A stretch of DNA of 42,444 bases from an uncultured bacterium. Its GTDB lineage: Bacteria > Patescibacteriota > Minisyncoccia > Moranbacterales > GWC2-37-73. Shown piece by piece: positions 1 through 42,444 of this stretch. How positions within the stretch are numbered: position 1 is the stretch's first letter; each line of letters starts with the position of its first letter. The stretch lies in contig CAIOVI010000030.1 in NCBI GenBank assembly GCA_903861715.1, forward strand, positions 1-42,444, written 5' to 3'. The notes below the pieces were generated by a model. It saw nothing but the letters and a program-made list of their open reading frames with translations, did no database searches and had not been told where the DNA came from. The position numbers and the translations under genes are program-made.

Positions 1-1
1 A

Positions 2-124
2 GTTACGGAAGGGTTGAATTCCAAGATACAATCCATCAAAGCCAACGCCAGAGGATTTAGAAGTTTCCAAAATTACCGAGTTGCAATTTTATTCCATTGT
101 GGAAAGTTGGAACTTTACCCATAA
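2..124 (+). mobile_element. C-terminal end of an ISL3-family transposase (5' part outside window)
   Basis: Frame 2 reads VTEGLNSKIQSIKANARGFRSFQNYRVAILFHCGKLELYP*, matching the typical ISL3 DDE transposase C-terminus (EGxNxKIQxIKxxARGFRxxxNxRxxILF). Not in the ORF track because it is open at the window edge. Confidence 0.85.
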
Positions 125-2424
125 CATTTCCCGAAGAACCACAAAAAATAACCGACAAAATTTTCGAGCGAGCGGATGATTTTTTGAAAATTTTTGACGG
201 AGTTAGTTTCAAGAAAATTCTTTTTCGCGCGCCGACTGGCTCTGGCAAAACCGTGATGATGTCAGCTATTGTTGAGCGCTTGGCTTTTGAAAGCCAGCAA
301 AATTTGGCTTTCGTGTGGATTTCCAAAGGCGTGCTAGCGCAGCAGAGCAAGGAAAGTTTGGAAGATAACATCGGTGGCGGAGGAATCACAATGTCATTCT
401 TGGAAGATATTTTGGACAATGAAATTAAGGAAAACGAAGTGCTTTTTATCAATTGGGAACAAATTTTTTCCAAAGCTGGGAAAGACAATCCCGAAAAGGA
501 TATCAAAAAAGGCGATCCAATCAATAAGTTCATGAAAGACAATGAATATGATCGCAATTTACGCAAGTTTTGCGAAATCGCTCAAGGCGAGGGTCGAAAA
601 CTTGTTTTGATTGTGGACGAAAGTCATTTGAATGTCACGGAAAACACGATTCAAATCATTGAAGAAATAATCAAACCAGCCCTGCAAATTGATTTGACCG
701 CCACGCCAAAAAATGGTGGGGGTTATGCCTTTGGAGATAGGGAGGGAGAATTTGTGGATTTGCAAACTGTGAAAGATGCCGAGGTGATCAAAAAAGAGGT
801 CATCATCAATCCTGAAATTTTGGAAAAAGATTTGAAAAGTGAAAAAAGTGGCGATCAAATTATTTTTGAGGAGGCTTTGAAAAGAAGAGTGCAGTTGGAA
901 AAACTTTATCAAAAAGAAGGTTCAAAAGTGCGTCCCTTGGTTTTGGTGCAACTCCCAAATGAAAGCGAAAAGATGAGTTCTTTGGACAAAGACAAGAAAG
1001 CATGGGTTGAGGAGTTTTTGGACGATAGGGGTTTTAATTATGCCAACAAAAATCTCGCACGCTGGCTTTCGGGTGATGAAAAAGAAAATTTGGAAGACAT
1101 CAAAAATTTTGACAGTCAAGTTGATTTTTTGATTTTCAAACAAGTGGTGGCAACTGGTTGGGATTGCCCGCGGGCACATATTTTAGTGAAGTTCAGACAA
1201 ACCAAAAGTGAAATTTTTGAAATTCAGACAGTGGGTAGAATTATGCGAATGCCAGAGTTCCACCATTACAATGAAGAAGCTTTGAATCGAGCGTATGTTT
1301 ATGCAAATTTGGAAGAAATCAAAATTGAAGAAGAAGCGTTGGAATATCTCAAGGTCAGAAAAGCTGAAAGGATCCAAAATTATGAAAATTTGGATTTGCC
1401 CTCGGTATATTTGATGCGAGGAGAATATAATGATTTGATGTTGGATTATCGAAAATATTTTTTCACTGAACTTATGGAAAAAATTGGGGGTAAATTGGAT
1501 GAAAAAGAGGCGAAAAAAAATTCCATGCTTCTTAGAAAATATCAAAGCGCTGATGGGTCAAGTTTGATTTTTGATGGAAATCGAATCGAGGAAAGAATTA
1601 TTGTTGATGGCTTGGTTCGAGATATAGACAGTGAAAATCAGGATATTTTGGCAGCTGAAAAAAACAAAGTCAAAGTCGATGATGAGGAAATAGAGCGCAA
1701 GTTCATTTCTTTTCTGAAAAAGAATTGTGGAGAATTTCAACAAGCTAGATCTTTTGATAAAATCAGAGTGGCAATCTATCAAACTTTCGACAGGTATTTG
1801 GATAATAAAAATTTAGACAAAGCAGCAGTGCAAAAAATTGTTTTAAAAAATCAAGGTTTTTTTCAAAGCGTGATTGCTGAATCTGTGAAAAAATATGCTC
1901 AGCATCGCAATAAGGTTGCAAAAAAATACAAGGAAATTCCTGCTTGGAATGTGCCTACGGAAGATTATTATGCCAAAAATACAATTATGGCTGAATATAA
2001 GAAATGCGTGATGGCTCCAGTATATGTTTCACCCAAATGGAAAACAGAAGTTGGCTTTATTGAAAATTATCTAAGTAATAATGAAAGAATTTCCTGGTGG
2101 TTCAAAAATGGCGATGCGCGAAATGAGATTTATTTTGGCGTGCCATATTTGGACGAAAAAGAAAAATCAGCCACTTTTTATCCAGATTTTATCGTGCATT
2201 ACAAAGATGGTAAAACTGGTATTTTTGATACCAAGGGAGGCCAAACAGTCACAAGCCTTGAAACCAAATTAAAAGCTGAAGCTCTGCAAAAGTATTTCGA
2301 GAAAAATAAAAGCAAAAAGCTTTTTGGTGGAATTGTGAAATCAGACAAGGAAAATAAAATTTGGAAGCTAAATCAAGATCAAAAATATGATTTTGAAAAT
2401 GGAAATTGGGAAGAATTGAATTGA
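97..2424 (+). CDS. Type III restriction enzyme Res-like DEAD/DEAH helicase-nuclease; N-terminus appears replaced by IS sequence
   Basis: Walker A APTGSGKT, VDESH, DLTATP, VATGWDCPRAHILVKFRQ, QTVGRIMRMPE, and a C-terminal PD-(D/E)XK-like FYPDFIVHYKDGKTGIFDTKGG. The TTG start at 97 lies inside the transposase reading region. Confidence 0.85.
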   Translation: MWKVGTLPITFPEEPQKITDKIFERADDFLKIFDGVSFKKILFRAPTGSGKTVMMSAIVERLAFESQQNLAFVWISKGVLAQQSKESLEDNIGGGGITMSFLEDILDNEIKENEVLFINWEQIFSKAGKDNPEKDIKKGDPINKFMKDNEYDRNLRKFCEIAQGEGRKLVLIVDESHLNVTENTIQIIEEIIKPALQIDLTATPKNGGGYAFGDREGEFVDLQTVKDAEVIKKEVIINPEILEKDLKSEKSGDQIIFEEALKRRVQLEKLYQKEGSKVRPLVLVQLPNESEKMSSLDKDKKAWVEEFLDDRGFNYANKNLARWLSGDEKENLEDIKNFDSQVDFLIFKQVVATGWDCPRAHILVKFRQTKSEIFEIQTVGRIMRMPEFHHYNEEALNRAYVYANLEEIKIEEEALEYLKVRKAERIQNYENLDLPSVYLMRGEYNDLMLDYRKYFFTELMEKIGGKLDEKEAKKNSMLLRKYQSADGSSLIFDGNRIEERIIVDGLVRDIDSENQDILAAEKNKVKVDDEEIERKFISFLKKNCGEFQQARSFDKIRVAIYQTFDRYLDNKNLDKAAVQKIVLKNQGFFQSVIAESVKKYAQHRNKVAKKYKEIPAWNVPTEDYYAKNTIMAEYKKCVMAPVYVSPKWKTEVGFIENYLSNNERISWWFKNGDARNEIYFGVPYLDEKEKSATFYPDFIVHYKDGKTGIFDTKGGQTVTSLETKLKAEALQKYFEKNKSKKLFGGIVKSDKENKIWKLNQDQKYDFENGNWEELN
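123..140 (+). repeat. Candidate right terminal inverted repeat of the ISL3-type element
   Basis: AACATTTCCCGAAGAACC directly after the transposase stop; reverse complement GGTTCTTCGGGAAATGTT resembles ISL3-family ends (GGCTCTTC...). The left end is outside the window. Confidence 0.55.
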
Positions 2425-2836
2425 TCTTGTTAGCCAATTTTTAGGAACTTCGCCAGGTATGCTCCTCAAGAAAACTCCGCATAGCAATCATCTTCAGCTG
2501 ACCTAAATTGCAATGTTTTTTAATGTTTAAGAAAATTCCGTCCATGGGAGCTACTTGAGGACGTGTTTTTTTATCTTTAAAAAAGAAGGAACTTCGCCAA
2601 GGACGGTCCTTAGAAGAAGCATCTTTGTGAAATAGGGACTTTATCACGACACAAAAAAAGCTCTGGCGAAAGATGACAGGGCGCTCTGACGTTGCTACAA
2701 TGGAGGATATGGATCCGGTGGTAAGAATTTGAAAATAGTAAGGTTGCCACTGCAAACTGGATATTTAATTGTTTCTTTAAGGATGTAAATCAAGGGAATT
2801 TTTTCGGGCAAAGCCCATTCAAATTTTCACCACTGG

Positions 2837-3787
2837 ATGGAAAAGTCTCACTCAAAATTGCAAAAATATATCTTGGCCACGGTGGCCTATTATGACGGCT
2901 TGCTTTATCCGCTCACTGCTTTTGAAGTTTGGAAGTGCTTGATTAGTACCAACTCTGTTTCCGAGACTGACAAAGCGCCAAGCATTGAGTTGGCTCAAGT
3001 GGTGGGGCAGTTGCAAAGCGACGTTTTTTCAAAATATTTGGAAAGCGAAAATGGCTTTTATTTTCTCAAGGGCAGGAGTGAATTGGTTGAAGCAAGGATT
3101 AAAAATCAGAAAATTTCAGCCATCAAATTAAAGCGCTTGGTTAAGGTTGCTTATTGGCTGAAATATCTTCCTTTTGTCAGAATGGTTGGCGTCACTGGAG
3201 GACTGGCCATGAAAAATGCCCACTCCAGAAGCGATTGGGACTTGTTGGTGGTCACTGCTGGCGAGCGCATTTGGACTGGGCGAACCTTGGTGACTGGCTT
3301 TGCGCAAGCAATTGGCAAACGAAGATCTGGCAAAAAAATTGTCAATCGACTTTGCCTCAACTATTTTTTAACGGAAGATTCTTTGGAAGTGATGACAAAA
3401 GATTTGTTCTCGGCTAATGAATATATGTTCATGACTCCTTTGTTTGGCGCTCAGGTTTTTCAGCGTTTTCAAGTCAGAAATCAATGGATCAAAAAAATGA
3501 AACCGAGCTATACCTTGCAAGAAATTTCGCACCTGAAATTGATGGAGGATGATTTTTTTTCGAAAGCAATTCGGATGACGGGAGAATTTTTGTTGGGGGG
3601 AACCTGGCTGGAAAATTGGCTTAGAAAAATTGAAAAGCAAAAAATTGCGCAAAACCCCAAAACTCATCAAGAGGGGAGTTTGGTTTATGCTCAGGATGAC
3701 GCCTTGGTTTTTTTGCCAGTGCCACACGGGCCGGTTATTTTTGAAAGATTTAAAGAAAAAATTGAACAACTCGGGATTAGTCATTGA
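2837..3787 (+). CDS. Nucleotidyltransferase-like protein
   Basis: VGVTGGLAMKNAHSRSDWDLLVVT resembles the GG/GS-x(n)-SDxDLxV nucleotidyltransferase fold motif. Confidence 0.5.
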   Translation: MEKSHSKLQKYILATVAYYDGLLYPLTAFEVWKCLISTNSVSETDKAPSIELAQVVGQLQSDVFSKYLESENGFYFLKGRSELVEARIKNQKISAIKLKRLVKVAYWLKYLPFVRMVGVTGGLAMKNAHSRSDWDLLVVTAGERIWTGRTLVTGFAQAIGKRRSGKKIVNRLCLNYFLTEDSLEVMTKDLFSANEYMFMTPLFGAQVFQRFQVRNQWIKKMKPSYTLQEISHLKLMEDDFFSKAIRMTGEFLLGGTWLENWLRKIEKQKIAQNPKTHQEGSLVYAQDDALVFLPVPHGPVIFERFKEKIEQLGISH

Positions 3788-3841
3788 AGTTATTTTTGTA
3801 GTAAAGCTATAAAATGCCTATTTTAAGCCATAAATCGCAAA

Positions 3842-3868
3842 TGTTCCTTGACGGGAGCGTTTTTTTTT
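3842..3868 (+). terminator. Weak rho-independent terminator candidate
   Basis: GTTCC-ttgac-GGGAGC followed by a T run. Confidence 0.4.
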
Positions 3869-3916
3869 GCTAACTTTAGAGTTGAAAGTAGCTTTGATTC
3901 TTAATGTATATTTCTT

Positions 3917-4138
3917 ATGAAATTCATCACTTTTGCTCAAATTGTTGTTTCAATTCTTTTGATAATTTCTGTTTTGCTTCAAAACAGAGGCAGCGGGCTT
4001 AGCGCCGCTTTTGGGGGAGATTTCGGCGGTTATTACACCAAACGAGGAGTGGAAAAATTCTTATTTTTTGCTTCCGTGGTTCTGGGTGTTTGTTTCATTG
4101 GGCTAGCGATTGCTTCCGTGGTTTTGCAAAACAGATAG
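3917..4138 (+). CDS. secG: Preprotein translocase subunit SecG
   Basis: 73 aa, two hydrophobic helices, VLLQNRGSGLSAAFGG motif. Confidence 0.9.
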   Translation: MKFITFAQIVVSILLIISVLLQNRGSGLSAAFGGDFGGYYTKRGVEKFLFFASVVLGVCFIGLAIASVVLQNR

Positions 4139-4201
4139 CTCGATAATTTTTTTATTAAAACTATTATTAGTATTAAAAAAAGTGGTAAAATTAAATATCT
4201 T

Positions 4202-5878
4202 TTGCCAAAAAACTGGCGCAACATCGGGCGGCTGTTTTCTTTCAAGGACAAAGTGGTTGTGGCAAGTTTGTTGTTGATTATTGGGGTTGCTTTAGTGGTT
4301 TGGCTGGCAACTTTTTATTTGAACTTTACTAAACCGATTGCGAAAACTGGTGGAGAATATATTGAAGGAACTGTGGGGCAACCTTTTTATGTGAATCCAC
4401 TTTTGTCACAAACCAGCGAAGCTGATAGCGATTTGACTGCCTTGATTTATAGTGGACTTTTTAAATATGACAATAACGGCAACGCAGTGCCAGATTTGGC
4501 CGAAAGTTATAGCGTTTCAGGTGACCAACATGAATATACCGTTAACCTTCGAAAAAATGTGCATTGGCAAGATGGCAAGGAGCTGACAGCGGATGATGTT
4601 TTTTTCACTTTCAACATTTTGCAAGATCCAGCTTACAAAAGCCCACTTCGTCAAAGTTGGCAAGGGGTGGATGTCAAAGTGACGGATGCTCACACGGTAG
4701 TGTTTACTTTGAAAAATGCTTACGTGGGCTTCTTGGAAAATTTGACGATCGGAATTTTGCCAAAACATCTTTGGGAGAATATTGCGCCTGAAAAATTTGC
4801 CCTAGCGGATTACAATTTGCACCCAGTTGGCTCCGGACCTTTCATGTTTTCTGATTTTCAGAAAGATTCTCAAGGAAGCATTTTGACTTATCACCTGAAA
4901 GCTTTCAAAAATTATTATGCCGGCGCTCCCTACATTTCAAATTTTACTTTCAACTTTTATGGTGATGACGATGCCTTGATTGCTGCTTATAACAAAAAAG
5001 AAGTGATGGGTATGAACAGCATCACCCCAGAAAAAATCAGCTTGATCAAGAATATCAAAAGCACCAATTTGCATGAGCTGATTGTGCCTCGCTATTTTTC
5101 AGTCTTTTTCAATCAAACCAAAAGTGTGGTGTTGGCTGATGACAGCGTGCGAGGTGCTCTCAATTTGAGCGTGGATCGCAAAGAAATCATCAATAAAGTT
5201 TTGCATGGAAAAGGCACCCCACTTTCTTCGCCATTTTTTCCGCAGATGAAAAGTTATGCGGATGAATTTAGGGTCAGTCAAAATCTTGAACAAGCAAACA
5301 AAATGCTTGATGATGCTGGCTGGAAAAAAGAAGCTGGCAGTGAAGTTCGAAAAAAGAATGGTGCATCTTTGGAATTTGAATTGGCAACCACTGATTGGCC
5401 GGAACTTTCTCAAACGGCTGATTTGCTCAAAGCTCAGTGGCAAAAAATTGGCGCCAAATTGAACATCAAAATTCTTTCCGTTTCTGATTTGCAACAAAAT
5501 TACATTCGAACTCGGGAATACGACAGTTTGCTTTTCGGTCAGGCCATCACTTTCAATCCCGATCTTTATTCTTTTTGGCATTCCAGCCAGAAACACGATC
5601 CAGGACTCAATCTTTCTTTGTTTGATAAAAGTCAGGCGGATGGAATTTTGGAAAGTGTCAGACAAGAGGCTGATGAAAGCAAGCGCAATGACTCCTATAA
5701 AACTTTTCAAGAATTATTGTCCAAAGAAGTTCCTGCGGTGTTTTTGTATGGACCTTATTATCTTTATCCAACCAACACTTCGCTTCGAGGTTTGACTATC
5801 AGCAACATCAACACGCCAGCTAATCGTTTCACGGATGTCAATAAATGGTATGTGAAGACGAAGCGGATACTTAAGTAA
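4202..5878 (+). CDS. ABC transporter substrate-binding protein, family 5 (peptide/oligopeptide)
   Basis: N-terminal membrane anchor; LTALIYSGLFKYD, YTVNLRKNVHWQDGKELTADDVFFTF, YNLHPVGSGPFMF typical of DppA/OppA. TTG start as given; the true start could differ. Confidence 0.9.
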   Translation: MPKNWRNIGRLFSFKDKVVVASLLLIIGVALVVWLATFYLNFTKPIAKTGGEYIEGTVGQPFYVNPLLSQTSEADSDLTALIYSGLFKYDNNGNAVPDLAESYSVSGDQHEYTVNLRKNVHWQDGKELTADDVFFTFNILQDPAYKSPLRQSWQGVDVKVTDAHTVVFTLKNAYVGFLENLTIGILPKHLWENIAPEKFALADYNLHPVGSGPFMFSDFQKDSQGSILTYHLKAFKNYYAGAPYISNFTFNFYGDDDALIAAYNKKEVMGMNSITPEKISLIKNIKSTNLHELIVPRYFSVFFNQTKSVVLADDSVRGALNLSVDRKEIINKVLHGKGTPLSSPFFPQMKSYADEFRVSQNLEQANKMLDDAGWKKEAGSEVRKKNGASLEFELATTDWPELSQTADLLKAQWQKIGAKLNIKILSVSDLQQNYIRTREYDSLLFGQAITFNPDLYSFWHSSQKHDPGLNLSLFDKSQADGILESVRQEADESKRNDSYKTFQELLSKEVPAVFLYGPYYLYPTNTSLRGLTISNINTPANRFTDVNKWYVKTKRILK

Positions 5879-5986
5879 ACTACGAATTACGAATTACGAA
5901 TTTTACGAATGTACGAATAGAATGCAAATTTATTTAGCCACTTAAAATTAACAAAAATAATAAAAAATATAACAACATAAAACAAT

Positions 5987-6598
5987 ATGCAAATTGATTT
6001 TACAAATGTGCCGAAACATTATGCGGCCAGAACCCATGAAAAAATGCAAGACGTGTTGATGGATCCTAAAGGCGTTGGCCCAGCGATTCACTATTATATG
6101 ATCAGGGGCGGGGTCGAGCAAAAGAACACTACCGTTTGGGAACCTGGCACAATTTCCGGGGAATACATCAAAACCTACGGGCACTATCATGTAGGCGAGC
6201 TTAGTGAAAACTATTTCATTGCCTATGGTGAGGGTGTGGCACTGCTGCAAAAATTGGCTGAAACTGAAACCGGCGAGCTGATTGCCGATGAAGTGGAAGA
6301 ATTTCAAGCTATCCAGGTTAAAACTGGTGATAACGTTTTTATGCCGCTCAAGTTTGGGCACTTGGTTGCTAACACTGGAAAAACTTATTTGGTGACAATT
6401 GATGACAGTCCAGTGGATTTTGAGGATCGTGACCCGTCCAGTTTTCCTGGGCATGCCGATTATGAATTGGTCAGAAAAATGCGCGGCTTTGCCTATTATG
6501 TGGTCGAAGATGAAGATGGCAATCCGGCCTTAAGGAGAAATCCACTTTATAAGAAAATTAACAATATTGAACTTGGTGGCTTGCGCGTGCTTGAATAA
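5987..6598 (+). CDS. Cupin-type glucose-6-phosphate isomerase
   Basis: TTVWEPGTISGEYIKTYGHYHVG...ENYFIAYGEGVALLQ and VFMPLKFGHLVANTG, characteristic of cupin PGI. Confidence 0.85.
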   Translation: MQIDFTNVPKHYAARTHEKMQDVLMDPKGVGPAIHYYMIRGGVEQKNTTVWEPGTISGEYIKTYGHYHVGELSENYFIAYGEGVALLQKLAETETGELIADEVEEFQAIQVKTGDNVFMPLKFGHLVANTGKTYLVTIDDSPVDFEDRDPSSFPGHADYELVRKMRGFAYYVVEDEDGNPALRRNPLYKKINNIELGGLRVLE

Positions 6599-6642
6599 TA
6601 ATGTCATTGAGAAATCAAGTGTTTAAAACACTAAATCCTAAA

Positions 6643-6680
6643 ATGTATCACCAAAACACGGCCGTGGAATTATGATACAT
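6643..6680. repeat. Hairpin element copy A (ATGTATCA-22 nt-TGATACAT)
   Basis: 8-bp inverted repeat with 22-nt loop containing CGGCCGTGGAATTA; related copy at 36700-36735. Confidence 0.65.
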
Positions 6681-6768
6681 TTTGATAAATGAAAATATTC
6701 CTTGTTTTGTGTCATTTGACGTCGGCCACGGAGTATGTTTTGCAATCTTGTAACTTTCAATTTTATTC

Positions 6769-6817
6769 ATCCTGTTAAATTGCTTCGCACCTCGCAGTAG
6801 CGAGGATTTAACAGGAT
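6769..6817. repeat. Nested palindrome upstream of manC
   Basis: ATCCTGTTAAAT ... ATTTAACAGGAT (12 bp) enclosing CCTCGC-agta-GCGAGG. Confidence 0.75.
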
Positions 6818-6828
6818 AAACTCATTTT

Positions 6829-8208
6829 ATGTATTCAGTTATCCTTTGTGGAGGCTCTGGCACGCGACTTTGGCCACTGTCACGCAAAAATTTTCCAAAA
6901 CAATTTTTGAAGCTTTATGATGATTTTTCTCTTTTGCAGGAAACTTTTTTGCGCGTGCAAAAAGTGATGCCGGCGGAAAATATTTTTTTGGTCACTAATC
7001 AGGAAAATTATTTCAATGTTTTCAATCAGATTCGAGATATTTATCCTCAAATCAAGGAAACGCAAATCATCACCGAACCTGCTTCGCTGAACACCGCTCC
7101 GGCGATTGCTCTGGGAGTTCGATATTTGCTGGAGAAAATTGGAATTGAAAAAACTGAGCCGGTGATTTTTTTGCCAGCTGATCACTACATTTCCAAGCCA
7201 GAAATTTTCGTGGAAATTGTCAAAACGGCTATGGGAAAAGTGGGTGGACACATCGGCACCATTGGCATCACACCTTTGGCTCCAGAAACTGGTTTTGGCT
7301 ACATCAAAAAAGGTCAAAAAGAAGACGGCTATTTTGCGGTGGACGCTTTTGTGGAAAAACCCAGCAAGGAATTGGCTGAAGAATATCTTTCTTCGGGGCA
7401 ATATGTTTGGAATTCAGGCATGTATATTTTCAGCGGCGAAACTTTTGCTGGAGAGTTAAAAAAGCATGCGCCCGAACTTTCAGCCGCTTTTGAAAAAAGT
7501 TATGCTGATTTTTCACAGGAGTTTCCAAGTTTGGAAGCCCAAGCGATTGACACGGCCATTTCGGAAAAATCTCAAAATGTGGTTGTGTTTGAAGGAGATT
7601 TTGGTTGGAGCGATATTGGATCTTTTGATGCTTTGGCAGATGTCTTGACGGAAAAAGAGGCTTTGCAAGAAAGGCATGTTTTGCTCGATAGCAAAAATGT
7701 TTTTGTGCATTCTTCCACCAATCGCTTAATTGCCACCATCGGCGTGCAGGACTTGGTTGTGGTGGAAAACAACGATTGCATTTTGATTCACAAGCGAGGT
7801 CGCAGTGAAGATGTCAAAAAAGTGGTCAACTATCTTAAAGAAAACAACTATAAGGAAATTGATCACAACGTTGAAATTCAACGACCGTGGGGAAAATATG
7901 AAGTTTTGATTGAAGGCAAGAATCACAAAGTGAAAAAAATCACAGTTTATCCTGGCAGTTCCTTGAGTTTACAATCGCACGCTCAGCGTTCGGAGCATTG
8001 GGTGGTGGTTAAGGGCGCCGCTCAAGTGATCAATGGCGACAAACAACTCACTTTGCATGAAAATGAAAGCACCTACATCCAAGCAGGAACCAAACATCGC
8101 TTGTCCAATCCTGGCAAAATTAATCTTGAAATTATCGAAGTGCAAACGGGAGACTATTTGGAGGAGGATGACATTGTGCGCTACGAGGATGGTTATGGGA
8201 GAAAATAA
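6829..8208 (+). CDS. manC: Mannose-1-phosphate guanylyltransferase / mannose-6-phosphate isomerase
   Basis: ILCGGSGTRLWPLSRKNFPKQF, VEKP, and C-terminal cupin VQRPWGKYEVL...SLQSHAQRSEHWVVVKG. Confidence 0.93.
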   Translation: MYSVILCGGSGTRLWPLSRKNFPKQFLKLYDDFSLLQETFLRVQKVMPAENIFLVTNQENYFNVFNQIRDIYPQIKETQIITEPASLNTAPAIALGVRYLLEKIGIEKTEPVIFLPADHYISKPEIFVEIVKTAMGKVGGHIGTIGITPLAPETGFGYIKKGQKEDGYFAVDAFVEKPSKELAEEYLSSGQYVWNSGMYIFSGETFAGELKKHAPELSAAFEKSYADFSQEFPSLEAQAIDTAISEKSQNVVVFEGDFGWSDIGSFDALADVLTEKEALQERHVLLDSKNVFVHSSTNRLIATIGVQDLVVVENNDCILIHKRGRSEDVKKVVNYLKENNYKEIDHNVEIQRPWGKYEVLIEGKNHKVKKITVYPGSSLSLQSHAQRSEHWVVVKGAAQVINGDKQLTLHENESTYIQAGTKHRLSNPGKINLEIIEVQTGDYLEEDDIVRYEDGYGRK

Positions 8209-8250
8209 AAAAATAAAAATAGCTCTTTAACGTTCTAAATAGGGGGTTTT

Positions 8251-8487
8251 ATGAAGACACGCGGATCACGTAAAGTGAGAGCAGGAAAGAATTCAAGGCG
8301 CCAGCAACATTCTGGGTTTGGAGTTCAATTGCAAAGAGGAGTTGTCCCTATAAAAGCTACTAATGGAAATTATTGGAAGGCTTGTCCAAAATGCGGAAAT
8401 CAATATCTTTGGGACGGTGGGTGTATTAAAGGTAAGCCAGATACTTGTTGCTCTGGCTGCGGTCGACCGCTTATTTGGTCAAGGTAG
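8251..8487 (+). CDS. Small basic zinc-ribbon-like protein
   Basis: CPKCG...CCSGCG pairs, basic N-terminus; followed by a terminator. Confidence 0.55.
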   Translation: MKTRGSRKVRAGKNSRRQQHSGFGVQLQRGVVPIKATNGNYWKACPKCGNQYLWDGGCIKGKPDTCCSGCGRPLIWSR

Positions 8488-8519
8488 CAATGTTAGTTTT
8501 TTGTTTTTTGATTTTTTGC

Positions 8520-8545
8520 GGGCAACAATTTTTGTTGCCCTTTTA
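8520..8545 (+). terminator. Rho-independent terminator
   Basis: GGGCAACAA-ttt-TTGTTGCCC followed by TTTT. Confidence 0.8.
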
Positions 8546-8603
8546 TCATACCCTTATAGTTTTTCTATTGATAAAACGCTTAAAATGTGGGTATAATAGG
8601 AGT

Positions 8604-10373
8604 ATGAAAAAGCAAATCCAAAAAATCATCAAAGATGCCTTGCTTGAGGCAAAAAAGACCCATAATTGGCCGGATTTTGATGAACCTGAAATTATCATTG
8701 ATTATCCGAAAAGTGAGCAATTTGGGGACTATTCTTGCAACATCGCCATGGCACTGGCCAAAAAAGTTGGAAAAAGTCCGATGGAAATTGCAAGTCAAAT
8801 CGCTGAATTATTAAATGGCTATATTACTGAAGGGGCGCCCTCATCCGGCCCGATGGGCCACCTTCTCCCGGAGGGAGAAGGTGAAATGAATAATGTTTTT
8901 GAAAAAGTTGAGGTTGCGGCGCCAGGCTATTTGAATTTTTATTTGTCGAAAAAATATTTGCAGGATTTAGTTTTGAAAATAAATACTGAGAAGGATAGTT
9001 TTGGAAACGGTGAGGAGAAAAAAGAAAAAGTGATGGTGGAATTTTCTCAACCAAACACACACAAAGAATTTCACATTGGTCATTTGCGCAATGTTTTTGT
9101 TGGTGATTCGCTCGTTAAGGTCATTAGAAAAGCTGGCAGCCAAGTGATTGGCGCAAATTACATTGGTGACACTGGATCTCACATTGCAAAATGTTTGTGG
9201 GGCATCGCCAAATTTCACAGTCAAGAGAAACTCGATGAAATTTCAAACAAAGCGGAATTTTTGGGAAAAGTTTACACTCAAGCTGTGCAAGCGATTGCGG
9301 AAAATCCTGAATTTGAAAATGAATTTAAAAACATTCAAAATGAATTTGAAAATGGCGATCCAAAACTGGCTGCCTTGTGGCAAAAAACCAAACAATGGTC
9401 CTTGGATGATTTTCAAAAAATTTATGATCAGTTGAGTGTGTCTTTTGACGTGTATTTTTGGGAAAGTGAAGAGGAGCTTGAAGGCAAGAAAATGCTCAAG
9501 GAATTATTGAAAGTTTCTTGTATCAAAGAAAGTCAGGGTGCTATTGTGGCTGATTTGGAAGAATACGGATTGGGCGTGCTTGTTTTGGTCAGAAAAGATG
9601 GGAGCGCGCTTTATGGACTCAAGGACATTTCCTTGGCGGTGAAAAAATTCAGAGAATTTGAAATTGACCGAAGCGTGATTGTGGTTGATTTGCGTCAGAG
9701 TTTGTATTTCAAACAATTGTTCAAAGTGCTTGAGTGTATGGGTTTTCACAAGAATATGCAGCATGTTGGCTATGAATTTGTTTCTTTGAAAGGCAGTGAG
9801 ATGATGTCTTCCAGGAAAGGGAATATTATTCCAGCAACCTATTTGATTCAGGAAACTATTAAGAGAGTGAAAGAGAAATTTCCAGACACGGATGCAGCTG
9901 AGCAAATTGCAATTGGGGCTTTAAAATTTTACATGTTGAAATATTCTTCGCAATCGAAAATTGAGTATGATATTGAAGAATCGGTGAAGCTAGATGGAGC
10001 AACTGGACCTTATGTGCAATATGCGCATGCTAGGATTTGTAGTATTCTAGGCAAGATACAAAATACAAGATATAAGATACAAAATGCAGATTTGGCATTG
10101 CTGGTGAATGAAAAAGAATTGAGTTTGATAAAAGAGCTTAACAATTTTCAGCAATTGGTGGAGTTGGTGGCTGAAACTTATGAAGTCAATAAACTTGCTC
10201 ACTATGCCATCAAATTGGCCGACAAGTTCCATTCATTTTATGGTGCTTGTAAGGTGATTGACGAGCAAAATCCTGAGCTTTCGGGGGCCAGACTTTCCTT
10301 GATCAATGCGGTTAAAATTGTGCTAGCTGAGACGCTGACCTTGATTGGAGTGGAAGCGCCGGAAAAAATGTAA
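8604..10373 (+). CDS. argS: Arginyl-tRNA synthetase (start moved from 8445 to ATG 8604)
   Basis: VMVEFSQPNTHKEFHIGHLRNVFVGDSLVKVIRKAG, MMSSRKGNIIPATYLI, GPYVQYAHARICSI. The 8445 extension overlaps the upstream gene and terminator. Confidence 0.95.
   Translation: MKKQIQKIIKDALLEAKKTHNWPDFDEPEIIIDYPKSEQFGDYSCNIAMALAKKVGKSPMEIASQIAELLNGYITEGAPSSGPMGHLLPEGEGEMNNVFEKVEVAAPGYLNFYLSKKYLQDLVLKINTEKDSFGNGEEKKEKVMVEFSQPNTHKEFHIGHLRNVFVGDSLVKVIRKAGSQVIGANYIGDTGSHIAKCLWGIAKFHSQEKLDEISNKAEFLGKVYTQAVQAIAENPEFENEFKNIQNEFENGDPKLAALWQKTKQWSLDDFQKIYDQLSVSFDVYFWESEEELEGKKMLKELLKVSCIKESQGAIVADLEEYGLGVLVLVRKDGSALYGLKDISLAVKKFREFEIDRSVIVVDLRQSLYFKQLFKVLECMGFHKNMQHVGYEFVSLKGSEMMSSRKGNIIPATYLIQETIKRVKEKFPDTDAAEQIAIGALKFYMLKYSSQSKIEYDIEESVKLDGATGPYVQYAHARICSILGKIQNTRYKIQNADLALLVNEKELSLIKELNNFQQLVELVAETYEVNKLAHYAIKLADKFHSFYGACKVIDEQNPELSGARLSLINAVKIVLAETLTLIGVEAPEKM
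8831..8881 (+). repeat. Palindromic repeat inserted in frame in argS
   Basis: GGCCC-gat-GGGCC and CCTTCTCCC-gga-GGGAGAAGG; encodes GAPSSGPMGHLLPEGEGE. Confidence 0.8.
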
Positions 10374-10548
10374 CACTATGCGGACTGATGTAGACTAAGC
10401 ACAGACCAATACAGATAAAAGCAGATTGTTGAAGATTAATAAATATAGACTAGTTTTAAAATAAAGAAGATCAATAGTGACTAATGCAGATTAATGTGGA
10501 AAATTTCTGCACAGGTCTGCGTAAAGTCAGTATTGGTCAGTAAAATAT

Positions 10549-11718
10549 ATGCGAATCGGAATTGATGCAAGATCTATTTTAAATCCAGCCAAGGGTGATG
10601 CAATTGGGGTGGGACACTATACCTATCAACTGATTCGACATCTGCTGGAAATTGACAGCGAAAATGAATATGTGCTGTTTTTTGACTTTCGAGTGCGAGA
10701 AAAAGATGTGAAGAAATTTTCGCGGCCGAATGTTCAAATCAGATTTTATCCTTTTTCGGATTACAAAAAATATCTGCCGGGAGCTTATAGCGAAATTTTG
10801 GGAACGGCAACGCTGCAGAAAGAAAAATTGGATGTGCTGCATTCAACTTCAGCGCTCAATCGCATTCCAATGGGCTTTTCTGGCAAAACCATTGTGACTT
10901 TTCATGACATGGCGGCTTTTGAGATTCCTCAGTATTTGCCAGCTGTTGGCCGAACCAGGGACAAAGCAATTTCCAATATCATGGCCGCCAAGGCAGTTAA
11001 AATCATTGCCGTTTCAAATTCGGTCAAAGCGGAACTCAAAAAACATTTGAAAATTGTCGAGGAAAAAATGGAAGTTATTTATAGTGGTTTGGACGGACGA
11101 TTTTTTCAAGAGCCGGAAACAAGTGGAGCCAAAATTTTGAGCAAATATGATATCAGCAAGAAATATATTTTGTTTTTGGGAACCTTGGAACCCTCAAAAA
11201 ACATTGCGCAACTTTTGGAAGCTTTTGCAAAATTCAAAAATCTTCAGAAAAAACAAAACGGTGGTAAATTTGATTTTCAATTGGTGTTGGCTGGTAAGCG
11301 TGGTTGGATGTCGAAAGCTTATCCTCAAATTATCAAAGATTTGGGCTTGATTAAGGATGTGATTTTCACGGGCTATATCATTGGCGACGAATTGGTGCCA
11401 CTTTTCCGTGGGGCGCAATTTTTCATTATGCCATCATTTCATGAAGGTTTTGGAATGACAGTGTTGGAGGCTTTTGCCACGCAGACCCCGGCGATTGTTT
11501 CCAACGTGGCATCATTGCCAGAAATTGCTGGCGATGCAGCACTGTTTGTTGACCCGATGAGCGTTGAAGAAATTACCAAAGCAATGAGCACGCTGGCTAA
11601 CGACTCAGCTCTTTGCGCTGAGCTTCGCGCCAAAGGCATGGAACAAGCCAAAAAATTTGATTGGAAAAAAACCGCTAGGCAGACGCTGGAGATCTATCGG
11701 GAGATAGGAGGGAAATGA
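10549..11718 (+). CDS. GT4-family glycosyltransferase
   Basis: MRIGIDARSI...GVGHYTYQLI; FLGTLEPSKNI; MPSFHEGFGMTVLEAFATQTPAIVSNVASLPEIAGDAALFVDP. Confidence 0.9.
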   Translation: MRIGIDARSILNPAKGDAIGVGHYTYQLIRHLLEIDSENEYVLFFDFRVREKDVKKFSRPNVQIRFYPFSDYKKYLPGAYSEILGTATLQKEKLDVLHSTSALNRIPMGFSGKTIVTFHDMAAFEIPQYLPAVGRTRDKAISNIMAAKAVKIIAVSNSVKAELKKHLKIVEEKMEVIYSGLDGRFFQEPETSGAKILSKYDISKKYILFLGTLEPSKNIAQLLEAFAKFKNLQKKQNGGKFDFQLVLAGKRGWMSKAYPQIIKDLGLIKDVIFTGYIIGDELVPLFRGAQFFIMPSFHEGFGMTVLEAFATQTPAIVSNVASLPEIAGDAALFVDPMSVEEITKAMSTLANDSALCAELRAKGMEQAKKFDWKKTARQTLEIYREIGGK

Positions 11719-11817
11719 TTGATCCTGCGAAATTACCTGCCTATAGGCAGACAAATAAAATTATACAAAATTACAAAAATAAAAAAATCGGAAATTTTTG
11801 TGGTACAATTCCTACAT

Positions 11818-13749
11818 ATGGAAAATCCAAACTTTCTCAAAATAAAATACAATTTGCACAACACCCCAGAAGTTGAGTCGGCAGCCAGGAAAACTGAAGT
11901 TCGCACCGAAGAAAAAGTGCCGCAAAATCCTGAAGCCAGAATTCAAAATTATCTTGATCGGCTTGAAAATCTGATTCTTGATCCAGAAAATAAACAAGAA
12001 AGAAAAGAAATGGCTGATGGCTCGAAAAGATCTCGTGCTACCAAGATTCTGCGTGAGATGGTTATGAATGAATACGTGCGTCCCAACAAGGATAAGCTTG
12101 CACAAGGAGCCGCCATGGTTGAAGAAAGAGCAGCCAGGCAAATGGGCATCAATATGCAATATGACGAAAATCAATTGGCAGAGCGAGGGGAGATTGCTGT
12201 CAAAGATTTAGAGAGTTCTTTAGACCAGTGGATTTCATATCTCTCAGATCGCAATGAACCATATCCAATGTGGTTTCGCTATTATGCTTTTCGTAATATT
12301 TTAGAGCTAGGTGAATATGATAAAGACAAACAAGAATTTCCCAAACGAACGGCTGGCACCAATCGTCTTTTTCCAGATATTGATCGGGGAGCTTTAGCAC
12401 GCATAGAGGATGTGATTAATTGTTCTAAGGATAGTGGAAGTCTTGAAAAATTTCGAAAAGCACAAAAGGAAAACGATACTCCATTTGATCAATTATTGAC
12501 GGCAGAAAAAGCCAAAGCATTTACTGGTCTTTCTTTTGCTAAACAATATGCAGAAAGCATTAAAGAATCAGGGGAAATTACCCCAGAAATGCGAGCTGAA
12601 ACAAATGGAGAGTGGAAAAAATATAGTCAAGGCTCAGATCCGACTGCACTTTGGGCTTCGCTTCAAAACAAAGGAACGGCTTGGTGCACAAAAGGATTTG
12701 CTACTGCCGAAACCCAGCTAAAGGGTGGTGACTTTTATGTTTATTACACTCTGGATAAACAAGGAAAACCAAAAATTCCTCGCATCGCCATCAGGATGCA
12801 AAACGGAGAAATTTCTGAAACTCGAGGAGTGCTTGATTCAAAGCAGAATCTTGAAGGTAATATGACAGATATCGCTGAAGCTAAAATGAATGAACTGCCT
12901 GGAAAAGAAAAATATCAAAAAGTTTCTGCTGATATGAAACAGGTGACTAGTATTTGGGAAAAAACTTTCAAAGAAGACAGAAAGACGGGAGAAAAAACTT
13001 CTCTAAATCCAAATTTGAGCAAGGAGGAATTAATTTTCCTTTATGAAATCAAAGAAAAAATTGAGGGCTTTGGGTATCAAAGAGATCCGCGTATCGCTGA
13101 AATTCTTGCAACTCGAAATCCCAAAGAAGATGCTCCAATTTTTTTTGATTGCGCTCCTAAGGAAATCGCTTGGGAAAAAGAGGATATCCATGAAAACACC
13201 AAGGCCTATGTTGGGCAGCTTTTTCCTGGCATTTTTAAGAAAAACATTGAACATATTTTCATAAACTTTCCGGAGGAAAAAATGGAAGAATATCATATTA
13301 AAATTGGAGGAAAAAACAGGCAGCAATTGGAAAAAGAATTAGAAAGAAAAAATATTGAATTTGAATTGGCAAAAAAAAATCTGCTTAGTAGTGAAGATTT
13401 CACAACTTTGGAAAATGAAGAAGAATGTGATCTGATAAAATTGACGGTGAAAGATCTTGGTTTTCCAAGTGGTGCGACTACCGAACAAATATTTGAAAAA
13501 GCTATTGAGCTTGGTTTGGAACTTTGCCCGGCTGAAGTTGGTCCGCAACTTCGTTTGCAATCAAAAATCAAAGATTGGACATTGATTGCAATGAAACAAA
13601 TAGCAGACCGCCGCGGCTATCCGAGCGTGTTCGACTTGGATTCCCGCGGCGGGCAGTTGTTACTCCTTGGCCGCATTGCCTGGTCGGGCAAGCATTGGCG
13701 TGACCGCAGTCAGTTCGTCTTCCGTCTCCGCCCCAGCACCAAGACGTAA
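11818..13749 (+). CDS. Large CPR-like protein of unknown function with a GC-rich C-terminal module (start likely ATG 11818)
   Basis: Long open frame; ALWASLQNKGTAWCTKGFATAETQLKGGDFYVYYT core and C-terminal LRLQSKIKDWTLIAMKQIADRRGYPSVFDLD...SQFVFRLRPSTKT. Confidence 0.75.
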   Translation: MENPNFLKIKYNLHNTPEVESAARKTEVRTEEKVPQNPEARIQNYLDRLENLILDPENKQERKEMADGSKRSRATKILREMVMNEYVRPNKDKLAQGAAMVEERAARQMGINMQYDENQLAERGEIAVKDLESSLDQWISYLSDRNEPYPMWFRYYAFRNILELGEYDKDKQEFPKRTAGTNRLFPDIDRGALARIEDVINCSKDSGSLEKFRKAQKENDTPFDQLLTAEKAKAFTGLSFAKQYAESIKESGEITPEMRAETNGEWKKYSQGSDPTALWASLQNKGTAWCTKGFATAETQLKGGDFYVYYTLDKQGKPKIPRIAIRMQNGEISETRGVLDSKQNLEGNMTDIAEAKMNELPGKEKYQKVSADMKQVTSIWEKTFKEDRKTGEKTSLNPNLSKEELIFLYEIKEKIEGFGYQRDPRIAEILATRNPKEDAPIFFDCAPKEIAWEKEDIHENTKAYVGQLFPGIFKKNIEHIFINFPEEKMEEYHIKIGGKNRQQLEKELERKNIEFELAKKNLLSSEDFTTLENEEECDLIKLTVKDLGFPSGATTEQIFEKAIELGLELCPAEVGPQLRLQSKIKDWTLIAMKQIADRRGYPSVFDLDSRGGQLLLLGRIAWSGKHWRDRSQFVFRLRPSTKT

Positions 13750-13842
13750 TCTGGTACGGGGCAAGCAAGTTTGCTGCTTAGAAACTTTGGCAGGCTGGAT
13801 TTTGGATTTTACAAAAACCCAAAACAGTCCTATACTGTATTT

Positions 13843-14298
13843 ATGAAAAAACAGGCAACCAAGAAAACTTATTCCGAAGATTATGTTGGGGCTATGCTTG
13901 AAGAAATCCGAAGCGACTTCAAGGTTTTTGGCGAGGGGCTTAATGGCGTTCAAAAAAGTTTGAATGATTTTAAGGCTGAAACTGAAGCTAATTTCGAAAC
14001 GTTGTTTAGATTTAGAGATGAGACTAAAGCTAATTTTGAAACTTTGTTTGAGTTTAGAGACGAGACTAAAGCTAATTTTGAAAAATTATTTGAATTTAAG
14101 GCTGAAACAAAGGATAACTTTTCGACAACGCTGGACTATCTTTCCAGGATAGACGATGAAATTACTGATATTAGAGCTGAATTAGAGAAAGGAAAAAAGG
14201 CTGGGAAAATGGAAGAAAGTTGGTTTAAGAAAATTGAGCAGAGAGTTTCAATAATAGAAAAGCAGTTAAAAAATCAGAAGAGTTTAGCAATAAAATAG
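13843..14298 (+). CDS. Coiled-coil protein with 14-aa tandem repeats
   Basis: FRDETKANFETLFE-FRDETKANFEKLFE-FKAETKDNF; start likely ATG 13843. Confidence 0.6.
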   Translation: MKKQATKKTYSEDYVGAMLEEIRSDFKVFGEGLNGVQKSLNDFKAETEANFETLFRFRDETKANFETLFEFRDETKANFEKLFEFKAETKDNFSTTLDYLSRIDDEITDIRAELEKGKKAGKMEESWFKKIEQRVSIIEKQLKNQKSLAIK

Positions 14299-14309
14299 TT
14301 TTTAAGAAA

Positions 14310-14585
14310 GGCAATGAGGGAGCTATCACTCTCTCGCCCAGGTGAAATCTTCGCTTTGCGAATTTCGCTGGGCAGGCTATGCGAAGAAAATCGCCAAGGA
14401 GGCGAAAAGTAGAACGCATCGGGTAGGCCCGTAACAGCCGGAAAGAGTCATGGAACATGGAACATGGAACATGTAGCAAATTTGATTTTTGCTCTATGCT
14501 CTATGCTCTATGTTTTGTGAGAATTAAGGTGGTACCACGGAATCATTTCGTCCTTATGCATTTTTTGCGTAGGGATTTTTTTGAT
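14310..14585 (+). promoter_or_regulatory. T-box leader upstream of ileS
   Basis: AAAAGTAGAACGcatcGGGTAGGCCCGTAACAGCC stem I/II-like segment, T-box motif AAGGTGGTACCACGG (14525-14540), terminator TCCTTATGCA-tttt-TGCGTAGGGA plus T run; followed by ileS. Confidence 0.88.
14551..14582 (+). terminator. T-box terminator stem and U-tract
   Basis: TCCTTATGCA / TGCGTAGGGA with G-U pairs then TTTTTTT. Confidence 0.75.
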
Positions 14586-14707
14586 CCCAACTAAAATACT
14601 AATCTCATACGAATATACTAATAATAAAAAACACATTCGTATATTAGTAAAAGATTAGTAAATTAGTGGGGTAAATATATAATTTAAATTAATAAACCAT
14701 AAATAGT

Positions 14708-17700
14708 ATGTTTAAGAAGGTTGACGTTAAACAAAGTTTTCCGAAGATGGAGGAAGAGATTTTGAAATTTTGGGAAGAAGAAAAGATTTTTGAAAAATCG
14801 GTGACGAAAAATTCAGAAGACAAGTCTTTTATTTTTTATGAAGGCCCTCCGACAGCTAATGGAAAACCTGGTCTTCATCATGTCTTGGCGCGGTCATTCA
14901 AGGATATTATTCCACGTTATAAAACTATGAAAGGGTATCGGGTTGAAAGGAAAGCGGGTTGGGACACGCATGGCTTGCCTGTGGAACTTCAAGTTGAAAA
15001 AGCTTTGGGGCTCAAAAATAAACAAGAAATTGAAAACATTGTGCCAGGAAATCCTCGCGAGAGTATTATTGAATTTAACAAGAAATGCAAAGAGTCAGTT
15101 TGGGAATACAAAGATCTTTGGGAAAAATTGACTCAACGTATGGCTTATTGGGTCGATATGAAAAGTCCCTATATTACTTATGAGAACAAATACATCGAAT
15201 CAGTTTGGTGGGTGGTTTCACAAATTTTTCAATCTAAAAATGACAAGGGCGAAAGCATGATTTATAAGGGACATAAAGTCGTGCCTTATTGTTATCGTTG
15301 CGGAACGGCGCTTTCTTCGCACGAAGTCGCTCAAGGTTATCAGACGGTCAAGGATAATTCTGTTTACGTCAAATTCAAATTGAAATCTGGCCAGAAAATT
15401 AAAAACTTTGAAACTGATGACAACACTTATATTATCGCATGGACAACTACTCCCTGGACTCTTCCTGGAAATGTGGCATTGGCTGTCAGACCAAATACGG
15501 CTTATTCGGTTTGTGAAATGATAGGTGAAAATGATATAACTGGCGATAAAAAAAATGAAAAATATATAGTAGCTCGTGAATTGCATGGTGTTTACGAGGG
15601 AGAAAAAAGAACTAATAGTAGTTTAGATTATTTTTCTGGTGAAGATTTAGTTGGAAAAGAATATGAACCATTGTTTGATTTAACTAATGATCAAAAAGCT
15701 TATAAGATTGTTTTAGGTGGATTTGTTACTTTAGACACTGGAACTGGTGTCGTACATATCGCACCAGCGTTCGGAGAAGACGATGCAAATGTTGGAAAAG
15801 AAAACGGTTTGCCAACCTTGATCACAGTTGATGAAACTGGAAAAGTGTGCGTCGATGTCCCTTGTAAAGGGATTCCGGTCAAAAAGAAAAATGAAAAAAA
15901 TAGATATGCTGTTGATGACTTGATTATTGAAGATTTAAAAAGTAGAGGGCTATTTTTCAAAGAAGAACAATATGAACATGAATATCCTTATTGTTGGAGA
16001 TGTGACACGCCGCTTATCTATTATGCAAAGCCGTCTTGGTTTATTCGGATGAGCGAACTTTCTGATGAGCTGGTTAAAAATAATGAGCAAGTTAATTGGA
16101 TTCCAGAATATATTAAAGAAGGAAGATTTGGCGAGTGGCTGCGTGGTGTCAAGGATTGGGCGATTTCTCGTGAGCGTTATTGGGGAACTCCTTTGCCAAT
16201 TTGGGAATGTGAAAAATGCGGGGAAATTAAAGCTATAAGTTCCATCAAAGAGCTTGAAGAGTTGTCAGGCGAAAAACTTGAAGATTTGCACAAGCCATAT
16301 ATTGATGATGTTAAATTTAAATGTTCTTGTGGAAGCGAAATGAAACGCACACCTGAAGTTTTGGATGTTTGGTTTGACAGCGGCTCAATGCCCTTGGCTC
16401 AGTTTTTCTATCCGAATGGAGCGACTGAGGATGATAAACAAAAAATTGAAAGCGGTAAATTTTTTCCAGCAGACTATATTTCAGAAGCGATCGATCAAAC
16501 TCGCGGCTGGTTTTACACTTTGCATGCCATTGCAACACTGCTGAATAAAGCTGGAAAAGTTCCAACAGGCTATGCTTTCAAAAATGTCATTTCTTTGGCG
16601 CATATTATGGATTCGCAGGGAAAGAAAATGAGTAAATCTCGAGGTAATGTTGTTGATCCGATGCAAGTCATGGATGAATATGGGGCTGATATGCTTCGCT
16701 GGATGCTTTTCACAATCAACCAGCCTGGCCAACCGAAAAAGTTTGACATCAAAGGCATGCGCGACATTATGAATCGGGTTTTCCGAATGCTTTGGAATTC
16801 GTATTCTTTCTTTGTGATGTATGCCAATATCGACAAATGGGAGCCGAAAGAAAAATTGGAATCTAAAAACTTTTTAGATCGATGGATTATTGCTGAACTC
16901 GATGCTCTTATTAAAAGTGTAGACTTAAAATTAGAAAAATATGACATCTATGGTGGGGCTAAGGATATTGAAAAATTTATTGATAATCTTTCCAATTGGT
17001 ACATTCGTCGTAGTCGCAAAAGATTTTGGAAAAGTGAAGATGATAATGATAAGGAATCTGCTTATCAAACTCTGTATACTGTTTTAGTCGAACTTTCCAA
17101 ATTGATGGCACCATTTACACCTTTCATTTCGGAAGAAATTTATAGGAATCTTACTGGCAAAGAATCTGTGCATCTGGCTGATTTTCCAATTGCTAACATT
17201 GTAGAGGATCACGAAACAGATTATGAAATTAATAAAAAGTATGACAAAGGTGAGGAAAATGCAAAGATTATGAAAGAAATGGAGGCAACAAGAAAAATTG
17301 TTACAGAAGCTTTACAGCTGAGAGCAAAGGCGGGAGCAAAAGTTAGGCAGCCGTTATCAAAATTAGTTTTGATTGGATATGAATTACGTGATGAACTTCT
17401 TGAAATTATCAAAGAAGAAGTCAATGTTAAAGATGTTATTTTGAATAACGGAAAAGAGGAGGGTATAGAAAAACTTGATACCGAAATTACTCCCGAACTC
17501 AAGCTTGAAGGTCAGGCTCGTGAAATCGTGCGGTTCATTCAGGAAATGCGTAAGGAGGCGGGGTATGAAGTTGAAAATCACATCAGTGTGCAATTTGAAG
17601 GCATGGACGAGGTTTTTGAAAAGTTTTCAGATTTGATTGCCAAGGAAACTCTGGCGGATTCAATTGAAAAAGGTGCTGGTGAAGGTTTTGATTTGAAAAA

Positions 17701-17749
17701 AGAATTGGAAGTGGATGGGATGAGGGTTGCGATTGCAATCAAAAAATAG
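14708..17749 (+). CDS. ileS: Isoleucyl-tRNA synthetase
   Basis: FYEGPPTANGKPGLHHVLARSFKDI, AGWDTHGLPVE, WTTTPWTLPGNVAL, DVWFDSGSMP, GKKMSKSRGNVVDP. Confidence 0.96.
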   Translation: MFKKVDVKQSFPKMEEEILKFWEEEKIFEKSVTKNSEDKSFIFYEGPPTANGKPGLHHVLARSFKDIIPRYKTMKGYRVERKAGWDTHGLPVELQVEKALGLKNKQEIENIVPGNPRESIIEFNKKCKESVWEYKDLWEKLTQRMAYWVDMKSPYITYENKYIESVWWVVSQIFQSKNDKGESMIYKGHKVVPYCYRCGTALSSHEVAQGYQTVKDNSVYVKFKLKSGQKIKNFETDDNTYIIAWTTTPWTLPGNVALAVRPNTAYSVCEMIGENDITGDKKNEKYIVARELHGVYEGEKRTNSSLDYFSGEDLVGKEYEPLFDLTNDQKAYKIVLGGFVTLDTGTGVVHIAPAFGEDDANVGKENGLPTLITVDETGKVCVDVPCKGIPVKKKNEKNRYAVDDLIIEDLKSRGLFFKEEQYEHEYPYCWRCDTPLIYYAKPSWFIRMSELSDELVKNNEQVNWIPEYIKEGRFGEWLRGVKDWAISRERYWGTPLPIWECEKCGEIKAISSIKELEELSGEKLEDLHKPYIDDVKFKCSCGSEMKRTPEVLDVWFDSGSMPLAQFFYPNGATEDDKQKIESGKFFPADYISEAIDQTRGWFYTLHAIATLLNKAGKVPTGYAFKNVISLAHIMDSQGKKMSKSRGNVVDPMQVMDEYGADMLRWMLFTINQPGQPKKFDIKGMRDIMNRVFRMLWNSYSFFVMYANIDKWEPKEKLESKNFLDRWIIAELDALIKSVDLKLEKYDIYGGAKDIEKFIDNLSNWYIRRSRKRFWKSEDDNDKESAYQTLYTVLVELSKLMAPFTPFISEEIYRNLTGKESVHLADFPIANIVEDHETDYEINKKYDKGEENAKIMKEMEATRKIVTEALQLRAKAGAKVRQPLSKLVLIGYELRDELLEIIKEEVNVKDVILNNGKEEGIEKLDTEITPELKLEGQAREIVRFIQEMRKEAGYEVENHISVQFEGMDEVFEKFSDLIAKETLADSIEKGAGEGFDLKKELEVDGMRVAIAIKK

Positions 17750-17752
17750 TTA

Positions 17753-17817
17753 GGGTTTTAGGGTGGTTGGGGATTTTGGGGAGCTTAATTCTTTGGGTGT
17801 TTGGGGTTTTTAGGGGG
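17753..17817 (+). repeat. G-run-rich TTAGGG-like low-complexity tract between ileS and the next gene
   Basis: Seven runs of 3-5 G within about 65 nt. Confidence 0.7.
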
Positions 17818-17825
17818 CAAAAAAT

Positions 17826-18374
17826 ATGAATGAAAATTCTCAAAAAAATGGAGGCAGGCCAGGCTATGAATATTTGGTGGCTTTTATGTTAGGCAAAGTC
17901 ATTCAAGATTTGACTGTTGAGTTTTGTGATTGTTTTGTGAACAAAAAAAGTCGCACCCATGATCAGATGGTGCAAGCTGCTCGGAGTAATCCGCAAAACA
18001 TTGCCGAAGGTTACACGGCTGAATCACTCAAAAGTTACATTTTTTTGACTGGGGTGGCGCATGGTTCAAATGAAGAGTTGACGAAAGATTTTCAAGATTT
18101 TTTGCGACAAAGAAATTTGCCAATTTGGGAAAAAACAGACCAAAGAGTTAGGGATTTTAGGGGGTTTAGGGTGGGTTGGATTTCCCTAACATCCCTAAAT
18201 ACCCCAAAACTTTCAATGAATCCAACTGAAGCGGCCAATTTTTTGTTGACCCTTTGTCAAATGGAAGGATTTTTGCTTACAAAATTAGCAGAGTCGCTAA
18301 AAAAGAAACATGAAACTGAAGGAGGGTTTACTGAAAAACTTTATCGCAAAAGAATTGAATTTAGAAAAAAATGA
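17826..18374 (+). CDS. Four-helix-bundle protein (23S rRNA intervening-sequence protein family)
   Basis: QMVQAARSNPQNIAEGYTAESLKSYIFLTGVAHGSNEELTKDFQDFL. Confidence 0.8.
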   Translation: MNENSQKNGGRPGYEYLVAFMLGKVIQDLTVEFCDCFVNKKSRTHDQMVQAARSNPQNIAEGYTAESLKSYIFLTGVAHGSNEELTKDFQDFLRQRNLPIWEKTDQRVRDFRGFRVGWISLTSLNTPKLSMNPTEAANFLLTLCQMEGFLLTKLAESLKKKHETEGGFTEKLYRKRIEFRKK

Positions 18375-18377
18375 CAC

Positions 18378-19094
18378 ATGGAATACAAATACACTGCAAT
18401 CATTTTGAACAAACGCAATGTGGGGGAAACGGATCGCATTTGCACGATGTATTCTCTTGAAGGTGGCAAAATAAAGTCAGTGGCCAAGGGCGTGCGCAAA
18501 CCGCAGGCGAAGTTGGCGGCTTCTTTGGAGAGCATCACGTTGGCTGATGTCACAATTGTGCGCAGTCGCGGATTGGGAAAAATCACGGGTTCGATTGTGG
18601 AAAACAATTTCACGGCCATCAAAAAAGATGAGCAATCCTTGCTGAATGTCTTTGCGGTTTTTCATTTGTTTGACAAGTTGGTTGATTTTGAAAATCCAGA
18701 CCAAAGGGTTTTCCAACTGCTGCAAAAATATCTCGAGAGCATGGAAAAATCTGTTGGTGGGGGAGATGAGCAAAAATATCTGATTTTTCGTTATGGCTTT
18801 ATGGTGAAATTGCTAGACGCGCTTGGTTATGCAATTGGAGTTGATGTTTGCGCTGCCTGCGGATCAGAGCTAACTCCAACCAGGATTGGTTTTTCTTCGC
18901 AGCAAGGCGGGGTTTTGTGTGAGCGGTGCATTGGGCAGGACAAAGATGCAATTTTGGTCAGTGTTAATGCGGTCAAAATGCTGCGACTTTTTTTGAAAAA
19001 TGACCTGCCAACTTTTGCAAAAATCCAAGCCTCCCGGCAGGATTTTGACAGCATGCGGTTGGCGGTGGATGATTTTCTGAGGTGGAACCTATAG
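18378..19094 (+). CDS. recO: DNA repair protein RecO
   Basis: YTAIILNKRNVGETDRICTMYSLEGGKIKSVAKGVRKPQAKLAASLE; CAACG...CERC zinc-binding region. Confidence 0.9.
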   Translation: MEYKYTAIILNKRNVGETDRICTMYSLEGGKIKSVAKGVRKPQAKLAASLESITLADVTIVRSRGLGKITGSIVENNFTAIKKDEQSLLNVFAVFHLFDKLVDFENPDQRVFQLLQKYLESMEKSVGGGDEQKYLIFRYGFMVKLLDALGYAIGVDVCAACGSELTPTRIGFSSQQGGVLCERCIGQDKDAILVSVNAVKMLRLFLKNDLPTFAKIQASRQDFDSMRLAVDDFLRWNL

Positions 19095-19196
19095 GGTTCA
19101 ACTTGTTATATTGTTACATCGTTACATAATTAAAGTGCCGACAGTGAAGGATAGAAAGAATAAAAAAGGCTATAATAAGGGACAAAATCTTCTATG

Positions 19197-19247
19197 ACGA
19201 TGGTATCGTATAGATTCTTGACAATTTATACGATACCATCGTATAAT
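19197..19247 (+). promoter_or_regulatory. Promoter bracketed by a perfect 16-bp inverted repeat (operator candidate)
   Basis: ACGATGGTATCGTATA (19197-19212) / TATACGATACCATCGT (19227-19242); TTGACA at 19218-19223 in the spacer; TATAAT at 19242-19247 (18-nt spacing). Confidence 0.85.
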
Positions 19248-19283
19248 AAGGTTGCTAGTGAATATCTCTAAAAAGCACGTCTT

Positions 19284-20462
19284 ATGGAGCAAATTTTATA
19301 TCGTTATAATCCCTGGTGGGAGGAGGAATATATGCCCGCTAGTTTTCTTGAGCGGAAGCATATCTTCGGAAATTTGAAGAATACCTTGGAAACAAGACAA
19401 GTTGTAATTCTGACTGGTCTTCGGCGGGTAGGAAAAACTACTTTAATGAAACAGCTCATTAACCATCTTATTGGTGAGCAAGGCATCGACCCCAAATTAG
19501 TTTTTTATGTGAGTCTTGATGATTATCTCTTGACTAGTAATACGATTATAGAAATTATCGAAGAATATCGAAAAATTAATCGAGTTTCTTTTTCGGAAAA
19601 AGTTTATTTATTTTTAGATGAGGTGACGCATCAGAAAGATTTTGAATTACAACTTAAAAATATTTATGATCAACAAAATGCTAAAGTATATGTTTCTTCT
19701 TCAAGCGCTTCAATTTTGAAAAGTAAAAAGTCATTTTTGACAGGGCGTAATGTAGTGATGGAAGTTTTACCTTTGGATTTTGAGGAATATTTAAATTTCA
19801 AGGGCATAAAAACTAAAAAAAGTGACAAGCAATTATTGGAAAAATATTTTGAAGATTTTATGCAAACTGGAGGGATGCCAGAATATGTCTTGACCGGTGA
19901 TGTTGAGTATTTGAAAGAGTTGATTGATGATGTTATTCAAAAAGACATTGCCGCTTTTTATGGAGTAAAGGATGTGCAAATTCTCAAGGATTTTTTTCTG
20001 CTTCTCATGGAGAGATCGGGCAAAATTTGCAGTATTAATAAAATAGCCAAAATTTTAGATATTTCTCCAGACTCAGCCAGACGGTATTTGCAAATGTTTG
20101 CTGATGCATATTTGATTTTTCTGGTTCCACGGTTTGGCAAGACTAACGAGCGTTTGCTCTCGGCCAAGAAAATCTATGCGGCTGATTTAGGCATGCGGGT
20201 TTATTTCACGGGTTTCCGTGATAAGGGGAGTTTGTTTGAAAATTATGTTTATTTGAAAATAAAAAAATGTAGTCCGTCATATGTGTATCAGGATGGCTTT
20301 GAGATAGATTTCTTGACCCAAGGCAAAACCCTTATTGAGGTTAAATATAATGCTCAGATGGGCGAGAAACAAAAAGAACTTTTTGATAAAATCGAAGTGA
20401 AGAAGAAAATAGTAATCGAAAATATTTTTGATTTAGAAAAAATAGATAAACTTGAAAAATGA
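19284..20462 (+). CDS. AAA ATPase with DUF4143-type C-terminus
   Basis: GLRRVGKTTLMKQLI Walker A, YLFLDEVT Walker B, TGGMPEYVL, YAADLGMRVYFTG, FENYVYLKIKK...EIDFL. Confidence 0.9.
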   Translation: MEQILYRYNPWWEEEYMPASFLERKHIFGNLKNTLETRQVVILTGLRRVGKTTLMKQLINHLIGEQGIDPKLVFYVSLDDYLLTSNTIIEIIEEYRKINRVSFSEKVYLFLDEVTHQKDFELQLKNIYDQQNAKVYVSSSSASILKSKKSFLTGRNVVMEVLPLDFEEYLNFKGIKTKKSDKQLLEKYFEDFMQTGGMPEYVLTGDVEYLKELIDDVIQKDIAAFYGVKDVQILKDFFLLLMERSGKICSINKIAKILDISPDSARRYLQMFADAYLIFLVPRFGKTNERLLSAKKIYAADLGMRVYFTGFRDKGSLFENYVYLKIKKCSPSYVYQDGFEIDFLTQGKTLIEVKYNAQMGEKQKELFDKIEVKKKIVIENIFDLEKIDKLEK

Positions 20463-20466
20463 ATCT

Positions 20467-21768
20467 ATGCGTACAAACATTGTGCATGAGGGGGCGGACG
20501 AACTGACATATGAAATTCGGGGAATAGTTCGGGTGGCTCAGCAATTGCAAAAACTGGGTGTGGAAATTGTTTGGGAAAATATTGGTGACCCAATTGCCAA
20601 AGGTGAAACAGTTCCCCAATGGATCAAAGATATTGTCGCCACTACGATGAGCGAGGATAAGTCTTTTGGCTATTCGCCGACCAAGGGTGTTGTCAGCGCA
20701 AGGGAATTTATTGCGGCCGAGCGTTTGCGCCAGTCGAATATTATTCTTAATCCTGAAGACATTCTTTTTTTCAACGGTTTGGGGGATGCAATTTCCAAGG
20801 TCTACACCTATCTGCGTCACAGCGCTCGCATCATAGGACCATGTCCAGCTTATCCAACTCATTCTTCAGCGGAGGCTGCGCATGCTGGGGCTCCGCATAT
20901 CAACTACACCCTTGATTATCAAAGAAATTGGTATCCAAATTTGGAAGACATTCGCAATAAAGTGAAATACAATCCCTTGGTGGCTGGAATTTTGATTATC
21001 AATCCTGATAATCCAACAGGGATGGTCTATCCAAAAAGAGTTCTGGAGGAAATTGTTTCAATTGCCAGAGAGTATGGACTATTTTTGATTGCTGATGAAA
21101 CTTATGCGCAACTTTCCTATGGCCGGGAAAAAATGACGCCGCTTTATGAAGTGCTTGGCAGTGATGTGCCGGCGATTGTGATGCGCGGACTTTCCAAAGA
21201 AGTTCCTTGGCCAGGCTCACGTTGCGGTTGGATTGAAATATACAACAAAGATAAGGATCCGATGTTTGCTCGTTATGCCAAGACTTTGGTGGATGCCAAA
21301 ATGTTGGAAGTTTGTTCCACGACTTTGCCGCAATTGGCTTTGCCAAAAATCATGAGCGACCAGCGTTTTGCTGGACATGTGCAAGCGCGGGCTGAAAATT
21401 ATCGCAAAAAAGCGGACATTGCGAGAGCTATTTTTTCTGGCCTTCATGGCGTGATGGCGCCTTGTCCAGAAAGTTCTTTTTATTATTCCGTCGTTTTTGA
21501 AGAGGGCGTTTTGAATGGTGAGCAATCTTTGCCGATTTCCGATCAAGCCGTTAAAGAATTTATTGAAAAAGAAGTTGAGAATGTTTCGCCGGACAAAAGA
21601 TTTGTCTTGTATTTGATGGCAGCCACGGGAGTTTGTGTGGTGCCACTTTCTGGGTTTAACACTGATTTGCCAGGTTTTCGCATGACTCTGTTGGAACCTG
21701 ATGAAAAAAAATTCAAGCAAACCGTGGATAAAATCGCCGAGGCGATTCGAAGTTATGTTAAATGTTAA
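20467..21768 (+). CDS. PLP-dependent aminotransferase class I/II
   Basis: INPDNPTGMVYPKRVLEEIVSIAREYGLFLIADETYAQL, RGLSKEVPWPGSRCGW. Confidence 0.88.
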   Translation: MRTNIVHEGADELTYEIRGIVRVAQQLQKLGVEIVWENIGDPIAKGETVPQWIKDIVATTMSEDKSFGYSPTKGVVSAREFIAAERLRQSNIILNPEDILFFNGLGDAISKVYTYLRHSARIIGPCPAYPTHSSAEAAHAGAPHINYTLDYQRNWYPNLEDIRNKVKYNPLVAGILIINPDNPTGMVYPKRVLEEIVSIAREYGLFLIADETYAQLSYGREKMTPLYEVLGSDVPAIVMRGLSKEVPWPGSRCGWIEIYNKDKDPMFARYAKTLVDAKMLEVCSTTLPQLALPKIMSDQRFAGHVQARAENYRKKADIARAIFSGLHGVMAPCPESSFYYSVVFEEGVLNGEQSLPISDQAVKEFIEKEVENVSPDKRFVLYLMAATGVCVVPLSGFNTDLPGFRMTLLEPDEKKFKQTVDKIAEAIRSYVKC

Positions 21769-21905
21769 AAATAATCAATAGCTGTTTTTTGTTTTTACTT
21801 ACCGTCGGCATATTTCTTGTCAGCTGCTGATTGCTGGTTGCCGGTTACTTTTTTTTGGGTTGTTTGTCTTTTTGTGGTATACTAAAATTAAATACAAAAT
21901 TAAAA

Positions 21906-22000
21906 ATCATTTCCCCTCAGCTGTCCCTGATAACAAGGACACCTTCTCTTTGCCTACCAGCGGGCAGACTAAAAGGAGAAGGAAGCGGGGTAACTTCCTA
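21906..22000 (+). repeat. Palindromic repeat (GTCC/GGAC, CCTTCTC/GAGAAGG) upstream of the surface-protein gene
   Basis: CCCCTCAGCTGTCCctgataacaaGGACACCTTCTC...AGGAGAAGGAAGCGGGG; shares CCTTCTCn...GGAGAAGG with the argS insert. Confidence 0.65.
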
Positions 22001-22015
22001 TTAAAAATAAAAACT

Positions 22016-23923
22016 ATGTCACTTGATGATTTGAATAAAGATTTATATCGCTTTGAGGGGGAGCCAAATTCTTTGCCTGAGCATGAAAAAAGTCAATTTG
22101 ATCCCACACTTGGCAATGTCGCCGCTAGCCCTTTTGATGAAAAAGTTCAGTGGGAAAAGGCCAAGCGAGAGCTGAATCCTTTTCAAAAAAGAGTTTTGAA
22201 GATTACTGGCGTGGTTTTGTTGGTGGTTATTTTGGTTGCAGGCGGCTTTATTTATGCAGCCTGGTGGCAGAAAAATGCTTTTCACCAGGACAGGGTTACT
22301 ATTTCTTTCGAAGGTCCCAGTTCAGCTGACAGCACTCAAACGGTAAAATACATTGTTCACTACAAAAATGATAATCAAGTTACGCTCAAAAATTCAGAAA
22401 TCCAACTGACTTACGCCGAAAACTTTCAGCCCATCGATAATGTCAATTTGAAATTTGTCAGTCCGACTTCTAGTCGCATTTTTGTGGGTGATATCAAGCC
22501 CAAAAGTGAAGGTTCGGTTGAAGTCAAGGGCATTTTTTATGCTCCCAAGGACGCCCCAGTTTATTTGCACGGAGCGATAAATTTCACTCCTTCAAACGGA
22601 AAAGTTCAGCTTTCCATGGAAACACAAATTAGTGTCAACATCGCAACTGCGCCAGTGCTTTTGGATGTCAGTGGTCCAGCTCAAGCAACTGATGGTGACA
22701 AAATTAGCTATGTGATTGATTACAAAAATTTGGACGTTAGGCGTTTGAGCAATTTGCAAATTCGCATTGAGCTTCCTGAAGGTTTTCAACTTATTGATGC
22801 GCAGCCGACCGCTTCGCAAAATGGAACTGCTTGGACAATTGGAGATCTTGATTCCAATCAAGGCGGAAAAATAAAAATCAATGGCACTATTAGTGGCGGA
22901 GACGGTCAAACCAAGAAACTTGTTGTTTCCTTGGGACAATCTCAAGACAATGGACAACTGGCACTTTACAATAAGCGAGAAGTGAATTTGAAAATTGTGG
23001 CGCCAATTTTGACAGTGACTCAATCGCTCGACGGAGCTAGTAAGGAAACTATCAGCGCTGGTGATGTGCTGAAATATATTGTTAAATATCACAACACTGG
23101 CACGATTGGCTTGCGTAATGCGATAGTGACGGTTGAATTGCAAGGAAAAATTTTAGATTTTTCAAAAATTACAGTTGAAAAAGGTTCTTTTGATGGAACA
23201 AAAAACATTATAACCTGGAAAGCTTCTGATATTCCAGCCTTGGCTAACATCAATCCAAACGACAGTGGGGAAGTGCTTTTCTCAATTCCAGTCAAGGCAA
23301 TCATCCCAATTGCCAATGAAAATGACAAAAATTTTGTTGCCACCACCGTTGCCAAAATTGATAGTCCAGATATCCCAACCCCAGTTGACTCCAATAAAAT
23401 AATTGGCAGTAACACTCTCGAACTGAAATTGACTTCAAAGGTTTTGCTTAGCACCCTTGGATATTTTACTGACGCTCAATTGAAAAATTCTGGGCCAATT
23501 CCCATTCAAGTCGGCAAAGAAACGCTGCTTGCCATTCATTGGTCGCTGGTCAACATTTCCAATGATTTGGTTGGTGGAAAAGTTGTGTCATCTTTGCCAA
23601 CGGGAGTGCGTTGGACTGGCATGACCTATCCTAGTAATGAAAAAATTTCTTATAATTCTCAGACCAATCAATTGAACTGGGATCTTGGCAATGTCAAGGC
23701 TGGTTTGGGCGCGAGCGTGCCTGCGCGAGAAGTTGAATTTCAAGTTGGCATCACGCCGCAAGTAAATCAAGTTGGGCAAGCAGTGAAATTGCTGAACAAA
23801 TCAGTTTTCACTGCAAACGACACCTTCATTGGCAAAGCAGTGACAGTTGAGAGTGGAGAAAAGGACACCCAATTGAGCGAAGACAAAACTGTTGGTTATG
23901 CAGGAGGAAAAGTAGCACCGTAA
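22016..23923 (+). CDS. Single-pass surface protein with DUF11/Ig-like repeats
   Basis: Cytosolic N-terminus, TM helix VLKITGVVLLVVILVAGGFIYAAWW, repeated DxxxYxIxYxNxG..xLxNxxxxxELP-type domains; start likely ATG 22016. Confidence 0.75.
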   Translation: MSLDDLNKDLYRFEGEPNSLPEHEKSQFDPTLGNVAASPFDEKVQWEKAKRELNPFQKRVLKITGVVLLVVILVAGGFIYAAWWQKNAFHQDRVTISFEGPSSADSTQTVKYIVHYKNDNQVTLKNSEIQLTYAENFQPIDNVNLKFVSPTSSRIFVGDIKPKSEGSVEVKGIFYAPKDAPVYLHGAINFTPSNGKVQLSMETQISVNIATAPVLLDVSGPAQATDGDKISYVIDYKNLDVRRLSNLQIRIELPEGFQLIDAQPTASQNGTAWTIGDLDSNQGGKIKINGTISGGDGQTKKLVVSLGQSQDNGQLALYNKREVNLKIVAPILTVTQSLDGASKETISAGDVLKYIVKYHNTGTIGLRNAIVTVELQGKILDFSKITVEKGSFDGTKNIITWKASDIPALANINPNDSGEVLFSIPVKAIIPIANENDKNFVATTVAKIDSPDIPTPVDSNKIIGSNTLELKLTSKVLLSTLGYFTDAQLKNSGPIPIQVGKETLLAIHWSLVNISNDLVGGKVVSSLPTGVRWTGMTYPSNEKISYNSQTNQLNWDLGNVKAGLGASVPAREVEFQVGITPQVNQVGQAVKLLNKSVFTANDTFIGKAVTVESGEKDTQLSEDKTVGYAGGKVAP

Positions 23924-24049
23924 AATCACATAAACATATAAACATAAAAACAGGGGAGCGGTTAGTTATTAGACTATCTAATTATTATATAATCTAACCG
24001 TCTAATCATTTAAGCACTTAAACATTTAATCATGTAAACAATGTAAACA

Positions 24050-24108
24050 ATGCTTGTATGATTACATGCTTGTATGATTTTATGATTGTATGTTTAAATG
24101 AGGCTATG
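24050..24108 (+). repeat. 8-bp ATG-octamer array ending at the tgt start codon
   Basis: ATG at 24050, 24058, 24066, 24074, 24082, 24090, 24098, 24106, exactly 8 nt apart. Confidence 0.9.
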
Positions 24109-25353
24109 ACTTTTGAATTGATCAAAAAACAAAATGAGCAGCGAGTGGGAAAGCTGCACACCAAAAGCGGAGTAATCAACACTCCGTTTTTTATGCCTAT
24201 TGCAACCAAAGGGGCGGTGAAAAACATTTCGCCAGATGATTTGGAAAAAATGGGCGCTGAAATTGTGCTGGGCAACACTTATCATCTTTGGCTGCGTCCT
24301 GGCGATGAACTTATCGCCAGAGCTGGTGGCCTTCACAAGTTCATGCATTGGCCAAAACCAATTTTGACAGATTCGGGCGGGTATCAAGTTTTTTCCCTGG
24401 GAGCCAGAGCCAAAGAAAAATATGGCACTAGCGGGGTGAAAATTTCCGAAGAGGGAGTGAAATTCGTCGATCCGATTGATGGCAAAAAATATTTCATGTC
24501 GCCCGAAAAATCAATCGAAATTCAGCTCAATCTTGATTCCGACATGATCATGGTGTTGGATGAATGCCCGCCCTTTCCTTGCTCACACACGCAAGCGAAA
24601 AAATCAATGGAATTGACTTTGCGTTGGGCCAAGCGTTGCTATGAATATTTTCATGAAAGAATCAAACAAGACTGCGAAAAATATAAAAATGGCAGACCGC
24701 TGTTGTTTTGTATTGTGCAGGGCAGTGTTTATGAAGACTTGCGAAAGGAATGCGCTCAAAGATTAATTGAGATTGGTTTTTCCACCCAAGGCGGACCGGC
24801 CTCGGGCTGGGATGGCTACGCAATTGGCGGAGTTGCGGTTGGCGAACCTCGCAAGCATCTTTATGAAATTTTGGACTGGGTGGTGCCACTTTTGCCAGAG
24901 GATAAACCTCGCTATTTGATGGGGTTGGGCAGGCCAGAAGAGCTCGTGGCCGCCGTGACCGCCGGCATGGATATGTTTGACTGCGTGATTCCAACGCGCG
25001 AAGGCAGACATGGCCGTTTGTTTATCTGGAATAAACAAACGAAATTTGAAATTAATAAACAAAATCAAAATTATAAAAATAACTTATTAGATGAATCTCA
25101 AAAGGCTCCATGTTTCATGATCCATGATTTGTCTGAATCTTTTTATGAAACCATCAACATTGCCAATGAAAAATTTAAAGAAGATTTTGCTCCGATTGAA
25201 GGTGATTGCCAATGTGAAACTTGTCAGCAATTTTCGCGCGCCTATTTGCATCATTTGCTCAAAACCAATGAGCCGCTTTATTTGAAGCTAGCTTCAGTGC
25301 ACAATTTGCATTTCTACCTTTCCTTAATGAGATTATTTCAGAAAAACGATTAA
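24106..25353 (+). CDS. tgt: Queuine/archaeosine-type tRNA-guanine transglycosylase
   Basis: INTPFFMPIATKGAVKNISPDDLEKMGAEIVLGNTYHLWLRPG, LTDSGGYQVFSL, CxCxxC (CQCETCQQFSRAYLHHL). Confidence 0.95.
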   Translation: MTFELIKKQNEQRVGKLHTKSGVINTPFFMPIATKGAVKNISPDDLEKMGAEIVLGNTYHLWLRPGDELIARAGGLHKFMHWPKPILTDSGGYQVFSLGARAKEKYGTSGVKISEEGVKFVDPIDGKKYFMSPEKSIEIQLNLDSDMIMVLDECPPFPCSHTQAKKSMELTLRWAKRCYEYFHERIKQDCEKYKNGRPLLFCIVQGSVYEDLRKECAQRLIEIGFSTQGGPASGWDGYAIGGVAVGEPRKHLYEILDWVVPLLPEDKPRYLMGLGRPEELVAAVTAGMDMFDCVIPTREGRHGRLFIWNKQTKFEINKQNQNYKNNLLDESQKAPCFMIHDLSESFYETINIANEKFKEDFAPIEGDCQCETCQQFSRAYLHHLLKTNEPLYLKLASVHNLHFYLSLMRLFQKND

Positions 25354-25446
25354 GTTTCTCTATGCAATATTCGGAAACATGTGCTATAATAAAAACATCA
25401 AATATTCATTTCAGAAGAAGATCAAATAAAAAAATAAAACAAAAAA

Positions 25447-26769
25447 ATGTCAGAGTTGTGTATTAAAGTTGACCAATTGCGGGTCATCTATAATCAGGGC
25501 AAATCGAATGAAGTTCGTTCACTCGATGGAGTTAGCGTCGAGATATATTCAGAAGAATATATCATTATTTATGGTCCTTCTGGTTGTGGAAAATCAACTT
25601 TGCTTTACGGAATTTCAGGTTTGCAAGCTCCTACTTATGGAGACGTGGTTGTCTATGGCAAAAATCTCGCTAAGATGACAAAGAAAGAAAAAGTTCAATT
25701 TCACCAAACTAGCATTGGGATGGTTTTTCAGGCTTTTTATTTGATTGACACTTTGACGGTGCTGGACAACGTTTGTTTGCCAAAAGTTTTTCGTGGAGAA
25801 AGTTTGAGTGAACGTCGTGAGGCGGCCATGAAGTTGCTCCAACGTTTTGGAATCAACACTCAAGCGGACAGATTTCCAAGTCAACTTTCAGGTGGTCAGA
25901 AGCAAAGGGTTTCAATCGCTCGAGCCTTGGTCAATAATCCCCAAATAATTTTGGCCGACGAACCAGTGGGAAATTTGGACAGTGAATCAGCCCAAAATGT
26001 GCTGGATATTTTTAAGGAAATTAACGAAGTAGACAAAAAAACTTTGATTTTGGTGACCCATAATCCAGAGCATTTGGTTTATGCGGATAGAGTCATTCAC
26101 ATGAAAGATGGCAAAAAAGTCAGGGAAGACATCAATAAAGACAAGCGTCCAATGGAGGCCATCAAAAAGGCCGAAGGCGTTGAAGCTCCAGAGCAAATCT
26201 CAGCAGAACTTAAGTTGCTTATGCGAACTTTCAAAGATTTGTCTTTGAAACAGATTGGAGTGCTGCTCGTTCCCTTCAAGGCCAAACAATTGATGACGCA
26301 TATTCTCTCGCAATTGACTGACGAGCAGATTTCTTCAGGAGAAAATTTGTTGAAAGAATTTTTGTTTGAAAACATCAATGATGAAGATTTGAAATCAAAA
26401 CTTGACCTGGAAATGGACAAAGGTGGGGCTGGTTGGAACAAAGTGCGAGCCGTTTCTTTTGCTGACAGAGCTCAAGAAATTATCAATAGCGCCAGAATGA
26501 TCAATCAAGACAGCGAAGCAGGCTTGATTGCAGTGGCCGACCATTTGATTCGAGTTTGCCATCTTAAATTGGACAGTGAAACCTTGCTGCGCTTTCGTTC
26601 GTTTTTGAAGATGAGAATTGAAAACAAGATTGACAGATTTGGTTTGCAACAAAGATTGGATGTTTCCAAGAAATTAGGGGGAGCTGGGCTTTATAAGGGC
26701 ACAGCCGAAAGAGTTGTTCGGGAAATGGAAATGATTATGCTTATGAGTTACTCAGCGGAAACCCATTAA
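25447..26769 (+). CDS. MacB/LolD-type ABC transporter ATP-binding protein with a long C-terminal extension
   Basis: GPSGCGKSTLLYGISGL, LSGGQKQRVSIARALVNNPQIILADEPVGNLDS. Confidence 0.93.
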   Translation: MSELCIKVDQLRVIYNQGKSNEVRSLDGVSVEIYSEEYIIIYGPSGCGKSTLLYGISGLQAPTYGDVVVYGKNLAKMTKKEKVQFHQTSIGMVFQAFYLIDTLTVLDNVCLPKVFRGESLSERREAAMKLLQRFGINTQADRFPSQLSGGQKQRVSIARALVNNPQIILADEPVGNLDSESAQNVLDIFKEINEVDKKTLILVTHNPEHLVYADRVIHMKDGKKVREDINKDKRPMEAIKKAEGVEAPEQISAELKLLMRTFKDLSLKQIGVLLVPFKAKQLMTHILSQLTDEQISSGENLLKEFLFENINDEDLKSKLDLEMDKGGAGWNKVRAVSFADRAQEIINSARMINQDSEAGLIAVADHLIRVCHLKLDSETLLRFRSFLKMRIENKIDRFGLQQRLDVSKKLGGAGLYKGTAERVVREMEMIMLMSYSAETH

Positions 26770-26781
26770 AACAAAAAAACA

Positions 26782-28002
26782 ATGAAATTCATAGATTTAT
26801 TCAATTTATCAACCAGAATGTTCAAGGCGAGAACTTCTCGCACGCTTTTGACCGTGCTTGGCATGAGTATCGGTATCGCCGCTATTTTGTTTTTAGTTTC
26901 GCTGGGTTATGGCTTGCAAAAAACTTTGCTCGAACGCATCACCACTTCTGACTCAATTTTAACCTTGGATGTTTCGGAGGCAAAATCTGGGGCAACGGCG
27001 CTCAATCGAGATGCGATCAAAGCAATTGAAGCTTTGCCTGGAGTGGAAGAAGTTAGTCCTGCTTTTCAAGTGACCACCCAAGGTCACATGGACGGTCTCT
27101 CGGCTGATTTAATGACGCTTGGTTCAAAAGCTTCCTTTTTGAAATTGGGAGGGGTCAAGCCCTTGATGGGAACATTGCTTTCCGACGGCAATGAAAATGG
27201 CATCGTGATTAGCTCAGCCATTGCTCAAGTTTTCGGCAAAGCTCCTGAGGAAATGCTAGGCAAAGAAATAACCTTTTCATTTTTTGTGCCTGTGGCGAGT
27301 GACTCAACAGCGCCAACCATTCAAGATCAAGCTCAGACAAATTTGACTCGAATTAACAGTGACAAAAAATTCACTGTCATCGGAGTGGTCGATGGACAGG
27401 ACAACGTTGTCTATCTAAATGCGCTGGCTCTGGCAAATCTTAATATTGATAGGTATGGCCAAGCTAAAGTTAAATGTCTGACTAGTGCTGGAATGACTGC
27501 AGTCAGGGACAAAATTTTGGGTCTAGGCTTGCTGGTGTCTTCGCTTTCCGAAACAGTTGATCAGGCTAATCAGATTTTTCGAGTGGTGCAACTCATTCTG
27601 ATGCTTTTTGGCGTCATTGCTTTGGTTGTTTCTGCCATCGGAATGTTCAACACCATGACCATCACTTTGTTGGAAAGAACTGAGGAAATCGGCATCATGA
27701 AATCAATTGGCGCTTCGGACTGGGGAATTTCGGTGATGTTCTTCATGGAATCGGCCATCATGGGATTTTTGGGCGGGATTGCTGGAGTTTTGATTGGTTG
27801 GGGCGGCGGAGTTTTCTTCAACTTTGCTATCAATATTATTGCCACTCGTTTTGGCGGACAAAGTGTTAGCTTGTTTTATAGTCCGCTTTGGTTCGTGCTT
27901 TCTATCATTGCCTTTTCAACTTTCGTGGGCTTTCTCACTGGTTTCGTGCCTGCCCGCCGGGCCAGCAAGATTGATCCGTTGGATGCGCTTCGGTATAAAT
28001 AG
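26782..28002 (+). CDS. MacB/FtsX-like ABC transporter permease
   Basis: RTLLTVLGMSIGIAAILFLVSLGYGLQ; C-terminal FxxxxIGxMKSIGAS and PARRASKIDPLDALRYK. Confidence 0.92.
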   Translation: MKFIDLFNLSTRMFKARTSRTLLTVLGMSIGIAAILFLVSLGYGLQKTLLERITTSDSILTLDVSEAKSGATALNRDAIKAIEALPGVEEVSPAFQVTTQGHMDGLSADLMTLGSKASFLKLGGVKPLMGTLLSDGNENGIVISSAIAQVFGKAPEEMLGKEITFSFFVPVASDSTAPTIQDQAQTNLTRINSDKKFTVIGVVDGQDNVVYLNALALANLNIDRYGQAKVKCLTSAGMTAVRDKILGLGLLVSSLSETVDQANQIFRVVQLILMLFGVIALVVSAIGMFNTMTITLLERTEEIGIMKSIGASDWGISVMFFMESAIMGFLGGIAGVLIGWGGGVFFNFAINIIATRFGGQSVSLFYSPLWFVLSIIAFSTFVGFLTGFVPARRASKIDPLDALRYK

Positions 28003-28205
28003 AAAATTGTTGTCATTCTTTGTTTTGTTTTTTTTTGAATTGGTGAAAATATTAACGATAATAATTTGAAATTTTAAATTTGAAATTTGAAGTGAAATTG
28101 AAATGATTAAATTTTAAAATTTTTTCATTTAAAATTGATTAAAAATTTAAAATTTCAAATTAAAAATTGAGACAGGGCATCTTAGGTTGCTCTGTTTTGT
28201 TTTAA

Positions 28206-28296
28206 ATGTTTAAATGTTTAAATGCTTAAATGCTTGTATGCTTAAATGACTCCCTGTTTGCATGTTTATATGGTTATATGTTTAAATGTTTATATG
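28206..28296 (+). repeat. 8-bp ATG-octamer array ending at the folD start codon
   Basis: ATG at 28206, 14, 22, 30, 38, 46, (CTG at 54), 62, 70, 78, 86, 94. Confidence 0.9.
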
Positions 28297-29136
28297 AAGA
28301 AGCTTCACGGTGCTCCCATTGCTGAAAAAATCTTGTCCGCTCTGAAGGCGGATATTTTGGCTGGCGCTGAAAAGCCAGGTTTGGCGGTGGTTTTGATTGG
28401 GGAAAACAAAGCTTCGCAGATATATGTGGCTTTGAAGGAACGTAAGGCTAAAGAAATTGGGATGAATTTTTCTTTGCATAGTTTTGCTGAAAATTCTTCG
28501 AAAGCCGAAATTTTGGAATGTATCAAGCAACTTAATAAGGATAATAAGACAAGCGGCATCATTGTGCAGCTTCCTTTGCCGGTGGGATTTGATACAGACA
28601 AAATCATTGCCGCCATTGATCCGCAAAAAGATGCGGACGGTTTTCATCCGCAAAATGCCGAAAAATTTTTGCAAGGCAAAAATGAAATTCAGCCAGTTTT
28701 TCCAAGTGCGATTGTGCATTTACTCCAGAGTGCTGGTCAGGATTTGCAAAACAAAAAAGCGGTGGTGCTTGGAAATTCGACTGAGTTTGGAAGAATTATG
28801 CAGGTGGCGCTTGAGCGGGAAGGCCTTGTTTGTGAGTTTGTCTTGGCAAGTGAGCTTTCTTCGAAGCTCGGGAAAATCAAAGAGACAGACGTGCTGGTGA
28901 GCGCTGTGGGCTCGCCAGAGCTGCTGAAGGGTCAAATGCTCAAAGACGGCGCCATCGTTATTGACGGCGGGATTGAAAAGGTGGGCGAGCGGGTTTTCGG
29001 CGACGTCGATTTTGGCTCAACCAAGGATTTAAACGGTTTTATCACTCCAGTTCCTGGCGGAGTCGGACCCGTGACGATTGCGTGTCTGCTGGAAAATACC
29101 TGGCTGGCTTTTAGGGCTCAAAAAAGGGGAAAATAG
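28294..29136 (+). CDS. folD: Bifunctional methylenetetrahydrofolate dehydrogenase/cyclohydrolase
   Basis: LIGENKASQIYVALKERKAKEIGM, GIIVQLPLPVGFD, KDADGFHP, FITPVPGGVGPVTIACLLENT. Confidence 0.95.
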   Translation: MKKLHGAPIAEKILSALKADILAGAEKPGLAVVLIGENKASQIYVALKERKAKEIGMNFSLHSFAENSSKAEILECIKQLNKDNKTSGIIVQLPLPVGFDTDKIIAAIDPQKDADGFHPQNAEKFLQGKNEIQPVFPSAIVHLLQSAGQDLQNKKAVVLGNSTEFGRIMQVALEREGLVCEFVLASELSSKLGKIKETDVLVSAVGSPELLKGQMLKDGAIVIDGGIEKVGERVFGDVDFGSTKDLNGFITPVPGGVGPVTIACLLENTWLAFRAQKRGK

Positions 29137-29168
29137 CCCTGCCTTTCTATTGCCAGAATGCCCAAATG

Positions 29169-29196
29169 CCACTAAAATGAAGATAGTGGTGTTTTT
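29169..29196 (+). terminator. Rho-independent terminator after folD
   Basis: CCACTA ... TAGTGG followed by TTTTT. Confidence 0.6.
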
Positions 29197-29239
29197 GTTG
29201 CCTAATTCTGAATAAATTAAATCATACTGTCAGTTGCAA

Positions 29240-29274
29240 GGAGGCTCAGCCTCCATTAGGGAGGCTGAGCCTCC
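29240..29274. repeat. 35-bp palindrome, copy 1 (intergenic)
   Basis: GGAGGCTCAGCCTCC-attag-GGAGGCTGAGCCTCC. Confidence 0.95.
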
Positions 29275-29331
29275 AACGATTAGCTAGTTAAATTAAGTTC
29301 AATGTAACAATGTAATAGTTTGGCAATTTGT

Positions 29332-32259
29332 ATGAGTTATAACCCAAAAGAAATTGAAAAGAAATGGCAGGAGCGCTGGGAAAGTGCCGGTCTATATAAA
29401 GACTACAGTCGAGCAAAGAAATTCTATGCGCTGGATATGTTTCCGTATCCTTCGGGCGCAGGCCTTCATGTGGGACATCCGAAGGGCTATATTGCCACGG
29501 ATGTGGTTAGTCGTTTCAAGATGCTGCAAGGATATAGCGTGCTGCACCCGATGGGCTGGGATGCTTTTGGGCTGCCGGCGGAAAACTATGCGATTAAAAA
29601 CAAAGTGCATCCAAGTGTGGCAACTGAGAAAAACATTGCAACTTTCAAAAAACAACTTGAAGCTTTTGGTTTCACTTATGATTGGGACAGAGAAATTGAC
29701 ACGACCGATCCGGCTTATTACAAATGGACCCAGTGGATTTTTTTGAAAATGTTTGAAAAAGGTTTGGCGTATGAATCCAATGAACCGGTCAATTGGTGTC
29801 CAAGTTGCAAAACCGTGCTTTCCAATGAAGATTTGGAAAATGGTCTTTGCGAACGTTGCGGCACTCAAGTGGTGCAGAAAAGATTGCGCCAATGGGTTTT
29901 GAGAATGACCGACTACGCCGAGCGCTTGTTGGCTGACTTGGATAGTCCAGAAATAAATTGGGAGGAATCAATCAAGGAGCAACAGAGAAATTGGATTGGG
30001 CGCAGTGAAGGAACTCAATTTAAAATGTCTGTAGCGACAAATGGAGGCTCAACCTCCATTATGGAGGTTGAGCCTCCAACGCTGGCTGAGGGAAATTATA
30101 TTGAGTTTTACACAACTCGGCTTGATACGGTTTTCGGTATGACTTACGCCGTAGTGGCGCCAGAACATCCTATTCTGGAAAAACTCAAATCACAAATCAC
30201 AAATTACAAAGAGGTTGAAGATTATCTTATTGCTTCACAAAATAAAACAATTTTGGAACGCACGGAATTGCAAAAAGAAAAAACGGGCGTGAAATTGGAA
30301 GGCATTGAAGTTGTGAATCCTTTTAATAATGAAGCTGTGCCGCTTTTTGTGGCGGATTATGTTTTGGGCGGCTATGGAACTGGCGCCGTGATGGCCGTGC
30401 CGGCGCACGACGAAAGAGATTTTGAATTTGCCAAGAAATATGATTTGCCGATTGTTCAATCGATAGCACCACTTCTGCTTGAAACTCAGGGAAATGCTGC
30501 GGTTCGAGAAGGTCTTGATTTTGATAGAAGAAAAACCGTCGTTGTGATTGTTAAGCATTGGTTTGAAAATAAATATTTCTGTCTTGATTGGCAAAAATTT
30601 GGTTGGAAATCTTTTGTTATTGGTGGCGTTGAAGATGGTGAGATGAATGAAGATGCCGCTATTCGTGAAGTCAAAGAAGAAACTGGATATCAAGATATTA
30701 AAAGTATCACTAAGATTGGAGGCAATGTGCATAATTGTTTTTTTGCTGCTCACAAGGGACTTAACAGATACGCAGACACAGAGTGTTATTTAGTTGAATT
30801 GGGAAGTGATCAATTCATTGAGCCTGACTTTGAAGAAGTGAAAAATCATATCGGAGTTTGGATTGAGGAAGAAAAACTGGGAGATTATTTAAGCATAGAT
30901 CTCCATAAAAAATATCATAGCATTTTTAGTGGTGGAGAATCTGCCTATGTGGAAGATGGAGTGTTGGTTAATTCTGGTGTATATACTGATTTAAAATCGG
31001 CTGAGGCGCGTGAAAAAATGACAGTATGGTTGGAGGAAAATAGACTCGGCCAGAAAAAAGTTAATTTCAAAATGCGGGATTGGATTTTTTCGAGGCAGCG
31101 CTATTGGGGCGAGCCGATTCCGATTGTGCACTGCGAAAAATGCGGAGCGGTCGGAGTGCCGGAAGAGCAATTGCCAGTGCGGCTTCCAGAGGTTGAAAAC
31201 TATGAGCCGACTGGCACGGGCGAATCTCCTTTGGCGACAATTGCTGATTGGGTCAATACCACTTGTCCAAAATGCGGTGGGCCTGCCAAAAGAGAAACCA
31301 ACACCATGCCCCAATGGGCTGGATCATCATGGTATTATTTGCGCTACATTGATCCGAAAAATGACGAACGACTTATTGATCAGCAATTGGAAAAAGACTG
31401 GATGCCAGTTGATCTCTATGTTGGTGGAGCAGAACACGCCACAAGGCATTTGCTATACGCGCGTTTTTGGCACAAATTTTTGTTTGATCTTGGTGTGGTG
31501 ACGACCAGTGAACCTTTCAAGAAATTGATGCACGTGGGACTTATCTTGGCGCAGGATGGACGCAAAATGAGCAAGCGTTGGAACAACGTGATCAATCCTG
31601 ATGAAGTGATTGAGCAATTTGGGGCTGATTCCATGCGGCTTTATGAAATGTTCATGGGACCATTTTCGCAGAGCATTGCTTGGAGCACCAATGGAGTGGT
31701 TGGCACAAGAAAGTTTTTGGAAAAAGTTTGGAAACTACAAACAAAAGTCAACAATCAATATTCAACAGACAATAAAAAAATCCAGACCTTGTTACATAAG
31801 ACAATTAAGAAAGTGACGGGGGATATTGAAAATTTCAGATTTAACACAGCGATTTCGCAATTGATGATTTTGGTTAATGCTTTTGAGAAAGAGTATGCGA
31901 AAAGCGCAACTACGAAAGCGCACATGCGAAAAGAGGATTATGAGAAATTGCTTTTAATTCTCTCGCCTTTCGCGCCGCACATCGCTGAAGAACTTTGGCA
32001 GCAGCTTGGGCATGAGCAATCAATCTTTTTGGAAAAGTGGCCAGTGGCTGAAAATCAATATCTGAAGGATGAAGAAATTGAAATGGTGGTGCAGGTCAAC
32101 GGAAAAGTTCGCGAGCGTTTGATTGTTGCGATTGATGTGACGGAGGATGAAGTCAAAGAAACCGCTTTGGAAAGTGAGAAGGTCAAGGTTTTTACGGAGG
32201 GAAAAGAAATCAAAAAAGTGATTTTTGTGCCAGAGAAATTAATAAATATAGTTATTTAA
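29332..32259 (+). CDS. leuS: Leucyl-tRNA synthetase with a Nudix domain inserted in the CP1 editing domain
   Basis: FPYPSGAGLHVGHPKGY, TTRLDTVFG, VPAHDERDFEFA, FSRQRYWGEPIPI, GRKMSKRWNNVINP; Nudix box GGVEDGEMNEDAAIREVKEETGY. Confidence 0.95.
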   Translation: MSYNPKEIEKKWQERWESAGLYKDYSRAKKFYALDMFPYPSGAGLHVGHPKGYIATDVVSRFKMLQGYSVLHPMGWDAFGLPAENYAIKNKVHPSVATEKNIATFKKQLEAFGFTYDWDREIDTTDPAYYKWTQWIFLKMFEKGLAYESNEPVNWCPSCKTVLSNEDLENGLCERCGTQVVQKRLRQWVLRMTDYAERLLADLDSPEINWEESIKEQQRNWIGRSEGTQFKMSVATNGGSTSIMEVEPPTLAEGNYIEFYTTRLDTVFGMTYAVVAPEHPILEKLKSQITNYKEVEDYLIASQNKTILERTELQKEKTGVKLEGIEVVNPFNNEAVPLFVADYVLGGYGTGAVMAVPAHDERDFEFAKKYDLPIVQSIAPLLLETQGNAAVREGLDFDRRKTVVVIVKHWFENKYFCLDWQKFGWKSFVIGGVEDGEMNEDAAIREVKEETGYQDIKSITKIGGNVHNCFFAAHKGLNRYADTECYLVELGSDQFIEPDFEEVKNHIGVWIEEEKLGDYLSIDLHKKYHSIFSGGESAYVEDGVLVNSGVYTDLKSAEAREKMTVWLEENRLGQKKVNFKMRDWIFSRQRYWGEPIPIVHCEKCGAVGVPEEQLPVRLPEVENYEPTGTGESPLATIADWVNTTCPKCGGPAKRETNTMPQWAGSSWYYLRYIDPKNDERLIDQQLEKDWMPVDLYVGGAEHATRHLLYARFWHKFLFDLGVVTTSEPFKKLMHVGLILAQDGRKMSKRWNNVINPDEVIEQFGADSMRLYEMFMGPFSQSIAWSTNGVVGTRKFLEKVWKLQTKVNNQYSTDNKKIQTLLHKTIKKVTGDIENFRFNTAISQLMILVNAFEKEYAKSATTKAHMRKEDYEKLLLILSPFAPHIAEELWQQLGHEQSIFLEKWPVAENQYLKDEEIEMVVQVNGKVRERLIVAIDVTEDEVKETALESEKVKVFTEGKEIKKVIFVPEKLINIVI
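30043..30077. repeat. 35-bp palindrome, copy 2 (in frame in leuS)
   Basis: GGAGGCTCAACCTCC-attat-GGAGGTTGAGCCTCC; encodes GGSTSIMEVEPP. Confidence 0.95.
30466..30945 (+). other. Nudix hydrolase domain insertion in LeuRS
   Basis: Segment between LPIVQSI and AYVEDGVLVNSG; the box GX5EX7REVXEEXG is at 30622-30690. Confidence 0.9.
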
Positions 32260-32369
32260 CTAAACAGATTGGCACGGATTAAGGACAGATTTGCACAGAT
32301 CACGGATTGAACTTTGAAATTCGTGATTAGTGAGGATTTGTAAATAATTTGTGAAAATTGGTATAAAAT

Positions 32370-33053
32370 ATGCAAGCAGTTATTTTGGCAGCTGGAAAAG
32401 GAACACGAATGCAACCACTAACCTATGATATTCCCAAGGCTATGCTAGTAGTGAAAGGGAAGCCTATTTTGGAATACACAATTGATTTTTTGCCCAAAGA
32501 GATCGATGAGGTGATAATAGTTGTAAACCATTTGGGTGAACAGATTCGCGAATATTTTGGCGAGTGTTTTAATGGAAGAAAAATAAAATATATTATGCAG
32601 GAAAAGTTAAACGGAACTGGCGGGGCATTGCAAGCTTGCAAGGATCAACTATCTGGCAAGTTCATGGTTGTGATGGGCGATGATCTTTATTACAAAAATG
32701 ACTTGGAAAAAATATTGTCTCATGACTTAGCTATTTTAGCTTATGAGGTCGAAGATTCTACTAAGTTTGGCGTTTTGAAAACTGATATACAAGGACGTTT
32801 GACTGAAATAATTGAAAAACCAAAAGTGAAGGAACGAGCCTTGATAAGCACGAACGCTTTTGTTTTAAATGATAAATTTTTTGATTACGAATTGGTTCAA
32901 ATAAGTGAAACCGAATTCGGTCTTCCACAGACGCTAGCAAGGATGGCTAAAGATCATCCAGTGGATATCTTAAAGGCCACGCAATGGTTGCCAGTTGGTT
33001 ATCCTGAAGATATTGAGAAAGCGGAAAAGGTCATTGATAAATTTACTGACTAA
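32370..33053 (+). CDS. Sugar-phosphate nucleotidyltransferase
   Basis: MQAVILAAGKGTRMQPLTYDIPKAMLVVKGKPILEY. Confidence 0.92.
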   Translation: MQAVILAAGKGTRMQPLTYDIPKAMLVVKGKPILEYTIDFLPKEIDEVIIVVNHLGEQIREYFGECFNGRKIKYIMQEKLNGTGGALQACKDQLSGKFMVVMGDDLYYKNDLEKILSHDLAILAYEVEDSTKFGVLKTDIQGRLTEIIEKPKVKERALISTNAFVLNDKFFDYELVQISETEFGLPQTLARMAKDHPVDILKATQWLPVGYPEDIEKAEKVIDKFTD

Positions 33054-33056
33054 TAT

Positions 33057-34085
33057 ATGCAAAGAAAAAAAATTGTGACAATTGGGGGTGGAAATGGGAG
33101 TTTCACTTTGCTCAATGGCCTGAAAAAATATTCCGTGGATTTGACGGCTATTGTTTCCATGACTGATAATGGTGGCTCAACTGGAGTTTTGCGCGATGAA
33201 TTGGGGGTGTTGCCGCCAGGAGATGTGCGGCAATGTTTGGTGGCGCTGAGTGATTCTTCGCAAATGCTGCGAGAGCTCATGAATTATCGTTTTGAAGAAG
33301 GGGGCCTGAAAGGTCACAGTTTTGGTAATCTTTTTCTTTCAGCGTTGGAAAAAATAAATGGAAGTTTTGCCAAGGGCGTTGAGGAAGCAGTGCATATTTT
33401 GAATGTGAAGGGTGAGGTAGTGCCGGTGCTTGATCGGGATACAAATATTTTATTCGAACTTAAAAATGGTGAAAAAATAGCAGGCGTTTTCGATGTGGAT
33501 CATAGCTTTGATTTGACCAAAGTTGGCCTCAAAAAAGCCTCCCTTTTTCCAAAAGCAAAGGCCAGCCAGAAAGCAATCGAAAAAATCTTGGAAGCTGATT
33601 TGATTGTGATTGGCCCAGGGCATCACTATTGCAGTATCGTTCCTAACTTATTGGCAACTGGTATTCCTGAGGCAATTAGGCAGTCAAAAGCCGTGGTGGT
33701 CTATAATTGTAATTTAGTCAATAAGCAAGGACATAATGATGGTTTTTCTTTGGATGATTATGTGACTGATATTAATAAATATCTTGGAGGTGAGCGGATT
33801 GATTTTGTGACTTTCAACAGTCAAAAGCCAGCTGCCTATTTGATTAAAAAGTATGCAAATCAAAAAGAATTGTTGGTGAATTTTTCGAAGGAGGAAAAAG
33901 CTGACAGAAATTATAAAATCGTGAGAGCGGATTTGCTTAGCGGTGAAAAACCGAGTTATAGTAAAGCTGATGTGCATGCCAGTCGCCGAGCTTTCATCCG
34001 TCATGATAGCGATAAATTGGCAAAAGTTTTGATGATGATTTTAGAAATGGGTGACCGCGAAAATATTATTAAAGAGATCATCTAA
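33057..34085 (+). CDS. yvcK: YvcK/CofD-like (gluconeogenesis factor) protein
   Basis: IVTIGGGNGSFTLLNGLKKYSVDLTAIVSMTDNGGSTGVLRDELGVLPPGDVRQCLVALS. Confidence 0.92.
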   Translation: MQRKKIVTIGGGNGSFTLLNGLKKYSVDLTAIVSMTDNGGSTGVLRDELGVLPPGDVRQCLVALSDSSQMLRELMNYRFEEGGLKGHSFGNLFLSALEKINGSFAKGVEEAVHILNVKGEVVPVLDRDTNILFELKNGEKIAGVFDVDHSFDLTKVGLKKASLFPKAKASQKAIEKILEADLIVIGPGHHYCSIVPNLLATGIPEAIRQSKAVVVYNCNLVNKQGHNDGFSLDDYVTDINKYLGGERIDFVTFNSQKPAAYLIKKYANQKELLVNFSKEEKADRNYKIVRADLLSGEKPSYSKADVHASRRAFIRHDSDKLAKVLMMILEMGDRENIIKEII

Positions 34086-34258
34086 TCATATAATCATATA
34101 AACATCTAAACATTTAATCATCTAAACATTTAATCATCTAATCATATAATCATATAAACATCTAAACATTTAATCATCTAATCATCTAAACATTTAAACA
34201 TATAAACATATAATCATTTAAACATCTAAACATCTAAACATCTAAACATTAAATCATT
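34083..34258. repeat. 22 tandem degenerate octamers TAAWCATH
   Basis: 22 consecutive 8-bp units with no indels (last unit AAATCATT), then reverse-oriented ATGCTTGT/ATGCTTAC/ATGATTAT units up to ATG 34291. Confidence 0.95.
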
Positions 34259-34290
34259 TTGATTACATGCTTGTATGCTTACATGATTAT

Positions 34291-35766
34291 ATGAAAATAA
34301 GGATGTCTGAATCAAAACAAAATCAAACAAATCAAAATGATTCTCAGGTGAAGTTGCTTTCGCTGTCGGAATTTCGACGTGAGTTGGGAATTCCACTCAT
34401 TTTGGCAAAAAAATTGATTGTTTGGGGTGAGATCCAGTCGGTGCGAGCCTTGGATGGAACGCTGCGAATTGCGGCGCCAGAAATTGCGGTGGCCAAAAAA
34501 CTCATTGGCACGCCAATTGGCAAGGTGAGACTTTTTGTCAAAGCGCTTGGGCCAGGGCTTATCACTGGCGCTTCAGACGATGATCCTTCTGGCATTGGAA
34601 CCTATTCAGCCGTGGGCGCAACTTTTGGGCTCTCAATTTTGTGGATGGCAGTGTGGCTGTTGCCAATTGTGACTGCCATTCAAGAAGCTTGTGCTCGCAT
34701 TGGAGTGGTGACAAACAAGGGTTTGGCTGAAGTTATCAAGCAGCATTACAGTCGAAAAATTTTGCTCGGAGCCATCACGCTACTGATCATCGCCAACGTG
34801 GTGAACATCGGAGCCGATCTTGGCGCGATGGCCGCCGCTATTGGCATGTTTAGCAACATCAATTCCTATCTTATTATTATCTTGCTAACAGTCGGGATAA
34901 CTTTGTTGGAGATTTTCGTGCAGTATCATTTTTATGTGAAATTTTTGAAGTTTTTGGCTGTTTCGGTTTTGGCTTATGTGATCACTGGTTTTTTGGTTCA
35001 TCCTGATTGGCTGGATGTTTTCAAGCATTCTTTCATTCCAAGCATAAGGTTTAGCAATGACTATTTATTTGCTATGGTGGCAGTTTTTGGCACCACTATC
35101 ACGCCTTATCTTTTTTTCTGGCAAGCTTCGGAAGAAGTTGAAGAAGGCAAGTTGCTTGACTACAAATATAAAACAAAAAAAAGACTGATTGATCGGATGG
35201 CGCACATGCGAACAGACGTCTACACGGGGATGCTTTTGGCAAACGTGGTTTTTTATTTTATTGTTTTGACAACGGCGCAAGTGCTTTTTGCGCATGGTAT
35301 CACCAGCATCAACACCGCGGCTGACGCTGCCAAAGCCTTGGCGCCTTTGGCCGGCAAAAATGCCGCCGCCCTGTTTGCTTTTGGCATCATCGGCACAGGA
35401 CTACTGGCTATTCCAGTTTTGGCTGGCAGTGGAGCTTATGCGCTTTCGGAGGTGCTTAGTTGGAATGAGGGATTGGAATTCAAATTTTTGCAAGCCAAGG
35501 GATTTTATTTGATTATTATTCTCTCCATTGTCTTTGGCGCTTTGTTTAATTTTTTCCAGATCAATCCCATTATGGCGCTCTATTACGCGGCTTTTCTAAA
35601 TGGGATTATTGCTATTCCGCTTTTATATTTGATCATGAAAATTGGGAATAGACGGGATATTATGGGGGATGAATGTCATCCCGGTTGGGTGAAATTTTTC
35701 GGTTGGTTTGCGGTCGTGGCCATGACTATTGCGATTGTGGTTATGATTGTGATGAGTTTCGTTTAG
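34291..35766 (+). CDS. NRAMP-related divalent metal transporter (start probably ATG 34291 or 34303)
   Basis: VKALGPGLITGASDDDPSGIGTYSAVGATFGLSILW, multiple TM helices, TTITPYLFFWQASEEVEEG. Confidence 0.9.
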   Translation: MKIRMSESKQNQTNQNDSQVKLLSLSEFRRELGIPLILAKKLIVWGEIQSVRALDGTLRIAAPEIAVAKKLIGTPIGKVRLFVKALGPGLITGASDDDPSGIGTYSAVGATFGLSILWMAVWLLPIVTAIQEACARIGVVTNKGLAEVIKQHYSRKILLGAITLLIIANVVNIGADLGAMAAAIGMFSNINSYLIIILLTVGITLLEIFVQYHFYVKFLKFLAVSVLAYVITGFLVHPDWLDVFKHSFIPSIRFSNDYLFAMVAVFGTTITPYLFFWQASEEVEEGKLLDYKYKTKKRLIDRMAHMRTDVYTGMLLANVVFYFIVLTTAQVLFAHGITSINTAADAAKALAPLAGKNAAALFAFGIIGTGLLAIPVLAGSGAYALSEVLSWNEGLEFKFLQAKGFYLIIILSIVFGALFNFFQINPIMALYYAAFLNGIIAIPLLYLIMKIGNRRDIMGDECHPGWVKFFGWFAVVAMTIAIVVMIVMSFV

Positions 35767-35950
35767 GAAGATTTTTTAACGTAAGAATAATTTTATTGAG
35801 AATTAATCAAAAATAAATTCCTCATTCTCTCAATTTGCATTCCCCTCCGCACATTGCGCAGTGCGTAGGCCAGCCTTGACTCAAGAGACATTTCGTCGAA
35901 TCGAGGCGAACAAAAGACGAGTGATGAGCGTTAAGAAATTGACACAGCAG

Positions 35951-36062
35951 TGTCATCCTGAACTTGTTTCAGGATCTCTAACACACCAGATTGACTGAAA
36001 TAAAGCGAGTAGATGCTGAAACACGACAGCCATGCGGCATCGCCATGGAGCTCAGTATGACA
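35951..36062. repeat. TGTCATCCTGAACTTGTTTCAGGATCT-type palindromic repeat (intergenic copy)
   Basis: ATCCTGAA/TTCAGGAT hairpin, ends TGTCAT...TATGACA; shares its first 27 nt with the rlmN insert. Confidence 0.85.
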
Positions 36063-36137
36063 AGAGAAAGAATATGGCAGTAATTAAGTTAAGCTAGTAT
36101 TAGACATTAGAAATTAGGCATTTTTGCTCTATGTTCC

Positions 36138-36689
36138 ATGACTACTATGGATAAATTTGAAATTAAAATTGTAAAATATTTCAATCAAATCGGTTCAAAA
36201 AAAATCGACAAGTTTTTGGGCGCAGTAAATGCGGTCAGCTTCTTGGCTTTTTTTTGGCTGGCGCTTACTGTGATTGCCATCACGTCACATCCGGCAATCA
36301 CCCGGAAATTTGGGGTGGCGGTGCTCATTGTTTGTGTGCTGCATTTTGGCATCACGGAAGCCATCATTAAGCATTTTTTGACTCGTTTTTTTCCCAAACG
36401 CCAAAGACCCTACCTTGCGTATCCAGAAGAAATAAGATCAGTTGGCAAAAAATTCAGCGATTCTTCTTTCCCGTCCAGCCACATGGCCACCACGGTGGCA
36501 ATGCTGGTAGTGATTGTCAGCTTTTATCCATCACTTTTCATTTTATCAATTCTGATGATTGCACTGATGGCTTTTTCTCGTTTGCATAATGGCATGCACT
36601 ATCCCAGTGATGTGCTGGTTGGAATTTTGTTGGGTTTCGGCTATGGTTGGGTGGCGATGGAGATTGTGAGGATGGTTTTTGTTAAGTGA
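36138..36689 (+). CDS. PAP2-family phosphatase
   Basis: KRQRPYLAY...SFPSSHMATTVAM...SRLHNGMHYPSDVLVG. Confidence 0.9.
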   Translation: MTTMDKFEIKIVKYFNQIGSKKIDKFLGAVNAVSFLAFFWLALTVIAITSHPAITRKFGVAVLIVCVLHFGITEAIIKHFLTRFFPKRQRPYLAYPEEIRSVGKKFSDSSFPSSHMATTVAMLVVIVSFYPSLFILSILMIALMAFSRLHNGMHYPSDVLVGILLGFGYGWVAMEIVRMVFVK

Positions 36690-36699
36690 ATTTAACTTT

Positions 36700-36735
36700 T
36701 GTGTCATCTGGCGTCGGTCGTGGAATTATGACACA
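36700..36735. repeat. Hairpin element copy B (TGTGTCA-22 nt-TGACACA)
   Basis: Same architecture and loop GTCGGTCGTGGAATTA as 6643-6680, with a compensated stem change. Confidence 0.65.
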
Positions 36736-36835
36736 TCGTTTTGTTTACTTTCCCATCTTCGCGATCCGCCCTGGGCGGAGTGAAAGATTAAAATCTTTTG
36801 CATGAAGACAAACTAATTAGAAATGACTAAGCGTT

Positions 36836-36870
36836 GGAGGCTCAACCTCCACAATGGAGGTTGAGCCTCC
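36836..36870. repeat. 35-bp palindrome, copy 3 (intergenic)
   Basis: GGAGGCTCAACCTCC-acaat-GGAGGTTGAGCCTCC. Confidence 0.95.
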
Positions 36871-36989
36871 TTGCAACGGGCAGTGATTTGATTCCGAGCA
36901 TTACCCTAGATTGCCACGCATGATCACATGTTTGCAATGACAATTATTTTTTGTAATTCATTGTTTGTTTAAAATAAAACCAACTTTTT

Positions 36990-37628
36990 ATGAAAATATT
37001 TATTGATTTTGACGACGTGCTTTTTAATACAAAAGATTTCAGTGCCTATCTGAAGAAATTTTACACTTTGCATGAAATTAATCAGGAGCTTATTAAAAAA
37101 CATTATTACGATCCAGCGGATGAGAGTTTGGTTAGGTTGTTTAACCCCTACGGACTTTTCGAGCGCTTGGAAGAATTGGAAAAAATTGATCTTAAGAATT
37201 TGCGGGAAGATTTTGAAAAACAATTACAGGATTTAAAAAGATTTGTTTTTCCAGATGTAAAAACTTTTTTGGAAAAAATTGGCAAGGAAAATGTGCACAT
37301 TGTCTCTTTTGGTTTGCTGAGTTTTCAACAGCGTAAATTTTTGGGCGGTGGTCTGCAAGGATTAGTTGCTGATTTTAACGTAACCAAAAATCTTAAAGCA
37401 GAAGTTATTGCAAAAATTTTGACAGAAAAAAAGATACATCCGAAAGAAAAGTTTGTTTTCATTGATGACCGAATTGAGCATATAGAAAGCATTAAGAAAG
37501 TTTTTCCACAGGTGCTTACAATTTTTCTTTCCCGCAAGGAAGGCCGCTACTGCGACGAAAAAAATGAATTTTGTGATTGGCAGGTTCATGATTTGAAAGA
37601 GGCAGAAAAAATAATTTCTAAATTATAA
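36990..37628 (+). CDS. HAD-like hydrolase
   Basis: MKIFIDFDDVLFNT; VFIDDRIEHIESIKKVFP. Confidence 0.8.
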   Translation: MKIFIDFDDVLFNTKDFSAYLKKFYTLHEINQELIKKHYYDPADESLVRLFNPYGLFERLEELEKIDLKNLREDFEKQLQDLKRFVFPDVKTFLEKIGKENVHIVSFGLLSFQQRKFLGGGLQGLVADFNVTKNLKAEVIAKILTEKKIHPKEKFVFIDDRIEHIESIKKVFPQVLTIFLSRKEGRYCDEKNEFCDWQVHDLKEAEKIISKL

Positions 37629-37632
37629 ATTT

Positions 37633-38703
37633 ATGCGAAAGATAAAGTTGGCAATAATTTTCGGAGGAAAGTCGCAGGAGCATGAAATTTCACTGAAATC
37701 ATCTCAAGAAGTGATAAAGGCCCTGGACAAGGAAAAATATGACATAACCCTGGTGGCTATCACCAAAGAAGGCAGGTGGCTTGTTGGTGAGAAAGGACAA
37801 GCATATCTGCAGCGTAATCTGCCAAATGCAGAAACGGAAGGTGGCGTCGCAATTGAGCAAGCAAAAAATTTGGCGAGCTCGGATGGTGAAAACGGTTTGT
37901 CAAAATTGAGTGACGGAGAAAAATCACCATTTGATGTTGTCCTTCCAATTGGTCACGGCGCTTTTTTGGAAGATGGAAAATTGCAAGGCATGTTGGAAAT
38001 GCTCGGACTCCCTTATGTTTTTTCTGGAACACTGGCTAGTGCGCTGGCTATGAATAAACAGAAAACAAAATTGGTCGCTAAAAGTGTCGGTCTTAAAGTC
38101 GCAAAAGAAATAGTCTTGAAAAAAGGAAAAAAATATTTTGAAAAAAAGATTATTGCCAAATTGAATTTTCCAATCGTGATTAAGCCGATTGAGTCTGGTT
38201 CTTCAGTCGGCATGAATATCGCCAGGGCAGAAAAAGCTTTGACTGTTGGTATTGAGAAAGCTTTTGAATATAGTGAGGAGGTCATGCTCGAGCAATTTAT
38301 TTCAGGAAGAGAATTCACGGTGGCGGTTTTGGGAAACAAAAAACCCAAGGCTTTGCCCGTGATCGAAATAATCCCGAAGACATCAGAGTTTTTCGATTAT
38401 GCCGCCAAATATCAGGCTGGCGGAAGCGAGGAAATCTGCCCGGCTGATATTCCTGAAAAAATAAGAAAAAAAGTTCAAAAAGACGCAGTGAAAATTTTTC
38501 AAGCTTTGGATTGCAAGGATTTGGCGCGCGCCGATTTCATTTGGAGTGATAAGGATGATAAGCTGTATTTTTTGGAGATAAACACGATTCCTGGCATGAC
38601 CTCGGCCAGTTTGGCACCCAAAGCTGCCAAGACGGCTGGACTTGGTTTCCCCCAATTTCTTGATCGACTTATCAAAGAAGCAATTTTAAGGAATAAGAAA
38701 TAA
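37633..38703 (+). CDS. ddl: D-alanine--D-alanine ligase
   Basis: [81 protein letters not shown]. Confidence 0.93.
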
Positions 38704-38714
38704 GGCTAAGAAAA

Positions 38715-38888
38715 AAAATTTTCGTTAACGAAATCAACACTCTGCCAGGTTTTACTGGTATCAGTATGTATCCAAAAATGCTGGAGCAAGCCGGCATCAA
38801 ATATCAAGACTTGCTTGATAGGTTAATTAGCTTAGCTTTGAAAAGAAAGGAGAATCAGAGAAAATTAAAACGAGACTTTGAGGCTTGA
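38715..38888 (+). pseudogene. C-terminal remnant of a second D-Ala-D-Ala ligase gene
   Basis: Frame reads [58 protein letters not shown], out of frame with the intact ddl. Confidence 0.85.
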
Positions 38889-38994
38889 CTTTTCTTCAAT
38901 AAAATGCGTACATTAAGACAAATATAAAATGTCTTTTTGTTTTTTTACTGTTCCTTAATTTTTTGAAATGCTTTGTTAAACCAAGGAATTAATT

Positions 38995-39549
38995 ATGGCT
39001 GACCCTTTAATTGAGCGGGCGTTAGTATTGACCCATGTCAAGCAACCTGGCATTTCTGATTTCTGTCATATTTTAAATCAATATGGTGTGGAAATTTTTT
39101 CAACAGGAGAAATTTTTAAAAATCTTAAAGAGGCCAGAGTTGAAGTTTCTCCACTTTTTAAATTTACAGGGACTCCTTTTCCGCCTGATGAAGCCCTGGA
39201 AATTTTGCATCCTAGTATTATATCAGGATTATCTCTAAACAAAGATAAGGAAAAGCAAAGAAAACATATAAATCAAAATGGCATCAGACTTCTTGATTTA
39301 CTCGTGTGTAATTTTGAAAGTCCAATTGGGGATATTGAAGTTGCTAAAATTGCATTACTTGGTGTTGCCGCCAGAAATAGAAGGGTAACGGTAGCAACTG
39401 GTGAGCAAGCTTTAAATAGTATCCTTGACGAAATGCATAAAAACGGCGAACAAGCTATAGTATCAGAAGCTATGCGCAGCTCACTGGCAAATGAAGCGCT
39501 AACATTGATAGCAGAATACTGTCTTGCTGCAGCGAAGCTTTCGGTTTAG
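38995..39549 (+). CDS. Stand-alone MGS-like domain related to the PurH IMP cyclohydrolase domain
   Basis: ALVLTHVKQPGISDFCHILNQYGVEIFSTGEIFKNLKEARVEV...EILHPSIISG...IRLLDLLVCNFESP. Confidence 0.75.
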   Translation: MADPLIERALVLTHVKQPGISDFCHILNQYGVEIFSTGEIFKNLKEARVEVSPLFKFTGTPFPPDEALEILHPSIISGLSLNKDKEKQRKHINQNGIRLLDLLVCNFESPIGDIEVAKIALLGVAARNRRVTVATGEQALNSILDEMHKNGEQAIVSEAMRSSLANEALTLIAEYCLAAAKLSV

Positions 39550-39571
39550 TTTTAGTTGCGTATTTTTCCTG

Positions 39572-39614
39572 AAAGCCCTTTTTTGATTCAAAAGATTTTG
39601 AAAGGGCTTTTTAT
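39572..39614 (+). terminator. Rho-independent terminator
   Basis: AAAGCCCTTTT ... AAAGGGCTTT followed by T run. Confidence 0.8.
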
Positions 39615-39651
39615 TTGCCTTAAAAAACTTTTTACGTTAGGGTAAGGATAT

Positions 39652-40857
39652 ATGAACAATCAGAAATTGGAACAATTTTTGCAGGATAATAGCCTGCCCA
39701 AGTTTCGTTTGGGACAAATTCAAAAAGCCATTTTTCAAGATGGCGCTACTTCGTTTGGGGAAATCACGACGCTTTCGAAAGATTTGCGAGAGAAAATGGA
39801 TAAAGAACTGACAATTCTTTCTTTTGAGGTTGAAAAAGTTTTGGTGGCCGCCGATGGTCAATCAGTTAAAGCATTACTAAGGTTGCGAGGCTGTCATCCT
39901 GAACTTGTTTCAGGATCTACGCAGATTCCGGATCAAGTCCGGAATGACAAGGAGGATGACTTGATTGAAACAGTTTTGATTTCTCCGAAACCTGGAACTT
40001 GGTCGGCATGCATTTCTTGCCAAGTTGGTTGCGCCATGGGTTGTCGATTTTGCGCCACCGGCAAAATGGGCTTCAAGCGCAATTTGACCGCCGAAGAAAT
40101 CACTGACCAAATTCTTTTTTGGAGACAATATCTCAACAAAAATTTCAAATTTAAAATTTCAAATTTCAAATTCACGAATGTGGTCTATATGGGCATGGGC
40201 GAGCCTTTTAATAATTGGGAAAATGTTTCCCAAAGCATTAAGGATTTGACGAATGAAAAATTGTTTGGCTTTGGATCGCGCAGTCTGTCGGTTTCAACTT
40301 CGGGGATTGCTAGTGGCATTGAAAAATTGGCCAAGGAGTTTCCGCAAGTCAATCTGGCCATCTCGCTGCATTTTGCCAGCGACGAAAAACGCGACCGCTA
40401 TATGCCAGTCAACAAGGTTGATAATTTGGAAAGTTTGAAAAATGCTCTGCAAAAATATTTTCAAGTGACGAAAAGAAAAGTTTTTTTGGAATACATTATG
40501 CTTGATGGGGTCAATGACACTGCCTTGGATGCCAAAATGCTGGCGCAGTATTTGCACGCCGTTGGCAATGCACATCTTTTGCATGTGAATCTGATTCGCT
40601 ATAATAATATTTCTGTCATTCCGGACCTGATCCGGAATCCCGAGTTAAAAAACACTGTATTTTCTGCAACGAAGATTCCTGAACTAAATTCAGGACAGGC
40701 TCTGAAACAAGTTCAGGATGACACAATGTTGAAACCTTCCTCAAAAACCAGAACCCAACTTTTCAAAAAAGAATTGGAAAAATATTTCATCAACGCCACC
40801 ATCCGAAAAAGCCTGGGGGAAGAAATTAAAGGGGCTTGTGGGCAATTGGCTTCTTAA
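39652..40857 (+). CDS. rlmN: Dual-specificity RNA methyltransferase RlmN with in-frame repeat insertions
   Basis: CISCQVGCAMGCRFCATGKMGFKRNLTAEEI, VYMGMGEPFNNW, SVSTSGIASGIEKLA, C-terminal IRKSLGEEIKGACGQL. Confidence 0.94.
   Translation: MNNQKLEQFLQDNSLPKFRLGQIQKAIFQDGATSFGEITTLSKDLREKMDKELTILSFEVEKVLVAADGQSVKALLRLRGCHPELVSGSTQIPDQVRNDKEDDLIETVLISPKPGTWSACISCQVGCAMGCRFCATGKMGFKRNLTAEEITDQILFWRQYLNKNFKFKISNFKFTNVVYMGMGEPFNNWENVSQSIKDLTNEKLFGFGSRSLSVSTSGIASGIEKLAKEFPQVNLAISLHFASDEKRDRYMPVNKVDNLESLKNALQKYFQVTKRKVFLEYIMLDGVNDTALDAKMLAQYLHAVGNAHLLHVNLIRYNNISVIPDLIRNPELKNTVFSATKIPELNSGQALKQVQDDTMLKPSSKTRTQLFKKELEKYFINATIRKSLGEEIKGACGQLAS
39892..39949. repeat. Palindromic repeat in frame in rlmN, copy 1
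   Basis: TGTCATCCTGAACTTGTTTCAGGATCTACGCAGATTCCGGATCAAGTCCGGAATGACA; encodes CHPELVSGSTQIPDQVRND. Confidence 0.92.
40614..40723. repeat. Palindromic repeat in frame in rlmN, copy 2
   Basis: TGTCATTCCGGACCTGATCCGGAAT...CCTGAACTAAATTCAGG...GTTCAGGATGACA; encodes VIPDLIRNPE...IPELNSGQALKQVQDD. Confidence 0.9.
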
Positions 40858-40952
40858 AAACATTGTTACATTGCTAAATTGCCAGAAAAACAATAAAATT
40901 ATAGTAGCTTAATGAAAAATATTTAACCTTAATAAGCTTAACAAGTAATAAA

Positions 40953-41273
40953 ATGGAAAATCAAGAATTGCCACCTCAATATAATAAAAAGGAATTAGTC
41001 CCTGTAATTAAAATAAAAACAATAGAACAAGTAAATGAAGAAATTTTATGGGGAGAGGACACCAAAAATGTGGTAGGCTTCGGGGTAACGTTGTCAATTA
41101 AGGCCAGAAAGGTGATGGTTGCATTTCCCGATGAATATAATTGGCAATATGGCGTGTTTTATCCTGATGGCTCGATCAGAAAAGGCCCTGCTATTTATGG
41201 GAATGAAGATGAGGCGCTGAATGATGGTGTTGATATTGCAGAGAAAGCGGTCAGAACTTCGCAAGAAGATTAA
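40953..41273 (+). CDS. Hypothetical protein
   Basis: 106-aa ORF on the coding strand without overlap to better genes; no recognised motif. Confidence 0.55.
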   Translation: MENQELPPQYNKKELVPVIKIKTIEQVNEEILWGEDTKNVVGFGVTLSIKARKVMVAFPDEYNWQYGVFYPDGSIRKGPAIYGNEDEALNDGVDIAEKAVRTSQED

Positions 41274-41307
41274 TTTTTCTTATTTCACAAAAGTAACTTT
41301 TTTGATT

Positions 41308-41898
41308 TTATTTTAATTTAGTATACGTCATCTTTTTTAAATCACTCCACCAATCTGTAAACTTGGTTTTTTTCATTTCGGCCATGATCTGTTTGGCTGA
41401 ATTTGTTTCGAGAGCCTTTTCAACATTATCAATCCAGTCTTGCGCTGAAGCGTGGCCTAAGTCTAAATATTCTTTGGCTTGAAAAGCTGTCTCCAGCCAA
41501 TCAGCATCTTTGGCAATAATTCCTTCTGGCGTTGAGCGATTTTCAAATTCAGCAAAATACTGCGCCCATCTTTGCTCCACAACCTCTCCAAGTCCCTCAA
41601 GTTGTTCGGCAAACACTTTCAACTCAGGTTCTTTTTTGTCGACATAGCGGGCAGCCACTTTGTTTTGGTCGCCAATGCGAGCTTCTCCATTATCGTGAAT
41701 CAAAAGAATAGTAGCAACTTTCTCAGGATTTTTATTTCCCTCCATGGTGGCAAGGATATAGCCAATTTGCGCAGCTCGCAATTGGTGTTCAGCAATTGAG
41801 GTTGGATTATTCACCCCAGCTAGCATCCAGCCACTGCGTTTCTGTTTCTTAAGAATTGAAAGTTCGAAAATAAAATTTACAATTTTTTTGATTTCCAT
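41308..41898 (-). CDS. HD-domain hydrolase (HDDC2/YfbR-like)
   Basis: SIAEHQLRAAQIGYILA...LLIHDNGEARIGD...KDADWLETAFQAKEY. Confidence 0.88.
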   Translation of the reverse strand: MEIKKIVNFIFELSILKKQKRSGWMLAGVNNPTSIAEHQLRAAQIGYILATMEGNKNPEKVATILLIHDNGEARIGDQNKVAARYVDKKEPELKVFAEQLEGLGEVVEQRWAQYFAEFENRSTPEGIIAKDADWLETAFQAKEYLDLGHASAQDWIDNVEKALETNSAKQIMAEMKKTKFTDWWSDLKKMTYTKLK

Positions 41899-42126
41899 AT
41901 TATTTTAATTTAAAAATTATTTCGTAATTTACTGCGTAACTTGCTGCGTAGCTGTTTTTAATTTTTTCTCGTCTTTGCGAGTCAGCCAGCAGGTGGACGA
42001 AGCAATCCAGATCATTACTAAGTCACTTGCTTTCCACTCCGCCCTGGGCGGATTGCGATGACAAATTACATTTCTGCTATATTTCTATTATATCCCTACT
42101 TTATAACTTTATGAACTTTATAACAT

Positions 42127-42444
42127 CTATAACTTTTTCATTAAATACGTATCCTTTAACCTATACCCAGCTTTGCGATAATAATTTCTGACGCCGACGC
42201 CGGAGATGACGACAATTTTCTTGAGGCCATATTCTTCTTTGGCGATGCGCTCAGCTTCAAGCAAAAGTTTTTTGCCCAGGCCAATATGCTGTGGCGATTT
42301 GGAATCTTTCTCATCAATCTGGGTCATTTTGCCATAGGTGTGAACTTCGCGGATGAGGGCGGCGTTTTTTAGGACGGGCATAAGTTTGTATAATTTATCA
42401 TTGTAGTCCCGTGGAGGCTCGACCTCCATTGTGGAGGTCGAGCC
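42127..42444 (-). CDS. elp3: Elp3-like tRNA uridine-modification protein, C-terminal acetyltransferase part (N-terminal part outside window)
   Basis: AALIREVHTYGKMTQI...SPQHIGLGKKLLLEAERIAKEEYGLKKIVVISGVGVRNYYRKAGYRLKDTYLMKKL; frame stays open to the window edge. Confidence 0.85.
   Translation of the reverse strand, partial: GSTSTMEVEPPRDYNDKLYKLMPVLKNAALIREVHTYGKMTQIDEKDSKSPQHIGLGKKLLLEAERIAKEEYGLKKIVVISGVGVRNYYRKAGYRLKDTYLMKKL
42413..42444. repeat. 35-bp palindrome, copy 4 (in frame in elp3, cut by window end)
   Basis: GGAGGCTCGACCTCC-attgt-GGAGGTCGAGCC. Confidence 0.93.

Follow-up and report, generated by a model that had tools for sequence, protein, structure and literature searches.

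An octamer array between yvcK and an Nramp gene

The window analyzed here, a stretch of 42,444 nucleotides from an uncultured bacterium of the Moranbacterales, contains a yvcK-like gene followed by a gene for an Nramp-family transporter, and two facing arms of an 8-bp repeat lie between them (Table 1). Reading the forward arm unit by unit agrees with the earlier note, which had described 22 in-register octamers varying at positions 4 and 8 and, in the last unit, at position 1. The 8-bp register is unbroken through all 22 units, and a de novo TRF run likewise returns a period of 8 with 22 copies. Non-consensus bases are distributed over the eight unit positions as 1, 0, 0, 10, 0, 0, 0 and 13, with A (12) and T (10) at position 4, C (9), T (7) and A (6) at position 8, and a single position-1 change in the last unit; an even spread of variation over the unit positions is rejected (0/100000). 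Units 8–12 repeat units 1–5 (permutation p 0.004), a recurrence that is a sign of block duplication. The window matches the three-unit pattern 22 times, whereas 100 dinucleotide shuffles gave no match. The reverse units that had been placed directly after the forward arm are present, except that TTGATTAC, a reverse unit with one mismatch, precedes ATGCTTGT (34267); the reverse arm comprises this imperfect unit and three good ones, ending at ATGAAAAT (34291).

In the first octamer, the TAA slot is the native stop codon of yvcK (34083-34085), and the YvcK C-terminus, KEII*, is retained in relatives that have no array. At the other end of the junction, the first in-frame ATG past the reverse arm, at 34291, is in 8-bp register. 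Either this codon or ATGTCTGAA (34309) may be where the Nramp gene truly begins, and the start in relatives lies near the second of these positions. A promoter scan of the locus was uninformative, giving 5 sites compared with 3.3 expected.

Table 1. Octamer arrays and flanking genes in the window.
Feature	Position	Strand	Description
yvcK-like gene	33057..34085	+	CofD family; Pfam CofD 3e-82
Forward octamer arm	34083..34258	+	22 units: 21 perfect TAANCATN, last AAATCATT; polarity away from yvcK
Reverse octamer arm	34259..34290	-	TTGATTAC (one mismatch), ATGCTTGT, ATGCTTAC, ATGATTAT; minus-strand units read away from the Nramp gene
Nramp-family transporter gene	34291..35766	+	Pfam Nramp 2.6e-73
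Array before tgt	23925..24105		Looser, two-armed; occupies the whole stop-to-start gap; unrelated small palindrome within
Array before folD	28206..28293	-	Reverse units only; directly upstream of folD

The looser inverted layout that had been noticed ahead of tgt is also present, and the start of tgt (24106) is in register with it. The same holds for the start of folD (28294) and the array upstream of that gene, and folD-upstream arrays are found at the same place in the genomes G001, G002, G003 and G017. Rfam 15 gave no match at gathering score across the whole window.

A dispersed and lineage-restricted repeat family

The yvcK–Nramp array is the largest member of a dispersed octamer family. 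Arms located with the core motif contain 537 units, which give the consensus NHAADCAT (ATGHTTDN in reverse), in which position 5 is nearly devoid of C and position 2 nearly devoid of G. Selection by core motif favors the core, and we therefore recomputed the consensus on segments chosen by 8-bp periodicity, themselves taken from loci collected by motif: the core positions are 82–92% fixed, and the commonest base at positions 1, 2 and 5 accounts for 43%, 63% and 48%. Many unit types with one core are also seen when periodicity alone picks the segments. Permuted cores at period 8 gave 0–6 arms in the same loci, a weak comparison since these had been chosen for AANCAT.

The host assembly (1.28 Mb in 63 contigs) contains 43 matches to a strict three-unit pattern, compared with 5 for the reversed control, and 96 matches to the looser pattern AANCATNNAANCATNNAANCAT, compared with 12, in more than 20 places. 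At least one match is present in all five other sampled species of the host genus and also in G017, which belongs to a different genus of the same family; most other relatives have none. Across the phylum, a four-unit match occurs in 4 of 380 genomes, each from a separate family. A scan of GTDB species representatives returned 106 stretches, which outside Patescibacteria mostly consist of one or two unit types, whereas most of those in Patescibacteria have at least three. Array statistics rest on the stretches around motif-found loci. Other short-period repeats, of the ATTNGT type and heptamers, are found in the same genomes.

The earlier note considered the variation to be unlike ordinary microsatellite decay. 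On decay itself the claim stands, with many unit types sharing one core across many loci and species, and with the same octamer in other phyla occurring mostly as arrays of a single unit type; the wider reading that went with it is partly supported.

Polarity and register at gene edges

The arms follow a rule that goes beyond those first observations, namely that they point outward from the gene edge which they abut. Of the 49 arms lying no more than 15 bp from a predicted edge, 47 have outward polarity, reading NNAANCAT in the direction that leads away from the gene; the outward units are NTAANCAT after stops and ATGNTTAN before starts. Pooling orthologous edges leaves 33 of 35 outward within this distance (18 start, 15 stop). 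At 16–60 bp 3 of 8 arms are outward, and at distances above 60 bp no bias is left (16 of 29). Inward-reading arms are few; one of them, at L188, is an array of 19 units lying between a promoter-like box and the start of a gene. Two loci from two species (L188 and L205) carry a long forward array directly past a TACAAT promoter-like box and before the gene start, an arrangement that breaks the outward rule.

The gene edges come from a simple ORF-based prediction, and ORF calling could itself favor outward polarity, given that reverse units offer ATG in all frames and forward units frequently do the same with TAA. It is nonetheless very doubtful that the arrays are plain microsatellites with neither function nor rule and that their polarity is a gene-calling artefact. 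Whole-unit turnover and decayed copies would fit such an origin, as would the occurrence of the same octamer in many bacteria as simple one-unit-type arrays that change by whole units. However, the variation is position-specific, the yvcK–Nramp array varying at positions 4 and 8 and not at all positions, and arrays elsewhere in the family combine several unit types with one core. The polarity also holds at stop edges alone (17/18), which are independent of start choice, but is absent when the same caller is applied to the octamer arrays of other bacteria, which have one or two unit types (6/24 outward). The 11 diverse arrays from other Patescibacteria families were too few for a polarity test.

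Of 18 stop codons, 14 share the register of the TAA slot or fall one base ahead of it. The first in-frame ATG past the ATG of the last unit is in register in 12 of 29 (orthologues unpooled), and register is thus weaker at start codons, where the calls are uncertain. Overall, the octamer family is lineage-restricted and sited on the non-coding side of intact gene edges.

Facing arms and RNA folding

Facing arms might pair in the transcript to form a hairpin that acts as a terminator, attenuator or mRNA stabilizer. The arms do face each other at all 18 two-armed loci, drawn from six genomes, and the RNA folds at the yvcK–Nramp locus (z -3.1) and the tgt locus (z -4.1) both beat shuffles, with the predicted fold weakened when one arm is flipped. 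Nevertheless, we judge this function to be quite unlikely. When units are reordered inside their arms, the folding is as good or better (mean z +0.85, Stouffer +3.6), which by this modeling is no sign of selected pairing, and the unit's free positions carry no pairing signal. Many arms are single, 22 forward units stand against 3–4 reverse ones at the yvcK–Nramp locus, and no terminator-like site was found there. The array had been called self-complementary, which is true only in part and in a weak sense, in that its arms face each other; the unit order can be permuted at no cost to the folds. Because permutation keeps or improves the folds, the facing layout would need no pairing function, and it looks like a by-product of edge anchoring.

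Arrays in related species

Among the relatives compared, the host species alone has the 22-unit array at the yvcK–Nramp junction. G001, G002 and G004, with YvcK proteins 88–91% identical, have a different degenerate repeat of the ATTCGTGA/CACGAAT type at this position, G003 has two units, G012 has a few imperfect units and the others have a short spacer. At other junctions, common to G001, G002 and partly G004, the arrays keep their location, and most differences between them amount to whole octamers, for example 7 versus 4 units before a 547-aa gene, with the proviso that the name-matched relatives are metagenome-assembled and their unit counts may be wrong. The folD- and tgt-upstream arrays are present in several species, decayed in some and absent in others; several species that lack the folD array have a TATAAT-like box at that position. 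The earlier note would have abandoned its reading had relatives varied at random at all eight unit positions or lost the register through indels, and the outcome is mixed: related species differ by whole octamers, but some arrays show decay of the core.

The termini of YvcK, Tgt, FolD and a flippase are unaltered by the arrays. We considered and rejected the idea that arrays replace gene ends or supply new stops or starts, since the checkable termini are intact. Likewise rejected was a reading of the ATG-rich arms as N-terminal peptides, since the Tgt and FolD starts lie downstream of the arms, as judged by array-less orthologues. In three species (L033, L182, L201) an octamer array lies upstream of mraZ, beside the DnaA-box-like TTATCCACAGG; a role for it as a replication origin marker was dropped, the flanking gene having been read as MraZ by eye.

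REP and BIME elements are dispersed intergenic inverted sequences and to that extent are like the octamer arrays. A transposase or similar enzyme might place the arrays by mobile or templated insertion, as RAYTs do with REP sequences, and it would suit this model that one junction holds different repeat families, or none, in close relatives. We nonetheless regard it as highly improbable. Hits to the Y1 transposase family (TnpA_REP, PF01797) do not track array number, being absent from the array-rich G017 but several in the array-poor G003. The arms, of 3–22 units and with many single, have no fixed ends or length and form no fixed-length imperfect palindrome of ~20–40 nt as REP units do, and the unit differences are stepwise.

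Proposed growth of the arrays from gene edges

The explanation that we tentatively prefer, with confidence somewhat short of even, is that this tandem-repeat family extends outward from native start and stop codons by whole-unit slippage, its core being kept to suit translated edges. We infer that arrays would nucleate on the edge codon, using the TAA slot at a stop and the CAT/ATG slot at a start, and would extend outward through replication slippage or unequal exchange. The polarity, the register and the facing arms would all follow if arms were anchored in this way at edge codons and grew away from them. The near-fixed core AA-N-CAT may be retained because the repeats would sit in mRNA leaders and trailers, where in all three frames stops would be supplied by the forward unit and starts by the reverse unit, and growth at the edges might be tolerated or be mildly useful to translation. 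Counting for this proposal are the in-place orthologous arrays, the block duplication, the polarity and its absence from the control arrays, the stop register, the facing arms, the fixed core with its free positions and the intact termini. Against it stand the weak register at starts and the few inward arms. Slippage alone also leaves unexplained why more than 30 edges use one and the same octamer instead of various octamers containing TAA or CAT. One octamer shared by so many edges therefore points to a constraint at the level of the unit.

The main rival to outward growth from the edge codon is a unit-binding protein. On this view a sequence-specific protein would recognize each octamer, as RNA or as DNA, and regulate or mark edges, with clustering giving avidity; a binding-site proposal has been made by MacGregor for TAACTGA repeats (PMC4679880). 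We consider this a credible possibility, if a rather doubtful one. It would account for the sharing of one core, alongside three free positions, by many unrelated loci in two genera, for the near-exclusion of C at position 5 and of G at position 2, and for a polarity specific to edges. Against this, the distribution is patchy, species differing by gain or loss of the array even where the gene is an essential housekeeping one, the putative protein has no candidate, and the cores decay in some species. A bolder proposal, which strikes us as unlikely, is that the octamers form a gene-edge punctuation system in Patescibacteria, in which the ribosome or a bound factor would read them unit by unit in leaders and trailers, and stop-rich trailers and AUG-rich leaders would set translation via an evolvable unit number.

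Relationship to known repeats

TAACTGA direct repeats are found in marine Beggiatoaceae, Cyanobacteria and Bacteroidetes (MacGregor 2015, PMC4679880). They resemble the octamer family in being short tandem units dispersed in intergenic regions and patchy across distant lineages, in standing for the most part immediately ahead of start codons that lack a ribosome-binding site, in having housekeeping genes with no functional theme as neighbors, and in a forward unit that holds stop codons. They differ in having a period of 7 and a constant unit, with 2–6 copies in Beggiatoaceae, whereas the Moranbacteria family has period 8 and the unit NHAADCAT. The strand that points towards the start codon is stop-bearing in the TAACTGA repeats but ATG-bearing in the octamer family. 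The former are mostly before starts, whereas the octamers use both stop and start edges. Facing arms are common among the octamers, whereas the genome described for the TAACTGA repeats has only one inverted set.

The P6b loop of the cyanobacterial tRNA-Leu(UAA) intron contains degenerate heptanucleotide repeats with arms that pair in the P6b stem (PMC3488679). Such heptanucleotide repeats and STRR sequences share with the octamers degenerate units, whole-unit copy-number change and two arms able to pair, but they have period 7 and lie inside an intron stem, whereas the octamers have period 8 and lie at gene edges. The octamer family resembles both systems in growth mode and is a member of neither. 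We found no counterpart to its strict orientation rule; otherwise it resembles known intergenic repeat families. In the open-licence literature we found no report of the octamer family itself and no relevant papers on such repeats in Patescibacteria.

The family offers a testable case of tandem repeats ordered by gene boundaries, with a polarity and register opposite to those of the closest described family found. Should the repeats function in mRNA, a change in the number of units would be a means of tuning housekeeping genes, and this in a group where genetics is almost lacking. Annotation calls for caution, as N-termini such as MLVCLHDYMKIRMS or MITCLYDFMIVCLNEAMTF are probably repeat read-through in these genomes; they are suspect because the arms carry ATG in every frame.

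Other features of the window and related genomes

Small contigs of G002 and G005 (L184, L195, L215) contain several copies of a diverged module of ~100–240 bp, each copy carrying a short octamer array beside small ORFs. In the window, a T-box leader precedes ileS (14260-14558; Rfam RF00230, E 6.5e-9, below gathering score), and inside it two heptamer repeats, CATGGAA / ATGCTCT, face each other (14449-14512). A second degenerate repeat family, with ACNAAT/ATTNGT units in facing arms, occupies 14590-14672 between the T-box and ileS, and TACGAAT units are present at 5881-5918. The CACGAAT/ATTCGTG repeat that replaces the octamer array at yvcK–Nramp in three relatives is of the same type. In the leucyl-tRNA synthetase (29320-32259), residues 404-520 match a NUDIX domain (Pfam 1.3e-9), an insertion that follows the editing-domain match.
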